Below, piece after piece: positions 1-64,000 of a stretch of 64,000 bases of DNA (its first letter is position 1; each line of letters starts with the position of its first letter). Under the pieces are notes generated by a model that was not told the DNA's origin, searched no databases, and saw only the letters and a list, made by a program, of their open reading frames with translations. The stretch comes from Flavivirga algicola. Its GTDB lineage: Bacteria; Bacteroidota; Bacteroidia; Flavobacteriales; Flavobacteriaceae. A program made the translations under genes and the position numbers. Where the stretch lies: assembly GCF_012910715.1 (NCBI RefSeq), contig NZ_JABBHF010000002.1, positions 129,001-193,000 on the forward strand. The letters run 5' to 3'.

Positions 1-720
1 GGTTTGCTTAAAGATCCGTTTTAAAAAAGTAGCATCTTCCTGATATAATACCTCAGCTACCGAAATTATTTTGGTAGGGCTTATTGATAATTCTCTTTTT
101 TCTACATAGGAGGCTAATTCCAATAACACACTTGGTTGAGCTACTAAAATTGTAGGTTGTAGCTTATTTAATCTGCCTGTATGGGTCTCCATATTTTTGA
201 GAATATCGAAGAATTCAAATTGCAAGGATTTCGACGTCACAGAATCGTATAAATTACTATTCGCTCTTAAAAAAAAAGCAACACGGCGTTTTTTTAAAGA
301 AAACCCAATTACTCGATCCAATACACAAGCTACCCACTGAGCTCTTTCTTCCTCTGTTGCCAAAAACACACCTCTATTACCGCTGGTCCCAGTTGATAAA
401 CCAACCGTTATCCCATTTATCAATGGCGAAAAATCACGTGATTCTTCTGCTTTAATGGCTACTTCCAGAGCCTTTTTAAGAGAGACCCTTTTGGTATTGA
501 TTATATCAAAATCTGCCATAAAATGAGCTTTATTGATTATGGGGTACTCATTTAATGGCGTGTTCTTTTTCGCCTTATCTCTGTAAAAAGGTGATTTTAA
601 CAACGTATTATTTAACCGGATCCATCGCTTTTCTTGTAGCTTGTTCAGTCTGTTTTTATACCACTTCTTATGTATTTTAAGTGACAACAACTTGTATAGG
701 ATCTGAATTTTAAAGAACAT
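1..720 (-). CDS. CoF390-synthetase-like adenylate-forming enzyme (C-terminus outside window)
   Basis: An open frame of 240 codons runs from the ATG at 720 to the window edge, so the C-terminal part is missing. Around residues 107-117 the translation has GLSTGTSGNRG, the nucleotide-binding loop of adenylate-forming enzymes of the phenylacetate-CoA ligase/coenzyme F390 synthetase branch. The family activates a carboxylic acid as an acyl-adenylate; the substrate here is unknown. The ATG lies inside the end of the upstream MBL-fold gene (11 bp overlap), so the two are translationally coupled. It is the last visible gene of the minus-strand operon that starts near 5734. Family assignment is good, function within the operon is inference. 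Confidence 0.8.
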   Translation of the reverse strand, partial: MFFKIQILYKLLSLKIHKKWYKNRLNKLQEKRWIRLNNTLLKSPFYRDKAKKNTPLNEYPIINKAHFMADFDIINTKRVSLKKALEVAIKAEESRDFSPLINGITVGLSTGTSGNRGVFLATEEERAQWVACVLDRVIGFSLKKRRVAFFLRANSNLYDSVTSKSLQFEFFDILKNMETHTGRLNKLQPTILVAQPSVLLELASYVEKRELSISPTKIISVAEVLYQEDATFLKRIFKQT

Positions 721-1555
721 CCAAGTCAATTTTTTTAAGTACCAAAGCATCTGTAGTTTCAGAACAATGGGTCGGAATAATTATTGTTTCAGGGTATTTC
801 TCATGGTATTTTCTTAAGCGCGTTAAGCTATTTTTAAAGTCTTTCCACGAGTGAAAAAATAAACGCACTATAGGATTTGGCAGCGTTCCTTTTTGATATG
901 TTTCTTTTAACCAGCAAGCGTCCGCTATTAAAAAGTAGGTCTGCTTTTTCGTAGAAATTACCAACCCCATTTGACCAGCCGCATGTCCTGGCAGAGGAAC
1001 GGCTATTAAATGTCCATCTCCAAATAAATCATACACCTCGCCCAGTTCAGGTATATTTGTTTTAATACTGGTTTCAATAACAGAGGTTCGTTCCATATAA
1101 TCTTTAGGGAGTAAGTCTTTTAATATACCTTTTGTAAACCCTAAAACTTTTGGAATCCTGTTTAGTTGTTTTATCGCTTTTTTAGAAGCATGAAGTGTGG
1201 CATTTGGAAAGTCTTTTAAACCTGCTATATGATCTGCATGAAAATGTGAAATAAAGATATGTTTAATGGATGCTGGCATAATACCATGGGCGATCAATTG
1301 GGTCTTCGCTTCACGTGACTGATCTATAGATACTTTTGTTATTTTAGCATATATTTTATTGGGGTAGGATGATGTAGCTTGATAGAATCGGTTGGTATAT
1401 CCCGTGTCAAAAAGTATCAAGCCTTGGGTTGGGTGTTCAATGAGTCCCCATAACGCTTTAAATTTGATATGTTGTTTTCTTCCTCCCCGAATGGCTTCGC
1501 TTTCCTTTGCCAAACAATGTCCGGCATAACCTAAATAGAGTTTACTATTTTCCAT
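710..1555 (-). CDS. MBL-fold metallo-hydrolase, lactonase-like
   Basis: 281 aa. The metal-binding signature HFHADH lies at residues 104-109 and a further metal-site motif PLPGHAAG follows near residue 190, as in metallo-beta-lactamase-fold hydrolases related to N-acyl-homoserine lactonases. No signal peptide is visible, so it should be cytoplasmic. It overlaps the epimerase gene upstream by 11 bp and the adenylate-forming gene downstream by 11 bp. In this setting it may hydrolyse a thioester, lactone or ester of the pathway intermediate, but the substrate cannot be read from the sequence. Confidence 0.85.
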   Translation of the reverse strand: MENSKLYLGYAGHCLAKESEAIRGGRKQHIKFKALWGLIEHPTQGLILFDTGYTNRFYQATSSYPNKIYAKITKVSIDQSREAKTQLIAHGIMPASIKHIFISHFHADHIAGLKDFPNATLHASKKAIKQLNRIPKVLGFTKGILKDLLPKDYMERTSVIETSIKTNIPELGEVYDLFGDGHLIAVPLPGHAAGQMGLVISTKKQTYFLIADACWLKETYQKGTLPNPIVRLFFHSWKDFKNSLTRLRKYHEKYPETIIIPTHCSETTDALVLKKIDLDVL

Positions 1556-2531
1556 TTGATAAATACCAATTTGTAAATTCAGTAATCGCTTCTTCTGTTG
1601 TGACTTTTGGGTTATAGCCCAACAGACGCTTTGCTTTAGAAATATCCATAGTAAGGGACTTGGCTAAAGTACCAACTCCATACCTTGTTAATGCTGGTTC
1701 CTTTTTATTCGTTAAAATCGATTTAAATTCAAGTAAAGTGGCTATTGTTTTAACCAACTTATACGGGAGTTTTTTAACAGGTTTTTTTTTACCTAATTGC
1801 GTCAAAACATCTGCAATGGCATCCCAAAGAACAACAGGGGCTCCATTGGTGATGTTATAAGTCTGATTAAGCGCTTCTTCTTTTGCCTGCAACGATAACA
1901 GAATGGCAGTAGCAACATTTTCTACCGAAGTGAGGTCGGCAATATTTTTTCCGTTCCCTATTATTTTTAAACGCCCTTCATCAAACACCCGAATTAATCG
2001 GGGCATGATAACGGTATCTCCTCGCCCTATAATCGCTCTGGGTCTGAGTATCACATATGTTAAACCAGAATGAGTCAATAATACTTCTGCCTTCCTTTTT
2101 GTTTTAGCATAGGCATTAATTAACTTTTTAGGTAACTTATCTTCTTCTTTGATATCGAATCGATCTTTAAATTCAAAATAAAGACTGGGGCTAGAAATAA
2201 ACACAAAGTTTTTAATGCCATATTCTAAAGCTGCTTTAATCAGGTTTTTCTGGGTAAGCACATTCGCCCTTTCAAATAATGCTTTTTCTCCCCAAGGTGA
2301 GGATAATGCTGCCGCATGCACTATATAATCAACATTTTGTATTATCTCTTGTACAAAAGAGAGATCTTCTAAATCACCTAAGACATAGGTTACTTTTTCA
2401 TGGTCTATTTGATGTGTTTTTTTTAGAGTTCTACCTGTAGCAATAATAGTGTTAATTCGAGGCTCCTTAACAAGTACCTCTAACGTGCGCCATCCTAAAA
2501 ACCCTGTTGCTCCTGTAAGTAGTACTTTCAT
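1545..2531 (-). CDS. NAD-dependent epimerase/dehydratase (3-beta-HSD-like)
   Basis: 328 aa extended short-chain dehydrogenase. The N-terminal Rossmann motif GATGFLG is at residues 7-13 and the catalytic YxxxK pair is Y141/K145. The middle of the protein (LRPRAIIGRGD) resembles the 3-beta-hydroxysteroid dehydrogenase/isomerase branch rather than nucleotide-sugar epimerases. It would oxidise or reduce a hydroxyl/keto group of a small molecule using NAD(P). It sits 8 bp downstream of the Rieske oxygenase gene and overlaps the MBL-fold gene, in the middle of the six-gene operon. Confidence 0.85.
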   Translation of the reverse strand: MKVLLTGATGFLGWRTLEVLVKEPRINTIIATGRTLKKTHQIDHEKVTYVLGDLEDLSFVQEIIQNVDYIVHAAALSSPWGEKALFERANVLTQKNLIKAALEYGIKNFVFISSPSLYFEFKDRFDIKEEDKLPKKLINAYAKTKRKAEVLLTHSGLTYVILRPRAIIGRGDTVIMPRLIRVFDEGRLKIIGNGKNIADLTSVENVATAILLSLQAKEEALNQTYNITNGAPVVLWDAIADVLTQLGKKKPVKKLPYKLVKTIATLLEFKSILTNKKEPALTRYGVGTLAKSLTMDISKAKRLLGYNPKVTTEEAITEFTNWYLSNGK

Positions 2532-2539
2532 TTATTTAA

Positions 2540-3520
2540 CTATAAGTAAAGTTCAATATCTTTTTCAACTACGTTAAAATCTTCGCCATCAAGCATTTTT
2601 TCAATATACCGTCTCATAATATCTAAATATGTACTTTGAAGCGGAGACTGTTCTATTGTTTTTTTGTTATTGGATAGAAGCTCTATGGCTTTTTTATCCT
2701 GTTGTAAGGCTAGGTAAAAAAAGGGCCCCAAAACAGCTACTTTTGTCCATGATGGCAACCATCGGTTACTAGTCGTAATTTGTGAAAAAAAATAGTTTTC
2801 CCCAGGTTTGGTAGGCACTATTATAAATCGGTTCGTCATTTCGAGTCCTTTTTTGGAGTGAAACTCCAAATCAATAATATTCCCTTTGGATAAGATACCG
2901 TAACTGTGGGTTATAAATCTCCCAAAGACTGAGCCAATAATACCAGATTGATGGGACTCTTCGGTATATTTAACTTGTACTCCATTATTTATAGCTCTTA
3001 TTTCTGCAATAGTCTTATTTGGTTTGGTAGATTTTCTAATGAGTCCATCATGTAAAAAAGAGGTATGCATGGGGTCTAAAAAATTCTCTAGAATATCGGC
3101 TGGATCTCCTTTTATGGTTGTACGGTATGAGTAAATCTTTCGATCGGGCAAAGGTTTTGATACGGATCTAAAAGACATATTGGGCGTCAAACAAACCCAG
3201 AGCAATCCATTGTGTTCATATGAGCTATAAGTTGTGAGTACACTGCACTTTCCTTTATAACCTGATTTAAGTCCAGGGATTACCGTGGTAAATCCTTTTT
3301 CATCAAAACGCCAACCGTGGTACCCGCAACGCAATTCATTATTAACCAGTTTTCCTGCCGACAATGGGTAGTTCCTATGCGGACAACTATCCTTTTGCAC
3401 CACCCATCCTGATTTTCCTTTGTATATAACAATTGGATATCCTTGTAAAACCAACCCTTGCGGCGATTTTTTTAATTTACTAATAAGCGAAACGGGATAC
3501 CAAGTATTATATTTATCCAT
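2540..3520 (-). CDS. Rieske 2Fe-2S ring-hydroxylating-type oxygenase
   Basis: 326 aa. The Rieske cluster ligands are plain: C46-x-H48 and C65-xx-H68. The mononuclear iron motif N146-xx-D149-xx-H152-xxxx-H157 follows in the C-terminal catalytic domain. This is the layout of single-component Rieske oxygenases (pheophorbide a oxygenase/vanillate demethylase type) that use an external reductase and O2 to hydroxylate or demethylate. No reductase gene is seen nearby. Its place between the acyltransferase-like and epimerase genes suggests an oxidative tailoring step. Family is certain, substrate unknown. Confidence 0.88.
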   Translation of the reverse strand: MDKYNTWYPVSLISKLKKSPQGLVLQGYPIVIYKGKSGWVVQKDSCPHRNYPLSAGKLVNNELRCGYHGWRFDEKGFTTVIPGLKSGYKGKCSVLTTYSSYEHNGLLWVCLTPNMSFRSVSKPLPDRKIYSYRTTIKGDPADILENFLDPMHTSFLHDGLIRKSTKPNKTIAEIRAINNGVQVKYTEESHQSGIIGSVFGRFITHSYGILSKGNIIDLEFHSKKGLEMTNRFIIVPTKPGENYFFSQITTSNRWLPSWTKVAVLGPFFYLALQQDKKAIELLSNNKKTIEQSPLQSTYLDIMRRYIEKMLDGEDFNVVEKDIELYL

Positions 3521-3540
3521 ATATGCTTTCCAAATGAGCG

Positions 3541-4674
3541 TTAAAGTTTGTATTTCTTTATAATAGGTACTCCAATCTTATTGGATAAAGTTTTTAAAAC
3601 TTGCCAGCGCAATCTTCTGCTACGTGATAAGTGTTTCAAATATAATGAAGAATATTCAATAGATGGCTGTCCGCCCCGCATACGCTTAAACCCTGCTGCT
3701 CCAGAACTTAAATTAAGTAATAACCCTGTTTCGAATTTATTAAGAATTGCCAACTGTGCGGCATGAATATAGAGTCCTTCTTTTTGTGGCATATCGGTAT
3801 CATATCCAACCAGTGGCGATGTGATGGTATTATCTATGGTAAACACGCCCGAAAATGCCTTTAAGCTCCCCTTCTCATCTACATAGCCTTGAAACTTCAC
3901 AAGTTTTTTATCATAACAATCTTGAAAATATTTAAGTGTGAATTGGGGATTGAATTTTGAATATTTTACCAGATAAAGTTTTCGATATAATTCAAGTGCT
4001 TGTAGCAGGAAGTCTTTCATACCTTCGTGGTTTATCAACTGGAGGCCAGACCTCTTGATTAGTTTATTGTCATGTTTATTATTACGATGTTTTAACCAAG
4101 CTTCTTTAGAAAGATCAAATATATAGACTTGCCTACTACCAATACAATCATAACCATTTGCTTTAAACAAATCCAATAAACTACGATGTTGGTATTCATT
4201 TAGAGATCTAAAGATAATGGCATGATCTGGGTACTCTGATACTATAAAGGCAGTAATCGCTTCAATTTCCTTTCCATCCCATTCTGGAAATGGATTGGTT
4301 GAAAGCAAAAAGTTATTGATGTGAATATTCTTATCAATTTCCCCTTTTCTAAGCCATTTTGCTATGATATTTAATAAAAGCAGTAGTAACTTTTTAACGA
4401 CTTTATTTTTTATTTTCCACTTAATTTCATCTTTTGAATAATTAGCATAAGCTGTATAAGGAGAACAAACAAATGAATTATCCCATTCTTTATCATTAAT
4501 CGTTACTGGAAAAAACAGTTTTTCATTAACCCGCAGAACACGGTATGTGGTTTTTACATTTTCAATTAACAACTCTGAGTCGTTCTGAAACAGCTCGCTA
4601 AAACCTCGAATTGTCCCTGTTAACTCCTCTTGTTTTGCCCATCTAACTTTCATTGCCATTCCATTCAATATCAT
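3541..4674 (-). CDS. Putative acyltransferase, GNAT/FemAB-like (unassigned)
   Basis: 377 aa, cytoplasmic, no signal peptide. I do not recognise a firm family. The C-terminal half, with a segment reading FQGYVDEKGSLKAFSGVF followed by LNLSSGAAGFKRMRGG, has the look of a GNAT/FemAB-type acyltransferase fold. The start at 4674 overlaps the ATP-grasp gene by 32 bp; an internal ATG at 4653 is an equally good start. Paired with an ATP-grasp ligase and an adenylate-forming enzyme, an amide- or ester-forming role is plausible but inferred. Confidence 0.6.
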   Translation of the reverse strand: MILNGMAMKVRWAKQEELTGTIRGFSELFQNDSELLIENVKTTYRVLRVNEKLFFPVTINDKEWDNSFVCSPYTAYANYSKDEIKWKIKNKVVKKLLLLLLNIIAKWLRKGEIDKNIHINNFLLSTNPFPEWDGKEIEAITAFIVSEYPDHAIIFRSLNEYQHRSLLDLFKANGYDCIGSRQVYIFDLSKEAWLKHRNNKHDNKLIKRSGLQLINHEGMKDFLLQALELYRKLYLVKYSKFNPQFTLKYFQDCYDKKLVKFQGYVDEKGSLKAFSGVFTIDNTITSPLVGYDTDMPQKEGLYIHAAQLAILNKFETGLLLNLSSGAAGFKRMRGGQPSIEYSSLYLKHLSRSRRLRWQVLKTLSNKIGVPIIKKYKL

Positions 4675-5734
4675 AGGTGGTCGCCTTTAACCAACTGATT
4701 CGTTTAAATAGTTTAATATAGGCTATCTCGAATAAACTAAGCCATTGCATCATAGCAGGAAGCGGATCGTAATAACGAAATATCGCATCTTTAGCTTGCC
4801 TAACTTCTTTTTTAAAAAATTTAAAAGGATATCCCAACAACATTAAAAACAAAAGCATCTGGTTGCGTTTATCTTGAAAAGGTCTTAGACCATTCACTAA
4901 AAAACAATCTGCTAATTGATTCTCCAGCAAATGCGCACCACTAGTTCCACGAGGATTGCATTCAATAAACCACGGACCGTCTTTTGCTATTATCACATCA
5001 AAACTTAATTGTCCTGTATAATTTAGGTGTTCTCCAAACTTTTTCACCTGTGCTTCTACTTCTTTATTTTCAATGAATTTAAAAAATATACCAGCCCCCT
5101 TACCTGCTCTAAATAATGGTTCATAACAAACAAGACCTCTTAATTCGCCTTCATCCCAAATAGAATACACACAGATTTCTTTTCCGTGTATTTTTTTTTG
5201 CGCAATCCATTTTTCTGGATTGCCAAGTTCGTCCTTAGTTAGTAAAACCCCATTAAAAATATTGCCAGCAAACCTTGAATATTTTTGTTTAAAAACATAA
5301 TGGTTACTATGGTTCCAATTCTTGAATTCATCTGCCGATATAGTTTCTGGTATGGACAACTGATGCTTAAATGCTTTTGCAAAAGTTTCTTTATTATGCA
5401 AACGGTTTAACTCTTGGATATTCGTTGTCCAAACTTTGCAGAGAAACTTATTTTTATATTTAGCTATATAAAACGCCTCTTCACAGCAAGGGATAAGATC
5501 GGTAATAGCATAGTTTGAAACTAACCTGGCAACAGTATTAATATATGCTTGTGTATTAAATCGGGCAGAAGGGAGTTGTTCATATTTTATTATAGCATTT
5601 GTCCACCTTCCGATGGGTAAAACTAAAGAATCTGCTAAGATCACCCGAATACCCTGTTTTTTAAAACTTCGGACAAGCACAAGAGTCATTGGAGCTCGAG
5701 CACCTAATATGAGTATGTTTTTATGCGTCTTCAT
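4643..5734 (-). CDS. ATP-grasp domain enzyme (carboxylate-amine ligase type)
   Basis: 363 aa. The N-terminus starts with a Rossmann-like strand-turn (ILILGARAPMTLVLVRSF), followed by the central ATP-binding region and the Mg-binding motif ECNPRGTSGAHL near residue 260, typical of the carbamoyl-phosphate-synthase branch of ATP-grasp enzymes. Such enzymes activate a carboxylate as an acyl-phosphate for attack by an amine. It is the first gene of the operon; a TATCTTTG box (minus strand, 5746-5753) lies about a dozen bases upstream of its ATG. Substrates unknown. Confidence 0.8.
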   Translation of the reverse strand: MKTHKNILILGARAPMTLVLVRSFKKQGIRVILADSLVLPIGRWTNAIIKYEQLPSARFNTQAYINTVARLVSNYAITDLIPCCEEAFYIAKYKNKFLCKVWTTNIQELNRLHNKETFAKAFKHQLSIPETISADEFKNWNHSNHYVFKQKYSRFAGNIFNGVLLTKDELGNPEKWIAQKKIHGKEICVYSIWDEGELRGLVCYEPLFRAGKGAGIFFKFIENKEVEAQVKKFGEHLNYTGQLSFDVIIAKDGPWFIECNPRGTSGAHLLENQLADCFLVNGLRPFQDKRNQMLLFLMLLGYPFKFFKKEVRQAKDAIFRYYDPLPAMMQWLSLFEIAYIKLFKRISWLKATTYDIEWNGNES

Positions 5735-5745
5735 TTAATCTTAAA

Positions 5746-5753
5746 CAAAGATA
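5746..5753 (-). promoter_or_regulatory. Candidate -7 box (TAnnTTTG) of the left-edge operon
   Basis: On the minus strand this reads TATCTTTG, an exact match to the Bacteroidota TAnnTTTG element, and it lies just upstream of the ATP-grasp start codon at 5734. No convincing -33 TTG was found, and the implied leader would be only a few bases, so this is tentative. Confidence 0.35.
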
Positions 5754-5912
5754 CTCACTTTGAATGTCTCGCTAAAAACGTTATTATTTTTAAGATGCCT
5801 TATTCTCTAGAATATTTTTACAAATAAAGAGGCTGAAAAGAACTTCGGTCAATTTCAAAATCTGTTTTTTTAACTATTAACTTTCTTTTTAATTAATAAT
5901 TATAAAAACGCT

Positions 5913-6326
5913 TTACTTTTCCCTTTTTAAAATTATTGAGTTTTCAGTATCAAATTCAGTGGGTCTGTTATTTTTGTAGTTAATAGCAAACTCCATGGTA
6001 TCAGTATCCAAAAAATTTGCTATACATAGCAATCGTTTCTCTTCGCCTGTTGCCAATTTAGTAATAATGAAGTCTACTTGTATAGGATCTTTACTATCAT
6101 CAATTTTATAAGTTAAAGAACCTTTTTCTTCTTTAAGAACAAACTCTTTACCCCCGAAAGTTTTTCCTTGGATTTCAAAAGTTGCATACCCTTCTTTATC
6201 AAAAATAATATAACCAATATCTCCATTATCCTCGCCTTTCCATTTTCCTATAAAACGACTTGTATCATTTTTTGTAGTTAGCGATAATAGCGGAATTGCC
6301 AATAATAAAATTAGAATTTTTTTCAT
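5913..6326 (-). CDS. Small exported protein, lipocalin-like, unknown function
   Basis: 137 aa with a short N-terminal signal peptide (KKILILLLAIPLLSL) and no lipobox cysteine, so it is probably periplasmic. The mature part starts FIGKWKGED, the kind of opening seen in small lipocalin-like or YceI-unrelated beta-barrel proteins of Bacteroidota. I do not recognise a specific family. It stands alone between the biosynthetic operon and pyrF. Confidence 0.65.
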   Translation of the reverse strand: MKKILILLLAIPLLSLTTKNDTSRFIGKWKGEDNGDIGYIIFDKEGYATFEIQGKTFGGKEFVLKEEKGSLTYKIDDSKDPIQVDFIITKLATGEEKRLLCIANFLDTDTMEFAINYKNNRPTEFDTENSIILKREK

Positions 6327-6373
6327 GTTTTTTTGGAGTATCTTATTTTACTTTATGTGTAAAATCAATTTAT

Positions 6374-7189
6374 TTAATTAGTCAACTCTACTTCCATTTG
6401 TTGTTGAAGTACTTTAGCTTTCATTGCCGCTGCCTCAGCAAAATCGTCTTCTTGGGATGCATAAATAATTCCACGTGAAGAATTAACAAGCAAGCCTATT
6501 TGATCATTCATTCCATATTTACAAACATCTTGCAAATTTCCACCTTGTGCTCCAACACCAGGCACTAGCAAAAAACTATCCGGAATAATTTGTCTAATAT
6601 CTGCTAAAAATTCGGCTTTGGTAGCCCCAACAACATACATTAAGTTTTTAGAGTTTTCCCAACTTTTCGAAATCTCTAATACTTGTTTGTACAATTCTTT
6701 ACCATCAACCGTTTTTGTTTGAAAATCAAATGCTCCTTGGTTAGATGTCAAAGCCAACAAAATCGTGTGCTTATTTTCAAACGCTAAAAAAGGTTCTACG
6801 GAGTCTTTCCCCATGTAAGGTGCCACTGTTACAGAATCGAAAGCTAAATCTTCAAAAAAAGCTTTCGCATACATCGTGCTTGTATTACCGATATCACCTC
6901 GTTTAGCATCTGCAATAGTAAATATTTCGGGATGCTTTTCGTTTAAATAATTAATCGTTTTTTCTAGAGCTTTCCAGCCTTTTAAGCCATATGCCTCATA
7001 AAATGCCGTATTAGGCTTATAAGCCACACATAAATGATGTGTCGCATCAATAATAGCTTTATTGAATGCAAAAATGGGGTCATCCTCTTTTAAAAGATAA
7101 GGCGGTATTTTATTTAAATCAACATCTAATCCTATACACAAAAAGGATTTCTTTTTTTTGATTTGCTGAACGAGTTGGTTTGTTGTCAA
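6374..7189 (-). CDS. pyrF: Orotidine 5'-phosphate decarboxylase
   Basis: 271 aa, the longer type of OMP decarboxylase. The catalytic DxKxxD motif is D94-A-K96-R-G-D99 and the phosphate-binding end VPGVGAQGG is near residue 205. It converts OMP to UMP, the last step of de novo pyrimidine synthesis, in the cytoplasm. It lies downstream of prfA on the same strand with a palindromic repeat in the 94-bp gap, so the two may be separate transcripts. Confidence 0.97.
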
Positions 7190-7201
7190 TAGTCTGTTTT
7201 C

Positions 7202-7276
7202 TCATTCCTACGAAGGCAGGAATCTGTTTAAAATTAATTAGGTTCAATCAAAAGATTCCTGCCTTCACAGGAATGA
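7202..7276. repeat. Inverted repeat (REP-like) between prfA and pyrF
   Basis: Two 24-bp arms, 7202-7225 and 7253-7276, are inverted copies that differ at two positions and enclose a 27-bp A/T-rich spacer. The core is ATTCCTxxGAAGGCAGGAATC. It would fold into a long hairpin after prfA. From general knowledge such extragenic palindromes are common in flavobacterial genomes; no coding content is seen. Confidence 0.75.
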
Positions 7277-7283
7277 CAAGTAT

Positions 7284-8360
7284 TTAAATCACATCATCAC
7301 TAGCTTTTAACTTCTCCGTATTTTCAGCTAGCATTAATTCATCTATAATTTTTTGAATATCTCCATTTACAATATTACTTAAATCGTAAAGTGTCAAACC
7401 TATTCTGTGATCTGTAACACGTCCTTGCGGATAGTTATAAGTTCTAATCTTGGCACTTCTATCACCCGACGACACCATACTTCCACGCTTAGCAGCATCT
7501 TCTTCTTGCTTTTTCGCTAATTCTAAATCGTATAAACGAGAACGCAATACTTTAAAGGCTTTCTCTTTATTTTTATGTTGTGATTTTTGATCTTGACATT
7601 GCGCTACCAATCCAGTTGGGATATGTGTTAAACGCACTGCCGAATAGGTTGTATTTACAGATTGCCCACCAGGACCAGATGAACAGAAAAAATCTATTCT
7701 TACATCTTTTGGATTAATCTCTACATCAAACTCCTCTGCTTCAGGAAATACCATAACCGTCGCAGCACTTGTATGTACACGTCCTTGCGTTTCTGTTTGT
7801 GGTACACGCTGTACTCGATGTACCCCCGCTTCAAACTTTAAAGTCCCATATACATCTTCACCACTTACTTCAAACTGAATTTCTTTAAAACCGCCATTAG
7901 TTCCTTCACTAAAATCTACTGTATCTACACGCCAACCTTTATTCTCACAGTATTTGGTGTACATTCTAAACAAATCACCAGCAAAAATACTAGCTTCATC
8001 TCCACCAGTCCCTGCACGTAGCTCGACCACGGCATTTTTAGCATCTTCGGGATCTTTAGGGATTAACAGTACTCTTATTTCTTCTTCTAACTTAGGAATG
8101 CCTTCTTTAGCTTCATCGTATTGCATTTTGGCCATTTCTACCATTTCCTCATCACTTCCATCAGCAATGATAGATTCGGCTTCCTCCAAATTATCTGTAA
8201 GTTCTATATACTGTGCTCGCTTTTCCATAAGAATTCGCAAGTCTTTATATTCTCTATTGAGTTCTACATAACGCTTTTGATCTGAAATGATATCTGGTTG
8301 AATAATTAAATCACTAACCTCATCAAAACGTTGCTTTACTATTTGTAATTTCTCTAACAT
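7284..8360 (-). CDS. prfA: Peptide chain release factor 1
   Basis: 358 aa, the usual length. The GGQ peptidyl-tRNA hydrolysis motif is at residues 231-233 (GPGGQSVN) and the stop-codon recognition tripeptide of the RF1 type, PxT, is P187-Q-T189, which separates it from RF2. It ends translation at UAA and UAG in the cytoplasm. Preceded by a 120-bp gap shared with the divergent small membrane gene at 8481. Confidence 0.97.
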
Positions 8361-8480
8361 CTACCTTTTAAATTGGGGATCAAAAATACGATAATTTATG
8401 AATTTTCAGCAGGAATACACCTGTCTATTAATCATTAGACTAGAATAATATTCAACTTCTGGCGTTTCTAATCATATATT

Positions 8481-8768
8481 ATGAATCAATTATTTTCCAT
8501 ATTCGTTTTTTACAGGCCTTTTATTTTATGGTCTTTTGGGCTAAATATTATTTTTTCATTTTTAAAATATGATATCATTCCCATACTTATCGCCAAGTTT
8601 ATATTAATCATTTTTTTGCGGTTTTTCATAAATGAAACCAATGCGAAACGAAAGTTAATATTTTACAAAAACTTAGGCATTTCTTCTTTGAAATTGTTTT
8701 CACTACTATATGTTATTGATCTATTTCTTAGCATCCCATTCCTTTTACTTCTTAAAGAGTTTATATGA
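8481..8768 (+). CDS. Small integral membrane protein next to ABC ATPase
   Basis: 95 aa with about three hydrophobic segments and several aromatic residues. No family recognised. Its TGA overlaps the ATG of the ABC ATPase gene (ATGA at 8765), so the pair is translationally coupled and it may be the membrane partner of that ATPase, although it is much shorter than a normal permease. Confidence 0.6.
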   Translation: MNQLFSIFVFYRPFILWSFGLNIIFSFLKYDIIPILIAKFILIIFLRFFINETNAKRKLIFYKNLGISSLKLFSLLYVIDLFLSIPFLLLLKEFI

Positions 8769-9426
8769 CTTTTGAAATAGATAATATTGAACTTTATTTT
8801 AAGGAAAAGCGCATTTTAAATGGTATCTATCTAAAAGCAGAAACTGGAAAAGTGACTGGTATTTTAGGGAGTAATGGCTGTGGAAAAAGCTGTTTATTAA
8901 ATATTGTTTTTGGAAGTTTGAAACCTAAATACAGTCTTATTCGAATTGACAATAAGCCTATTTTAAAACCTTTATACCAAACAAAATTAGTAACCTATTT
9001 ACCCCAGCAAAATTTTATTCCCAATAGAATGATAATTAAAACTGCCTTTAAAATTTTCAGGGTAGATTGGGATATATTTGCCAATACATTTGAAAGCCTA
9101 GCTCCTTATAAAAATTTTCATTTTAATAAGTTGTCTGGTGGGGAACGCAGAATCATAGAAATTTACCTGATATTAAAATGTTCTGGAAAAATAGCGCTTT
9201 TAGATGAGCCTTTCTCTCATATTTCTCCTTTATATATTGAAAGTATAAAAGCTCTCATTGAAGAAGAAAACGAAAAAAAGCTATCATCATCACAGATCAC
9301 ATCTATGCACCTATTATATCTGTTTCAGATACTATATATCTTTTAAAAAATGGTTGTACAAAATTAATTAACAACTTAAAAGAATTAGAAGATTACAAAT
9401 ATTTAAGCATGGGTACTTTACCTTAG
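8765..9426 (+). CDS. ABC transporter ATP-binding protein, interrupted by a frameshift
   Basis: The first frame has Walker A G35-SNGCGK-S42, the Q-loop region, signature LSGGE (123-127) and Walker B IALLDEP (143-149). It then runs out of frame after K172 and would end at 9346 with an unrelated tail (193 aa). Shifting to the -1 frame at 9280 gives AIIITDH, which restores the H-loop histidine, and the frame continues to TAG at 9424-9426 for a full 220-aa ATPase. The shift falls exactly on A-AAA-AAG (9274-9280), a classical -1 slippery heptamer, so programmed frameshifting, an inactivating single-A loss, or a sequencing error in a run of seven A are all possible. Cargo unknown. Confidence 0.7.
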
Positions 9427-9451
9427 GCAAGGTTATTAATACACTAAAAAA

Positions 9452-9526
9452 TGTCACCCTAAGCACAGTCGAGACGCCTAATGAGTCAGGTCTATTAAAA
9501 AGTTCCCGACTGCACTCAAGCAGACA
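9452..9526. repeat. Imperfect inverted repeat downstream of nrdJ
   Basis: Segments 9452-9476 and 9502-9526 are imperfect inverted copies around a CACAGTCGAG/CCCGACTGCA core, of the kind seen as extragenic palindromes in flavobacteria. It lies between the ends of the convergent ABC ATPase and nrdJ genes and may act as a terminator. Confidence 0.45.
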
Positions 9527-9574
9527 ATTATATATCTTTCAAACTATTTCTATTTACATATCATACTCTAAATA

Positions 9575-12130
9575 TCAACCACATTTTGAAGACCCACAAT
9601 CTTTACAGGTCAAACAACCTTCTTGATATATCAAGTTTTCCGATTTACAGGAATCACATGTCTGTCCTTTAGCTGCTGTTCCATCTGCCACATAGCGTTT
9701 TAAAGCTCGGCCCACACCGTTTTTCCATGTATTGATAGACTCACTATCTAATTGTAAACTATTAATTAAATCGACAATTTTATCAATTGGCATTCCATGA
9801 CGAAGCGTACTGGAAATAAGTTTTGCATAGTTCCAGAATTCTGGATTAAATTTATGCGACAAACCTTCTATAGTTGTCTTGTAACCTCGTTTGTTTTCAT
9901 ATTGAAAATCGTAACGAGATGTTCCATTTTCTGTCCTATTTTTTATTATCAATCCGTTGTTTACCCAACGTGGTATTAAAATACCATCCTCATCATCTGT
10001 TAAACCTGTAAAAATCTCATAAGGTTTCTCCTCAATAATACCTATAAAGGCGATCCATTTTTCTTTATTATTCTGAAAACGAACTACATCTGCCTCTAAC
10101 ACTTGGGGGCGCTTTACAGGAAATGCCGTTAATAAATCTTTAGATGCTTCCTCTTTCTTATCATCATTAGAAATTAGTACACCAGAACGGGAACCATCCC
10201 TATAAACAGTAACACCTTTACAACCAACTTCCCAAGCTTTTAAATATAATTCGCCTACTAAATCTTCTGAAACATCATTAGGTAGGTTAATAGTAACACT
10301 TATAGAGTGGTCTACCCATTTTTGAATAGCGCCCTGCATACTGACTTTACTTAACCAATCCACATCGTTTGAAGTTGCTTTATAGTAGGGCGATTGTTTT
10401 ACCAAATCATTTAATTCATCCTGAGAGAAATTTTTAGTAGTATCTATCCCATTTACTTCCATCCATTGTTTAAATCTGTGGTGGAAAACAACATATTCTT
10501 CCCAGGAATCACCAACTTCATCAACAAAATCCACACGTACATCTTTATCATTCGGATTCACTTTTCTCCTACGTTTATAAACTGGTAAAAATACAGGCTC
10601 AATCCCAGAAGTTGTTTGCGTCATTAAACTTGTTGTTCCCGTTGGAGCTATGGTAAGCAGGGCAATATTTCTTCTACCATATTCTAACATTTCATAATAC
10701 AACTTGCTATCGGCTTCTTTTAAACGCTGTATAAATGGATTGTTTTTTTCACGTTCTGAATCAAAAATCGTAAAGGCACCACGTTCTTTTGCTAAATGTA
10801 CCGAAGCCCTATATGCTTCTATAGCTATTGTTTTGTGTACCTCCAATGAAAAAGCATTACCAGCTTCACTACCATATTGAATACCCAGTGCTGCTAACAT
10901 ATCGCCTTCAGCGGTAATACCAATACCAGTTCTGCGCCCTTCTTCTGCTTTTCTTTTTATATTGATCCATAAATGACGTTCGGTTGCCTTAACTTCATCC
11001 AACTCTGGATCTGCATCAATTTTCTGTAAAATTGTATCGATTTTCTCTAACTCCAGATCTATAATATCGTCCATAATACGTTGTGCTGCTGCAATATGTT
11101 TTTTGAACAATGAAAAGTCAAACTTAGCATGCTTTGTAAAAGGGTTTTCTACATAAGAAAATAAATTAATGGCCAAGAGCCTACAGGAATCATATGGGCA
11201 CAGGGGTATTTCCCCACATGGATTCGTAGATACTGTTTTATAACCCAAATCGGCATAACAATCTGGAAGGGATTCATTTATAATGGTATCCCAAAACAAG
11301 ATACCTGGTTCGGCAGATTTCCATGCATTATGAACAATCTTTTTCCACAAATCGGTTGCTTTTACGGTTTTAGAAACTTTAGGCTTTTTACTAAATACTG
11401 GGTATTTCTGAATATAATCTGTACTGTCCTTTACGGCTTTCATAAAATCATCGTCCATTCTAACCGATACATTAGCCCCAGTAACTTTTCCTTGTTCTAA
11501 TTTTGCATCAATAAAGTCTTCTGAATCTGGATGATTAATGGAAACCGATAGCATCAATGCACCACGTCTTCCATCCTGGGCTACTTCCCTAGTCGAATTC
11601 GAGTAACGTTCCATAAAAGGCACAATACCCGTAGAAGTTAGTGCTGAATTCTTAACCGAAGAACCTTTGGGACGAATATGTGACAAATCGTGACCTACCC
11701 CGCCTCTACGTTTCATGAGCTGCACCTGCTCTTGATCGATTTTCATGATACCACCATATGAATCTGACTCCCCCGAATTACCGATCACAAAACAATTTGA
11801 AAGGGATGCTATTTGAAACGGATTGCCTATACCAGCCATAGGGCTACCTTGTGGCACTATATATTTAAAATCTTTAATTAAGTCAAAAATATCATCTGCA
11901 GATAATGGATTTGCATATTTTTTTTCAATTCTTGCTAATTCATTAGCAATTCGAAGATGCATATCATTTGGGGTCAACTCATAAATATTTCCCTGAGAAT
12001 CTTTAAGCGCATATTTATTTAACCATACGCGAGCGGCTAAATCGTCATCATTAAAATATTTTAGCGATGCATTAAAGACTTGGTCTTGTGTGTACGTTTT
12101 TGGTGAAGTTTTTGTCACATTTTCATTCAT
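9575..12130 (-). CDS. nrdJ: Class II (adenosylcobalamin-dependent) ribonucleotide reductase
   Basis: 851 aa. NPCGEIPL (near residue 303) and APTGTTSLMTQTTSGIEP (near 495) are the conserved active-site segments of the NrdJ alpha chain. The last 30 residues contain four CxxC-type pairs (CDSC, CKDC and others), the zinc-ribbon-like tail of this subfamily. It reduces ribonucleoside diphosphates with a coenzyme-B12-generated thiyl radical and works without oxygen. It appears monocistronic. I saw no cobalamin riboswitch in the 184-bp upstream region. Confidence 0.93.
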   Translation of the reverse strand: MNENVTKTSPKTYTQDQVFNASLKYFNDDDLAARVWLNKYALKDSQGNIYELTPNDMHLRIANELARIEKKYANPLSADDIFDLIKDFKYIVPQGSPMAGIGNPFQIASLSNCFVIGNSGESDSYGGIMKIDQEQVQLMKRRGGVGHDLSHIRPKGSSVKNSALTSTGIVPFMERYSNSTREVAQDGRRGALMLSVSINHPDSEDFIDAKLEQGKVTGANVSVRMDDDFMKAVKDSTDYIQKYPVFSKKPKVSKTVKATDLWKKIVHNAWKSAEPGILFWDTIINESLPDCYADLGYKTVSTNPCGEIPLCPYDSCRLLAINLFSYVENPFTKHAKFDFSLFKKHIAAAQRIMDDIIDLELEKIDTILQKIDADPELDEVKATERHLWINIKRKAEEGRRTGIGITAEGDMLAALGIQYGSEAGNAFSLEVHKTIAIEAYRASVHLAKERGAFTIFDSEREKNNPFIQRLKEADSKLYYEMLEYGRRNIALLTIAPTGTTSLMTQTTSGIEPVFLPVYKRRRKVNPNDKDVRVDFVDEVGDSWEEYVVFHHRFKQWMEVNGIDTTKNFSQDELNDLVKQSPYYKATSNDVDWLSKVSMQGAIQKWVDHSISVTINLPNDVSEDLVGELYLKAWEVGCKGVTVYRDGSRSGVLISNDDKKEEASKDLLTAFPVKRPQVLEADVVRFQNNKEKWIAFIGIIEEKPYEIFTGLTDDEDGILIPRWVNNGLIIKNRTENGTSRYDFQYENKRGYKTTIEGLSHKFNPEFWNYAKLISSTLRHGMPIDKIVDLINSLQLDSESINTWKNGVGRALKRYVADGTAAKGQTCDSCKSENLIYQEGCLTCKDCGSSKCG

Positions 12131-12314
12131 TAGTAAGTTATATTTTGGATTATTTAATTACAGTATAAATAAACCAAAAGTGTTCAACTTAAAATATGAC
12201 AAAAATCATAAAGCTTACAAGCAATTAATCACAAAAAACTAAAAATCAATGTTTTAAATATTTATTAACATTAAAAAGTTAACAAATTTTTGAAATAAAA
12301 AAAGGAATGTTATT

Positions 12315-13277
12315 TTAAAAATCGACAGCAAATCCAACTCCTAAAATCTGTTTCCACTGCACCTTGGCTCCAGCTTCGTCAAACTCACCTTCAATTTCTG
12401 AAGGTTCTTTTGTTTTTACATCGTCGTCATATTTTAAATGGGAGCCTAAAGTCGCTCTTATAAAACTATTGACCTTAAAATTAAAATCGATTCTCCAGTC
12501 TAAATCTACGTTTCCAAAGTTGTTCACATAATCGGAATACAAGCTTACCACGTGCTTCATGTTTACATTATCTGCGACTTCCATCTCATAGCTATTGGTC
12601 ATTAAAATCCCAACTTCCTTCCTAACGTGTTCTCCTGGCGTAATAATATTACCATCTGCATCTAACACTGCAGGAGTTACCCCAAAAGAACCTGCATTCG
12701 CTAAATCTTCATCTAGTACAAAGGTTGCTTTTAAAGTTATCGGAGAAAAGTAAAATGACAATTCTTCAATGTCCTTTCCATATTCCATACCGCCACCAAA
12801 GAACAAATACCCAGGAGCAAGTAATCTGGAAATTGGCACCTCTCTATTCGGATATTTATAACCATTAGTTAGCTGTGTTTTAAAATTAAGTCTTGCTGAA
12901 TAAAACCAATTTGACGATTTATTTGGCTTATAACCTAAATTTGAAGTGATTTCAAATAAATCGTCTGTTTTTCTTAACTCTCTTGCTTGTTGTTTATTTA
13001 TTCCATAACGTACAGACACATCGTTTCTCCAGGCGAAAAATTTATCTCTATAATTTGCAGAAGACCGAAGCCCCAAAAGACCAGATATTGAATTACTACC
13101 ACCAGAGTTCCAATTATTAAATGAAACCTGGCTTAAATCTACAGTCGCCTTATTTTTTTGAACCCATTGTGGGCCTCCAGATTGTTTCTTTACCTTTTTT
13201 TGTAAAAAAAGTGAATCTGGTTGTGCAGAAATTAACTGAAAAAAGAAAAAAAGAGGGATTAATAATACATTTTTCAT
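12315..13277 (-). CDS. DUF3078 family protein, probable outer-membrane protein
   Basis: 320 aa with an N-terminal signal peptide ending near residue 18 (FFFQLISAQ). The segment WVQKNKATVDLSQVSFNNW and the following NSISGLLGLRS match what I know of the flavobacterial DUF3078 family, and the alternating hydrophobic pattern up to a C-terminal aromatic-ending strand (GVGFAVDF) suggests an outer-membrane beta-barrel. Function unknown. It sits between purM and nrdJ on the same strand. Confidence 0.8.
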   Translation of the reverse strand: MKNVLLIPLFFFFQLISAQPDSLFLQKKVKKQSGGPQWVQKNKATVDLSQVSFNNWNSGGSNSISGLLGLRSSANYRDKFFAWRNDVSVRYGINKQQARELRKTDDLFEITSNLGYKPNKSSNWFYSARLNFKTQLTNGYKYPNREVPISRLLAPGYLFFGGGMEYGKDIEELSFYFSPITLKATFVLDEDLANAGSFGVTPAVLDADGNIITPGEHVRKEVGILMTNSYEMEVADNVNMKHVVSLYSDYVNNFGNVDLDWRIDFNFKVNSFIRATLGSHLKYDDDVKTKEPSEIEGEFDEAGAKVQWKQILGVGFAVDF

Positions 13278-13353
13278 GACTAATGGCTATAGGTTGATTA
13301 AACAATAAAACCTCCTATCAATAATCATTCCATTTTAATGAATAATATGAAGT

Positions 13354-14532
13354 TTAATAATTAAACTCTCCGAACTCAGATTTTATTGTCAGTTTTTTTG
13401 TCTTTGAAGCTTCTACCCTTCCAATTATTTTAGCATCAACATTAAAAGATTTAGAAATAGTGATGATATTTTCTGCAACTTCTGGACTTACATATAATTC
13501 CATTCTATGTCCACAATTAAACACTTGATACATTTCTTTCCAATCGGTTTTAGATTGCTCTTGAATAAGTTTAAACAATGGTGGAATTGGAAACATATTA
13601 TCTTTTACGATATGAAATTCGTCCACAAAGTGAAGGATTTTAGTTTGTGCCCCTCCACTACAATGAACCATCCCGTGAATGGTTTCACTGTTATATTCCG
13701 ATAAGATCTTTTTTATAATTGGTGCATATGTTCTTGTTGGAGATAATACCAATTTACCAGCATCAATAGGAGCATCTTCAACAGCGTCTGTTAATTTTAC
13801 AGCACCAGAATACACTAATTCTTCAGGAACAGATGCATCAAAACTTTCTGGATATTTTTCTGCTAAATACTTACTAAAAACATCATGTCGTGCAGACGTT
13901 AAACCATTACTTCCCATACCGCCATTATATGCTTTCTCATAGGTTGCTTGTCCGAAAGATTCCAAGCCAATAATTACATCTCCAGCTTTAATATTTGCAT
14001 TATTAATAACATCTTCTCGTTTCATTCTAGCTGTAACCGTGGAGTCTACAATAATGGTTCTTACTAAATCACCAACATCGGCAGTCTCTCCTCCTGTAGA
14101 ATGAATGGTTACGCCAAACGACTTTAAATCTTCCAGTAATTCTTCTGTACCATTTATAATGGCAGAAAGCACTTCTCCTGGAATTAAATTCTTATTTCTT
14201 CCAATTGTAGAAGACAACATAATGTTATCGGTAGCCCCCACACATAATAAATCGTCAATATTCATGATTAAAGCATCCTGTGCAATCCCTTTCCAAACGG
14301 AAACATCACCAGTTTCTTTCCAATACATATAAGCTAAAGATGACTTGGTCCCTGCTCCATCTGCATGCATGATCAAGCAATAGTCTTCGTCATTTGTTAG
14401 ATAATCTGGTACTATTTTACAGAATGCCTTTGGAAATAACCCTTTATCTATATTTTTTATCGCATTATGCACATCTTCTTTGGAAGCGGAAACCCCACGT
14501 TGTGCGTATCGTTTAGAAACTTCTTGACTCAT
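13354..14532 (-). CDS. purM: Phosphoribosylformylglycinamidine cyclo-ligase
   Basis: 392 aa, the longer AIR synthetase form found in Bacteroidota. HADGAGTKSSLAY near residue 55, IGRNKNLIPGE and STGGETADVGD (near 144) are the family's ATP- and substrate-binding segments. It closes the imidazole ring of AIR, the fifth step of purine synthesis, in the cytoplasm. It is followed on the same strand by the DUF3078 gene after 76 bp. Confidence 0.95.
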   Translation of the reverse strand: MSQEVSKRYAQRGVSASKEDVHNAIKNIDKGLFPKAFCKIVPDYLTNDEDYCLIMHADGAGTKSSLAYMYWKETGDVSVWKGIAQDALIMNIDDLLCVGATDNIMLSSTIGRNKNLIPGEVLSAIINGTEELLEDLKSFGVTIHSTGGETADVGDLVRTIIVDSTVTARMKREDVINNANIKAGDVIIGLESFGQATYEKAYNGGMGSNGLTSARHDVFSKYLAEKYPESFDASVPEELVYSGAVKLTDAVEDAPIDAGKLVLSPTRTYAPIIKKILSEYNSETIHGMVHCSGGAQTKILHFVDEFHIVKDNMFPIPPLFKLIQEQSKTDWKEMYQVFNCGHRMELYVSPEVAENIITISKSFNVDAKIIGRVEASKTKKLTIKSEFGEFNY

Positions 14533-14950
14533 AATATCTTATTGTGGTGCAAAAGTAAAGGAATATTTTAAAATTAACCATCCTTATGGCAAGTATGTGA
14601 TACATTTTATTTGCTATATTTTATCAAAGAAAATAAAACTTTATACTTATTTAACAGATTGCTGCACGCCAGCTACGCTTTAGGATATGGAAGTTGATGC
14701 ATTTGAAACTGAGTCGCAAAATATGCTTCGACACGCTCAGCAGGACGGACTATACTTAATTTGCCTTTTCGATTTAATGATGCTTTTCATATAACAAAGT
14801 TGACAATTGAACAATATAATGTCAATCCGAGCTTGTCGAGGATTATGATCGGTTATCTCAAAACAAATCTTTATTATAATCGTTTGGACATGTTATAGAA
14901 ATCGGTGTTGACTAAAAAAAGTTCTTACAATGACACAAAAATATTAATAA
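14533..14950. other. Gene-free stretch between GSIII and purM
   Basis: No supportable ORF. It contains two imperfectly inverted copies of a CTTCGACAxGCTCxG-type element at 14725-14748 and 14820-14842, which resemble flavobacterial extragenic palindromes. The part nearest 14532 should hold the purM promoter, but I see no clean TAnnTTTG box. Confidence 0.5.
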
Positions 14951-17137
14951 CTATCTCGTAAATAACAATTCCCGATATTTTGTCAATGGCCAAATCTCGT
15001 CATCGACCAGCAATTCCAACTTATCACAATGATACCGAATATCATCAAATAGAGGCTTTACTTTTTTGCAATAAGCCATGGCTTTCTTTTCTATATCTTC
15101 AAACGCATTTGCTTCTTTACGTTCGTTTATCATTTTTGTAACATTGACATTGATGCCTTCGATATGACTGGAAATCTCTTCAATTAAATTGATCTGCTCT
15201 TTGGAAATAGAATTAAACTTTTTGTCGAATATTTCCTTTAGCCCCCTAACATTTTCAATTAAAATGTTTTGGTATTTAACTGCAGTAGGCACGATGTGGT
15301 TACGTGCAATATCACCCAATACACGACTTTCAATTTGTACATGCATGATATAGGCTTCTACCTCTATTTCATAGCGTGCTTTGGTTTCAACCCTACTCAT
15401 AACATCCATTTCTTCAAATAATGCGATCGTTTGCTCAGAAATTTTAGCTTTTAAAGCTTCAGGTGTTGCTTTATTATTGCTTAAACCTCTTTTTTTGGCT
15501 TCATCCTCCCACTCTTTTCCATAACCATTCCCTTCGAATAAAATATTTTTAGTAGACTTGATATATTCTCTCAACACATTGAATATAGCTTCGTCTTTCT
15601 TTAAATCTTTCTTATCTATTAGCTTATCTACTTCTATTTTAAAATCCTTTAGTTGCTTTGCAACTATGGTATTTAGTACGGTCATGGGCTTACCACAATT
15701 CGCTGTAGATCCTACGGCTCTAAACTCAAATTTATTACCCGTAAATGCAAAAGGTGATGTTCTGTTTCTGTCTGTATTGTCAAGTAAAACATCAGGTATT
15801 TTACCGACAACATTTAGTTTAAGTTCTGTTTTTTCCTGAGGCGACAATTTTCCTTTGGTCACCCCTTCCAATTCTTCTAAAACTTTGGTTAACTGTTCTC
15901 CAATAAATACGGAAATTATTGCTGGGGGCGCTTCATTAGCCCCCAACCTATGGTCATTGCTGGCCGAAGCAATCGCTGCCCTTAACAATGCTTCATGTTC
16001 ATGAACAGCTTTAATGGTATTGATAAAAAATGTTAGAAACTGCAGATTGCTCATCGGCGTTTTTCCTGGTCCCAGTAAATTAACACCCGTATCTGTAGAT
16101 AATGACCAGTTATTATGCTTACCAGAGCCATTAATACCCTTAAATGGTTTTTCGTGTAATAGTACCTTAAAATTATGACGTGATGCTACGCGTCCCATAA
16201 TATCCATTAAAAGCGAATTATGGTCTACTGCTAAGTTAGCTTCTTCGTAAATTGGAGCTAACTCAAATTGATTAGGTGCTACCTCGTTATGTCTCGTCTT
16301 TACAGGAATTCCCAAAAGCATACATTCTGTTTCCAATTCACGCATAAAATTTAAGGCCCTGTTGGGGATTGACCCAAAATAATGATCGTCTAATTGTTGA
16401 CCTTTAGCAGGCGAATGTCCTAATAGTGTTCTACCTGTTAAGGAAATATCGGGACGACTGGCAGCCAACATTTTATCTACTAAAAAATATTCTTGTTCCC
16501 ATCCCAAAGAGGATGATACTTTCTTTACGTTTTTATCAAAATATTTACAAATAGCCGTAGCCGCACCATCTACAGCATGTAGCGCTCGCAACAAAGGGGT
16601 TTTATAATCTAATGCCTCTCCTGTATAGGCTACAAAAATAGTTGGAATACATAGGGTTGTTCCATAAATAAACGCTGGAGATGTAGGATCCCATGCCGTA
16701 TATCCACGGGCTTCAAATGTATTTCTAATACCACCACTAGGAAAACTGGAAGCATCGGGTTCTTGTTGCACTAACTGACTGCCCCCAAACTTTTCAATAG
16801 ACATACCGTCACCAATCGTTTCAAAAAACGCATCATGCTTTTCTGCAGTTGCTCCAGTTAACGGTTGAAACCAGTGTGTATAATGAGTGACCCCTTTTGA
16901 TAATGCCCAATCCTTCATTGAAGATGCCACCTGATCTGCTATACTCCTATCTATTTTTTTACCATATTGAATCGCATTTGTAACACCTTTAAAAGCATCT
17001 TTTGTTAAATATTGACGCATGGTATTTTCATTAAACACATGTTTTCCAAATAGATCTGACCTGCGCCCTTTTTCTTCTACAATGACTGGTTTATAATTAA
17101 GAGATTCTTTAATAGCATGAAATCGTAATGTGGACAT
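14951..17137 (-). CDS. glnN: Glutamine synthetase type III
   Basis: 728 aa, the size of GSIII, against about 470 for GSI. Family segments seen are the long GSIII-specific N-terminal region, GHSPAKGQQLDDHYFG near residue 240, the GSGKHNNWSLSTD segment near 340 and ANEAPPAIISVFIG near 400. It makes glutamine from glutamate, ammonia and ATP, probably as a dodecamer. It is divergent from a GSII gene across 277 bp. A CAAAAATA on the plus strand at 17183-17190 is a minus-strand TATTTTTG box for this gene. Confidence 0.95.
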   Translation of the reverse strand: MSTLRFHAIKESLNYKPVIVEEKGRRSDLFGKHVFNENTMRQYLTKDAFKGVTNAIQYGKKIDRSIADQVASSMKDWALSKGVTHYTHWFQPLTGATAEKHDAFFETIGDGMSIEKFGGSQLVQQEPDASSFPSGGIRNTFEARGYTAWDPTSPAFIYGTTLCIPTIFVAYTGEALDYKTPLLRALHAVDGAATAICKYFDKNVKKVSSSLGWEQEYFLVDKMLAASRPDISLTGRTLLGHSPAKGQQLDDHYFGSIPNRALNFMRELETECMLLGIPVKTRHNEVAPNQFELAPIYEEANLAVDHNSLLMDIMGRVASRHNFKVLLHEKPFKGINGSGKHNNWSLSTDTGVNLLGPGKTPMSNLQFLTFFINTIKAVHEHEALLRAAIASASNDHRLGANEAPPAIISVFIGEQLTKVLEELEGVTKGKLSPQEKTELKLNVVGKIPDVLLDNTDRNRTSPFAFTGNKFEFRAVGSTANCGKPMTVLNTIVAKQLKDFKIEVDKLIDKKDLKKDEAIFNVLREYIKSTKNILFEGNGYGKEWEDEAKKRGLSNNKATPEALKAKISEQTIALFEEMDVMSRVETKARYEIEVEAYIMHVQIESRVLGDIARNHIVPTAVKYQNILIENVRGLKEIFDKKFNSISKEQINLIEEISSHIEGINVNVTKMINERKEANAFEDIEKKAMAYCKKVKPLFDDIRYHCDKLELLVDDEIWPLTKYRELLFTR

Positions 17138-17182
17138 TTTCAGAAAATTAATTTAAGGTTTGCAATAATTATAGTATCCCTG

Positions 17183-17190
17183 CAAAAATA
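17183..17190 (-). promoter_or_regulatory. Candidate -7 box of the GSIII gene
   Basis: Minus strand reads TATTTTTG, matching TAnnTTTG, about 46 bp upstream of the ATG. The only nearby CAA (17202) is too close to be a normal -33 element, so the promoter may need an activator or the call may be chance in A/T-rich DNA. Confidence 0.35.
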
Positions 17191-17369
17191 AGTAGCTAAA
17201 ACAATAAAAACATGAAAACATGAAAATTTATTGTTAACATTTTTACAATTTTTATATAAAATAATACTCTTTTTTTAAAATAAACCTTAAAATAATGGGG
17301 TATAAATAAAAATAACTAATACTTACAGCAAAATACCCCCTATAAATTTAAAGTATTTATATAATAATT

Positions 17370-17377
17370 TATATTTG
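17370..17377 (+). promoter_or_regulatory. Candidate -7 box of the GSII gene
   Basis: TATATTTG matches TAnnTTTG and lies 37 bp before the ATG at 17415. No TTG is present at the expected -33 spacing. Tentative. Confidence 0.4.
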
Positions 17378-17414
17378 TGCATATTATTAAAATTTCATTC
17401 ATAAAATATTTATT

Positions 17415-18431
17415 ATGGCAAAAATTAAATTAGAATACCTTTGGTTAGATGGTTATAAGCCAACTCAAAACTTGAGAAGTAAAACTAAGGTAGAAGAGCA
17501 TGAGAACTTTAAAGGAACGTTAGAAGAGTTAAGTACTTGGTCTTTTGATGGATCATCAACAAAACAAGCTGAGGGAGGATCTTCAGACTGTTTATTAAAA
17601 CCTGTGGCGATATACCCAGATCCTGCTCGTATTAATGGATATTTAGTTATGACTGAAGTTTTGAATGCCGATGGAACACCACACGATTCTAATGCAAGAG
17701 CAACTATTGATGATGACGATAATGATTTCTGGTTCGGATTTGAGCAAGAATACTTTATCATGGATACACATACACAACTGCCTTTAGGATTCCCTATTGG
17801 AGGATATCCTGGACCACAAGGTATGTACTACTGTTCTGTTGGTGGAAAAAACACACATGGTAGAGATTTCGTAGAAGAGCATGCTAACTTATGTATTGAT
17901 GCTGGTTTAAACTTTGAAGGTATCAATCAAGAGGTTGCTAGCGGACAATGGGAATTCCAATTATTTGCTAAAGGAGCTAAAAAAGCTGGTGACGAAATTT
18001 GGGTTGCTAGATATTTACTAGACAGATTAACTGAAAAATACGGATACTATATCGAATATCATCCAAAACCTGTAAAAGGTGACTGGAATGGTTCTGGTAT
18101 GCACGCAAATTTCTCTAACACGACTTTAAGAACTTGTGGTTCTAAAGAAGTTTACGAGAAAATATGTGAAGCGTTTAGACCTGTTACCAAAGAACACATT
18201 GAAGTATATGGTGAGTTTAACGATCAACGTTTAACTGGTTTACACGAAACTGCTTCTATTAATGATTTCTCTTACGGAGTATCAGATAGAGGGGCATCTA
18301 TTCGTATTCCTATCATCACTGTAGAAAAAGGATGGAAAGGCTGGTTAGAAGACAGAAGACCAGCTTCTAATGGAGATCCATACAAAATTGCTGGTAGAAT
18401 TGTTAAGACTGTTAAATCCGCTAACATCTAA
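17415..18431 (+). CDS. glnA: Glutamine synthetase, type II-like
   Basis: 338 aa, much shorter than GSI or GSIII and close to the eukaryote-like GSII size. The beta-grasp N-terminal region has LEYLWLDGY and STWSFDGSST, the catalytic region FGFEQEYFIM (residues near 110), and NGSGMHANFS near 235, all typical of GSII. It is a second glutamine synthetase of different subfamily next to GSIII and divergently transcribed, so the pair probably covers different nitrogen conditions. It ends at a strong hairpin shared with the convergent antiporter gene. Confidence 0.93.
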   Translation: MAKIKLEYLWLDGYKPTQNLRSKTKVEEHENFKGTLEELSTWSFDGSSTKQAEGGSSDCLLKPVAIYPDPARINGYLVMTEVLNADGTPHDSNARATIDDDDNDFWFGFEQEYFIMDTHTQLPLGFPIGGYPGPQGMYYCSVGGKNTHGRDFVEEHANLCIDAGLNFEGINQEVASGQWEFQLFAKGAKKAGDEIWVARYLLDRLTEKYGYYIEYHPKPVKGDWNGSGMHANFSNTTLRTCGSKEVYEKICEAFRPVTKEHIEVYGEFNDQRLTGLHETASINDFSYGVSDRGASIRIPIITVEKGWKGWLEDRRPASNGDPYKIAGRIVKTVKSANI

Positions 18432-18451
18432 AACATATCAGTTTTGTTCAT

Positions 18452-18493
18452 AATAAAAAAAGACTTGCAAAAAATTGCAAGTCTTTTTTTATT
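18452..18493. terminator. Bidirectional intrinsic terminator
   Basis: A perfect inverted repeat with 19-bp arms (18452-18470 and 18475-18493; core AGACTTGCAA/TTGCAAGTCT) and a 4-nt loop, flanked by A-runs on one side and T-runs on the other. It lies between the convergent GSII and antiporter genes and can stop transcription from both sides. Confidence 0.9.
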
Positions 18494-18516
18494 ATCTAAA
18501 GTAACGCTTATAAATT

Positions 18517-19461
18517 TCACCCTCTGGTAAATATTAAGAACATAAAAATGCCATAGGCAAATACCAAAAAGAATCCTTTTGCCCTGCTTATTTGCAATTT
18601 CTTTGGCAAGAGTATTAATGGTATTAAAATAAAACTGAATCCTAACATCCAAAAAATATCATTGGATAGTATTTGGGGCTCGGTGATCGAAATAGGTTTT
18701 ATGATGGCTGTTAAGCCCAAAACCGATGCAATATTAAAAATATTAGATCCAATTAAATTACCCAAAGAAATCGCTTTTTCCTGCTTTGCTGCCGCGATAA
18801 CTGATGCTGCTAATTCTGGCACACTGGTTCCTATAGCGATTAAAGACACACCTATTACAGCTTCGCTCACGCCAACCGAACGCGCAATGTCCTTAGAGCC
18901 TTCTACCAACCATTCACTTCCAAAATATAGAGCAGCTGCGCCTATAACCAACCAAAGGACTATTTTAAAATTTGAAACCATGGCCAAAGCTTCATCTACC
19001 TCTTCTACATCTGTTTCTTTCTTTCCTTTTTTTATCAATGCATATAAAAAAACGATAAGACCTAAAAATAAAATTCCCCCTTCTACAGCAGTAAGTACCT
19101 TATCATTTTTAAGAAAATAGTACAAGACTATGGAGAAAACCATCATGACGGGCCAATTAATCTTGTAAAACGATTTATCAACAGCTATAGCGCCTACCAT
19201 TGCAGTCACCCCTAATACTAATGCTATGTTCGCAATATTAGAGCCTATAACATTGTTTATTGCGATAGCCGACGAGCCCGATAATGCAGCCTGAATACTA
19301 ACCAAGAGCTCAGGAGCCGACGTTGCGAAAGAAACCACCGTCATACCAATGACCATTTTAGACATGCTGAACTTAAATGATAACGCTACCGAAGAACGCA
19401 CCAGAAACTCACCTCCTATGACTAATAATGTAAAACCAAGGATAACCCAAAGTATACTCAT
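18517..19461 (-). CDS. Calcium/sodium antiporter of the CaCA family
   Basis: 314 aa, about ten transmembrane helices in two homologous halves. The repeats carry SFATSAPELLVS with GSNIANIALVLG in the first half and AIGTSVPELAAS with GSNIFNIASVLG in the second, the alpha-repeat ion-binding motifs of the YrbG-type K+-independent Na+/Ca2+ exchangers. It works in the inner membrane. Alone on its strand, ending at the shared terminator. Confidence 0.93.
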   Translation of the reverse strand: MSILWVILGFTLLVIGGEFLVRSSVALSFKFSMSKMVIGMTVVSFATSAPELLVSIQAALSGSSAIAINNVIGSNIANIALVLGVTAMVGAIAVDKSFYKINWPVMMVFSIVLYYFLKNDKVLTAVEGGILFLGLIVFLYALIKKGKKETDVEEVDEALAMVSNFKIVLWLVIGAAALYFGSEWLVEGSKDIARSVGVSEAVIGVSLIAIGTSVPELAASVIAAAKQEKAISLGNLIGSNIFNIASVLGLTAIIKPISITEPQILSNDIFWMLGFSFILIPLILLPKKLQISRAKGFFLVFAYGIFMFLIFTRG

Positions 19462-19681
19462 AAAAATATTTTTTTTACGAAGATAGCATAAGAATTATGA
19501 TTAACGATTTTAAATACTTATTGAATGCCATCTTTTGTTTTAAAAGCCTGGAGATGAAGTTTCCAGATTAGTTTTTTTTGATTATATATACTCTAATTGA
19601 TAAAATTTATATAAATTTAGCCACAATCATATAACACATTTTAAACAAATATCAATTATGATTAAATAGCTGGTTTCTCAA

Positions 19682-20740
19682 ATGAAACCATTTCACCATA
19701 AAAAAACCGTTATGTTAAACAGCCCCAAACTGAAAAAAACATTTTCGTTAAAGCATCTATTAGTGCTTTCCTTACTCGCTCTACTTTTAATGAGCTTTGT
19801 TACTGAAAATGTATTTAATAAGCAAACTACAGCCATATCTTATAAAGCGAATAACGATTTAAACAAAGAAAAATCTTACTCCTTGTTAAGAGAAAAAAGA
19901 GACGTTTCACACACTAAAGGAAGAAATACGATCATTGAATCGGACTTTGCAAAAACAGAATTTATTATATTTAAGGAAACTACGGATGAAGGCTTAGATA
20001 AAATTACAGCTAATTTAAAAGATCTGGGGTATACTATCTCTTTCAAAGATTTAGTGCGAAATGATAAAGGAGAAATTATAAATCTCAAAATCTATTTAAA
20101 AAACTCTAGCAGATCTGATATTTATAGTATGGGGTCTTCCCGCCCTTATCCAATTTCTCCAATTGTCATGATATTAAACTGCCCACATTATCGAGGAAAA
20201 GATATTGTTACAATGCTTTCTAAGAAGAACTCTATTGATCTACCACTCATAAGTCACAGCACATATTTAAGGATTTCTTTACAAAAAGATAATTCAAGTA
20301 AAAATGTGCTACATTACGAAATAGGGAAATACCCCAGAAGAATCGGAACTTTACTTTTACAATGTTTCAATGTAAATACGAATAGGGTAATGCGAAAATT
20401 CAAGGATCACAAAGAAACTATCTTTATAAATGGGACAAAGTCCACTCCCTACGAGTTGGGAGAATTAAGCAAAAAGCTAAAGAGTAACGATATTATAAGT
20501 AACCAAAAAAATTATTTAGAAATACGAGAGCATAAAAAAACAAAAAACGTATTTTTCTATGTGGATGGCATCCCCAGAGTATTTACACTTCCTCCATTAG
20601 TTATAGTAGATGGAAAAGAATATAAAGATTTTAACTTTGAAGGTTTAATTCCAGAAAATATAAAAACTTTAAAAAGCTTAAAAGATAAAGTTGTTATAAC
20701 CACACATGAGCATGCATTAACCAATCCTAAAAAACAATAA
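19682..20740 (+). CDS. Membrane-anchored protein, paralogue of the BlaR1 C-terminal region
   Basis: 352 aa. Residues 7-45 (KKTVML, LLVLSLLALLLMSF) align with the segment around residues 245-285 of the BlaR1-like protein at 21329 (KKRIVML, then the last membrane helix), and the repeat around residues 100-150 (TDEGLDKI, LGYTISFK, RNDKGEI) recurs twice in that protein. It is therefore the extracytoplasmic half of a BlaR1-type sensor without the M56 peptidase domain. An in-frame TAG 5 codons upstream shows it is not joined to a peptidase. A second ATG at 19712 is possible. Ends 24 bp before a hairpin terminator. Role unknown, perhaps a ligand or partner of the BlaI/BlaR system. Confidence 0.7.
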   Translation: MKPFHHKKTVMLNSPKLKKTFSLKHLLVLSLLALLLMSFVTENVFNKQTTAISYKANNDLNKEKSYSLLREKRDVSHTKGRNTIIESDFAKTEFIIFKETTDEGLDKITANLKDLGYTISFKDLVRNDKGEIINLKIYLKNSSRSDIYSMGSSRPYPISPIVMILNCPHYRGKDIVTMLSKKNSIDLPLISHSTYLRISLQKDNSSKNVLHYEIGKYPRRIGTLLLQCFNVNTNRVMRKFKDHKETIFINGTKSTPYELGELSKKLKSNDIISNQKNYLEIREHKKTKNVFFYVDGIPRVFTLPPLVIVDGKEYKDFNFEGLIPENIKTLKSLKDKVVITTHEHALTNPKKQ

Positions 20741-20763
20741 AACGTTTAATATAATGGTAAATT

Positions 20764-20787
20764 AAGACACTCTCTATAGGGTGTCTT
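20764..20787 (+). terminator. Intrinsic terminator after the BlaR1-tail paralogue
   Basis: AAGACACTCT with a short loop and AGGGTGTCTT, followed by a run of T. It separates the 19682 gene from the blaI operon. Confidence 0.85.
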
Positions 20788-20817
20788 TTTTTATGTTCTT
20801 TTTATTGAAAATCACAA

Positions 20818-20873
20818 AACTAAAAATTTAGTTAAAAAACTATTATTTTAGTTGTATAACTATAAAAATAGTT
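20818..20873. promoter_or_regulatory. Array of three BlaI/MecI-type operator dyads, 20-bp period
   Basis: The dyad AACTA-N6-TAGTT occurs three times without mismatch, at 20818-20833, 20838-20853 and 20858-20873. The starts are exactly 20 bp apart, about two helical turns, so all sites face the same side of the DNA. The third is extended to GTATAACTA/TAGTTATAC. The array overlaps the -33 and abuts the -7 element of the blaI promoter, as a repressor operator would. The dyad is seen; assignment to the adjacent BlaI-like repressor is inference. Confidence 0.8.
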
Positions 20874-20882
20874 ATACGTTTG
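20852..20882 (+). promoter_or_regulatory. Promoter of the blaI-blaR1 operon
   Basis: TTG at 20852-20854, a 20-bp spacer, then TACGTTTG at 20875-20882, a textbook Bacteroidota promoter (TTG / TAnnTTTG). The predicted start of transcription is about 20887, some 80 bp before the ATG at 20967. Confidence 0.75.
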
Positions 20883-20966
20883 TTTTAGATTAAAAAATTA
20901 GACCTGGCTTACAACAACATAAGTAATTAGATTTCCCTTTTGAGGAAAGAAAAAAGTAGATATTCG

Positions 20967-21326
20967 ATGGAAAAATTAACAAACAAGGAAGAAGAGATTA
21001 TGCATATTTTATGGAAGCTAGAAAAAGCTTTTGTTAAAGATGTACTTGCTGAAATCAAAAATGACAAACCGCATTATAATACACTTTCTACCATTATTAG
21101 AAATTTAGAAGAAAAGGGATATGTCTCTTATAATGCTTATGGTAAGACGCATCAATACTACCCTATTGTTAGTAAAGAAGATTACAAGAAAAAGTTTATG
21201 AATTTAGCTATTGGACATTATTTTAACAACTCTTATAAAAATATGGTATCCTTTTTTGCGAAGGAAGAAAAAATTAGCGTTAAAGAACTAAAAGAAATTA
21301 TTGAGTTAATTGAAAAAAATAAATAA
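20967..21326 (+). CDS. BlaI/MecI/CopY-family repressor
   Basis: 119 aa from the ATG at 20967; an upstream TTG at 20940 would add nine lysine/arginine-rich residues and is less likely. LTNKEEEIMHILWKLEKAFVKDVL and the winged-helix segment NTLSTIIRNLEEKGYVSY are the hallmark of BlaI/MecI penicillinase repressors, followed by a C-terminal dimerisation helix. It binds dyad operators as a dimer and is inactivated by proteolysis after signalling through a BlaR1/MecR1 partner, here the next gene 2 bp downstream. No beta-lactamase gene is present, so its targets differ from the classical ones. Confidence 0.92.
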   Translation: MEKLTNKEEEIMHILWKLEKAFVKDVLAEIKNDKPHYNTLSTIIRNLEEKGYVSYNAYGKTHQYYPIVSKEDYKKKFMNLAIGHYFNNSYKNMVSFFAKEEKISVKELKEIIELIEKNK

Positions 21327-21328
21327 CT

Positions 21329-23107
21329 ATGGAATATTTATTAAAAGTTAGTTCTGTCGTTGTTATTTTTTATCTCGTTTATAAAATTTTATTACAACGC
21401 GATACTTTTTTTCAATCAAATAGGAGCTTTCTTCTTATGGGTTTAATAAGCTCATTTGGTATTCCTTGTTTTGTGATTCCTATTTATATTGAATATGTTC
21501 CTAATATTCTTGAAAATTATAGTTTAGGTGGGGGCACCTTTATAGTTGATAATGTGGAAAAACCTTTTAATATCTTAAACTATCTCCCTGTTGTCTATTT
21601 AGCAGGAGTGTTTTTCTTTTCTTGTCGTTTTATTATACAACTGGTGTCATTATTTACATTAATTTCAAAAAATAAAAGTGAAAAACAAGGTTCGTTTAAG
21701 TATGTAAAAATAAATACTTATGTTTCTCCTTTTTCCTTTTTCAATTGGATCGTTTATAATCCAAATCAATTTAACAAAACTGAATTAGACCAAATTATTA
21801 CACACGAAAAAGTACATGTAACACAATACCACTCTGTAGACATCCTGTTAGCCCAAATTTCTTGTATTGTACTTTGGTTCAACCCATTTGTATGGTTATA
21901 TAGCAAGGATGTGAAGCAAAATTTAGAGTTTGTCGCAGATCAAAATGCGCAGCAAAAATTCAATTGCAAAAAAAGTTATCAAACCACACTATTAAAAACA
22001 AGTATGCCATCTCATCAAATGGCTTTAAGTAATCATTTTTATAATTCATTAATCAAAAAACGAATCGTTATGCTACACAAATCAAAATCTAAAAAAATTA
22101 ATTTAATAAAGTATGCCTTTGTAATTCCTTTGCTAACTCTATTTTTAGTGAGTTTTAATACTGAGGAAGTTTATGTGGAGGCTCCAAATTTACAAAACAA
22201 CAATACATCCATTCAGAAAGATTTAAACAAAGATGGTATTGAAAAGTTTTTAATTTATAATGATTTCACTGATGCAAAACTTAAAACTTTTGAGGCTGAG
22301 CTTAAAAGTAAAGGTTATGATTTTAACCTTAAAAACTTAAAAAGAAATACTCATAATCTAATCACTACCATATACTTTACAATTAATAAAAATGGTACAG
22401 AAGGTACCTACCGGATAGCTTCTGGTAGACCTATTAAAACAATACTCATCAAATATTCTAAAAACAAATTCAATATTAACACATTAGACTTTATTGAAGC
22501 CCAAAAAGGAAATATTGGTAATCAAGATTTAATTGAAATTAGAATTGATAAGCATACAACTATCTCTGAACTTATAACCAAAAAGAAGCTTCTAAAAGAA
22601 AAATACGATGTTATTTTTAATTTTGAAATATCGGAGCAAAAATCTAATGGTATACCAATATATTCATATAAAATTGGTAAAAAAGGAATGATGCAAGGGG
22701 TTACAACAACTCCAGACCGTTCCTTAGTTATTAAGTACAACCCAAGAACAAACTCTATTCAAAGCCACGGAATTAATAAGCATGGAGACCCTACTTATGG
22801 ATCAGTAAAACATCTTGACAAACAAAATTCTTATATAATTAAAAATGATTACAGTGATAAAAGTTTAGAACATTCTATAAAGTATTTAAAAGAAAAAGGC
22901 ATTACCATTAAATTTTCTAATGTAAAACGCAATGATGAAGGGAAAATTATTTCTATAAAAATTAATGCCAAAACAGAATACACAAGCAATTATAACTATA
23001 ATGTCGATTCCAAAGGCCCAATAGCCCCAATAGCCATTTCATATTACGACAATGGGAAGAGGCTTAAAATTGGTATCGCTCAATCTAACTTATCAAACTT
23101 TAAATAG
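21329..23107 (+). CDS. BlaR1-like M56 peptidase membrane sensor
   Basis: 592 aa. N-terminal membrane helices, then the gluzincin motif H159-E-K-V-H163 with the third metal ligand in NLEFVAD (E200), as in M56 peptidases. A last helix near residues 262-276 (FVIPLLTLFLVSF) leads to an extracytoplasmic C-terminal region with two copies of a roughly 70-residue repeat (start NDFTDAKLKTFE and NDYSDKSLEHSI), shared with the 19682 protein. The ORF stops at TAG 23105-23107, but the same frame continues for 24 more codons to TAA with the conserved-looking end KNGAVEITTRK, so the stop may be a recent nonsense change. It presumably cleaves or signals to the BlaI protein upstream. Confidence 0.88.
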   Translation: MEYLLKVSSVVVIFYLVYKILLQRDTFFQSNRSFLLMGLISSFGIPCFVIPIYIEYVPNILENYSLGGGTFIVDNVEKPFNILNYLPVVYLAGVFFFSCRFIIQLVSLFTLISKNKSEKQGSFKYVKINTYVSPFSFFNWIVYNPNQFNKTELDQIITHEKVHVTQYHSVDILLAQISCIVLWFNPFVWLYSKDVKQNLEFVADQNAQQKFNCKKSYQTTLLKTSMPSHQMALSNHFYNSLIKKRIVMLHKSKSKKINLIKYAFVIPLLTLFLVSFNTEEVYVEAPNLQNNNTSIQKDLNKDGIEKFLIYNDFTDAKLKTFEAELKSKGYDFNLKNLKRNTHNLITTIYFTINKNGTEGTYRIASGRPIKTILIKYSKNKFNINTLDFIEAQKGNIGNQDLIEIRIDKHTTISELITKKKLLKEKYDVIFNFEISEQKSNGIPIYSYKIGKKGMMQGVTTTPDRSLVIKYNPRTNSIQSHGINKHGDPTYGSVKHLDKQNSYIIKNDYSDKSLEHSIKYLKEKGITIKFSNVKRNDEGKIISIKINAKTEYTSNYNYNVDSKGPIAPIAISYYDNGKRLKIGIAQSNLSNFK

Positions 23108-23182
23108 AAAGGTATCATCATTAAAAAATATAGTAAGAAAGCAAAAAACGGGGCTGTAGAAATTACTACCCGAAAAGAGTAA
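23108..23182 (+). pseudogene. In-frame tail of the BlaR1-like gene beyond a TAG stop
   Basis: Directly after the TAG, in the same frame, 24 codons run to TAA at 23180-23182 and end KKAKNGAVEITTRKE. This ending resembles the (G)KNGVxxITTKK tails typical of Bacteroidota BlaR1-type and TonB-plug-type proteins, so it is most likely the original C-terminus cut off by a nonsense mutation. Confidence 0.6.
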
Positions 23183-23207
23183 AAAGCAATAAAAACTAAA
23201 TCTTTTT

Positions 23208-23231
23208 AAGACACTCAAAACTGAGTGTCTT
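23208..23231 (+). terminator. Intrinsic terminator of the blaI-blaR1 operon
   Basis: Perfect 10-bp arms AAGACACTCA/TGAGTGTCTT around an AAAC loop, followed by TTTTTTT. Its position 26 bp after the outer TAA (23182) rather than at once after the TAG fits the longer original reading frame. Confidence 0.88.
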
Positions 23232-23557
23232 TTTTTATGCTTTACAATTTTAAAAAGATGAAATTGATAAAAAACATATTTTTTTTAAAAAATTTTGCCT
23301 TAGAAATTAAAAAAGAAAGAAAAATGCCCCTACAATTGTTTTATTATGAAACAAAAATGACGATTAATAATTACAAAACAAAACTTTAATGTAGGAAGTC
23401 ACTCAAATAAAACAATCAAAATAATTATATTACTTACAAATCCATATTCAATTTCATTGATTTTCATTAAAACGTTTGGCAAACATATGGGTAAATATAT
23501 ATCTTAAAAAAACATTGATATGTATAACTTATTTAATAACCTATAAAACCTAAAAAT
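23232..23557. other. Gene-free A/T-rich stretch
   Basis: No supportable ORF, RNA gene or clear promoter seen between the blaR1 terminator and the small ORF at 23558. Confidence 0.5.
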
Positions 23558-23620
23558 ATGATCACACTTGCCAAACTTATAATTGATATCGTACTCGTTA
23601 TTATCTCAATTATATTATGA
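23558..23620 (+). CDS. Possible 20-aa hydrophobic microprotein
   Basis: ATG to TGA encodes 20 residues that are almost all hydrophobic apart from one lysine and one aspartate (MITLAKLIIDIVLVIISIIL). A perfect 11-bp-arm hairpin with a T-rich tail starts 10 bp after the stop, which suggests that something short is transcribed and ended here. Could be a small membrane protein, a leader, or chance; no family recognised. Confidence 0.3.
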   Translation: MITLAKLIIDIVLVIISIIL

Positions 23621-23630
23621 TTTTTCTAAA

Positions 23631-23666
23631 AGTAAAACTTAGTCTAGAATAAGTTTTACTATTTTT
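23631..23666 (+). terminator. Intrinsic terminator after the microprotein ORF
   Basis: AGTAAAACTTA (23631-23641) and TAAGTTTTACT (23650-23660) are perfect inverted arms, followed by ATTTTTA. It lies between the 20-aa ORF and the 50-aa gene at 23672. Confidence 0.75.
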
Positions 23667-23671
23667 ATAAA

Positions 23672-23824
23672 ATGCAAAAGCAAGTATTTAAATTTTTAGC
23701 GAAGGTTAATAAACTAATCTTACCTAGTTATTCTAAACAACAATTAGATCTAGCTAAAGCAAGTAAACTGCAAATGGCTATTATTGGCTGGAGGTGGTTT
23801 GTTACCAAAAATGCTTTGGATTGA
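23672..23824 (+). CDS. Conserved small flavobacterial protein, 50 aa
   Basis: 50 codons from ATG to TGA. It is rich in lysine with a C-terminal segment IIGWRWFVTKNALD. I recall near-identical small proteins across Flavobacteriaceae, some labelled SsrA-binding protein in databases, but it is far too short and different to be SmpB, so I do not adopt that name. Function unknown. It is followed by the ankyrin gene 58 bp downstream. Confidence 0.65.
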   Translation: MQKQVFKFLAKVNKLILPSYSKQQLDLAKASKLQMAIIGWRWFVTKNALD

Positions 23825-23882
23825 TTTAAAACAACAGGATTCTTTTTATTCTGTTGATATATTATAACGATTATTTCAAAAA

Positions 23883-24626
23883 ATGGACTTGTTCAAAGAA
23901 ATAGCCTACCAAATTGAGCTTCATTCCGTTCAAGGAATTAAGGCTTGTTTTGAAAAAGGATTGGATTCAAATTCAGAACACCAGGGGAAATTGCTAATTG
24001 ACCTAATGGTTGGTATGTATACACGAAGTCCAAGGTTTAAAGCATGCGTAGAATTATTTATTGAATATGGGCTTAAATTTGAAAATGCCCCTTTACTCGC
24101 CGTTTTAACTGATAATGCACCAGAACTAAAAAAACACCTTGCTTCAAACCCTAAAATTATTCACGATAAAATAAGCCTAGAATGCGCCTACACGCCTTTA
24201 AAAGAGGCTTCCCTACTTCATTTATGTGCCGAGTTTAATCATGTTGAATGCGCTAAGGTTTTAATTGAATACGGCATAGATATAAACGTTAAAGCAGGTA
24301 CTGATGAAAATGGTTTCGGTGGTCAAACCCCTATTTTTCATACGGTCAACCAAAATAATAACAATTCCATCGACATGTTGGATCTTTTGCTATCCCATAA
24401 TCCAGATCTGAGTTACACAATACAAGGCATCATTTGGGGAAAAGGTTTTTCCTGGGAAACCTTAATTCCGTCAATAAACCCCATAAGCTATGCTATGTTT
24501 GGGCTTTTACCTCAAATGCATAGAGACGAAAAGACGATTTCTGTAGTAGTGGAAAAACTAACAGAAAAAGCGTATGGTATTAAATATTCTTCTAAAAACA
24601 TACCCAATCAATATTTAAGTGAATAA
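23883..24626 (+). CDS. Ankyrin-repeat protein
   Basis: 247 aa without signal peptide. One clear ankyrin repeat is at about residues 100-135 (SLLHLCAEFNHVECAKVLIEYG, then INVKAG) with a second, TPIFHTVNQNNNNSIDMLDLLL, right after; a diverged repeat precedes. Ankyrin proteins bind other proteins; nothing in the sequence gives the partner. Stand-alone gene. Confidence 0.8.
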   Translation: MDLFKEIAYQIELHSVQGIKACFEKGLDSNSEHQGKLLIDLMVGMYTRSPRFKACVELFIEYGLKFENAPLLAVLTDNAPELKKHLASNPKIIHDKISLECAYTPLKEASLLHLCAEFNHVECAKVLIEYGIDINVKAGTDENGFGGQTPIFHTVNQNNNNSIDMLDLLLSHNPDLSYTIQGIIWGKGFSWETLIPSINPISYAMFGLLPQMHRDEKTISVVVEKLTEKAYGIKYSSKNIPNQYLSE

Positions 24627-24724
24627 CTACACTCTAGATATTGTAAACTAACAACATGTAAAACCTCACAATAATTAAATATCATGAGGTCATAAATGTT
24701 TGAGTGTTATATTTTCTTTAAGTT

Positions 24725-25564
24725 TTAAAAATTCTTAATAAATTGAGTTGTACTATGTACTCCAAAAAAACCAAGCGCCCTGGTATTTGCAGTTATATTC
24801 ATTATATTTCCTGTTAAATTAGCAGGAGGCGGCAAGAACAACTGACCAGGATCATCTTCACTTCCTGCATTTGTTATTTGGTTTTCAAATTGAGCAAATT
24901 GATTCAGGTAATATTGATACGTATTGAAATTAAGATTTGAAATACTTACACGTACTTCTTGTGGGTTTCCTACTAAAAACTCTGTTGAATCAAAAATAGC
25001 GTTGGCATTGCCATTAAAAAGAACATCATTGGACAGCTCATTTATTTTAAGGTCTAACGAACCATTTCTAAAAAACAGAAAATTAATCAAATAAAAATTG
25101 GTATCATCAACAGGATCCGAAAAAACAACTCGATTAAGAGTGTTCGTTATCTCCAAATCATTTATAATAACCTCTTCTTTTAAAACTTCTTCATCAGATT
25201 TAAAAGAAGTACCGTCTGCCAATTGTATTTCTACCCAATAACTGTTACCAAAAATGGAGGTAATCATTTCAGAACTTCGATATGTTCCATTAGTGACATT
25301 GAAAGTATTAGTAATTAATTCACTGTTGCCTAAAGCGTCTTTTGTATATAATGAAATTTGAGCATCATTTATGGGGTCCAAACTCTGATTATCTACTGGA
25401 ACGGTTCGTTGTATTTTAATAGTAACATACTCTGTTCCATCTGTAAGAAAGCCTGAAATAAATACTTGGGGCTCGAAATTAGATGGGTTCGGGATTTCAC
25501 TCACGCAGTTCGTTAACATGAGTAACATTAAAAAATATATTGCTATTTTATATATAGATTTCAT
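24725..25564 (-). CDS. DUF4249 lipoprotein
   Basis: 279 aa with a lipoprotein signal peptide and lipobox cysteine (LMLTNC, about C20). The mature protein opens with PQVFISGFLTDGTEYVTIKIQRT and DAQISLYTKD, the pattern of DUF4249 outer-membrane lipoproteins, which are usually encoded right after a TonB-dependent receptor. Here it lies 5 bp downstream of one, so it probably is the surface partner of that receptor in uptake of an unknown ligand. Confidence 0.87.
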   Translation of the reverse strand: MKSIYKIAIYFLMLLMLTNCVSEIPNPSNFEPQVFISGFLTDGTEYVTIKIQRTVPVDNQSLDPINDAQISLYTKDALGNSELITNTFNVTNGTYRSSEMITSIFGNSYWVEIQLADGTSFKSDEEVLKEEVIINDLEITNTLNRVVFSDPVDDTNFYLINFLFFRNGSLDLKINELSNDVLFNGNANAIFDSTEFLVGNPQEVRVSISNLNFNTYQYYLNQFAQFENQITNAGSEDDPGQLFLPPPANLTGNIMNITANTRALGFFGVHSTTQFIKNF

Positions 25565-25569
25565 ATGAT

Positions 25570-28302
25570 TTAGAATTTGAAGTTATACGCTATAAAAGGA
25601 ATCGGGACTCCTAATACCGAAAATTTAAACGTTTTTAATTGGTTATTCTGAAAGGTTGAAAATACAGAAAAAGCATTCGGGTTCCCGTATACGTTATAAA
25701 GTCCAAAGTTCCAACTACCCTGCCATTTCGTATTAGGGTTCCCTATTGGTTTATAAGTAAAAGAAACATCCAATCTATGGGTATCAGGAATTCGAAAGGC
25801 ATTCCTATCAGAATAGGTCAAATATGGACTCCCGTCAATAATCAACCTACCAGTAGGTACTGTATAGGGTCTTCCTGTTTGATACGTAAAGAAAGTTCCC
25901 AAATCCCACTTCTTTCCAAGATCATAATTCACATTTATATTTAGAAGATGAGGTCTATCATAATTTGAAGGGTAGTACTTTCCGTTATTTATGTTATCTA
26001 TACCATACGCACTTATTGTTTTTCTTTTGGAAACAGAATAGGTATAATTAAAACTCCCCGTTAGTTTCCCCTTATTTTTATAGCCTCCTAATTCTAAGCC
26101 ATAAGCATACCCCTCTGCTGGGAGCAATTGTGTTTCTATATTTTCGTTAATAAATAAATCGGCGCCATTTTTATACTCTACAAAATTTTTGAGCGTTTTA
26201 TAATACCCTTCTATAGATAGGTTATATTTTTTGTTCGGTGTATCATATGCATAACCACCCGATATCTGATTTACTTCCAGTGGTTTTATATAAGTCCCCG
26301 AAGGTTTCCATATATCAAAGGGCAATACAGCTGCAGTGTTAGATATTAAATGGATATATTGAAATGTTCTGTTATACCCTATTTTGAATGCTTTTCGATC
26401 GCTTAGATCATACTTCAAAGAAAAACGGGGCTCAAACCCAGAATAGCTTTTAACGATATCTCCTTTTTTATATGTTTTCGTGTCTGTAATGGTGTTTACT
26501 GTCAAAGGAAAATCAGGATTATAAACCGAAACTGTATTAGGGCCTATGTTTCCAAACCAAGAATATCGGATACCCATATTAAAAGATAATTTATCCCATT
26601 TTTTTTCTATTTCATAATAAGGTGCCACTTCTATACCTCTGTCTACATCGAGACTTTCAGGACTTAAACCAGTTTCTGCACTAGATAAGTTTGCTGGGAT
26701 AAATTTATACAGGGTACTATTTATTCCAAATCTCATTTTTGTATTAGGATTTGTATAATAAGTAAAATCGGGTTTTATTATCCAATTTTCCACTCCAGAA
26801 TTCCACTTAAAACTTTGGGCATTAGGAATAAACCCTCCATTATCATTTTGAGATACAAACGAATATTTATAGCTACTATAGATCGTAGACAAATTCATGA
26901 ATAGTTTATCTGAAAAAAGATGATTCCATCGTATGGTCGCAGTAGCATTCTTCCATCTAAAATCAATAGATGCATCTGGTTCATTGGAACTTCCGCCATT
27001 AGCACTTTCCTCACTTACGGTATCTTCTAACTTTGTTACATCAGCTCCAAAATAACCAGACACGAACAGTTTATTATTATCATTTATGTGCCATGATAGT
27101 TTGGTATTCAAATCATAAAAAAACAGTTTAGTACCATCCAAGTCTTCTCCTCCTAGCGGAAAAAATATATCAAAGTACGACCTACGGCCCGAGACAAGAA
27201 AATTTAGTTTTTCTTTTATTAAAGGCCCTTCAACAGTAAGACGAGAAAATATAGTTCCCAAACCTCCTTCCCCCTTAAACTCTTTTGTATTTCCTTCTTT
27301 TTGGCGAATATCTAATACGGCAGAAGCTCTACCTCCATATCTTGCAGGAATACCTCCTTTATATAAGGTTACATCTTTTATGGCATCTGCATTTACTACA
27401 GAAAACAATCCGAACAAATGTGACGATATATATAACGGAGCTTCGTCAAGTAAAACAAGGTTTTGATCTATATTACCGCCTCTTACATTAAAACCTGCCG
27501 TACCTTCTCCTACCGAAGTAACACCTGGTTGCGTGAGTATTGCCCTGTTTATATCTGGTTCACCAAAAAATGCAGGCAGTTGTTTAATATCTGTTACCTT
27601 TAAATTGTTTACGCCCGATAAAACGTTATACACCTGACTCTTACTTTTTGTCTCAGAAGTAATTATAACTTCATCCAACTCATTTGATGAGGGCTGTAGT
27701 TCAAAATTTCGTTTTAAATCTTTATTCAATTCAATGACCTCTTCTGTGGTCGTATAACCCAAATAGGAAATCTGCAAAGTATAATGCCCTTCAGGTAGTG
27801 TTAAAGAATAAAATCCATATTCATTGGATGTTGCTCCCTTATTTTCTCCCTTTACAATAACATTGGCTCCAAGCAAGGTCTCACCCGTAGTAATATCTTT
27901 TATAGTGCCACTTATAGTATATTTTTCACTTTGTTGTTTTTGTTTAGTTAGAATGATAAGTTCATTTTTAAACTTGTATTTAATTTGTGTATTCTGAAAC
28001 AATAAACCGATCGTTAAGGTGATGTCTTTTTCCTGAACATCGATGCTAAATGTTTGCTGAATATTTATATCGTCGTTATTAAATACAAAACTATAATCGG
28101 TTTGTGATTCTATTTGATTGAGAATTGATTTTAAAGAAGCGTTGTTTAAATTTAGGGTTACTTTATTTTGAGAAAAGCTGTTGAGAGCAACAAGTTGTAT
28201 ACAGCATATTAGGTAAATCGAAAATGAAAGTTTCATTAAAAAAATACTTCTTTTAGAAAACTGTTTCGATTTAAATGAAACAGCAATTTGTTTTATTTTC
28301 AT
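25570..28302 (-). CDS. TonB-dependent receptor with STN signalling domain
   Basis: 910 aa. Signal peptide, then an STN (secretin/TonB short N-terminal) domain at about residues 47-105, a carboxypeptidase-regulatory-like domain (SGTIKDITTGETLLGANV) at about 118-205, the plug (LPAFFGEPDINRAIL, GFNVRGGNIDQNLVLLDEAPLY) and a long beta-barrel to the C-terminal strand. The STN domain marks it as a transducing receptor acting through FecR and FecI, both encoded upstream on the same strand. With the DUF4249 lipoprotein it should import a siderophore-like or other ligand. Its first 64 codons have been copied into the chimeric gene at 28396. Confidence 0.92.
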   Translation of the reverse strand: MKIKQIAVSFKSKQFSKRSIFLMKLSFSIYLICCIQLVALNSFSQNKVTLNLNNASLKSILNQIESQTDYSFVFNNDDINIQQTFSIDVQEKDITLTIGLLFQNTQIKYKFKNELIILTKQKQQSEKYTISGTIKDITTGETLLGANVIVKGENKGATSNEYGFYSLTLPEGHYTLQISYLGYTTTEEVIELNKDLKRNFELQPSSNELDEVIITSETKSKSQVYNVLSGVNNLKVTDIKQLPAFFGEPDINRAILTQPGVTSVGEGTAGFNVRGGNIDQNLVLLDEAPLYISSHLFGLFSVVNADAIKDVTLYKGGIPARYGGRASAVLDIRQKEGNTKEFKGEGGLGTIFSRLTVEGPLIKEKLNFLVSGRRSYFDIFFPLGGEDLDGTKLFFYDLNTKLSWHINDNNKLFVSGYFGADVTKLEDTVSEESANGGSSNEPDASIDFRWKNATATIRWNHLFSDKLFMNLSTIYSSYKYSFVSQNDNGGFIPNAQSFKWNSGVENWIIKPDFTYYTNPNTKMRFGINSTLYKFIPANLSSAETGLSPESLDVDRGIEVAPYYEIEKKWDKLSFNMGIRYSWFGNIGPNTVSVYNPDFPLTVNTITDTKTYKKGDIVKSYSGFEPRFSLKYDLSDRKAFKIGYNRTFQYIHLISNTAAVLPFDIWKPSGTYIKPLEVNQISGGYAYDTPNKKYNLSIEGYYKTLKNFVEYKNGADLFINENIETQLLPAEGYAYGLELGGYKNKGKLTGSFNYTYSVSKRKTISAYGIDNINNGKYYPSNYDRPHLLNINVNYDLGKKWDLGTFFTYQTGRPYTVPTGRLIIDGSPYLTYSDRNAFRIPDTHRLDVSFTYKPIGNPNTKWQGSWNFGLYNVYGNPNAFSVFSTFQNNQLKTFKFSVLGVPIPFIAYNFKF

Positions 28303-29926
28303 AAATTTAAATGTTGTTAATTAATACTAATCTTAGGCGATTGGTTACATTGACACGTTTAAGTGGGAAAGCGGCAATTTTCCCACTTTTTTATTTTATT
28401 CTATCATCCACTCATCTGTTTCTTTATTTTGATTATAATTGAATTCTTTAGACATCTTTAAAACTTCTAAAATGTTTTTTATTGATGTAGACTTATCGAA
28501 TACAGCTGTGAATTTTGACTTGGCAATCTTTTCGTTTTCAAACACAAGTTTCACATTTAGTTGATTGCTCAGCTCATTAGCAATATCTTTAAATGTCATA
28601 TTCTCAAACCGAATTTTCCCTTCCTTCCAGGCTAAAACCGTTTGCTCGTTTTTTATAACTGCTTTTAGTGCTAAGCCATCTGCTTTATTAATTCTAATCT
28701 TATCATTAGGAAGCATTATGATCTTCTCTTTAAAATAGGTTTTGGAAGTTACTTCGACTTTTCCCGTTAATAGCGCCGTTTCCAAATAGCTGTTATCAGG
28801 GTAAGCTTTAACATTAAAACTGCTACCTAAAGCTTTAACGGTAATATGATCTGGTATCTCAACCGTAAAGGGGTTTGCTTTATCTTTTGCCACCTCAAAG
28901 AATGCCTCGCCATTTAGTTGAATGGTTCTGGGAGATTCTTCTTCATAAGAAATTTTACTTACAGCATTTAACCAAACAACCGAACCGTCTGAAAGGGTGA
29001 TTTGTTTTATTTCTCCATAGTCTATTTGATTGAGAATTGATTTTAAAGAAGCATTGTTTAAATTTAGGGGTTCTTTATTTTGGGAAAAGCTGTTGAGAGC
29101 AACAAGTTGTATACAGCATATTGGATAAAATGAAAGTTTCATTAAAAAAATACTTCTTTTAGAAAACTGTTTCGATTTAAATGAAACAGCAATTTGTTTT
29201 ATTTTCATAAATTTGAATGTTGTTAATTAATACTAATCTTAGGCGATTGGTTACATTGACACGTTTAAGTGGGAAAGCGGCAATTTTCCCACTTTTTTAT
29301 TTTATTCTATCATCCACTCATTTGTTTCTTTATTTTGATTATAATTGAATTCTTTAGACATCTTTAAAACTTCTAAAATGTTTTTTATTGATGTAGATTT
29401 ATCGAATACAGCTGTGAATTTTGACTTAGCAATCTTTTCGTTTTCAAACACAAGTTTCACATTCAGTTGATTGCTCAGCTCATTAGCAATATCTTTAAAT
29501 GTCGTATTCTCAAACCGAATCTTACCTTCTCTCCAGGCTAAGACCGTTTGCTCGTTTTCTATAACTGTTTTTAGAGGCAAACCATCTGCTTTATCTATTC
29601 TAATCTTATCATTAGGAAGCATTATGATCTTCTCTTTAAAATAGGTTTTGGAAGTTATTTCGACTTTTCCTGTTAATAGTACCGTTTCCAAATAAGTGTT
29701 CTTAGGGTAAGCTTTAACATTAAAACTGGTTCCCAAGGCTTTAACGATAACATGATCTGGTGTCTCAACCGTAAAGGGGTCTGCTTTATCTTTTGCGACC
29801 TCAAAGAATGCCTCGCCATTTAGTTGAATGGTTCTGGGTGATTTTTCTTCATAAGAAATTTTACTTACAGCATTCAACCAAACGACCGAACCATCTGAAA
29901 GGGTGATTTGTTTTTCTTCTCCATAG
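28110..29926. repeat. Tandem duplication of about 0.9 kb spanning receptor start and FecR end
   Basis: Copy 1 is 28110-29021 and copy 2 is 29022-29926, offset 906-912 bp. Each unit holds the first ~64 codons of a TonB receptor, the roughly 95-bp intergenic region and the last ~207 codons of a FecR. The intergenic part is nearly identical, with one substitution seen. At the junction (about 29020) FecR sequence ends at CCATAG and receptor sequence begins at CTATTTGATTG. The arrangement is that of one tandem duplication with breakpoints inside both genes. Confidence 0.88.
28396..29208 (-). CDS. Chimera: TonB-receptor N-terminus fused to FecR signalling domain
   Basis: 270 aa. Residues 1-62 copy the receptor's N-terminus (signal peptide and start of the STN domain, with a two-residue deletion in the hydrophobic core), and residues 64-270 match FecR residues 118-324, i.e. 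the periplasmic FecR domain and the C-terminal DUF4974 domain. The cytoplasmic anti-sigma part and the membrane anchor of FecR are missing. If made, the product would be a secreted, soluble FecR signalling domain. It arose from the tandem duplication described separately. The frame is intact despite roughly 17 residue differences from the parent, so it may be functional, but it could also be a by-product. Confidence 0.75.
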   Translation of the reverse strand: MKIKQIAVSFKSKQFSKRSIFLMKLSFYPICCIQLVALNSFSQNKEPLNLNNASLKSILNQIDYGEIKQITLSDGSVVWLNAVSKISYEEESPRTIQLNGEAFFEVAKDKANPFTVEIPDHITVKALGSSFNVKAYPDNSYLETALLTGKVEVTSKTYFKEKIIMLPNDKIRINKADGLALKAVIKNEQTVLAWKEGKIRFENMTFKDIANELSNQLNVKLVFENEKIAKSKFTAVFDKSTSIKNILEVLKMSKEFNYNQNKETDEWMIE

Positions 29927-30276
29927 GTCGTTTCTATGGTAATCCTATGAGTAGATAAGTTTTGATAAGCGATTCCTGCAATAGCAATAAAAAATACAAT
30001 GACTGCTGCATATTTCATATAGTTTTTAATGTTGAAATCTTTTTTATACCCTGGCTCAACAGAAGTAAAAAACTTGGCTTTTGCAGTTTCTATATCAATG
30101 ACATCTTCATATGGATTTTTCTCGGTAACATCATAAAGCTTAACGATTGAATTGAATAAATTTTCATCAAAATCATGTGATTGTTTCCAGTTTTCAATTT
30201 TTATTCTGGTAGATTCATCTGCACTTTTAGTAATATAAGCCCAAATATCTGCTTCTTGAATGCTATTGTCCTCCAT
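29302..30276 (-). CDS. fecR: FecR-family anti-sigma/signal transducer
   Basis: 324 aa. Cytoplasmic N-terminal region, one membrane helix at about residues 91-105 (VIVFFIAIAGIAYQ), the FecR domain from about 118 (EEKQITLSDGSVVWLNA) and a C-terminal DUF4974 domain. It senses the receptor's STN domain in the periplasm and controls the ECF sigma factor encoded 52 bp upstream. Its C-terminal two thirds are duplicated in the next gene downstream. Confidence 0.93.
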   Translation of the reverse strand: MEDNSIQEADIWAYITKSADESTRIKIENWKQSHDFDENLFNSIVKLYDVTEKNPYEDVIDIETAKAKFFTSVEPGYKKDFNIKNYMKYAAVIVFFIAIAGIAYQNLSTHRITIETTYGEEKQITLSDGSVVWLNAVSKISYEEKSPRTIQLNGEAFFEVAKDKADPFTVETPDHVIVKALGTSFNVKAYPKNTYLETVLLTGKVEITSKTYFKEKIIMLPNDKIRIDKADGLPLKTVIENEQTVLAWREGKIRFENTTFKDIANELSNQLNVKLVFENEKIAKSKFTAVFDKSTSIKNILEVLKMSKEFNYNQNKETNEWMIE

Positions 30277-30328
30277 AATAAGGTGTTTATTAAAGGACGT
30301 TTGCCAGACTGTAGTACCCTATTTATTT

Positions 30329-30835
30329 TTAAAAATAGTCTTGAAGTTTATTTCGAAAAACCCGTAAAGCCTTTGAAATATGGGACTCCACAGTTTTCAC
30401 TGACATGTTCTTTAAAGACGCTATTTCCTGGTAAGTCAACCCCTTGTCTCTGGATAATTTGAATATTTCAGCAGTTTTTGGTTGTAATGAAGCATACGTA
30501 TTGTCTATTTCTTTTTGCAAGTCCCATTTGCTATCAATATCCGTTACAAATTCAGTATTCAGTTTATATAGATTAATGTGCTTTTCTTTAGTTTGATCTT
30601 TTCGGTAATTATCTATAATTTTGTTTTTCAAAACCTTAATAAGATAAGATTCTATAGAACGCTCGTCTTTATTAATCTTTTCAATGTTTTCCCAAAGTTT
30701 AATAAAAGTTTCTTGCACTAGCTCCTCGGCAATGTCTTTTTGTTTAACTACCTTGAATGAATAATTAAAAAGTCTTTTATAGTATTTGTCAAATAGTTCT
30801 GAAAATTTCTTTTTCTTGATCCCTGATGACTTCAT
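30329..30835 (-). CDS. ECF RNA polymerase sigma factor, FecI-like
   Basis: 168 aa. Region 2 contains ELVQETFIKLWE, and region 4 the helix-turn-helix LTYQEIASLKNMSVKTVESH. It is followed directly by fecR, the receptor chimera, the receptor and DUF4249, so it probably drives that locus when the receptor binds its ligand. Confidence 0.93.
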   Translation of the reverse strand: MKSSGIKKKKFSELFDKYYKRLFNYSFKVVKQKDIAEELVQETFIKLWENIEKINKDERSIESYLIKVLKNKIIDNYRKDQTKEKHINLYKLNTEFVTDIDSKWDLQKEIDNTYASLQPKTAEIFKLSRDKGLTYQEIASLKNMSVKTVESHISKALRVFRNKLQDYF

Positions 30836-30946
30836 ATATTATTTTACCTACTTCTCTGTAAATAATTAACAAACCAAACGTTGTCTCTATTATTTTCTTC
30901 TAAAGAATTTTTACTGGTTTAGAACTCGTAAATGTATAAAATATTA

Positions 30947-31558
30947 CTAATTGAGAAGTATCGTCCTAAAGGTTAAATTTATTCTAGGGGTTTGTATTAA
31001 TTTAGTTGGAGGTAGTCTGTGCAACCAATAGGTTTGTGTCATGTCTTTCATGACCATTAAACTGCCATGTTCTAATATTAAACTAATTTTCTCTTTTGTT
31101 TTTTTATGTTTAAAAGCAAATTTTCGTTCTGCTCCAAAGCTTAAAGATGCTATGGCTCCATTTTTTTTTAAATCTTTTTCTGCATCACTGTGCCAAGCCA
31201 TGCCTTCGTTTCCGTTATGATAAAGGTTTAGTAAACACGAATTAAAAGTTTCACCAGTTATGCTTTCTACTTTTACTTTTAATTCCAATAATTCCTTTGT
31301 CCAGTTTAACGCTTGTTTCGTTGTATTCGAATACGTATATTCAAAAGGCTTGTCTCCATACCAGGCTACTTTGCGCTTGGTTATTATTTTCTTACCATAA
31401 ATAATAGCTTCGTCGTTTCTCCATGCAATGGTATCCAACAGTTCTTTTAAATGATGATCTGCTTCCTTTTCTTTAAAGGATTTACCGTAATAATTCACTG
31501 TTCCATCCTTAGGAAGCAAATTCTTTGTTTCATCTATTTTTATATCAAACAACTTCAT
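30947..31558 (-). CDS. alkB: Alpha-ketoglutarate-dependent dioxygenase AlkB
   Basis: 203 aa. Fe(II) ligands H123-x-D125 and H180, and 2-oxoglutarate-binding arginines in RINLTFR (R192, R198) show the AlkB fold. It removes 1-methyladenine and 3-methylcytosine from DNA/RNA by oxidative demethylation. Its start overlaps the Ada metal-binding gene by 14 bp, and it is the last gene of a four-gene alkylation-repair operon running from 33349. Confidence 0.9.
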   Translation of the reverse strand: MKLFDIKIDETKNLLPKDGTVNYYGKSFKEKEADHHLKELLDTIAWRNDEAIIYGKKIITKRKVAWYGDKPFEYTYSNTTKQALNWTKELLELKVKVESITGETFNSCLLNLYHNGNEGMAWHSDAEKDLKKNGAIASLSFGAERKFAFKHKKTKEKISLILEHGSLMVMKDMTQTYWLHRLPPTKLIQTPRINLTFRTILLN

Positions 31559-31790
31559 CTTTCCATTTCTTATATGCTACTCTCATACAATGTCCACAAG
31601 GTCGAAAATTATTTTTTAATGCTTCTTTTTCTGTTGAGAAAAATATACGGTTCTTTCGTTTCATCCGCTTGCCTGATTTACAATTCAAATAACCATAAAT
31701 CTTTAAGTTATTATGGCCTCCAAAAAGAATCTGCTTTGCTTTTATTTTTAACCTCAAATCAGTATCAGAAATGTCGATATGCTTTATCAT
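31545..31790 (-). CDS. Stand-alone Ada-type metal-binding domain protein
   Basis: 81 aa that correspond only to the N-terminal zinc domain of E. coli Ada. C37, C65 and C68 (NCKSGK, FRPCGHC) take the places of three of the four zinc ligands; the second cysteine of the usual CxxxC is K41 here. In Ada this domain accepts methyl groups from phosphotriesters and activates transcription. The AraC/methyltransferase part is encoded separately two genes upstream. It lies 2 bp from the 2OG oxygenase gene and overlaps alkB. Confidence 0.8.
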   Translation of the reverse strand: MIKHIDISDTDLRLKIKAKQILFGGHNNLKIYGYLNCKSGKRMKRKNRIFFSTEKEALKNNFRPCGHCMRVAYKKWKDEVV

Positions 31791-31792
31791 TA

Positions 31793-32506
31793 TTAACTTA
31801 TAGCATCATGAAAAATAATCCCCAGGGTATGCCTTTCCCCACTATGCAATTCGCTTACACCATGTTTCATATTTATTCTATAGTAGCCCTTGGTTCCTTT
31901 TTGGGGTCTGAAATTAGTAGTAAAAATAAGCATATCTCCCTTTTTGGGCTGTAGCACTGTGACTTTAGATTGTGCCCTTGGTATTTGCTGTGTTAATACA
32001 AATTCCCCTCCATTATAATCAATATTTGGTTCATTTAGAAAAAAAACTGTTTGGAGCGGAAAATATACATCGCCGTATAAATCTTGATGTAAAGTATTAA
32101 AACCTCCTTTGCCATATTTTAAAATCAAAGCTGTTGGTTTTAATTGGTTGTTATCACGACATTGCTGCTGTAATTCATTAAATGTGGTTGGGAATTGTCT
32201 GTCTATTTTTAAAACCTTCATCCATAGGTTAGCTATTGGTACCAACTTTGGATAGATCTCTTCCCTTAATATCTGGATTGTTTTTGGTAACGGATAATCA
32301 AAATATTTGTACTCACCTAAACCAAAACGATAACGTTCCATCACGACCGTTTTTCTATAACCTGTATTATTCTTATACAAGCTTTTAAGCTCTTGACATA
32401 ATCTATCTGAAAGGAACTTTGGAACAATAGCATATCCTTTTTCATGCATATTTGCTTCAACTTCGTCCCAATTTATCGCCTCTATATTTGAAATTAAATT
32501 TTCCAC
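31793..32506 (-). CDS. 2-oxoglutarate/Fe(II) oxygenase, alkylation-operon type
   Basis: 237 aa. The metal triad is H140-x-D142 and probably H215, with R225 for 2-oxoglutarate ten residues on. This is the prolyl-hydroxylase-like (2OG-FeII_Oxy) branch, not AlkB. It abuts the Ada methyltransferase gene (stop at 32507, start at 32506), and together with alkB and the Ada domain forms one operon, so a repair or protein-modifying role in the alkylation response is likely but inferred. Confidence 0.82.
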   Translation of the reverse strand: MENLISNIEAINWDEVEANMHEKGYAIVPKFLSDRLCQELKSLYKNNTGYRKTVVMERYRFGLGEYKYFDYPLPKTIQILREEIYPKLVPIANLWMKVLKIDRQFPTTFNELQQQCRDNNQLKPTALILKYGKGGFNTLHQDLYGDVYFPLQTVFFLNEPNIDYNGGEFVLTQQIPRAQSKVTVLQPKKGDMLIFTTNFRPQKGTKGYYRINMKHGVSELHSGERHTLGIIFHDAIS

Positions 32507-33349
32507 CTACACTCCCATTTTTGCGGCTTCCCAGCCAATTATTGCAGACTTCCTAGTGTTTCCCCACATATACCCCCCGATTTCACCTGTTGACTTAATA
32601 ACACGATGACAAGGAATTATAAATGCAACAGGATTACTCCCTATGGCCGTTCCTATGGCCCTGGAAGCTTTGGGTTTCTCTATTTCATTTCCAATTGAGC
32701 CATAAGTAGATAAACCACCTCTTGGAATTTTTAAAAGAGTTTCCCACACTTTTAATTGAAACGGTGTTCCTTTTAAATGTAGCTTTATATTATTGAGTTT
32801 GCTCCAATCATTCTGAAAAATAAACAACGCATTTTGCTGCATGATGTCCACAACTTGATAGTAGTTAGCATTTGGAAAATGGTTATTTAGCTTTGAGAAT
32901 GCTTCTTTTTTATTCTCAAAAAAAGCCATATAACACACGCCTTTTTTTGTGGAGGCTACGATAATATTTCCAAATGGGCTTTCAGCAAAACTATAGTTTA
33001 TAAAAAGGTTTTCTCCTCCATTCTTAAATTCCCCTGGAGTCATTCCTTCAATATTGACAAACAAATCATGTAAGCGACCTGTCCCAGAAAAACCAGTCTC
33101 GTATGCTGTATCAAATAATGTTGCTTGTTTATCTTTTAGCAATCGCTTGGCATATTCTATACTAATATACTGCATAAACTTTTTTGGACTCACTCCCGCC
33201 CAGTCTGTAAATAAACGTTGAAAATGGTGTGGACTTAGATGTACGCTTTCTGCAATATTGTTTAAAGAAGGCTGCTTCTTAAAATTTACCTTAATATAAT
33301 CTATGGCTTTGGCTATGCGATTATAATTAATCTGTGCTTGCTCTGTCAT
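32507..33349 (-). CDS. ada: AraC-type regulator fused to methylated-DNA cysteine methyltransferase (Ada without zinc domain)
   Basis: 280 aa. An AraC-type double helix-turn-helix fills residues 8-105 (NIAESVHLSPHHFQRLFTDW, LFDTAYETGFSGTGRLHDLF), then the Ogt-type domain with the acceptor site PCHRV, C247. It removes O6-methylguanine by suicidal methyl transfer and regulates transcription. The N-terminal zinc domain of full Ada is absent and is instead a separate gene at 31545 in the same operon. A minus-strand TAATTTTG box at 33369-33376 precedes it. Confidence 0.92.
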   Translation of the reverse strand: MTEQAQINYNRIAKAIDYIKVNFKKQPSLNNIAESVHLSPHHFQRLFTDWAGVSPKKFMQYISIEYAKRLLKDKQATLFDTAYETGFSGTGRLHDLFVNIEGMTPGEFKNGGENLFINYSFAESPFGNIIVASTKKGVCYMAFFENKKEAFSKLNNHFPNANYYQVVDIMQQNALFIFQNDWSKLNNIKLHLKGTPFQLKVWETLLKIPRGGLSTYGSIGNEIEKPKASRAIGTAIGSNPVAFIIPCHRVIKSTGEIGGYMWGNTRKSAIIGWEAAKMGV

Positions 33350-33368
33350 TTCCTTAAATTTTATGATA

Positions 33369-33376
33369 CAAAATTA
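33369..33376 (-). promoter_or_regulatory. Candidate -7 box of the alkylation-repair operon
   Basis: Minus strand reads TAATTTTG, matching TAnnTTTG, 20 bp upstream of the ada start. No clear -33 element; regulation by Ada itself would fit a weak promoter. Confidence 0.4.
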
Positions 33377-33487
33377 TCGTGCCTTAAAAACTCATAAAAC
33401 CCGATTCTTGCTTACCTTCTTTTTTATTGTATTTCCTGCTAATGAAAGCAATGGTGATTTTGTAATAGCACAATAAAATTAACTATA

Positions 33488-34216
33488 TCATTTCTGTAAA
33501 ATGTAATTTTTTATCTTGAATTGCTCCTTAAACCCCAATTTAAGGTATAGATTCTTTCCCATGTCTGATGCTTGTAAGGTTACATATTTGTAATTCATTG
33601 TAATGGCTTCGTTTATTAAAAGCTTCATAGTACGTTCCGCATAACCGCGTCTTCTCTGTTCTGGTACTATACCGACTGCATGGATACCAGAAACATCGCC
33701 TGTATTAAACAGAATCCCTGTCCCTACGGCCTCTTTTTGGTGATAAGCTATATAATAACTAACAAGTTTATATGACATCTTTAATAATTCTGGATTAATA
33801 AAATATCCAAAAGACCTTTTAAACAAAGTACTCCATAATTCAAATTCTTTTTTAGTGGTGACTTTTAGCAATTTTAAATCACCTACCCCCTTAAACAAAC
33901 TATTTGTTTTTAATGTCATTCCTATTTGTTCGAATTTAAGATGAAAGTCATTTTGCTCCAATAATTTAAACGAATCACTCTTATAAATATCACAATAAGG
34001 TACGATCATGTTTGAAGAAAAAGACCTTACTTTATTCTTTACAAGGGATACCAGATGTTCATCGATATCTTTGTTAAACCACAATCTGTTCGGCCATTCG
34101 GAGTTTTCAACAAAACTGTATTCAAAACCTTTCTCTTCGAAATAGGCTTTAAAAGGCTGACTGACCGTTTGCCAAAGTGAGGTCAGGTTTTCAATATTTG
34201 ATTTGATACTATTCAT
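33488..34216 (-). CDS. GNAT-family N-acetyltransferase
   Basis: 242 aa. The acetyl-CoA-binding motif is VGIVPEQRRRGYAERTMKLL near residue 185 (Q/RxxGxG/A loop), followed by LKLGF at the end of the fold; the first 110 residues are an extra N-terminal domain. Substrate unknown. It overlaps the DMT transporter gene by 4 bp. Confidence 0.85.
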   Translation of the reverse strand: MNSIKSNIENLTSLWQTVSQPFKAYFEEKGFEYSFVENSEWPNRLWFNKDIDEHLVSLVKNKVRSFSSNMIVPYCDIYKSDSFKLLEQNDFHLKFEQIGMTLKTNSLFKGVGDLKLLKVTTKKEFELWSTLFKRSFGYFINPELLKMSYKLVSYYIAYHQKEAVGTGILFNTGDVSGIHAVGIVPEQRRRGYAERTMKLLINEAITMNYKYVTLQASDMGKNLYLKLGFKEQFKIKNYILQK

Positions 34217-34662
34217 TTAAAATTAATTAATGTAATTCCTAAAATCATGGACAGCATACCCAATATTCTTTTTATTGTTATTGGTTCTACAGGTAAATTT
34301 AACCAACCATAATTCCCTGCAATTACTGCAAAAATTAATTGTCCACACAGCCCAATGGAAATCATGGTTGAGATTCCTATTTTGGGAATGGTATAATAAT
34401 ATAAACTTATGCCCACTACACTAAAAAAACCGCCTAAAAACCACAGGTAAAATGGCACTTCTTTTATTTGTAGTAGAGTAGGTACCGATTTAAGGTTGAA
34501 TACCAGAAAAAGCAGTGCAAAAATAGTACTGCTAAAAAACGCGATGAGGCTTGCCAGCAAAGGATTTCTTAACAAAACACCTAATTGAGCATTGAGCCCA
34601 CCTTGCATGGCTAAAAATACGCCACCAATAAATGCTAAAAATAATACGATATAATTATTCAT
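34213..34662 (-). CDS. DMT-family membrane protein (DUF606/YdcZ)
   Basis: 149 aa with about five hydrophobic helices. GGVFLAMQGGLNAQLG near the N-terminus is the typical YdcZ/DUF606 opening. Members are small inner-membrane transporters of the drug/metabolite transporter superfamily. Coupled to the acetyltransferase gene downstream. Confidence 0.85.
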   Translation of the reverse strand: MNNYIVLFLAFIGGVFLAMQGGLNAQLGVLLRNPLLASLIAFFSSTIFALLFLVFNLKSVPTLLQIKEVPFYLWFLGGFFSVVGISLYYYTIPKIGISTMISIGLCGQLIFAVIAGNYGWLNLPVEPITIKRILGMLSMILGITLINFK

Positions 34663-34692
34663 TTTCTATCAAAATATTTGTTTTCATAGTTT

Positions 34693-35316
34693 TTATAAAA
34701 ACAATTCTTCAAAAGGTTTTCTCACCTTTTTGTGATATTGTGATTTATCTTCTTTAGAACGATAACCAATAGCTGCGATAACAGATGCATTCAATCCTTG
34801 CTCTTTCAGGTTTAATATATTATTGTATTTTTTTGCTTCAAAACCTTCCATTGGACAAGCATCTATTTTGAGTTCGGCGCATATATTTAATAAGTTTCCT
34901 AAGGCAATATACGTTTGGTTTGAGCTCCACTTATTCCTTTCTAAATCTGACCTATTTAAAATATCTGCTTTAATAAAATCTGAATACCTTTGAAAAACTG
35001 AAATATCTGTTTGCTCTACCTCAGATTTTATGGTAAAGTACGTATCAATATGTTTTTCTGTTACCGTCGTGTAATTACAAAAAATGACTACATGAGAAGC
35101 CTCGGTGATTTGACTCTGCCCATAAGAAGCTAATTTTAATTGTTCTCTTAACTTATTATCTTCAATTATTAAAACTTTGTATAACTGGAGGCCATAAGAG
35201 GAAGCCGACAATTGAATTGCCGTTTTTATTTTTTCTAAATCTTCTGAAGAAACTTTTCTAGCAGCATCAAACTTTTTGGTAGCATATCGCCACTTTAAAT
35301 GATCTATTAAACCCAT
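34693..35316 (-). CDS. NAD(P)H-dependent oxidoreductase, nitroreductase family
   Basis: 207 aa. RYATKKFD at residues 10-17 and LSASSYGLQLYKVLII at 32-47 are the FMN-binding features of NfsB-like nitroreductases; ACPMEGF near residue 150 is a family motif. It reduces nitroaromatics or quinones with NAD(P)H. Downstream of a Crp/Fnr regulator gene on the same strand, 72 bp away. Confidence 0.88.
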   Translation of the reverse strand: MGLIDHLKWRYATKKFDAARKVSSEDLEKIKTAIQLSASSYGLQLYKVLIIEDNKLREQLKLASYGQSQITEASHVVIFCNYTTVTEKHIDTYFTIKSEVEQTDISVFQRYSDFIKADILNRSDLERNKWSSNQTYIALGNLLNICAELKIDACPMEGFEAKKYNNILNLKEQGLNASVIAAIGYRSKEDKSQYHKKVRKPFEELFL

Positions 35317-35387
35317 TTTATCTTTTATTTTTATTTATATAACAAAAGTAAAATGTGTTATAAAGCTACGCCTTTACATATGTTGAT

Positions 35388-35987
35388 TCAGTCTTTTTTC
35401 TTTATGTTTTTTCTTATCCTGCTTAATTGCGTAGGCGTAATACCTAAATGAGAAGCAATATGCAGTTTCTGTATTCTTTCATCAATATTTGGATGATTTT
35501 TAAGTAATTTTATGTACCTATCGGTAGCATTTTCCATGACCAACGAAACTTCTCTTGGTTCTTTATCCAGAACCCAGTTTTTCTCCAAATAGGCGATATA
35601 GAAATTTTTTAAATCTATATTATCGTCAATGAATTTTCGGTATTTTTTATAATTAAGACTAATAAGGAGCGTATCTTCTAAGGCTTCTAAAGCAAATTTA
35701 GATGGTTTAGCTAAAAGATATGAAACCTTAGAGCCTGCAAAATCATTTTCCAGAAAAATATTCTTGGTGTAAATATTTCCATCATAATCTGTAACATAAG
35801 CTCTTAATGCGCCTTTGCAGACAAAGTAGACATTTTTTGCTATCTGTCCATTTCTTAATAATATGTCGTCCTTTTCCAAAGCTTTAAAGGTCACTATGGA
35901 TTCAATCAAAGACCATGACTCATCTGAAATTGGAGAATAACTTTCAATTTTTAGTCTTAATTCTAAAATGTACTGCTCTTCTGTCAA
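35388..35987 (-). CDS. Crp/Fnr-family transcriptional regulator
   Basis: 199 aa. Cyclic-nucleotide-binding-type beta-roll (LRNGQIAKNVYFVCKGALRAYV) and a C-terminal winged helix-turn-helix (HIASHLGITPTQLSRIRK). It lacks the fumarate/nitrate-type N-terminal cysteines. This type is common in Bacteroidota next to the enzymes it controls, here perhaps the nitroreductase downstream or the methyltransferase 9 bp upstream. Confidence 0.87.
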   Translation of the reverse strand: MTEEQYILELRLKIESYSPISDESWSLIESIVTFKALEKDDILLRNGQIAKNVYFVCKGALRAYVTDYDGNIYTKNIFLENDFAGSKVSYLLAKPSKFALEALEDTLLISLNYKKYRKFIDDNIDLKNFYIAYLEKNWVLDKEPREVSLVMENATDRYIKLLKNHPNIDERIQKLHIASHLGITPTQLSRIRKNIKKKD

Positions 35988-35996
35988 TTGGGTGTT

Positions 35997-36785
35997 TTAT
36001 GTATTGAACTCATCTCGATTTTTTGTTCCTAATAAATAAAGTACTACCCCTGATCCAGATTTCACCTTATTAATTTCCCAGTTATAAGATTCTTTTTTAT
36101 CCAAGTTTTTAACAAGTGTATTCATTTCCTTTACTGAATATGTTCTAAGCGAAGAAACAACACCGTCCCACAATACAAATAAGGGCACTATGGGGATCAA
36201 GTATGTAAAAACGATTCTACCAAATTTAAATGGACGAATAAAAGGTGTCGCAAAAAGCACGCTTAATGGAGAAAACAACATCGCTATAATACTTGGCAAA
36301 CTCCTTTCCTGGGCTTCAAAAACAGCAATAGAGCTGTTTGAATTAATCACATTTTGTAAAATCTGCCTGGCTTCTGGTGGTTTAAAATGATGCAATGACA
36401 AAAACTGAGTTCTTAAGCCCTTCAACTCTATGGGAACTTCTCTGGCATCAATAGGTTTTTCTATAAATTCAAAATTATCAGCTTGATTTTTTGTGAATTC
36501 AAATGCTGAAATATTAGGATAGAAGTCTGTGAGTATTATTTTTAAATCTGGGACATCCTTTTTTAGTTCCGAGTTTAACCAAATTAATCCGCCACCACCT
36601 CCAGAACCAAGGTCTATAATTTGATTGGTACCACTTTCCTTTAAAGCTTTTTTAATAATTGGAACAATGGGTTTGTACAATTTAGTCTTGTTTGACAAAA
36701 ACTGTAAAAAATCCGTTCCATAGTTTCTTAAAAAAGAGGGAAACCATTTTTGATCTTCAAATTCAAATAAATGTATACGTCCCAT
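35997..36785 (-). CDS. Class I SAM-dependent methyltransferase-like protein
   Basis: 262 aa. IIDLGSGGGGG near residue 58 is the SAM-binding glycine loop and ILTDFYPN the acidic end of strand 2. Residues about 165-205 contain a hydrophobic pair (SPLSVLFATPFIRP, IVFTYLIPIVPLFVLW), so the protein may be membrane-associated. Substrate unknown. Ends 9 bp before the Crp/Fnr gene. Confidence 0.75.
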   Translation of the reverse strand: MGRIHLFEFEDQKWFPSFLRNYGTDFLQFLSNKTKLYKPIVPIIKKALKESGTNQIIDLGSGGGGGLIWLNSELKKDVPDLKIILTDFYPNISAFEFTKNQADNFEFIEKPIDAREVPIELKGLRTQFLSLHHFKPPEARQILQNVINSNSSIAVFEAQERSLPSIIAMLFSPLSVLFATPFIRPFKFGRIVFTYLIPIVPLFVLWDGVVSSLRTYSVKEMNTLVKNLDKKESYNWEINKVKSGSGVVLYLLGTKNRDEFNT

Positions 36786-36848
36786 ATCATTTGCTACGTT
36801 GGTACTAAGATATGGAAAAGAGAAAACTTTTGTAACACTTAAATCTGT

Positions 36849-38504
36849 TTAAAAAGAGGTGTCATAAGTTTTTAATACATCAAATTCCTTACCAGTACGC
36901 TCTCTGTACTGCGCCTTAAACAGAGACTTGGGATACAGTTCTTTTTTATTGCTTCCTTCAATGTAGCCTATAGGACCTTTAAATGGTCCTTTACCAGATA
37001 CAACTCCAAAGCAGCCTATAGCATAATTCTGACCTGTAGGTGGCTTTTGTACAGATATGGCTTTACCTCGGGCATTGCAATTCCATAATACGGAATGCAC
37101 CGTGGACCAACCGTGTCCATTGGCCCAGTTACCTCTATTATAAAACCCCATAATTCTATTTCCTCCCTCTGATTCTGAACGAGTCTCTATTTCATTTAAG
37201 TTGTCAAACAAAAGTCCCTGACTCCATTTCTGATGACCTTCGCTTGCCGTATAAGATTTCGTAGACGTGCATTCAACGACAGCTACGCCAGATACCGTAG
37301 ACCGTCCGTTAGACACATAGGCATGCCTGCTATTAGAAGCATGACAATGATAAAATAATATTTGTTGTGAATAGTTTGACGCATTAAAGTTATACCGTTG
37401 TCCACCTGTTACAACGCCATAGGGCTGTAATGCCTTAGTATCAATAACTGAAATTCTAAAAGCTGTTTCTGTTACAACTCCAGATTTCCAAAAGTGTAGC
37501 ATGGTACAGTTTTTCACCCAGGCATCTTCTATTTGCCTCAAAGCAATGGCATTTTCCGCATGGTTTTTAATATCGTTTCTTCCTAGCGTATGTATATCAA
37601 TTCTTAGGTTTTCTATGCCTATATTGGTTAACAGACCTTTTCTATTATACTTATAAATAAAACTTCTGGATAATGACTTGTCTAAATGATTGAATACGGG
37701 AGCATCAATCGTTATTTTATTACCTTCTATTTTTTTTATATATCTGTTGTAGACTATAGGCAATTCACCTTCATGCCAAAACTTGGTTTTATCATTATTT
37801 ACTCCCCATTCATTAACTTCTAACCATTTTTGAGTACAAGGATGCTTTATAACAATATGATCGCCTTTTTTATATAGTGATGGGTTCTCAACTTCAAATT
37901 CATGTGAACCGACCTGAACAAAATCACTAGTAATAAATGAGCGCGACCCCCACTCCCAATCGTCATCTAACCTATAATTTTTGTTACCTCCAGCAATAAG
38001 TATTGTTCTATTTTCTGGTGTGTTTCCAATAGCATTTATAACAGTATTTTTCGAAATGTTTTCACCATCTCCTTCTCCTCTTACAACCACACCACTATAT
38101 TTGATATAAATGGTTCCAGAAACGCTATAGCTTCCTGCTTTCAATAATAGTGTTCCTCTAAACCCATGCTCGTTTAGAGGCATTTTGCCCACACTATCTA
38201 TGGCTTTTTGGATATGATTTGTATTATCCCCTTCTATGGGTTTTATAGTGTATACTACTGGTATATTTGGAATTGGAACCTCGCTATTTTTATAGCCAGC
38301 ATAGCTAAAATCCGGGATTCTGTTCAACTGTTTATCTGAGGTATAAATAAGCTTATTTTCCTTATTATAGTAAACTCGTGAAGATTGCCATGAATTTTTC
38401 GGTAAATCTTGACTAAATGAAATGAATGATTGGAAAACCACTATTATAAAAGCCAGCCGAATGCGCATGTTAAAATCCATAAATCTATTCAAGGACACTT
38501 TCAT
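36849..38504 (-). CDS. Secreted beta-helix protein, putative polysaccharide-active
   Basis: 551 aa with a signal peptide ending near FISFSQ (about residue 31). The sequence IQKAIDSVGKMPLN, GTLLLKAGSYSVSGTIYIK and VVVRGEGDG is the pectate-lyase-superfamily opening, and the rest is compatible with a right-handed parallel beta-helix. I cannot name a CAZy family. Its location next to another beta-helix protein and a GH86-type agarase suggests activity on an algal polysaccharide. No type IX C-terminal domain seen. Confidence 0.7.
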   Translation of the reverse strand: MKVSLNRFMDFNMRIRLAFIIVVFQSFISFSQDLPKNSWQSSRVYYNKENKLIYTSDKQLNRIPDFSYAGYKNSEVPIPNIPVVYTIKPIEGDNTNHIQKAIDSVGKMPLNEHGFRGTLLLKAGSYSVSGTIYIKYSGVVVRGEGDGENISKNTVINAIGNTPENRTILIAGGNKNYRLDDDWEWGSRSFITSDFVQVGSHEFEVENPSLYKKGDHIVIKHPCTQKWLEVNEWGVNNDKTKFWHEGELPIVYNRYIKKIEGNKITIDAPVFNHLDKSLSRSFIYKYNRKGLLTNIGIENLRIDIHTLGRNDIKNHAENAIALRQIEDAWVKNCTMLHFWKSGVVTETAFRISVIDTKALQPYGVVTGGQRYNFNASNYSQQILFYHCHASNSRHAYVSNGRSTVSGVAVVECTSTKSYTASEGHQKWSQGLLFDNLNEIETRSESEGGNRIMGFYNRGNWANGHGWSTVHSVLWNCNARGKAISVQKPPTGQNYAIGCFGVVSGKGPFKGPIGYIEGSNKKELYPKSLFKAQYRERTGKEFDVLKTYDTSF

Positions 38505-38540
38505 AAGTTATAATTGATTTTCTTTTTGAACAATATTAAT

Positions 38541-38580
38541 TCATGTAAACGACAGGTCAACATATCTGTCGTTTACATGA
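38541..38580. repeat. Perfect inverted repeat between the two beta-helix genes
   Basis: Arms of 15 bp, TCATGTAAACGACAG (38541-38555) and its exact inverse (38566-38580), around a 10-bp loop. There is no T-run on the minus strand, so it is not a standard terminator. It lies about 37 bp upstream of the 38504 start and could be an operator or an mRNA-stabilising hairpin. Confidence 0.75.
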
Positions 38581-38670
38581 CAATTTTTATAAAATAATTA
38601 ATGACTTCTGATTTAGTATGACGAATGTATGATGCTTTCAAGCAACAACTACATACCACTTGAGATTTAA

Positions 38671-41103
38671 TTACTTAAAATACCTGGGTTCGGGGTATCT
38701 TGCATTTACAATTTTTGCATTATAGCGTCCCCCTTTATCATCTTTAAAATGATTGTAAACTTTAGAGCGGTAGTCTTTCTTATTTGGGACTTCTGTTCTA
38801 AAAGCACTCTTTTCTAGACCTATTTTATTAAAAGGAATTGGTTTGAAACCTTCCATAATTTTAAAATCATTTTTAAACGTAAAATCTAAAGCGGCTATAT
38901 CTTTAAAAGCATCTAAACTTATACGCTGTGGGTATTCAAAAATTTCATCATTAGGTAAATCTTTAAACTGACCAACTTTTTTACTTTCTAATCCCTCTAC
39001 TGTTCCAGATCCTCCATGTATATAGATTGGTTTTCTTATATCGTAAGCATAATTATCGCTTACCGTACAATTAGTTTGCGCCCATGGATTTTTATTAATA
39101 GTCGCTTCAAGTTCTGGAAAGTTTTCTTTCCAAGCTCCTTTTTTCCAGCCTTCCTTTCCTATAACCTGCTCCATAATATAGATGTAATCACCTTTATCTC
39201 CCTTAGGCAAATCACTCCCAAACCTTGATAAATCATCCCATTTCTTTTGAATCCCTTCAGGTGTAATAGGCTTTTTTAGTGTCCACCACATAATAGCCCC
39301 ATCGATACTAATGTTATTTTGAAAATCATTTAAAAATCCATGAAAAATACAACTACCTCTACCCGATCTGTAAAATACATTTCCGTAAACCTTCATCCCA
39401 GCTCCATTATCATCATTTCTAAATCCTGTAATGGGGTGCCCTCCTGGTTCAATAAGATGGTGAACAAAATTGTATCGTAACACATTATTCATAGTATACC
39501 ATTGTGCACCACAATATGCCACATTAAAATCCCCCATCTCATAACCTATATTGTAAAACTCATTATATTCCATTAATAAGTTAACGGTTTTGTAGGTTAC
39601 TGCTCCATTCATATCATGTAATAAATTATGTGCAAAATGAATGCCTACCCCAGAAAGTCCAATAACACCATACCCCTTTAATCGACAATTTTTAATGACG
39701 TTATTTGTCGCAAAATTGTAACATGACTTTAGGGAAATAAAATCACCACCACTAATTTTAAATGCGGAATACAAATCGTAAAAATCACAACCAGAAATAC
39801 CATTGTACTCACCTCCGTTTATGCTAACACCTCTGTTCAGTCCATTACGCACCACACTCGACGCTAAAAGGTTGTATTTCCCCCCTGATATGGAAACTGC
39901 CAAATCGCCTGTATTTTCAATTATAAAATCACGAAATGTTAGAAATTCAGTATTTTCTAAGTTAAGCAAACCTTGTAGCTTAGGCGATTTTAACTCAGCC
40001 AACAAAACGGACTCTTTATCTTCTGCACCAGCTTCTCCTATGATAGTTAAAGTTGACTTACCAGGTTTAAACCCTTCTATAGGCCAAACATAAAGTCGTT
40101 GCTCCTTTCTATCAAAATACCATTCCCCAGGTTCATCAAGTTCTGCCAAAACATTAAACAATTTTACACGCCTTGGTACTGTTTTTATTTTTTTTACTAT
40201 GCCATAGCGTGTGTGATGCAACAATTGCACTACATCTCCTTCTATATTACCCACAGGTTCATCTTGAAAATACCAATCATTGTGAAAATAGCCATGTGCC
40301 CTCATGTCCCCTGTTCGTTTAAACTCATCTACAACTAATTTAGATAAGTCTTCTTTAAAATTAAACTTACCTCCCGTTGGGTTTTCCTTTGTATAAGGCA
40401 TTGGCTTTTCTCCCGGTTTCAACCAACGTGTTGTAGGGCCTTCTGCAATAATTTCATTAATATGATTATAACCCCTATTGGGCCATTGTGCCAATTGTAG
40501 CAAAAAACCATTCATTGAAATCTGTCCATAGTTTCCCTCTCCTTTAAAATATGAAGATACATCGGCTTTAGAAAAATCAATACTCATCACTTTTCCTTTT
40601 GCTTTTGGATGTAAATAGCTTAATAGCTTTTTGTTTTTTACTATTTTCAGCTTTTTCGTGTTAACTTCAAGCCCTCCAGACAAGACAACATCACCTTTCT
40701 TAACGCCTCTATATATAATTGGTGCTTCTTTTGTTCCTGAATCTTCTGATGTGAAATTTATAGCATCGTTAACTTTATAATTTCCTTCAAGTACAACAAC
40801 ATGAATTCCCCCTTTTGGAAGTCCTCCACTTGATTTTATGATTCTTATAGCATCTCTCGCAGCTTCAATACTCTTAAATGGCGATTTTTTAGTACCATCA
40901 TTCTTATCATTCCCTTTATTTGAAACATAAAAAACTTTTGCTGGTTCTAGTATTGGCGCTAATTGATCTTTAGTATACCTCTCACTATACTCTGAAAAAT
41001 AATGGGGTTTACTATTTATATTTTCAGCAGGTTGTTGAGAAAACAAATCACTTATTCCGATAACCATCAATAAAAAAACGAAACCTGTCCTTCTTAAATC
41101 CAT
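38671..41103 (-). CDS. Right-handed beta-helix protein, putative glycoside hydrolase
   Basis: 810 aa with a signal peptide (cleavage after about residue 22, GISDLFSQ). Residues 55-140 (VFYVSNKGNDKNDGTKKSPF, EAARDAIRII, LPKGGIHVVVLEGNY) are the entry to a parallel beta-helix; many short strands with N and G turns follow. This opening resembles GH141-type and related beta-helix hydrolases, but I cannot confirm a catalytic site. It lies 166 bp upstream of the other beta-helix gene in the polysaccharide region. Confidence 0.72.
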   Translation of the reverse strand: MDLRRTGFVFLLMVIGISDLFSQQPAENINSKPHYFSEYSERYTKDQLAPILEPAKVFYVSNKGNDKNDGTKKSPFKSIEAARDAIRIIKSSGGLPKGGIHVVVLEGNYKVNDAINFTSEDSGTKEAPIIYRGVKKGDVVLSGGLEVNTKKLKIVKNKKLLSYLHPKAKGKVMSIDFSKADVSSYFKGEGNYGQISMNGFLLQLAQWPNRGYNHINEIIAEGPTTRWLKPGEKPMPYTKENPTGGKFNFKEDLSKLVVDEFKRTGDMRAHGYFHNDWYFQDEPVGNIEGDVVQLLHHTRYGIVKKIKTVPRRVKLFNVLAELDEPGEWYFDRKEQRLYVWPIEGFKPGKSTLTIIGEAGAEDKESVLLAELKSPKLQGLLNLENTEFLTFRDFIIENTGDLAVSISGGKYNLLASSVVRNGLNRGVSINGGEYNGISGCDFYDLYSAFKISGGDFISLKSCYNFATNNVIKNCRLKGYGVIGLSGVGIHFAHNLLHDMNGAVTYKTVNLLMEYNEFYNIGYEMGDFNVAYCGAQWYTMNNVLRYNFVHHLIEPGGHPITGFRNDDNGAGMKVYGNVFYRSGRGSCIFHGFLNDFQNNISIDGAIMWWTLKKPITPEGIQKKWDDLSRFGSDLPKGDKGDYIYIMEQVIGKEGWKKGAWKENFPELEATINKNPWAQTNCTVSDNYAYDIRKPIYIHGGSGTVEGLESKKVGQFKDLPNDEIFEYPQRISLDAFKDIAALDFTFKNDFKIMEGFKPIPFNKIGLEKSAFRTEVPNKKDYRSKVYNHFKDDKGGRYNAKIVNARYPEPRYFK

Positions 41104-41560
41104 TTACAATTTAATTTAAATATTATATTTCTCTAAAATCAAACAGCCCTGTCTGACTTATAATTTGCTAATAGTTGTAGACTATAAGCTTAAAGCAAAT
41201 ATTTGATTTTAAAATGAGATTTTAGGGTAAAAATATCCTTATTTGGTTAACATTTAGTTCAAATTATTTTATAACAAACTCACATCCCTTTATTTTTTAT
41301 TCTAGCCAGGTTACTTTTTAAATACTATTAATACAATTAGAACAAGTAACTTACACCAAGAAAAAACAAAAACAGCACATTTATTATGTTCCTTTTTCAT
41401 TTATATTCTTTAAAAATATGGAATCGTAGTTAGCCACTTTTTCTTTTTCATTTTTCGTATAAAGCAAAAAGCAATTTAGATGGTTTATACACCATTTTGA
41501 AACTCGATTAGTACTATTTATGCAAATGAGCAGATCTTATATCTAATCTGGAACTTAGCC
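41104..41560. other. Gene-free stretch in the polysaccharide locus
   Basis: Between the 810-aa beta-helix gene and the terminator of the FN3 lipoprotein gene. No supportable ORF and no clear TAnnTTTG box for the minus-strand gene at 41103 was found; the promoter of that gene should be here. Confidence 0.5.
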
Positions 41561-41598
41561 AAAAAAACGAAAGCCCACAATTCATTTGAACTGTGGGC
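41561..41598 (-). terminator. Intrinsic terminator after the FN3 lipoprotein gene
   Basis: Arms 41573-41584 and 41587-41598 (GCCCACAATTCA / TGAACTGTGGGC, one wobble), with seven A on the plus strand at 41561-41567 giving a T-run on the minus strand. It ends the GH86/FN3 transcript. Confidence 0.87.
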
Positions 41599-41644
41599 CT
41601 GATATGCAATTAATTTTAAGTCTTAATATTTTAAACGGTCTATT

Positions 41645-42358
41645 CTACTGGGTTGTAAACTCAAAGACCTGGGAGTTCGATTTGTTTCCGTATGTATCTG
41701 TCGTAACAACATACCAGTAATAACCCGTACTTGCAGCCAACGCGATATCATTAACACTGGTATCACTCGTTGTGGCTTGTAAGTTTGTAGGCGGATTCGC
41801 AGTATCTAGATAGACCATATATTCTTCTATATCGTTATCTATGTCACTTCCTGTCCATTGCAGGCTTACCGTAGTACCTACCGTAGTACTTCCCATTGAC
41901 GGACTTACCAATTCTGCTGGAAACGGGGCATAATTTGAGACGCCTTCCCCTGCATTATAAAACCTCCAGGTCTCACTTGTTGCTGTTGTAGTGGTCTTGT
42001 TCGATTTTGATACCACGTGCCACGAATATGGTGTACCGCGCAATATTTTGATATCGGTGCTCGTATTGTTTGAAGTAGTCTCCTGGGTTTCATTGGTAAT
42101 CAGATTTGTAAGTACCACAGTATAACTTGTAGCATTATCTGCCTCAGACCATTCGAATGTTACATTACTTTCTGTTGGAGATACAATATTTCCCTGATTA
42201 CACTCTTCATCTTTTAAAGGAAATGCCAAACTGGCTGCTTCAGGCGGAAGCACCTTGTCGTTTGCACCGTCTCCACCATCTGAATCGCTTCCTCCACAAT
42301 TAAACATTACTACTGATGCCATCAATAAAATGCCTTTATACGTATAGTGTCTTATCAT
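41645..42358 (-). CDS. Lipoprotein with fibronectin type III-like domains
   Basis: 237 aa. Lipobox MFNCGG (C21), a short glycine/aspartate linker, and two FN3-like repeats, each with an ATSYTVVL/IEEYMVYL strand and a (Y)SWHVV/YYWYVV tryptophan strand. Such outer-membrane lipoproteins often present or bind carbohydrate. It lies 7 bp downstream of the GH86 gene and is probably its surface accessory. Confidence 0.75.
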   Translation of the reverse strand: MIRHYTYKGILLMASVVMFNCGGSDSDGGDGANDKVLPPEAASLAFPLKDEECNQGNIVSPTESNVTFEWSEADNATSYTVVLTNLITNETQETTSNNTSTDIKILRGTPYSWHVVSKSNKTTTTATSETWRFYNAGEGVSNYAPFPAELVSPSMGSTTVGTTVSLQWTGSDIDNDIEEYMVYLDTANPPTNLQATTSDTSVNDIALAASTGYYWYVVTTDTYGNKSNSQVFEFTTQ

Positions 42359-42365
42359 AATTTTT

Positions 42366-44894
42366 TTATTTTGAAATTTTTATTGCTTTAATTCGTTTTG
42401 AAATCCCTGCTGTTTCCACAGCTATAACATACATGCCTTCCTTCAAGAAGCCTGTATCTAAATATATCTGGTGATTGGTCGTGTTGTGTACGTTTTCATA
42501 AACCAGTGTTCCTACGGTATTGTAGATCTTTAAAGTGGCTGAGTCTTCGAGTCCCAAATCGATAGTCAAATTCTGATTGAACGGATTTGGATACCCTACA
42601 ATCTCGTTAAGAAACAATTGGTCCTTATACATCCCCTGGCAATCCTTACCTGCTTTTATCTCTATGGAATTACTTCCCTTCTGCAGGTACAATTCTATGG
42701 AAGCATCCGTGGTCGTAAACGCCTCTCCATTAAAATTAATGGTATAACGGTCGCTTCCACTCAAATTATAGGTAACACTATTCTTTTTAGTGTTTAATTT
42801 ACCTGTTACAGATAATGGTTCAGGCTCTGGTATGGTGATTTCATATTCTGTCTTGGCATCAGGATTGGTTGGAGAAGTAATAACGACTGTATAAGTTCCA
42901 GAGGCTAGATTCTCAATATTATAAGTGGCAGAAAAACTACCTGAATGATTTACGCCATTTCCCGTTACCGAAACATCAAATGAGCCAACTACCAACGGAT
43001 TAAGCGTGATAATACCATTAGACTGTCCCACACATGCATTACCCGTACTTTGTGCAGAAGCTAAAATTCCAGTATCGGGTGCATTATCATATAATTCTAC
43101 CGATAACACCAAAGAACTCACATTTCCTCCCGAATCAGGAAAAGTAATGCTTACCGTATTCGTTTCTTGAAGAATTACAGCAGAAAAGGGAATTTCAATC
43201 ATTCCAAAAAAATCGTCTCTGTTGGCCTGATCGTAACCTTTCCAATTATCGGGAACTTCAATAGTAATTCCATTTATATTAACAATAGGTTTTTTAGACA
43301 CATTATGTTTTCTTCCAATACTCATCCTTAGTGTAGCAAATCCATTACCTGTTTCTACATTATCAAATGCAAACTGTATTTCAGAATTAGCTGATATTGG
43401 TTGGAGATGAACATCAGAATAATAAGTCTTTCTCCTTAAGGCATTGTCAAATTCAATTGGGTCACTGAATGTATACTCTAAAACAACCGTTTCTCCTTTT
43501 ATCAAATCAATTGAGCCAGGTGCCGATGTTACTGTTTCAATTGACATATCTGGCATGGTTTGCGGATAAATTTTCAAAGCTTTAATCTTCACATCAACTA
43601 AACCAGACAAATTAGATAACATCGTAAGATTTGCTGTTTGCGTATTGTCATCAAGATTGTTTAAAGCGACAAATAGTTTTTGATTATCTGCAAAGGCTTG
43701 TGCTTGAACGTCTGGGTTATCACTTGTAATCATGACGCGTTTTCCTTTAACATCCTTCCATAATTCATAAAAATGAATTCTAGGTGTGTACTCCCAACCT
43801 GCTGGTGTTGGTTCTCCAATATTTGTTGGTTTAAACAAAACTGCTTGATAGGGTTGATAATTATTTTCTGCAGTAATATGCCATGTGGCTTTACCTGTTA
43901 TAAATGGAATAGAGTTCACTAATTTATCTTCTCTTTCCAACAAATTGAAAAGTATATGATTTATAGCTTGTACGGTTTGTACGCTTGCAATATCGCTGTA
44001 GTCGTCACCATAACCTTTTTCAATAGCTCCATACTCTGTAATGGCATGTGGTTTGACCATATTCCACTTTACATAACTATAATTTTCTATTAAGTCTAAA
44101 ATAGCTTCTGAATTACTCCCGGAACGCTTGGTATCTTGCCCAGTAACATTGACGCCATCATAAAGGTGAGTTGAAAAACCAAACATATTTTCTCCTGCTG
44201 TATCCATAAACATTTTCATGTTTTCATTCCAATGTCCAAAATCATTAAGCTCCATTGAAGGCCATGCACTGGAATAACCAATAACTTTCATATGGTCTAA
44301 TGCAGGGGTTTCATGAATGCGTTTACCTACTTCACCGTACATCTCTGCCATTTGTTTTTTTATTCTATCATTTTCAGTATTACTCCATGGACCAGAATAA
44401 AAATCGTCTGCATGAACAAAAGGCTCATTCATAACCTCAAAAAATTCATTTCTACCATTTTGGTCTACAAAGTCTTTAAAGTATTCTACGACCCAATCAC
44501 CAGCACTTATAACATTAAGACCATCAATGAATGCATTTCTAGGGTGCTCGGTAGCAACAAAACCTTCTCTTACGGCTCTTAAATTATCATTCCCGTTTCT
44601 ATCTGCAGGATATACACCTACTGAACCTGTTTGATTATTTGCGTAACTAAAGGGCCCCCAAAAGCCTCTACCCCCAGTAACATTATAATCTAATTTAAAA
44701 GTGGTATGTTCGGTATCTGTGCTACTGCTGTGCATAGAGAAGTATTTAGTTCTATCTAGTTCTGAAACATCTCCTAAATAACGCTGACAGTTAAAATCGA
44801 TTTTTACACTTACTTCTTGTGCATTGTAAGCATTAAATTGAAAAAGCAATATAAAAGGTAGTACATTAAATAACCATAGTGTTTTCTTTTTCAT
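42366..44894 (-). CDS. GH86-type beta-agarase/porphyranase with type IX sorting domain
   Basis: 842 aa, signal peptide to about residue 25. The opening RYLGDVSELDRTKYFSMH, FFEVMNEPFVHADDF (acid/base E157) and HAITEYGAIEKG (nucleophile E287) are features of GH86 agarases/porphyranases of clan GH-A. Beta-sandwich regions follow to about 690, and the last 75 residues (YPNPFNQNLTIDLG, IYNTVGTLVY) are a type A sorting domain for the type IX secretion system. It should cut agar or porphyran of red algae outside the cell. I cannot separate agarase from porphyranase activity. Confidence 0.82.
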   Translation of the reverse strand: MKKKTLWLFNVLPFILLFQFNAYNAQEVSVKIDFNCQRYLGDVSELDRTKYFSMHSSSTDTEHTTFKLDYNVTGGRGFWGPFSYANNQTGSVGVYPADRNGNDNLRAVREGFVATEHPRNAFIDGLNVISAGDWVVEYFKDFVDQNGRNEFFEVMNEPFVHADDFYSGPWSNTENDRIKKQMAEMYGEVGKRIHETPALDHMKVIGYSSAWPSMELNDFGHWNENMKMFMDTAGENMFGFSTHLYDGVNVTGQDTKRSGSNSEAILDLIENYSYVKWNMVKPHAITEYGAIEKGYGDDYSDIASVQTVQAINHILFNLLEREDKLVNSIPFITGKATWHITAENNYQPYQAVLFKPTNIGEPTPAGWEYTPRIHFYELWKDVKGKRVMITSDNPDVQAQAFADNQKLFVALNNLDDNTQTANLTMLSNLSGLVDVKIKALKIYPQTMPDMSIETVTSAPGSIDLIKGETVVLEYTFSDPIEFDNALRRKTYYSDVHLQPISANSEIQFAFDNVETGNGFATLRMSIGRKHNVSKKPIVNINGITIEVPDNWKGYDQANRDDFFGMIEIPFSAVILQETNTVSITFPDSGGNVSSLVLSVELYDNAPDTGILASAQSTGNACVGQSNGIITLNPLVVGSFDVSVTGNGVNHSGSFSATYNIENLASGTYTVVITSPTNPDAKTEYEITIPEPEPLSVTGKLNTKKNSVTYNLSGSDRYTINFNGEAFTTTDASIELYLQKGSNSIEIKAGKDCQGMYKDQLFLNEIVGYPNPFNQNLTIDLGLEDSATLKIYNTVGTLVYENVHNTTNHQIYLDTGFLKEGMYVIAVETAGISKRIKAIKISK

Positions 44895-45042
44895 ACCATA
44901 ATTTTAGTTAAGTTGTTCAAAACAAAATTAGTTACAATAAAAAAGTAAGTACGAAACAAATGTTTTTTGATAGAGAACTTATGGTTAATAAATATCTTTT
45001 ACATTTTGAGAGTTAAAAAAGTTAAGATATTTTTTACATAAT

Positions 45043-45095
45043 AAAGAATTTCTTGAAACGAACTATCCTCGAGGCAGAGCCTCAGAGAATTCTTT
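45043..45095. repeat. Nested hairpin downstream of the FG-GAP/haloperoxidase gene
   Basis: Outer arms AAAGAATT/AATTCTTT (45043-45050, 45088-45095) enclose an inner GAGGC-AGA-GCCTC hairpin (45071-45083). It may end transcription of the 45132 gene, though the T-run is weak. Confidence 0.45.
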
Positions 45096-45131
45096 TCGAT
45101 TAAAACCTATATACCTTTAAATACCTTGTTT

Positions 45132-48100
45132 TTAATATTTTAAAATAAGTTTATATGTATTGCCCGTTTTTAGTATATATAAACCTGCTGCAAGTGATTG
45201 AGGAAGGGTAATTGTCGTTATTTTTGAATCAGGGTTATAATTTTTATTGGGTATCTTAACAATACTTCCCTTTATATCTACCAATTCAAATGTATCTGAT
45301 TCTAAAGTATTCGAAACACTTAATGCTTCATCAGATTGAAACGGATTTGGATAAACAATATGCTTCAAATTATTTTCACCAGTACTATTTTTACCACTAA
45401 AATATTCAACTCCAAAATTATAAGCCGCAATTCCGATTTTCTCGCCTATCAATCTACCTGGGATATCATCTGCAGGTGGATGAATCCCTCCCCAAATTCT
45501 AGATAAACTGCATTGATCTGAAGCATCTCTATAAGTAGCCCATTGCAACTTAACATCCACACTTGGTCCCTCTTCAAAAACTAAGAATTCATTTTTTCTT
45601 GCAATAAACTCTCCATAACCTCCTGGGAAAAACGCATCTCCTGTTAAGAGCGTCATTACTTCTGCTGCTGCTCTAGAATATGTAGAATGGCCAGAAACGT
45701 AGCCAGCAAAAGGAGGTGTCACAAAACTAGGGCGTTGGTATGGCCACCAGTTTTCAGCCAATATCCAACCAACTCCTGCATGGTCCGTATCAATATCTCC
45801 AATATAATCATGGCCTCGCCAGGTATATAATTTTATTTTTCCAATATGTTCTCCTTGTCTACCTTCCAATGGATCTCCAGCCTCAACAACTTCAACATAA
45901 CCTTCTTGAAGGGGAATTCCAGCCACATGGTAATTATTGAGCATATTATTTGAGCTCTGTCCTAATTCCGCCATATAACGTATGGCCGATATTGGCCTTA
46001 TATAATCATACCATCCCTTAATACTCCAAGCTGATATGGCAGCGTCATGCATAGCTCCACCAAGTAGAAAATAAGACTTAACGTCCCACTCCAAGGCATT
46101 TAAAATGTCTCCAGAACCAGCCAGCCTTTTTTGTAACAACTCATGGTCGCTAACATAATTTAATAGTGTAAACCAATGCCCTGGAGGGGTTTCAGAATCT
46201 GGTCCATCAGCCCAGAATTCAGCTAAAACTCTTGCATAATCTCCTCTGGGGACCATTTGTTCTTGATATGGTGCATTGGTATATGGGTTTAAATCATGTC
46301 CAGTACCTATATCACCGCCTTCAATCAATCTATAAAATTTTGAAAAATCATCGAAATTTTTTGGAAAATTCGAAATTTTCACATTTCCTATAGATTTTGG
46401 AGAAATATCCCATAAAATGCCATCGCTAGGATCAAGATGGGCTCCCCAAATTGAAACCATGGAAAATCCCCATTTATAGGCTTCGCTTAAAACATCTGAA
46501 TTGTTAAGATTTAAATAGGGAGGTGACAACGGATCATGATAAACGGTATATGCGTCTCCATCTCTATTGTATATTGCTTTATCTTCCTCTTTTAGAGAGA
46601 AAGGAGCAACATAACCCCATTCTGGACTCAAAAAATCGGGAGATGCTTCTGGAATTAAATTACCACTTTGGTCAATAAATTCCCTTAAGCTAAGAGGTTG
46701 CCAACGGTTAGGGTCGTTCAAATTGGAATTACCTGAGTTTTTTGGAAACAACGGTTGATTTACTGGAAGGTAAAAAGAGTTATTGTAACCGAATTGCTCT
46801 CTGGCTCCATCGGCATATCCATAATCAATAATTGTCTGAGCAATATAATTACCTAAAGCTGCTGCATTTCCGTTGGAATAATCTGTGGACTCAAAAGAAA
46901 TATCGTAACCAAAATCATTCATCAAATGATCAAAAAGTTCCTGCGATTCCAAAACACTCGGTGATGATTTAAATCTATGCGACAACAAACGATAAACAGC
47001 ATAGCTTATTGTTTTAGCCCGTGCAGTAATTTTATCTTCCGAAGGTTCAAAGTTCATCAATTCACTATCAAAACCATGAACCGTTTTGCCCAGCAAATAA
47101 GTTTGCGCTTCATCATCGTAAATTGCCCACGAATCGTATAACGCGATACTTGCATGAAACAAATTTCGCGCGTGCACTGTTGGTCTTGCATAATCTCCGC
47201 GAATGGCATTTAACAAAGCTTCATTCCATAAACGTGCAACCGAATATTTTTCTGACAAGTCTGAAGCAGTAAGTTCTATTTCTAGTTTAATCTGTTCACT
47301 TGAACAACTTGTATCCGTTTCAATAACTGAGACCAATCCACTTTCCTCTACACCCCATTTTACAATAATAGTATTGGTGTTATGACCTTCTACAATTTCA
47401 CCTCCCGAAACATGCCACTCATAGGAATTATTTTGAGAAGGCACACTACCATAAGAATAACTTTCTGTACTTAAAAAACTTGATGTATTCGCTCCTTGTA
47501 TTGTCTTAGGGCTTAAGTACTCACATGATCCATCGTCCTCAACAGCTTCTGGGTTATAATTACATGATGTAGGGTCAATACAACCTTTAGCTTTAATTGC
47601 TTGAGGTAAGTCCACTATTTGATAGCCATCATTTTCTTTGGCCAAAATAACAGTGTCTATTGGTAAATTATTATATGTATCGACTAGACCAGATGGCCAC
47701 TCAATTTTAATTTCTGATATGGTAGTAGCATTGGCTAAACCAAAATGTAATGGCTGAATGCTTTGAGACAAAAAACCGACACCCGAAAAATATCTACTTA
47801 AACTCCCTTTATCTGTAGTTATAAATACACGGGTTCCAATAGCATTTCTATTTGATACGGTACCTTCTAACATGACTTTGAACCAATGTGGGTTCTGAAC
47901 TGAGTTAGTCGTTATTGTTGTGTTTTGATAAAAGAACGATTCTTGATCATTACTTGTAACGAATAAATCCAAATCACCATCATTATCATAATCAAATGGC
48001 GTGGCACCAACACTCATGGTTACGGCACCTAAACCTGCATTACCTGTTTGTTCTCTAAATATATAGCCGTTAGTAGCATCATTTTCAAAATATACATTAG

Positions 48101-49148
48101 GTTCTCCGTTAGGGAAAGATGATTTAAAGCCATTTACAACAAAAAGATCTTCATCACCGTCAAGGTCAAAATCTGCAAAAGGACAATCCCAACTCCAACC
48201 AGTACTCAAAACACCTTTGTCTTCAGCTAATTCACTAAAAGTATTATTACCATTATTTGAGAACAACAAATTTTCATTTATATCTGTAACATATATATCG
48301 AAATTGCCATCATTATTATAGTCATTAATAGATATGCCCATATAATTTGCTGTTCTATCCATATTGTAAGCAGTACCTTCTTCTTCAAAAATATTTCCTG
48401 ATTTATTAATAAGTAATTCGTTCGGACCAAAAAAATCATTAGAAACGTATAAATCCATCCAGGTATCATTATTAAAATCAAATGGCATGCTCATATAGGA
48501 AAATAACGTGGTATTTACTCCATAGAATTCAGATCTGTTAGTAAATGTGCCATCTGCATTGTTTATATATAATAAATTACCGCACTCACCTGTCCATACA
48601 GAAATGAAAATATCTAAAAACCCATCTTTATTTGCATCAAACCATGTAGCACCTGCATTATTACAATTATTTTGTCTTTCTATCCCTGCTTCTGTAGTTG
48701 TTTCTGTAAAAGTTCCATCACCATTATTATGAAACAACTGTATTTTTAATGCGTGCGTAAAGAATATATCTGGGTAACCATCATTGTCATAATCTCCCCA
48801 TGCGACTCCATATTTAAACCCATCTAAATACCCATTGTCTCTAATTCCTGTGGTATTTGGAAATAAATTTAATAACCCAGACCCAAGTGTTACATCGGTG
48901 AATGTTCCATCATTGTTATTTCTAAATAATTTACTCTGACTGGATTCAACCCCTTCTTCATCTTGAGCTTTAGCAACAACAAATAAATCAAGGTCATAAT
49001 CACCGTCATAATCAGCTACAGCAACCCCATTATTTTCTTTTAAAACATCAAGGTTTGCAATTTGCTCAAAACGCTTGAAAGTTTGAGAGAAAGAGGTTGT
49101 ATTTGAGAGTAATAGAAGAAAATAAAAAATTGGAATAAGCCTCTTCAT
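45132..49148 (-). CDS. FG-GAP/UnbV protein fused to vanadium haloperoxidase-like domain, type IX secreted
   Basis: 1338 aa. Signal peptide; FG-GAP/VCBS repeats with many DxDxDGxxD loops (VADYDGDYDLD, WGDYDNDGYPD) up to about 420; an ASPIC/UnbV domain (RNAIGTRVFI, EIKIEWPSG) to about 500; a Cys-rich linker near 525-548 and an Ig/PKD-like domain to about 630; then a PAP2/vanadium haloperoxidase-type domain with SGH (H1154) and SRIWGGIHPPADD (R1217, vanadate-ligand H1223); and a type A sorting domain at the end. Domain order suggests a surface or secreted oxidase or phosphatase. The haloperoxidase or phosphatase reaction is not decidable from sequence. Confidence 0.8.
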   Translation of the reverse strand: MKRLIPIFYFLLLLSNTTSFSQTFKRFEQIANLDVLKENNGVAVADYDGDYDLDLFVVAKAQDEEGVESSQSKLFRNNNDGTFTDVTLGSGLLNLFPNTTGIRDNGYLDGFKYGVAWGDYDNDGYPDIFFTHALKIQLFHNNGDGTFTETTTEAGIERQNNCNNAGATWFDANKDGFLDIFISVWTGECGNLLYINNADGTFTNRSEFYGVNTTLFSYMSMPFDFNNDTWMDLYVSNDFFGPNELLINKSGNIFEEEGTAYNMDRTANYMGISINDYNNDGNFDIYVTDINENLLFSNNGNNTFSELAEDKGVLSTGWSWDCPFADFDLDGDEDLFVVNGFKSSFPNGEPNVYFENDATNGYIFREQTGNAGLGAVTMSVGATPFDYDNDGDLDLFVTSNDQESFFYQNTTITTNSVQNPHWFKVMLEGTVSNRNAIGTRVFITTDKGSLSRYFSGVGFLSQSIQPLHFGLANATTISEIKIEWPSGLVDTYNNLPIDTVILAKENDGYQIVDLPQAIKAKGCIDPTSCNYNPEAVEDDGSCEYLSPKTIQGANTSSFLSTESYSYGSVPSQNNSYEWHVSGGEIVEGHNTNTIIVKWGVEESGLVSVIETDTSCSSEQIKLEIELTASDLSEKYSVARLWNEALLNAIRGDYARPTVHARNLFHASIALYDSWAIYDDEAQTYLLGKTVHGFDSELMNFEPSEDKITARAKTISYAVYRLLSHRFKSSPSVLESQELFDHLMNDFGYDISFESTDYSNGNAAALGNYIAQTIIDYGYADGAREQFGYNNSFYLPVNQPLFPKNSGNSNLNDPNRWQPLSLREFIDQSGNLIPEASPDFLSPEWGYVAPFSLKEEDKAIYNRDGDAYTVYHDPLSPPYLNLNNSDVLSEAYKWGFSMVSIWGAHLDPSDGILWDISPKSIGNVKISNFPKNFDDFSKFYRLIEGGDIGTGHDLNPYTNAPYQEQMVPRGDYARVLAEFWADGPDSETPPGHWFTLLNYVSDHELLQKRLAGSGDILNALEWDVKSYFLLGGAMHDAAISAWSIKGWYDYIRPISAIRYMAELGQSSNNMLNNYHVAGIPLQEGYVEVVEAGDPLEGRQGEHIGKIKLYTWRGHDYIGDIDTDHAGVGWILAENWWPYQRPSFVTPPFAGYVSGHSTYSRAAAEVMTLLTGDAFFPGGYGEFIARKNEFLVFEEGPSVDVKLQWATYRDASDQCSLSRIWGGIHPPADDIPGRLIGEKIGIAAYNFGVEYFSGKNSTGENNLKHIVYPNPFQSDEALSVSNTLESDTFELVDIKGSIVKIPNKNYNPDSKITTITLPQSLAAGLYILKTGNTYKLILKY

Positions 49149-49320
49149 ATTTTTTATTATTTATTCTAAAATATCTACAATATAATGTTTTTAATGTTAA
49201 AAAAGCCTATTTAATGGTATAAAAACATGGTATACAGACAACTAAGAAAATGGGTAAAATAAATACCTAATAAGACACGTTTCAAACTTTCCTTTTATAA
49301 CGTTTTGAAAGTCATTAAAA

Positions 49321-49350
49321 TAAAAAGAGACAAACATAATGTTTGTCTCT
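49321..49350 (-). terminator. Terminator of tRNA-Arg
   Basis: Perfect 11-bp arms AGAGACAAACA/TGTTTGTCTCT (49326-49336, 49340-49350) with a 3-nt loop and a T-run on the minus strand, immediately after the tRNA 3' end. Confidence 0.88.
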
Positions 49351-49352
49351 TA

Positions 49353-49429
49353 TGGTGACCTCGACAGGATTCAAACCTGTAACCTCTTGAGCCGTAATCA
49401 AGTGCGCTATTCAGTTGCGCCACGAGGCC
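49353..49429 (-). tRNA. tRNA-Arg(ACG)
   Basis: Minus strand folds into a standard cloverleaf: 7-bp acceptor stem GGCCTCG/CGAGGTC (one G-T pair), D arm, anticodon stem CTTGA/TCAAG with loop TTACGGC (anticodon ACG, read as ICG), T arm with GGTTTGAATCC, and an encoded CCA at 49353-49355. It lies between the haloperoxidase-like gene and the DUF5060 gene. Confidence 0.97.
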
Positions 49430-49552
49430 ATTTTTGTGGGTGCAAATATAGTATTTTTATTAAAATATCACCAAACTTTTATTCCAAATTTCTAAATCAT
49501 TTTTATTAAACAAGAGAAAGAAATTATGGCTCCTAAAAACCAATCATTGTTT

Positions 49553-51364
49553 TTACATAGATTTGATAAGCACAACCCAGTCTTTGCCTTTATCCTTTGG
49601 AGGTAATCCCAATAATTGCTCACCACCTCCTGAAATTGACCTAACTTTTCCTTTTAACAGTTTCCCTCCTTTTCGTGGGTTATACCAAAATATATTATAG
49701 GTGGCATTGTTATCTTCCAGATTAAGTCGAGATGCTCCTCCATTTTTTAAGAAAACCACATACATTTTGCCAGGATTAGCCAAAACATAATCTCCTTTAC
49801 TGGATATTAGATCATCTCTGGATGTCATATCCCAAACAGGAATCTTGTTATCATTGAAAAAATCTAAGCAAATTTTTCCCTGAGTCCAGAACAGGTCCCG
49901 AGATCGGAAATCCTGACAGGTTAAATCGGAATGTGCATGCTTATACCCAAAATACCATTCTGTCCCCCAGGCACCTGCCATCATGGCTCCCCATAAACCA
50001 TTTTTTCTGGCATTATTGTGTTCTGGATTATCTGCATCAGGCACTAGAGCGTGTTGTGCATCTCCAGGTTCATCACACGCTACGGCCCATATTTTTCCTT
50101 TGGCCTCTGCTTCGTTTAAAACTCGTAGTACGTTTCCATGAACATTACCAAAATCTGTCCTATTTGTTTGAAGCGACGCGCCACTAAATTTGCTGGCTTT
50201 TCCATAAATTCCCGTAAACCAGTTGCCATTATGTATTACTATGTGATGTTTGTACGGATCAATCGAACTTACATAATTAGCCAGTGTTAAGCGTCCTTGA
50301 ACATCAACCGGGAATGTTCTAGGCGGGTTTTGCCAATCACCAGTCTCTTCACATAAATTCCAGTTCAAGGCCAGATGATGCCCAAAACGAGCAATTAGTT
50401 CCCTGTAATACAATTTGGTGTAAAGCCCAACACCTCCATTATCCAAAAGTCCTTGATTTTCTGCCTCTAAAGTCTTGAAGTGCAAAAACATTCCCAATCT
50501 GTCTCCATGCTCGAACACAATCTCCCATTGATCCAGTTTAGACACATCAAACCGATCCAGAGTATGGTAGTCTATATATGGAAATACATTTTTGTCATCT
50601 CCTTCGATATTCATAGTAATAAAAGAAAAGGCATTCATGCCTTTAGAAGCCAAATAATTAATCGCTCCAATAATGCTTTTACCTTTGTCACTCTTCCAAA
50701 CAGGATCGCCAGGCTTCCAATCCTTTTTATGAGCTTCCCAAGTCTTAACTAAACCATCTTTGATACCATCTTTTTTAAATGTACCATCAAAATCCATATA
50801 GGATAAAAAGTTTTCAGGAGCATCAGAACCACATTTCAGAAAATACGCTCCAGTCTCTGCAAACTTTAAATAACGCTCTCCAACATATTGCAAACGGCCT
50901 TTGGCTCTCATATCTCGTCCAGTTTTGTCTGAAGAAGCAATAACAAAATCCCCATTATATTTATCCATATATCCAACAGATTTCAATTTGTTCGAAGTTC
51001 TTATTGCTGCCCATTTACCTTTTACAAACCTTACATTATATGTCCACGCTCCTACTTCATCTGGCGTAAAATGAACTTTCCAAACATTTCCAGCAATGGC
51101 ACCAGTATTTGCAGCATCTCCATCTGCAGCATAAAACCCAGGTACGACATAGGTTTTTCCTGAAGCATTATGCTTAAAAGTCACATCCAACTTATAATTT
51201 AAAAATGGGTTATCTTCGGCTTTTTCAGAGGTTTCAGGCCCTATGAATTCTATAGTGACTTTATGCCACTTTTTAAGCTCTCCCTTTATTTTTTGTGCAT
51301 TTAATTGGGTAAAAGAAAGAACTATTATGCATAGCTTAACAAACAAGTGGATCGGTTTCTTCAT
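49553..51364 (-). CDS. DUF5060 protein, putative glycoside hydrolase
   Basis: 603 aa with signal peptide (cleavage near LNAQ, about 24). The N-terminal DUF5060 domain (WHKVTIEFIGPETSEKAEDNPFL, GEWxxx-type GAWTYNV) is followed by a DUF4038-like catalytic TIM-barrel region (FLKCGSDAPENFLSY near 160; NWNLCEETGDWQNP near 335) and a C-terminal collagen-binding-like sandwich. In marine Bacteroidota this architecture is often found with agar or ulvan loci. It probably belongs to the same polysaccharide locus, but tRNA-Arg separates it from the rest. Confidence 0.82.
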   Translation of the reverse strand: MKKPIHLFVKLCIIVLSFTQLNAQKIKGELKKWHKVTIEFIGPETSEKAEDNPFLNYKLDVTFKHNASGKTYVVPGFYAADGDAANTGAIAGNVWKVHFTPDEVGAWTYNVRFVKGKWAAIRTSNKLKSVGYMDKYNGDFVIASSDKTGRDMRAKGRLQYVGERYLKFAETGAYFLKCGSDAPENFLSYMDFDGTFKKDGIKDGLVKTWEAHKKDWKPGDPVWKSDKGKSIIGAINYLASKGMNAFSFITMNIEGDDKNVFPYIDYHTLDRFDVSKLDQWEIVFEHGDRLGMFLHFKTLEAENQGLLDNGGVGLYTKLYYRELIARFGHHLALNWNLCEETGDWQNPPRTFPVDVQGRLTLANYVSSIDPYKHHIVIHNGNWFTGIYGKASKFSGASLQTNRTDFGNVHGNVLRVLNEAEAKGKIWAVACDEPGDAQHALVPDADNPEHNNARKNGLWGAMMAGAWGTEWYFGYKHAHSDLTCQDFRSRDLFWTQGKICLDFFNDNKIPVWDMTSRDDLISSKGDYVLANPGKMYVVFLKNGGASRLNLEDNNATYNIFWYNPRKGGKLLKGKVRSISGGGEQLLGLPPKDKGKDWVVLIKSM

Positions 51365-51476
51365 CTTTTTTCATGTTATAGTTTTAATTATTTTTCTCCT
51401 TTAGATATTATCAAAATGAAACAGGGTTATTTATAAATCCCACTAATATAATTCAAAAACTTTGATTCTTTTTGAG

Positions 51477-51492
51477 TGTAAAGGCTTTTACA
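51477..51492. promoter_or_regulatory. Dyad TGTAA-N6-TTACA upstream of the crp-like regulator
   Basis: A perfect palindromic dyad, TGTAA (51477-51481) and TTACA (51488-51492) with a 6-bp centre. It has the CRP/FNR operator layout and matches the dyads at 52230 and 54064, so it may mediate autoregulation of the gene at 51568. Confidence 0.65.
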
Positions 51493-51567
51493 TGGTTTTC
51501 TCTGTTAGCTTTTCATGAAAACCATCCTAAATTTTTATTCCAAACTTCTAAATCATTATTTTTGAAT

Positions 51568-52197
51568 ATGGCTAACGAATTATTACATCTTAAATTCGAC
51601 CACGTTTTTGATAGTGACCTAATTAATGAAATTGACAAAATAGGTGTTATTAGAACATTTTCGAAAAACGATATTATTATTGATATTAATCAACCTCTTC
51701 AATATATACCACTTTTGTTAAGTGGACATATTAAGATACTTCGGGAAGACAGCGACGGCAATGAACTACTTATCTATTTTTTAGAAGCGGGAGAAACTTG
51801 CACGATGTCACTTACTTGCTGCATGGGAACTTCAAAAAGTAAAATTAGGGCTGTTGCCGAAATGGATTCAAGCCTTATCATGATTCCTGTTCAAAACATG
51901 CAATCATGGTTTCATAATAATGAAGGTTGGCGAAATTTTATATTAGAAAGCTATCAAACACGTTTTGATGAAATGCTGGAAGCCATAGATAATTTGGCGT
52001 TTATGAAAATGGATGAACGGCTCTATAAATACCTAATCAATAAAGTTAAACTTCACACGTCTAAAACAATCATTGCAAAACACCAAGATATTGCAGAAGA
52101 CCTTCATACATCGCGTGTTGTTATTTCTAGGCTTTTAAAACAGTTTGAGAACGAAAAAAAAATTAAGCTCAGCAGAAATAAAATTGAAGTTTTGTAA
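51568..52197 (+). CDS. Crp/Fnr-family regulator of the sulfane-sulfur genes
   Basis: 209 aa from the ATG at 51568; an upstream in-frame TTG-type start at 51472 would add 32 residues of no family similarity. Beta-roll sensor domain with LSGHIKIL and the unusual cysteine cluster C78-x5-C84-C85, then a winged helix-turn-helix with recognition helix TSRVVISRLLKQFE. Compared with E. coli CRP the helix keeps both arginines but has V in place of the Glu that reads the G of TGTGA, which fits the variable third base of the local dyads. It probably senses persulfide or redox state through the cysteines and activates the genes downstream. Confidence 0.88.
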   Translation: MANELLHLKFDHVFDSDLINEIDKIGVIRTFSKNDIIIDINQPLQYIPLLLSGHIKILREDSDGNELLIYFLEAGETCTMSLTCCMGTSKSKIRAVAEMDSSLIMIPVQNMQSWFHNNEGWRNFILESYQTRFDEMLEAIDNLAFMKMDERLYKYLINKVKLHTSKTIIAKHQDIAEDLHTSRVVISRLLKQFENEKKIKLSRNKIEVL

Positions 52198-52229
52198 TAC
52201 ATTCAACCTCATTAAGCCCAGCTTTAATA

Positions 52230-52245
52230 AGTAACATTTATTACA
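52230..52245. promoter_or_regulatory. Crp/Fnr-type dyad upstream of the YeeE gene
   Basis: GTAA-N6-TTAC (52231-52244), centre 52237.5, 29.5 bp upstream of a TACATTTG -7 box. The same centre-to-box distance is found at 54064. With a start about 12 bp past the box start, the centre is near -41.5, the class II activator position. Confidence 0.72.
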
Positions 52246-52266
52246 AAACTTCCTTGGGTTTCACTT

Positions 52267-52274
52267 TACATTTG
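52267..52274 (+). promoter_or_regulatory. -7 box of the YeeE-YeeE-TauE unit
   Basis: TACATTTG matches TAnnTTTG, 18 bp before the ATG at 52292. There is no TTG at -33; the activator dyad at 52231-52244 covers that region instead. Confidence 0.65.
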
Positions 52275-52291
52275 TGATAAAATAAGCAGTT

Positions 52292-52849
52292 ATGGAATAT
52301 CTTTTAAACCCATGGCCATGGTATGTATCTGGTCCATTAATCGCTTTGGTCATGGCATTGTTACTTTATTTTGGCAAGACATTTGGTATGTCTTCCAACC
52401 TTAGAACCATGTGTTCGATTATGGGAGCAGGAAAAACAGCATCCTTTTTTAAGTTTAATTGGAAAGAACAAAAGTGGAACCTAATTGTTGTAGTTGGTGC
52501 TGTAATTGGTGGTTTTATAGCTACCCAATATCTATCAAACGAAAGCGCAACCGATTTAAACCCAGCTACCATTACTGAGCTTCAAAGTATGGGTTTTGAA
52601 AATTCGGGAGCCACATTGGTTCCTGATGAAATGTATAGTATGGAAGCTTTAAGCACCTTTAAAGGCCTATTACTCTTAATTTTTGGTGGCTTACTTGTTG
52701 GTTTTGGTACACGTTATGCTGGTGGATGTACTTCTGGACATGCCATAACAGGACTTAGTAGCTTACAAAAACCATCCTTAATAGCGGTTATAGGCTTTTT
52801 TATTGGTGGATTAATCATGGCTAATTTTATTTTACCCTTAATTTTTTAG
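52292..52849 (+). CDS. YeeE/YedE-family sulfur transporter half
   Basis: 185 aa, about five membrane helices. FGTRYAGGCTSGHAITG near residue 145 is the conserved Cys-bearing motif of YeeE/YedE proteins that pass thiosulfate or other sulfur species through the membrane. It has about half the length of E. coli YeeE and is paired with a second, shorter member 3 bp downstream. Confidence 0.9.
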   Translation: MEYLLNPWPWYVSGPLIALVMALLLYFGKTFGMSSNLRTMCSIMGAGKTASFFKFNWKEQKWNLIVVVGAVIGGFIATQYLSNESATDLNPATITELQSMGFENSGATLVPDEMYSMEALSTFKGLLLLIFGGLLVGFGTRYAGGCTSGHAITGLSSLQKPSLIAVIGFFIGGLIMANFILPLIF

Positions 52850-52852
52850 AAA

Positions 52853-53266
52853 ATGAAATATTTGAAATTTTTATTGGTTGGTATTTTCTTAGGAATTGTT
52901 TTAGTAAAATCTGAAGCTGTTTCATGGTATCGGATTTATGAAATGTTTAGATTTCAATCATTTCACATGTATGGTATTATAGGTACCGCTATTGTTTCTG
53001 GTATCTTATTTCTTCAGATTTCAAAAAGGGGGATTATAAGAAATATTAAAGGCGCAGATATTTTTGTTCCAAAAAAAGAAAAAGGAACCTCAAGGTATAT
53101 TATTGGCGGAATCCTTTTCGGGTTTGGATGGGCACTTATTGGAGCATGTCCAGGCCCCATGTACATTCTTTTAGGTACAGGGGTACTAAGTATGATTATT
53201 GTAATTGCTGCTGCCATTTTAGGTACATACATTTATGGGCTATTAAAAGATAAACTGCCTCATTAA
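52853..53266 (+). CDS. YeeE/YedE-family second half (DUF6691-type)
   Basis: 137 aa, about four membrane helices. GFGWALIGACPGPMYILLGTG near residue 85 carries the conserved cysteine of the second half of the transporter. Its TAA overlaps the ATG of the TauE gene (TAATGG). It likely pairs with the preceding protein to form one full channel. Confidence 0.9.
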   Translation: MKYLKFLLVGIFLGIVLVKSEAVSWYRIYEMFRFQSFHMYGIIGTAIVSGILFLQISKRGIIRNIKGADIFVPKKEKGTSRYIIGGILFGFGWALIGACPGPMYILLGTGVLSMIIVIAAAILGTYIYGLLKDKLPH

Positions 53267-54060
53267 TGGACTCCACACAACTCTTAGGATATATTGGAGC
53301 TTTAATAGTAGGGTTCGTTTTGGGACTAATTGGTGGTGGTGGTTCTATACTTACTGTACCTCTGTTAGTATACCTACTGGGCTATAATCCAATTATGGCA
53401 ACAGCGTATTCTCTTTTTGTGGTAGGCACATCCTCTATGGTTGGTACGTATCAGAAATACAAAGAAGGATTGGTCGATTTTAAAACAGGCTTGGCCTTTT
53501 CATTTCCTTCATTTGTTGCTGTCTATTTATCCAGACGTTATCTAGTACCGGGAATCCCAGATACCCTTTTTAGTTTTGGTGGTTACCCCCTAACAAAAGA
53601 AATGAGCATCATGATATTTTTTGCTATTATCATGTTTCTGGCTTCATTTTCTATGATAAAAAATGGAAATGGCACTCATGAAGTTTCAAATTCCCAGCCC
53701 TACTATAAAACATTTATTCAAGGTTTAATTATAGGAACTGTAACTGGCATTATTGGTGCTGGTGGTGGTTTTTTATATGTACCCGCTTTAGTTGTTTGGG
53801 CGAATATCCCAATGAAAAAAGCAGTGGGAACCTCTTTAATTATTGTAACGATTAATTCCTTAATAGGCTTTATAGGTGACGTTCAAACTTTAGAAATTGA
53901 ATGGTTTTTTCTGCTCTGTTTTACTTTAATTTCTATAATAGGGATTATTTTAGGTGTGTTTATTTCAAAATTTATAAGTGGAAAAAAACTTAAAAAGAGC
54001 TTTGGATTTTTTATTTTAATAATGGCTATTTATATTATGTATAAAGAGCTTAAGCAATAG
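53266..54060 (+). CDS. Sulfite exporter TauE/SafE-family protein
   Basis: 264 aa, about eight helices. GFVLGLIGGGGSILTVPLLVYLLG near the N-terminus and the second copy GIIGAGGGFLYVPALV near residue 165 are the duplicated TauE/SafE motifs. It probably exports sulfite or related anions made by persulfide oxidation. Third gene of the sulfur transporter unit. Confidence 0.9.
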   Translation: MDSTQLLGYIGALIVGFVLGLIGGGGSILTVPLLVYLLGYNPIMATAYSLFVVGTSSMVGTYQKYKEGLVDFKTGLAFSFPSFVAVYLSRRYLVPGIPDTLFSFGGYPLTKEMSIMIFFAIIMFLASFSMIKNGNGTHEVSNSQPYYKTFIQGLIIGTVTGIIGAGGGFLYVPALVVWANIPMKKAVGTSLIIVTINSLIGFIGDVQTLEIEWFFLLCFTLISIIGIILGVFISKFISGKKLKKSFGFFILIMAIYIMYKELKQ

Positions 54061-54063
54061 CAA

Positions 54064-54079
54064 TGTGACTTAAGTCACA
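54064..54079. promoter_or_regulatory. Perfect Crp-consensus dyad upstream of the MBL-rhodanese gene
   Basis: TGTGA-CTTAAG-TCACA, fully symmetric and identical in layout to the E. coli CRP consensus TGTGA-N6-TCACA. Centre 54071.5 lies 29.5 bp before the TAATTTTG box at 54101, the same distance as at 52237.5. It starts 4 bp after the TauE stop codon. Confidence 0.82.
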
Positions 54080-54100
54080 AAGTGAATCGTTTTGGATTCG

Positions 54101-54108
54101 TAATTTTG
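54101..54108 (+). promoter_or_regulatory. -7 box of the MBL-rhodanese/HMA unit
   Basis: TAATTTTG, 51 bp before the ATG at 54159. No TTG at the usual -33 distance, consistent with dependence on an activator bound at 54064-54079. Confidence 0.65.
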
Positions 54109-54158
54109 AAATACTTTAATTTAAAAGGATTTCTCCTGACTTAAAATTAAAATAGATC

Positions 54159-55568
54159 ATGAAAATAGAACAAATTTATACGGGATGTTTGGCTCAAGGA
54201 GCTTATTATATCCAATCTAATGGCGAAATTGCCATTATTGATCCATTGCGGGAAACTCAGCAATATGTTGATAAAGCAAAGAAAGAAAATGCCAAGATCA
54301 AGTATATTTTTGAGACTCATTTTCATGCAGATTTTGTTTCTGGACATGTAGATTTAGCAAAAAAAACAGGAGCAACCATTGTTTTTGGTCCTGGAGCTGA
54401 AACAAGTTATGATGCTTACATAGCGTTGGACAATGAAACATTTAAAATTGGCAATATTACCATTAAAGTCTTGCACACACCTGGGCATACGTTAGAATCT
54501 TCAACATTTCTTTTAATTGATAAACATGGAAATGATTATGCTATTTTTAGTGGAGACACCTTGTTTTTAGGGGATGTAGGACGTCCAGATTTAGCAATAA
54601 AATCAGATCTTACAAAAGAAGATTTAGCTGGGATGTTATATGAATCTTTACGGAATAAAATCATGCCATTAGCTGATAATATTATCGTTTATCCTGCACA
54701 TGGGGCTGGTTCTGCCTGTGGAAAAAATTTAAGCAAAGAGACCATTGGCCTTTTAGGTGATCAAAAAAAGACAAACTATGCTTTGCGGGCAGATATGACA
54801 AAAGAGGAGTTTATTGAAGAAGTCTTGGATGGCATTACGCCTCCCCCTCAATATTTTGCCAAAAATGCCATGATGAACAAATCTGGTTATGATAATTTTG
54901 AAACTATCCTACAAAAAGGGGACACCAAACTTAGTCCAGAAGCATTTGAAACTATTGCAAATCAGGAAGACGCCTTGGTACTCGATGTTAGAACAGAAAA
55001 AGAATTTGTAAAAGAACACATTCCAAACTCTATTTTTATAGGAATTAATGGCGGATTCGCTCCATGGGTAGGCGCTTTAATTACCGATTTAAAACAACCT
55101 ATTCTGCTTGTCGCTCCTAAAGGAAAAGAGAAAGAAACAGTAACTCGATTATCTCGTGTTGGCTACGATAATACCTTAGGGTACCTAAAAGGTGGCATTA
55201 ATGCATGGAAAGATGCAGGAAAAGATATTGAAACTATTGAATCTATAGAGGTTGACGAATTTTCGAATCGTTTTAAAAACGACTCCATTAATATTCTTGA
55301 TGTTAGAAAAGATGTCGAATTTAAATCGGAACATCTAGATAGTGATTCTGTTCGGCATTTTGCTTTAGATTATATAAATGATAATATGCATGTTATAGAT
55401 AAGGCCAAAACCTATTATTTACATTGTGCGGGTGGATATCGCTCGGTTATTGCCGCTTCTATACTAAAGGCCCGAGGGTTTCATGTTATTGATATTGCTG
55501 GGGGTTTTGGTGCCATTAAAAAATCAGACTTACCAACAACTACTTTTGTTTGTCCATCAACTTTATAA
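54159..55568 (+). CDS. MBL-fold/rhodanese fusion, persulfide dioxygenase-like
   Basis: 469 aa. The N-terminal ETHE1-like metallo-beta-lactamase domain has H54-x-H56-x-D58, HTPGHT and FSGDTLF; the residue after D58 is F where many MBL enzymes have His. Two rhodanese domains follow, at about 255-355 and 365-465. The first has lost its catalytic cysteine (loop LVAPKGKEKE), the second keeps C423 in LHCAGGYRS. It should oxidise glutathione or protein persulfides to sulfite and transfer sulfur. It leads a unit with the HMA gene. Confidence 0.9.
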   Translation: MKIEQIYTGCLAQGAYYIQSNGEIAIIDPLRETQQYVDKAKKENAKIKYIFETHFHADFVSGHVDLAKKTGATIVFGPGAETSYDAYIALDNETFKIGNITIKVLHTPGHTLESSTFLLIDKHGNDYAIFSGDTLFLGDVGRPDLAIKSDLTKEDLAGMLYESLRNKIMPLADNIIVYPAHGAGSACGKNLSKETIGLLGDQKKTNYALRADMTKEEFIEEVLDGITPPPQYFAKNAMMNKSGYDNFETILQKGDTKLSPEAFETIANQEDALVLDVRTEKEFVKEHIPNSIFIGINGGFAPWVGALITDLKQPILLVAPKGKEKETVTRLSRVGYDNTLGYLKGGINAWKDAGKDIETIESIEVDEFSNRFKNDSINILDVRKDVEFKSEHLDSDSVRHFALDYINDNMHVIDKAKTYYLHCAGGYRSVIAASILKARGFHVIDIAGGFGAIKKSDLPTTTFVCPSTL

Positions 55569-55603
55569 ATTCTTTTACAGGCTGCTTGATAACATAATGC
55601 ATT

Positions 55604-55885
55604 ATGGAAATAAACCTAGAAATACAAAACCTTAAATGTGGTGGATGTGCCCATACTATTATCGATAAACTATCCAACATAGAAAACATTAGAAACGTAA
55701 CAATTAATAATAAAACCCATACCGTATCCTTTTCTTATGAAAACGACAAAGCGCTTTTGGAGGCCAAACAATTATTACATAAAATTGGATACCCTACTGT
55801 TGGAGAAAAAAACGCATTAACTACAAAAGCCAAATCTTTTGTTAGCTGTGCGATTGGTAGAATGAATAGCCAGAGTACTAAATAA
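55604..55885 (+). CDS. Heavy-metal-associated (HMA) domain protein
   Basis: 93 aa. LKCGGCAHTI near residue 10 holds the CxxC of HMA domains, followed by the typical beta-alpha-beta-beta-alpha-beta pattern (VTINNKTHTVSFSYEN, LLHKIGYP). A further cysteine occurs in SCAIGRM. It binds a soft metal or perhaps sulfane sulfur. Starts 35 bp after the MBL-rhodanese gene and overlaps the end of convergent clpS by 8 bp. Confidence 0.85.
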   Translation: MEINLEIQNLKCGGCAHTIIDKLSNIENIRNVTINNKTHTVSFSYENDKALLEAKQLLHKIGYPTVGEKNALTTKAKSFVSCAIGRMNSQSTK

Positions 55886-56153
55886 TTTCAGCACTCAACC
55901 CTGCTTCCAGTAGCATCGAACAGCGTGGTTTTAAATCGTCGTACAAGCCTGTTTTCACTGTACATTTTCCTTTATAATGTACTATAAGTGAACATTGTTC
56001 TGCTTGTTCGGCAGTATGATCGCAAGCATAGATAAGTGTTTCTATAACATGATCGAAGGTATTAACATCGTCATTAAACAAAACAATTTCGTTTTGGGTT
56101 AACACTTCTTCTTCAAGCAGTAATTCTTCTGATGTTTTTTCTTTAGAACTCAT
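55878..56153 (-). CDS. clpS: ATP-dependent Clp protease adaptor ClpS
   Basis: 91 aa. IVLFNDDVNTFDHVIETL is the N-degron-binding motif and the small domain continues EQAEQCSLIVHYKGKC. It delivers N-end-rule substrates to ClpA/ClpC-ClpP. Last gene of a row that comes from prmA and tpiA. Its stop overlaps the end of the convergent HMA gene. Confidence 0.93.
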   Translation of the reverse strand: MSSKEKTSEELLLEEEVLTQNEIVLFNDDVNTFDHVIETLIYACDHTAEQAEQCSLIVHYKGKCTVKTGLYDDLKPRCSMLLEAGLSAEII

Positions 56154-56236
56154 TTTTCAATTTTTTAGATTCCCACTCTCATGAGAATGACATTTTTTTT
56201 TTTGATACTCTAAAGCAAGCTTTAGAGAAATTTTCC

Positions 56237-57073
56237 TCAATTTAAAAATTTTAAGGAAACCCAATTGTTTCTTTCTAATTTTTCTTTAAAATTTAACAAA
56301 TGCTTTTCACATTCGGCTTTAATAATTGGTATATCATCATTATAAAACCCACTTAAAAACAAAGCACCATTTTCGTTTAAACACGATACATAGGTTGCCA
56401 TATCTTTTAGTAAAATATTACGGTTAATATTGGCTATGATAATATCATACTTTTTATTTTTTAAAACCGACGCGTCACCTTCAATAACGGTTATATGCTT
56501 ACAATTATTACGATCAACATTCTCTATACTGTTTAAATAACACCAATTGTCATAATCTACCGCATCTACGGGTTTTGCTCCTTTCATTTCGGCCAAAATA
56601 GCTAATACGCCTGTACCGCACCCCATATCTAAAACAGATTTATTGATAAAATCATTTTTTAAAATATGCTGAATCATCATATGAGTCGTTTCATGATGCC
56701 CTGTACCAAAACTCATTTTGGGTTCAATAACAATATCAAATGTCGTATTGGATTTTTCGTGAAATGGCGCACGAACAGCACATACATTATCAACGACAAT
56801 AGGGTTAAAATTCTTTTCCCATTCTTGATTCCAATTGGTTTGTTCGATTTCGTTAAAAGTAAAATTGATTTCAAATTCATCTGAATTTAAGATCCGAACA
56901 TCATCAAGTATAGATTCGTTCCAGTCTACTTTTTGAATATATGCTGTAACCCCCGTTTCTGTTTCAACAAAACTTTCAAAACCAGAATAACCCAATTCTG
57001 CCACCAGTATTTCTACACCTGGTTGCATTGGTTTTACTTTAAATTCGTAACCTATATAAATAATATTTGACAT
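56237..57073 (-). CDS. prmA: Ribosomal protein L11 methyltransferase
   Basis: 278 aa. SFGTGHHETTHMM and VLDMGCGTGVLAI are the PrmA family motifs, followed by IIANINRNILL, the catalytic-loop segment. It trimethylates ribosomal protein L11. It lies downstream of tpiA and 83 bp upstream of clpS. Confidence 0.94.
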   Translation of the reverse strand: MSNIIYIGYEFKVKPMQPGVEILVAELGYSGFESFVETETGVTAYIQKVDWNESILDDVRILNSDEFEINFTFNEIEQTNWNQEWEKNFNPIVVDNVCAVRAPFHEKSNTTFDIVIEPKMSFGTGHHETTHMMIQHILKNDFINKSVLDMGCGTGVLAILAEMKGAKPVDAVDYDNWCYLNSIENVDRNNCKHITVIEGDASVLKNKKYDIIIANINRNILLKDMATYVSCLNENGALFLSGFYNDDIPIIKAECEKHLLNFKEKLERNNWVSLKFLN

Positions 57074-57092
57074 GGTTTTAATTTAAAGAGAC

Positions 57093-57144
57093 CGTCTAAA
57101 AAGTAAGTTCATTATAATAAATCTAATCAAAAATACTTTTTAGA
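57093..57144. repeat. Inverted repeat between tpiA and prmA
   Basis: Perfect 12-bp arms GTCTAAAAAGTA (57093-57104) and TACTTTTTAGAC (57133-57144), 28-bp loop. Could be a terminator for tpiA or a remnant mobile palindrome. Confidence 0.6.
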
Positions 57145-57186
57145 CAATCCCTTAATTTTGTATAAGTAATTGAAACGAATTTTTAT

Positions 57187-57936
57187 TTAAAAGGCGTTTA
57201 CAATAGCAAAAAAGTCATCTGCCTTAAGAGAGGCACCTCCAATTAAACCACCATCTACATCTGGTTTAGAAAAAATTTCTTGAGCATTCCCTGGCTTAAC
57301 ACTACCTCCATAAAGAATAGAAACTTCTTCTGCGACTTCATTACCATATTTATTACTAAGTGTTTTTCTTATGAACGCATGCATGTCTTGTGCTTGCTCT
57401 GGACTAGCTGTTTCACCTGTTCCAATAGCCCAAACTGGCTCGTATGCTAAAACAATATTTTTAAATGCTGAAGCATCTAAATGAAATAAAGCGTTTTTAA
57501 TTTGGCTTTCTACAACAGCTTCTTGATTACCTGATTTTCTATCAGCTAATTCCTCACCAAAACAGAAAATAACACGCATACTGTTTGCTAAAGCTGCATC
57601 TACTTTTTTAGCAAGCAATTCATCTGTTTCGTTAAAATACTCACGACGCTCACTGTGTCCTAAGATAACAGTCTGAATCCCTATACTTTTAAGCATGCTT
57701 GCGCTTATTTCACCTGTATAAGCACCATTTTCTTCAAAATGCATGTTTTGTGCAACAACTTCTATGCTGGTTGTTTTTAATGCTTCAGAAGCATGGTATA
57801 AATTAGTAAATGTTGGTGCTACCATAACTTCGGCATTCGAAGTTTGGGTTTTACTTTTTAATGCATCTATTAATGATTCTGTTTGCGTTAAATCATTATT
57901 CATCTTCCAGTTACCTGCTACAATTTGTTTTCTCAT
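57187..57936 (-). CDS. tpiA: Triosephosphate isomerase
   Basis: 249 aa. AGNWKMNN at the start (catalytic Lys), ILGHSERREYF (catalytic His near 97) and AYEPVWAIGTG (catalytic Glu near 166) are the TIM signatures. It interconverts DHAP and glyceraldehyde-3-phosphate. Part of the minus-strand core gene row. Confidence 0.97.
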   Translation of the reverse strand: MRKQIVAGNWKMNNDLTQTESLIDALKSKTQTSNAEVMVAPTFTNLYHASEALKTTSIEVVAQNMHFEENGAYTGEISASMLKSIGIQTVILGHSERREYFNETDELLAKKVDAALANSMRVIFCFGEELADRKSGNQEAVVESQIKNALFHLDASAFKNIVLAYEPVWAIGTGETASPEQAQDMHAFIRKTLSNKYGNEVAEEVSILYGGSVKPGNAQEIFSKPDVDGGLIGGASLKADDFFAIVNAF

Positions 57937-57976
57937 TTTTAATTTAAACCTTTAAAATAAAGGACTTTATTAATTA

Positions 57977-58462
57977 TTATAAATTTTCTTTAATTCTTAT
58001 ATGATCGGCTTTAACAGCTTCAAATAGTTTAATGCTTCCCTTGGCATCTACAATCATATAACGTGGTATCCAGTCGAGATCTAAAAACTTACCGAAAGCA
58101 CCTTCCCAACCTGACTGCATAAAATAATGCGCACCTTCTACTTGATGCTTCTTTATACCTTTTTTCCAAGCTTTTTGAGTTTTATCTAAAGACAAAAAGA
58201 TATAACTAACATCGTTATACTCCTTTTGTAAATCTTTTATTTTGGGCATCCCTTCTATACAGTCTCTACACCATGAGGCCCAAACATCGATTAGCAATGT
58301 TTTTCCTTGATGGTTTTCTAAAATATCTTCAAATGTTATAGAGTCACCTTCTTGCGTAATAAATATATCGTTTAAAGCTGCTACGGAAAATTGTGTTGGA
58401 GATTTTGTATTACAACTAAAAAAGCTGATGAACAGTATAAGTAGAAAGTTCATTTTTTTCAT
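57977..58462 (-). CDS. TlpA-like thioredoxin-fold lipoprotein
   Basis: 161 aa. Lipobox near FFSCN (C17) and the thioredoxin motif WASWCRDC. It is probably an envelope thiol-disulfide protein. Coupled with the oligopeptide-type permease gene upstream, 7 bp away, and followed by tpiA. Confidence 0.88.
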   Translation of the reverse strand: MKKMNFLLILFISFFSCNTKSPTQFSVAALNDIFITQEGDSITFEDILENHQGKTLLIDVWASWCRDCIEGMPKIKDLQKEYNDVSYIFLSLDKTQKAWKKGIKKHQVEGAHYFMQSGWEGAFGKFLDLDWIPRYMIVDAKGSIKLFEAVKADHIRIKENL

Positions 58463-58469
58463 ATATTGT

Positions 58470-59492
58470 TTATTGCAACTTCACTTTTGGATCTAACCAT
58501 ACATAAATTAAGTCTACAAAAATATTAATAATTATGAAGAGTAAGGCTATAATTAACACCGAACCCATAATAACTGGCAAATCTAATGTATTTAAAGCAT
58601 TTACAATCTCTTTTCCCAGTCCGTTCCAACCAAAAATATACTCTACAAAAACGGCTCCAGCCAACATAGAAGCAAACCAACCAGATATAGCTGTAACGAC
58701 AGGATTAAGAGCATTCTTTACAGCATGTCTTTTTATAATTTGAAATTCACTTAACCCTTTTGCTCTTGCTGTGCGAATATAATCTTGATTAAAGACTTCC
58801 AATAACGAATTTCGCATAAGCTGGATAACGACAGCCAACGGACGAATACCCAGCACAATAGCTGGAAGTATTAAATTTTTCCATTTAATATGCATGGCTT
58901 CACCAAAATCGTCTAACTCATATAAGCTCCCTGTCATTTCCAGGTTTGTATACTCATGCAATATAAATCCGAAAAACCAAGCAAATAGAATGGCACTAAA
59001 AAAAGATGGAATACTCATGCCTAAGGTGCTAAAAATTTGAATTGTTTTATCTAACCACCTATCTTTATATAATGCAGATATAATTCCGAACAAAACACCT
59101 AAAATCATGGCAATAATAATAGCTGTTACAGCCAAAACAAAGGTATTAGGAAGGGTTTCTGCTAACACTTGACTTACTTTTTTACCTTGTTTTGTAAAAG
59201 ATTCCCGTAAATACGGATACTTAAAAACAGTCGTGGTATTTCCTATTGAAAATAACTTAATTGCGTTATATTTCTCTGTACTTAAAAACGTATAATCAGT
59301 TTGCTTTTTTGAATGAAATGAGATGGGAGACAAATCATTAAGGTAATAGAAATACTGCGTACCTATAGGTTTATCGAATCCGTATTTTTGCTTTATTATT
59401 GCTAATTGTTCACTATCCTCATTTTGTCCCAGCATCATTTGTGCAGGGTCTCCAGGCAAAACATTAAATAAAAAGAAAATAACGGTAACCAC
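58470..59492 (-). CDS. ABC transporter permease, DppB/OppB type (N-terminus in doubt)
   Basis: 340 aa as read from a GTG at 59492. The C-terminal EAA-type loop (RTARAKGLSEFQIIKRHAVKNAL) and helices are typical of peptide-uptake permeases. The GTG falls inside the first membrane helix: in the same frame upstream codons read LISYLLNKTSYALLTLFG, the normal DppB start, back into the end of the preceding gene without any ATG, GTG or TTG. The true start is therefore probably non-canonical (ATT, ATA or CTG, near 59530-59553). No partner permease is in the window. Confidence 0.85.
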   Translation of the reverse strand: MVTVIFFLFNVLPGDPAQMMLGQNEDSEQLAIIKQKYGFDKPIGTQYFYYLNDLSPISFHSKKQTDYTFLSTEKYNAIKLFSIGNTTTVFKYPYLRESFTKQGKKVSQVLAETLPNTFVLAVTAIIIAMILGVLFGIISALYKDRWLDKTIQIFSTLGMSIPSFFSAILFAWFFGFILHEYTNLEMTGSLYELDDFGEAMHIKWKNLILPAIVLGIRPLAVVIQLMRNSLLEVFNQDYIRTARAKGLSEFQIIKRHAVKNALNPVVTAISGWFASMLAGAVFVEYIFGWNGLGKEIVNALNTLDLPVIMGSVLIIALLFIIINIFVDLIYVWLDPKVKLQ

Positions 59493-59550
59493 CCCAAATA
59501 ATGTGAGTAGAGCGTATGAGGTTTTATTTAGTAAATAGCTTATCAGATTA

Positions 59551-60864
59551 TTATTCTTTTTTTAATTCAACTCTAATATAACTAGTATAGTTGCTATTAT
59601 TTGCTTTATTAATGGAATCTAAAACCTCTCGACTATCCTTTATAAAATAAATACCTTCTATATTTTCCTCATCTAAAGCATCTAAATCTGCTTTTGTAGA
59701 TATTTTTCCATCTATTAAATATAGGGTATTATTTTCAACCAATTTTGGTTCTGGTTTTCTTTCAACTTTTGGTAATTCTAAGTCATCTATATCATTCCAA
59801 TGTACCTTTTGTTTGATCGTTCCTGCATCTAATTCTAAAATTCCAGGGTTAGAACGCACTACAGTTTTAAGAGCCTTTTCATCACATAAATAAAATTCGA
59901 AATCAATATTGTAAGCTTCTTTTATGCGTTGTTTGGCTTCTCCCCCTGAAGCCGTTAAACCAATAACTTTATATCCATTTTTTATAGCATCTTCAGATAA
60001 GGTTTTTAATTTCATCGCTCCTTTCTGCTCTATTTTCTCCAAGCTATAAGAAACTACCACTATGAGATTTTCTTCTGTTAAAAGCTGTTGTGTTAAATCT
60101 TCTCCTTCACTTTCTATTGAAAAATCGTAAATAGGTGGTTGATAACCTTCTTTAATGACTTTGGTGTCAACACTTATAAAGTCTCCTTCAACCGATGGAT
60201 AAGAACCATTCGTCACAACGATCTGCTCTTTACCCCCTATATTAAACTTCCAACTATATTCCACAATAGGTTTTGCTGCATTTTCTGGAATGCTCATGCC
60301 TTCTTGAATATTCTTTCCGATTTTATAAGCTCTAAAATCCCATGTTGGCAAATGCATCAATACGTGGTAACCAAACCAAAGACTCCCCAAAAAACCTATC
60401 AAAGCTATTATAGTAGTCATAAATTTGTTAAAAATTGGTTTAATATGTTTTATCCCAAATAACAGAACAACAATCAAACCTAATAAAACTAAATCTTTAA
60501 CAAAACTCTGAAAAGGTTCCAGTTTTAAAAAATCGCCAAAACACCCACAATCTTTAACTTTATCAAAATACCAAGCATAAAATGTTAAGAACGTAAAAAA
60601 CACAATTAAAACGAATAGACTCCAAATAGTAAATTTTCGTTTGTAACCTATTAACAAGAAAACGCCCAAAACTACTTCTAAAACAACCATTAAAATTGCG
60701 ATTATCAGAGCATAGGGCTCAAATGATGGCATATTCAACACATCTGGGCTAAAATATTCTTGCAATTTATATGACACGCCTAATGGATCGTTTAGTTTTA
60801 TAAGTCCTGAAAAAATAAACAGTCCTCCAACCAAACCCCGACAAATTGCAACTAGTATTTTCAT
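59551..60864 (-). CDS. DoxX-like membrane protein of the BT_3928 family
   Basis: 437 aa. The first 140 residues are a DoxX-type four-helix membrane domain (RGLVGGLFIFSGLIKLNDPLG, DCGCFGDF), then a periplasmic region to the C-terminus with a thioredoxin-fold-like part near 300 (ENLIVVVSYSLEKIEQKGAMKL). The family is conserved in Bacteroidota, often with DUF1599 and tpiA, and its role is not established. Starts 1 bp after the DUF1599 stop. Confidence 0.87.
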   Translation of the reverse strand: MKILVAICRGLVGGLFIFSGLIKLNDPLGVSYKLQEYFSPDVLNMPSFEPYALIIAILMVVLEVVLGVFLLIGYKRKFTIWSLFVLIVFFTFLTFYAWYFDKVKDCGCFGDFLKLEPFQSFVKDLVLLGLIVVLLFGIKHIKPIFNKFMTTIIALIGFLGSLWFGYHVLMHLPTWDFRAYKIGKNIQEGMSIPENAAKPIVEYSWKFNIGGKEQIVVTNGSYPSVEGDFISVDTKVIKEGYQPPIYDFSIESEGEDLTQQLLTEENLIVVVSYSLEKIEQKGAMKLKTLSEDAIKNGYKVIGLTASGGEAKQRIKEAYNIDFEFYLCDEKALKTVVRSNPGILELDAGTIKQKVHWNDIDDLELPKVERKPEPKLVENNTLYLIDGKISTKADLDALDEENIEGIYFIKDSREVLDSINKANNSNYTSYIRVELKKE

Positions 60865-60865
60865 A

Positions 60866-61402
60866 TTATTTGTTTAAATGAATCAACGCAAAAATGGCAT
60901 AATTTATCATATCCTGATAATTGGCATCTATACCTTCACTTACCAAGGTTTTACCAGCATTATCTTCAATTTGTTTAACTCGCAATAGCTTTTGTAAAAT
61001 TAAATCGGTTAAACTACTTACTCTCATATCACGCCATGCCTCACCATAGTCATGGTTTTTATCTTGCATGAGCTGCTTGGTGATAGCTACTTGTTTTTCG
61101 TACAGTTTGGTCGCCATTTCTGTAGATAAGTCTGGTTGTTCAACCACACCTTTTTCTAACTGAATTAAGGCCATAATACAATAGTTTATAATACCAATAA
61201 ATTCACTCACCTCTCCTTCGTCAACTTTTCTAACATCATTTTCTTGAAGTCCTCTAATACGCTGTGCTTTAATAAAAATTTGGTCGGTTAACGATGGTAA
61301 ACGCAAGATGCGCCAAGCACTACCATAATCTGACATTTTTTTTATAAATAAACTTTTACACGTATCGATTACGGCATCATATTGTTTTGAAGTATCTTGC
61401 AT
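60866..61402 (-). CDS. DUF1599 protein with two domain copies
   Basis: 178 aa formed from two similar halves: KKMSDYGSAWRILRLPSLTDQIFIKA with INYCIMALIQL, and DKNHDYGEAWRDMRVSSLTDLILQK with INYAIFALIHL. DUF1599 is related to nucleotide-modification-associated proteins; activity unknown. It is the first gene of the minus-strand row to clpS, divergent from folP. Confidence 0.88.
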   Translation of the reverse strand: MQDTSKQYDAVIDTCKSLFIKKMSDYGSAWRILRLPSLTDQIFIKAQRIRGLQENDVRKVDEGEVSEFIGIINYCIMALIQLEKGVVEQPDLSTEMATKLYEKQVAITKQLMQDKNHDYGEAWRDMRVSSLTDLILQKLLRVKQIEDNAGKTLVSEGIDANYQDMINYAIFALIHLNK

Positions 61403-61507
61403 GAATTAAAATGTATTTTGCGTAAATTTCGCATAAAAAAGCTTAACCATCAAGGTTTCAGTATTAAAGTTTTAAACTTAGTACGAACACCATACAAAAA
61501 GGTATAA

Positions 61508-62332
61508 ATGACAATAAATTGTAAAGGAAAACTAATCGATTTAACATCGCCAAGAGTGATGGGAATTCTAAATATTACACCCGATTCGTTTTATGATGGC
61601 GGACAACATAAAAACGAGTATGATATTTTAAAGCATGTTGAATTAATGCTCAATGAAGGGGCTACTTTTATTGATGTTGGTGCTTACAGTTCGCGTCCCA
61701 ACGCCGATCATGTTAGTGAAGCAGACGAACTAAAAAGAATCTTACCTGTTGTTCACTTAATTTTAAAAGAATTCCCTGAGGCTTTACTTTCCATAGATAC
61801 GTTTAGAAGTAACATAGCAAAGTCATGCATAGAATCTGGGGCTGCATTAATCAATGATATTTCTGCTGGAAAACTAGATAACAACATGTTGCAAACTATT
61901 GCCGATTTACAGGTTCCGTATATTATGATGCATATGAAGGGGACTCCGCAAACCATGCAACAACAAACTAGCTATGATGACATTGTTAAAGACATAATCT
62001 TTTACTTTTCCGAACGTATTGCTGCTGCAAGACAATCAGGAATTGTTGATATTATTGTAGACCCTGGGTTTGGATTTGCAAAAACTTTAGAACAGAATTA
62101 TGAATTACTAAATAAACTTGAACATTTCAAAATGATAGAAAAACCTCTATTAGTTGGTATTTCCAGAAAATCCATGATATATAAAGCTTTAAAAAATTCA
62201 GCCGAAGAATCTCTTAATGGCACCAGTGTTTTAAATACGGTTGCCTTACAAAAAAATGCTTCAATCTTAAGAGTTCATGATGTTAAAGAAGCTATGGAGT
62301 GTATTAAGTTAGTTGAATTTTTAAATGTCTAA
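61508..62332 (+). CDS. folP: Dihydropteroate synthase
   Basis: 274 aa. MGILNITPDSFYDGG at residues 18-32 and DPGFGFAKT near 185 are the pterin and pABA site motifs. It joins pABA to dihydropterin pyrophosphate in folate synthesis and is the sulfonamide target. Followed by a lipoprotein gene that overlaps its end by 8 bp. Confidence 0.95.
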   Translation: MTINCKGKLIDLTSPRVMGILNITPDSFYDGGQHKNEYDILKHVELMLNEGATFIDVGAYSSRPNADHVSEADELKRILPVVHLILKEFPEALLSIDTFRSNIAKSCIESGAALINDISAGKLDNNMLQTIADLQVPYIMMHMKGTPQTMQQQTSYDDIVKDIIFYFSERIAAARQSGIVDIIVDPGFGFAKTLEQNYELLNKLEHFKMIEKPLLVGISRKSMIYKALKNSAEESLNGTSVLNTVALQKNASILRVHDVKEAMECIKLVEFLNV

Positions 62333-63026
62333 CATGAAACAGCTATTGGTACTGGGATTATTTTTTATTGTTCTTTCTTGTGGAAAAGAAAAGGTTATTC
62401 ACCTTCCTGAAATAAGCCATTCTGAAATAACAGAAATACATGACGTATCTCCCGCTTATCTATTTTATGATGAAACTCAAAAAGATAGTGTGGCGTTAAA
62501 TAGAAAAAACCTGATTAGCACCACGAATTGGCTGGTTAATGTTGATAAGCGTTTAACACTTAGACAAGCTATTCCGCACATCAAGTTTCTTCAAGAGAAA
62601 AAACAAAATTCAAGTCATAAAAATAAAGATGCCAAAAACTACTTTACCTGCAGCGATACTAGCAGAAAAAATTTAGGGTTTATTGAGTTTACGGATGTCG
62701 TTTATCATGAAGAAACCATCAGGGAGTTTGGTAAGTATACTAAATATGAAATAGAACCAAATCAAGAAATATACGTACATGTGGTTTCAAATGACTCAAT
62801 CCCTATTAATTTTGCTACTGGTAAATGTTCTACAAGTTACTATTCAAAAAAGGAGGACTTACTTAATGGTATTAAATCTGATTTACTTCACCATGGAAAC
62901 ATCATAATAAGTGTGGGTTACAACAAAAATTTGTCTTTTCAAGATTATATAAGCATTAAATCTAAATTGAATAGTTTTGAATTAGGGCTTGTAAAAATAT
63001 CGAACCACGAATTCGTAACAGATTAA
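62325..63026 (+). CDS. Lipoprotein of unknown function between folP and cdaA
   Basis: 233 aa, or 230 from the ATG at 62334 that follows folP's stop. Signal peptide with lipobox FIVLSCG (C19 from 62325). The mature part has no family I recognise; it is rich in Ser, Lys and Glu and has an ExbD/TolR-like end (IIISVGYNKNLSFQDYISIKSKL), suggesting a periplasmic domain of that type. It may be made with cdaA, which starts 36 bp on. Confidence 0.7.
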   Translation: MSNMKQLLVLGLFFIVLSCGKEKVIHLPEISHSEITEIHDVSPAYLFYDETQKDSVALNRKNLISTTNWLVNVDKRLTLRQAIPHIKFLQEKKQNSSHKNKDAKNYFTCSDTSRKNLGFIEFTDVVYHEETIREFGKYTKYEIEPNQEIYVHVVSNDSIPINFATGKCSTSYYSKKEDLLNGIKSDLLHHGNIIISVGYNKNLSFQDYISIKSKLNSFELGLVKISNHEFVTD

Positions 63027-63061
63027 TCATATTTTATTAAATTTACCAAAACCCACTACTA

Positions 63062-63847
63062 TTGGATATTTTTAAAGATATTTTAGACTTACGTTTCATC
63101 GATTATGTCGATGTCGTTCTTGTAGCCCTTTTACTTTATTATGTTTACAAGCTTGTAAAAGGGACAGTAGCTATTAATATTTTTATAGGTATTATTATTA
63201 TTTATTTAGTCTGGAAACTTACCGAATTTCTTGATATGCAGTTGTTAACTGGCATTTTTGGTGGTTTTATGAAAGTGGGTATTATTGCTTTAATCGTGGT
63301 ATTCCAGCCAGAGATTCGTAAGTTTTTATTAATGGTAGGTTCTACTAATTTTAATAGACGGCGCAAGTTCTTAAAACAGCTTAAATTCTTAAAAACCGAA
63401 ACCAACGACGAAACCGATATTGATGCTATTGTCTCGGCTTGTAATAAAATGTCCATGTCTAAAACTGGAGCTTTAATCGTTTTTGAGAGAAATAACAATC
63501 TGGATTTTTTATCGTCATCGGGAGATGAAATGAACATAAAAGTAACCCAGCCTATTATCGAAAGTATCTTTTTTAAAAACAGCCCACTACATGATGGCGC
63601 TATTATAGTCAATAACAATATTGTAAAAGCAACACGGGTTATTTTGCCCGTAAATAATGAAAAAAACATTCCACAACGTTTTGGTCTTCGACATAGAGCT
63701 GCTATTGGTGTTACCGAAAAAACAGATGCATTGTCTCTGGTTGTGAGTGAGGAAACAGGACATATCTCTTATTTTAAAGATGGTGAATTTGTGGTTTTTG
63801 AAGACACAAACCAATTAAGCTCAATGATTAAAAACGACTTGTCTTAA
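63062..63847 (+). CDS. cdaA: Diadenylate cyclase CdaA (TTG start)
   Basis: 261 aa from a TTG codon; no better ATG is available. Three N-terminal membrane helices, then the DAC domain with the DGA motif (SPLHDGAIIV) and RHR motif (LRHRAAIG). It makes c-di-AMP from two ATP at the membrane. No CdaR or GlmM gene is adjacent; a folP-lipoprotein-cdaA order is seen. Overlaps the next gene by TAATG. Confidence 0.93.
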   Translation: MDIFKDILDLRFIDYVDVVLVALLLYYVYKLVKGTVAINIFIGIIIIYLVWKLTEFLDMQLLTGIFGGFMKVGIIALIVVFQPEIRKFLLMVGSTNFNRRRKFLKQLKFLKTETNDETDIDAIVSACNKMSMSKTGALIVFERNNNLDFLSSSGDEMNIKVTQPIIESIFFKNSPLHDGAIIVNNNIVKATRVILPVNNEKNIPQRFGLRHRAAIGVTEKTDALSLVVSEETGHISYFKDGEFVVFEDTNQLSSMIKNDLS

Positions 63848-64000
63848 TGCTTTGTAAAAATTGCAACAAAAGTTTAAATCCTGATGTTAACTTTTGTGAC
63901 TTTTGCGGTGCCAAAGTGATTAGAAATAGGTTAACTATTAAAAACCTATTTGAACATTTTAGTGAAACGTTTCTTAATTACGACAACAAGCTTCTACAAA
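63847..64000 (+). CDS. Zinc-ribbon membrane protein, DUF3667-like (cut by window edge)
   Basis: 51 codons from the ATG at 63847, overlapping cdaA's TAA. CKNCNKSLN and FCDFCGAK form a four-cysteine zinc ribbon at residues 3-21, followed by a linker NRLTIKNLFEHFSE typical of DUF3667 membrane proteins. The rest lies outside the window. Confidence 0.75.
   Translation, partial: MLCKNCNKSLNPDVNFCDFCGAKVIRNRLTIKNLFEHFSETFLNYDNKLLQ

Follow-up and report, generated by a model that had tools for sequence, protein, structure and literature searches.

A triplet of dyads at a 20-bp period on the promoter of a BlaI-family repressor gene in Flavivirga algicola and its conservation in the Flavobacteriaceae

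The blaI-A operon and the three dyads on its promoter

The window (the whole 64-kb stretch of the Flavivirga algicola genome that was analysed) contains an operon with a gene for a repressor of the BlaI/MecI/CopY family, here called blaI-A, and a gene for a BlaR1-like M56 membrane metalloprotease (Table 1). The 119-aa BlaI protein named in the initial annotation is real; residues 4-116 matched PF03965 with 108.9 bits, at a cut-off of 22.6. It stayed below the cut-offs of the named NCBIfam families, with CopY_TcrY as the best match (45.4 of 121.95 bits) and BlaI_of_BCL at 43.6 of 180 bits. Judged from these scores, BlaI-A is best described as a member of the broad Penicillinase_R family and not as a named BlaI, MecI or CopY protein. 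The nearest solved structures by sequence are those of MecI (1sd6/1okr) and BlaI (1sd4), and an AlphaFold model from a 22-row alignment had a mean pLDDT of 54, which is too poor for a fold search. None of the 119 residues is a cysteine, so that, unlike CopY, BlaI-A lacks the C-terminal CXC motifs of this copper sensor and thus a CXC metal site.

The M56 protein matched PF05569 with 63.3 bits (cut-off 31) and carries its HExxH motif as HEKVH. PF05569 was its sole Pfam match at E 0.001, with no penicillin-binding sensor domain, and against NCBIfam blaR1_generic it scored 30.2 of 400 bits, which is below the cut-off. The operon in the window contains no gene for a beta-lactamase or for a penicillin-binding protein (PBP) as target.

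Table 1. Coordinates of the features at the blaI-A locus; positions are those of the window.
Feature	Position	Strand	Remarks
352-aa ORF	19682-20740	+	directly upstream of the array; no Pfam match
Terminator-like hairpin	20764-20792		between the 352-aa ORF and the array
Distal dyad D3	20818-20833	n/a	AACTAAAAATTTAGTT; exact AACTA-N6-TAGTT
Middle dyad D2	20838-20853	n/a	AACTATTATTTTAGTT; exact; final TT shared with the -33 TTG
-33 element TTG	20852-20854	+	overlaps D2; read from the sequence
Proximal dyad D1	20858-20873	n/a	AACTATAAAAATAGTT; exact; within the -33/-7 spacer
-7 element	20875-20882	+	TACGTTTG (TAnnTTTG); 17 bp past the D1 start
Remaining promoter and leader	20883-20966	+	length differs widely between relatives
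Leader hairpin	20932-20948		TTTCC-loop-GGAAA
blaI-A, 119-aa BlaI/MecI/CopY-family repressor	20967-21326	+	PF03965
blaR1-like M56 membrane metalloprotease, 592 aa	21329-23107	+	PF05569
HEKVH motif of the M56 protein	21803-21817
Terminator-like hairpin	23208-23236		past the M56 gene

The initial annotation had described three identical dyads with starts at a 20-bp period and a promoter at 20852-20882. All three dyads were recovered as exact matches, and both promoter elements were placed correctly. The -33 and -7 elements, which we take to form a promoter of the Bacteroidota type, are 20 bp apart. D3 lies upstream of the TTG, D2 extends across it and D1 fills the spacer; the inner six bases of each dyad are all A or T.

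Several other features were observed around the array. Residues 7-155 of the product of the upstream ORF match the C-terminal region of the M56 protein at 28% identity (E 4e-11), and the ORF resembles a copy of the sensor part without the protease. Among 92 orthologue loci, with the genus loci covered to 1.5 kb upstream, the window's own locus (L020) was the only one with a full-length match to it. Two similar terminator-like hairpins, with ends of the form GTGTC-T(7), were noted by eye. The blaI leader has a short hairpin about 18 nt 5' of the start codon, and a pattern search recovered it, with a varying loop, at 7 of 11 genus loci and at 3 of 80 named loci (best 80 of 513).

Conservation of the 20-bp register

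Exact AACTA-N6-TAGTT occurs in the window only as the three dyads of the array. A scan of the whole 5.02-Mb genome, as the initial annotation had proposed, found 11 exact dyads: three at blaI-A, three before a second blaI gene (blaI-B) and five isolated ones, with tandem arrays only at the two blaI promoters. The genome contains four exact tandem pairs; the pattern read backward gave none, and a single match when mismatches were allowed. At up to one mismatch, pairs with a period of 20 bp were present in 206 of the 397 family genomes and in 140 of 237 genera.

Of 12 genomes of the genus, ten carry blaI-A (11 copies, 83-100% identity) and two do not (G008 and G010). The 20-bp register was retained in all 11 promoters; ten have all three dyads at 8 of 10 bases or better, and one (L028) has two. 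The -7 element starts 17 bp past the D1 start in each of them, and its distance to the start codon varies from 48 to 175. With up to three mismatches allowed, the array was present in the ten genomes with blaI-A and missing from the two without; other matches at this setting were few and isolated, and the backward control was equally rich.

Beyond the genus, we used 80 named orthologues, the best 80 of 513 confirmed matches (82-95% identity); Flavivirga records were among the closest of these 80, at 91-95%, where records of the genome itself may have been left out. Counting dyads of 8 of 10 bases or better, the register directly upstream of the gene holds three dyads in 74 of these 80 cases, two in three (L159, L162 and L169), one in a single case that is cut by a contig end (L126) and none in two (L131 and L132). 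Since the triple arrays of L131 and L132 sit farther up, before an inserted gene, three dyads at 20 bp are present at 76 of the 80. The phasing is therefore kept in close relatives. In 79 promoters from the same best 80 of 513, the -7 element follows the D1 start by 17 bp in 59 and by 15 bp in 14, and none was found in six; the distance from the D1 end to the first start codon ranges from 25 to 256 nt. Column statistics over 77 of these promoters showed that conservation extends from -42 to about +24 relative to D1. The half-site C and G are nearly invariant in D1, D2 and D3, the TT of the -33 element is invariant, and its third base is G at a frequency of 0.64 and T at 0.27. Beyond the third dyad conservation ends abruptly, and these columns contain no fourth one.

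The distal dyad differs from the other two. All 10 bases match in 75 of 79 D1 and 64 of 79 D2 sites of the best 80 of 513, and in only 7 of 76 D3 sites, the window's perfect D3 being of this kind. D3 is present at 8 of 10 or better in 76 of the 80 promoters, mostly with one half-site weakened: 64 of the 76 sites have exactly one mismatch and five have two. By its two most variable positions, the weak half is the left one in 29, the right one in 39, both in one and neither in seven. On a tree from a quick search without bootstrap, in which three rows are less than half filled, the weak side switches between left and right at least 12 times; the starred branches force eight changes for the left label and six for the right. 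This suggests that selection may maintain a half-weak distal site.

The register extends beyond the family. We scanned 395 genomes of the class Bacteroidia for exact tandem pairs with gaps of 0-10 bp, a search that misses weaker arrays, as does the exact-pair gap scan of the family described below. The 381 genomes outside the family yielded 50 pairs in 49 genomes, of which 45 have a period of 20 bp, two of 21, one of 22 and two of 23; none has a period of 18. A BlaI homologue adjoins the array at nine of ten outside loci that were fetched, and is absent at the tenth (L244).

BlaI paralogues and their inter-dyad distances

Each of the four PF03965 genes in the genome has an M56 gene nearby. Paralogue B (C23:330386) shares the 10-base dyad of A, at distances of 18 and 26 bp, with the -7 element between the second and the third dyad. 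Among the 30 best matches of a family search with B, the 18-bp pair lies directly upstream in 28, and because the pair of L188 precedes an inserted gene, it is present at 29 of the 30; one locus (L199) has a 17-bp pair. The third dyad of these B loci is missing or lies 23-34 bp away. Paralogue C has CTA-N6-TAG at 28 and 20 bp, and seven of its loci have both distances (five), only 28 (one) or only 20 (one). Paralogue D has TACGA-N6-TCGTA at 23 bp. With C mixing 28 and 20 bp and D using 23, a fixed 20 bp is not universal among these repressors. Five B promoters (L184, L185, L033, L034 and L037) have neither TAnnTTTG nor a third dyad; an inverted repeat of the TATTAGCAAA...TTTGCTAT type stands right after their 18-bp pair and may bring another promoter or element.

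A table of 149 family genomes was made with A called at E < 1e-36 and B at E < 1e-45. The 20-bp array was present in all 34 genomes with A only, and the 18-bp array in none of them. Conversely, all 23 genomes with B only have the 18-bp array, and a single one (G092) has a 20-bp array, which precedes an S41 peptidase gene. Genomes with both paralogues (58) have the 20-bp array in 53 and the 18-bp array in 54 cases, and the 34 genomes with neither have them in two and none, respectively; all these counts come from genomes that are related by descent and hence not independent. Allowing one mismatch, the 20-bp array was missing from 5 of 92 A-positive genomes and the 18-bp array from 4 of 81 B-positive genomes. 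In three of the 149 genomes a 20-bp array is present but no A orthologue passes the E-value cut, and the A calls for G032 and G061 lie near this cut. The 18-bp pattern occurs in 77 of the 149 genomes and its backward control in two. Hence, the inter-dyad distance tracks the repressor paralogue.

A scan of gaps of 0-30 bp in 60 family genomes gave 74 exact tandem pairs in 42 of them, at periods of 18 (32 pairs), 20 (29), 24 (1), 26 (4), 28 (2), 31 (1), 32 (1), 34 (3) and 36 bp (1); no exact pair was found at 16, 17, 19 or 21-23 bp. Close to 18 and 20 bp, other periods are rare overall, with 17 bp at L199 and in one family genome of the class scan (G184), and 21-23 bp in 5 of the 50 outside pairs.

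The dyads of A and B also differ at base 6. In the best 80 of 513 orthologues of A this base is T in 53 of 79 D1 and 55 of 79 D2 sites. The B dyads have A at this position in all 29 cases, and so do 62 of the 76 D3 sites of paralogue A. We considered that D3 might be a site for paralogue B, and dropped this idea, as the A-only genome G044 has the same base.

In a tree of 48 rows, the 19 of A and the 15 of B each grouped as a single clade (100/100 and 100/99); the nine rows from other families did not form a single group, and for these reasons the 18-bp distance looks derived. Perhaps 20 bp is ancestral in the Bacteroidia and 18 bp arose in the Flavobacteriaceae, an ordering we infer from a midpoint-rooted tree whose deep nodes are weakly supported and whose outside branches are long.

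Several arrays in relatives precede other genes. A PF00144 hydrolase of the beta-lactamase fold (Pfam) lies between the 20-bp array and blaI at L222 and L225, and the first gene of L223, L224 and L132 resembles this hydrolase by its N-terminus; the inserted first gene of L131 encodes an AhpC/TSA-Redoxin protein. Arrays away from blaI precede genes for an esterase, a DUF6624 protein, Porph_ging proteins (presumably the family also named GLPGLI), S41 peptidases and others, and two TPR-like or unassigned proteins behind the arrays of L233 and L234 had no Pfam match. Arrays near housekeeping-type genes, such as those of L221 and L236, may be due to chance. Porph_ging clusters are preceded by 20-bp arrays at L226 and L232, the latter also having an 18-bp array, which suggests that BlaI circuits control these proteins.

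Interpretation and relation to known operators

The promoter of blaI-A thus appears to carry an operator array of the BlaI family, as initially proposed, with a phasing that is conserved in genus, family and class. We interpret it as the autoregulatory operator of the BlaI/M56 pair, in which each 16-bp dyad would take one BlaI-A dimer and contact between neighbouring dimers would set the 20-bp period; we give this reading a probability of about 0.6. Dimers on D1, between the -33 and -7 elements, and on D2, over the TTG, would exclude RNA polymerase, and D3, upstream of the core promoter, would help to hold D2 through the contact between neighbours. The M56 partner would sense a signal, and BlaI would then be cleaved and released. 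The inter-dyad distance and base 6 of the half-site would together help to separate the A and B circuits.

One dimer per dyad is supported by the fit of the dyads to the outer arms of the 16-base CopR-CopY operator RNYKACANNTGTMRNY. As in cop operators, the dyad has 16 bases, and by eye AACTA and TAGTT satisfy the RNYKA and TMRNY arms of this consensus, as given in the available text of PMC7253601; unlike them, the window dyads lack the inner CA-N2-TG. Contact between neighbouring dimers is favoured over a pure promoter constraint, because the D3-D2 spacing is kept without an obvious promoter reason and because the period is paralogue-specific, although the promoter may account for some of the constraint on D2-D1. 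Cooperative filamentation of the repressor, as suggested in the initial annotation, is at most a possibility: since conservation ends abruptly at the third dyad, the array is best read as a bounded triplet and not as an open filament. The 'spiral staircase' filament of MecI is background to this question and was not used as evidence. The initial annotation had placed all sites on one face of the DNA. This holds roughly, as 20 bp corresponds to 1.90 turns, but not exactly, as each step leaves about -34 degrees at an assumed 10.5 bp per turn. Nor is a common face a general rule, because the 18-bp pair of paralogue B leaves about -103 degrees.

Since the A and B dyads differ at base 6, the two repressors might be told apart by sequence alone. 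An account in which base 6 (AACTAT versus AACTAA) provides the insulation and the periods are incidental draws on this strong difference, and is compatible with the other readings. Against it, A's D3 mostly has the B-like base and yet keeps the 20-bp register, and AACTAA half-sites are common among the 20-bp pairs listed from outside the family; we consider it rather doubtful.

Alternatively, the dyads could be three independent operators that provide high local occupancy, with a period that stems from promoter geometry and descent and involves no contact between dimers. The interleaving of D2 and D1 with the -33 and -7 elements could alone be enough to fix their distance, the third dyad of paralogue B lies at a variable distance, and pneumococcal CopY showed no cooperativity on two close operators, as described in the part of PMC7253601 at hand. 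However, D3 and D2 remain 20 bp apart upstream of the -33 element in 76 of the best 80 of 513 orthologues, in 14 of 79 promoters the dyads keep their distances although the -7 element has moved by 2 bp, and the great majority of pairs outside the family (45 of 50) also have 20 bp. On this balance, independent operators seem unlikely.

A dimer could also bind the palindrome centred on the linker (TAGTT-N4-AACTA in A, TAGTT-N2-AACTA in B), so that A and B would differ in half-site spacing. Such a palindrome is present by construction in every tandem pair, whereas the arrays of all four paralogues keep the N6 core (AACTA-N6-TAGTT in A and B, CTA-N6-TAG in C, CGA-N6-TCG in D), this core agrees with the 16-base CopY operator, and the third B dyad stands alone; this arrangement is improbable. 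Finally, the array lies in an AT-rich region, where single dyads with up to two mismatches are not commoner in the window than in shuffled sequence (67 versus a mean of 72.6), but an origin by chance or as a low-complexity AT-rich repeat is hardly conceivable and is excluded not by the frequency of single dyads but by the exact tandem order and its conservation, as seen in the columns across promoters and in the backward-read control, which found period-20 pairs in 2 of 397 family genomes compared with 206.

Similar systems are known from other bacteria. In the bla and mec systems of Bacillus licheniformis and Staphylococcus aureus, as far as they are covered in the accessible portion of PMC3305447, a PF03965 repressor likewise has an M56 partner and operators at its own promoter. 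According to the same portion, BlaI is cleaved after activation of BlaR1 in the S. aureus model, and a peptide coactivator has been proposed in B. licheniformis. The bla/mec operators described there serve a divergon between two operons, whereas the window array serves one promoter. Also unlike bla/mec, the operon in the window has no beta-lactamase gene, its M56 protein has no detected penicillin-binding domain, and its dyads form a tight 20-bp triplet without the TACA-N2-TGTA core. The array was initially thought to go beyond the usual two-site operators. More than two sites have a precedent in the three operators (OP1-3) of the B. licheniformis bla divergon, again following the portion of PMC3305447 at hand, but the triplet at 20 bp is undescribed in the literature found. 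Two operators were reported for 67 of 88 cop sequences, mostly 24-39 bases apart with a mode of 26 (PMC7253601, available text). In Clostridium thermocellum, ordered pairs of dyads were reported as a strict requirement for BlaI_0696 and BlaI_1845, which had been studied by DAP-seq and EMSA; these repressors resemble the present case in their half-sites (GTCTAT, GACTAT) and in autoregulation, and differ in having two dyads at their targets and not three, and the section of PMC8457756 on them states no inter-dyad period and compares no periods between paralogues.

Multi-site BlaI operators are thus already known. Searches of the open-licence literature turned up neither the 20-bp triplet nor the 18/20 split, nor any account of BlaI operators in Bacteroidota, and the fixed, paralogue-specific period was likewise not found, which is weak evidence of novelty. 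A further, tentative proposal, possible but one that we would not yet favour, is that the operator period acts as an address: A and B would be kept apart because each makes its contact only at its own distance, and the half-weak D3 would tune the response.

If the spacing of adjacent dimers carries specificity, several BlaI-type regulators with a nearly identical motif could act in one cell without crosstalk. Motif and period together would then be a sequence rule for assigning operators to repressors and for finding their regulons, with secreted-type hydrolases among the members in the relatives covered here. The natural pair of 18-bp and 20-bp arrays would be a clean test case for spacing-dependent cooperativity.
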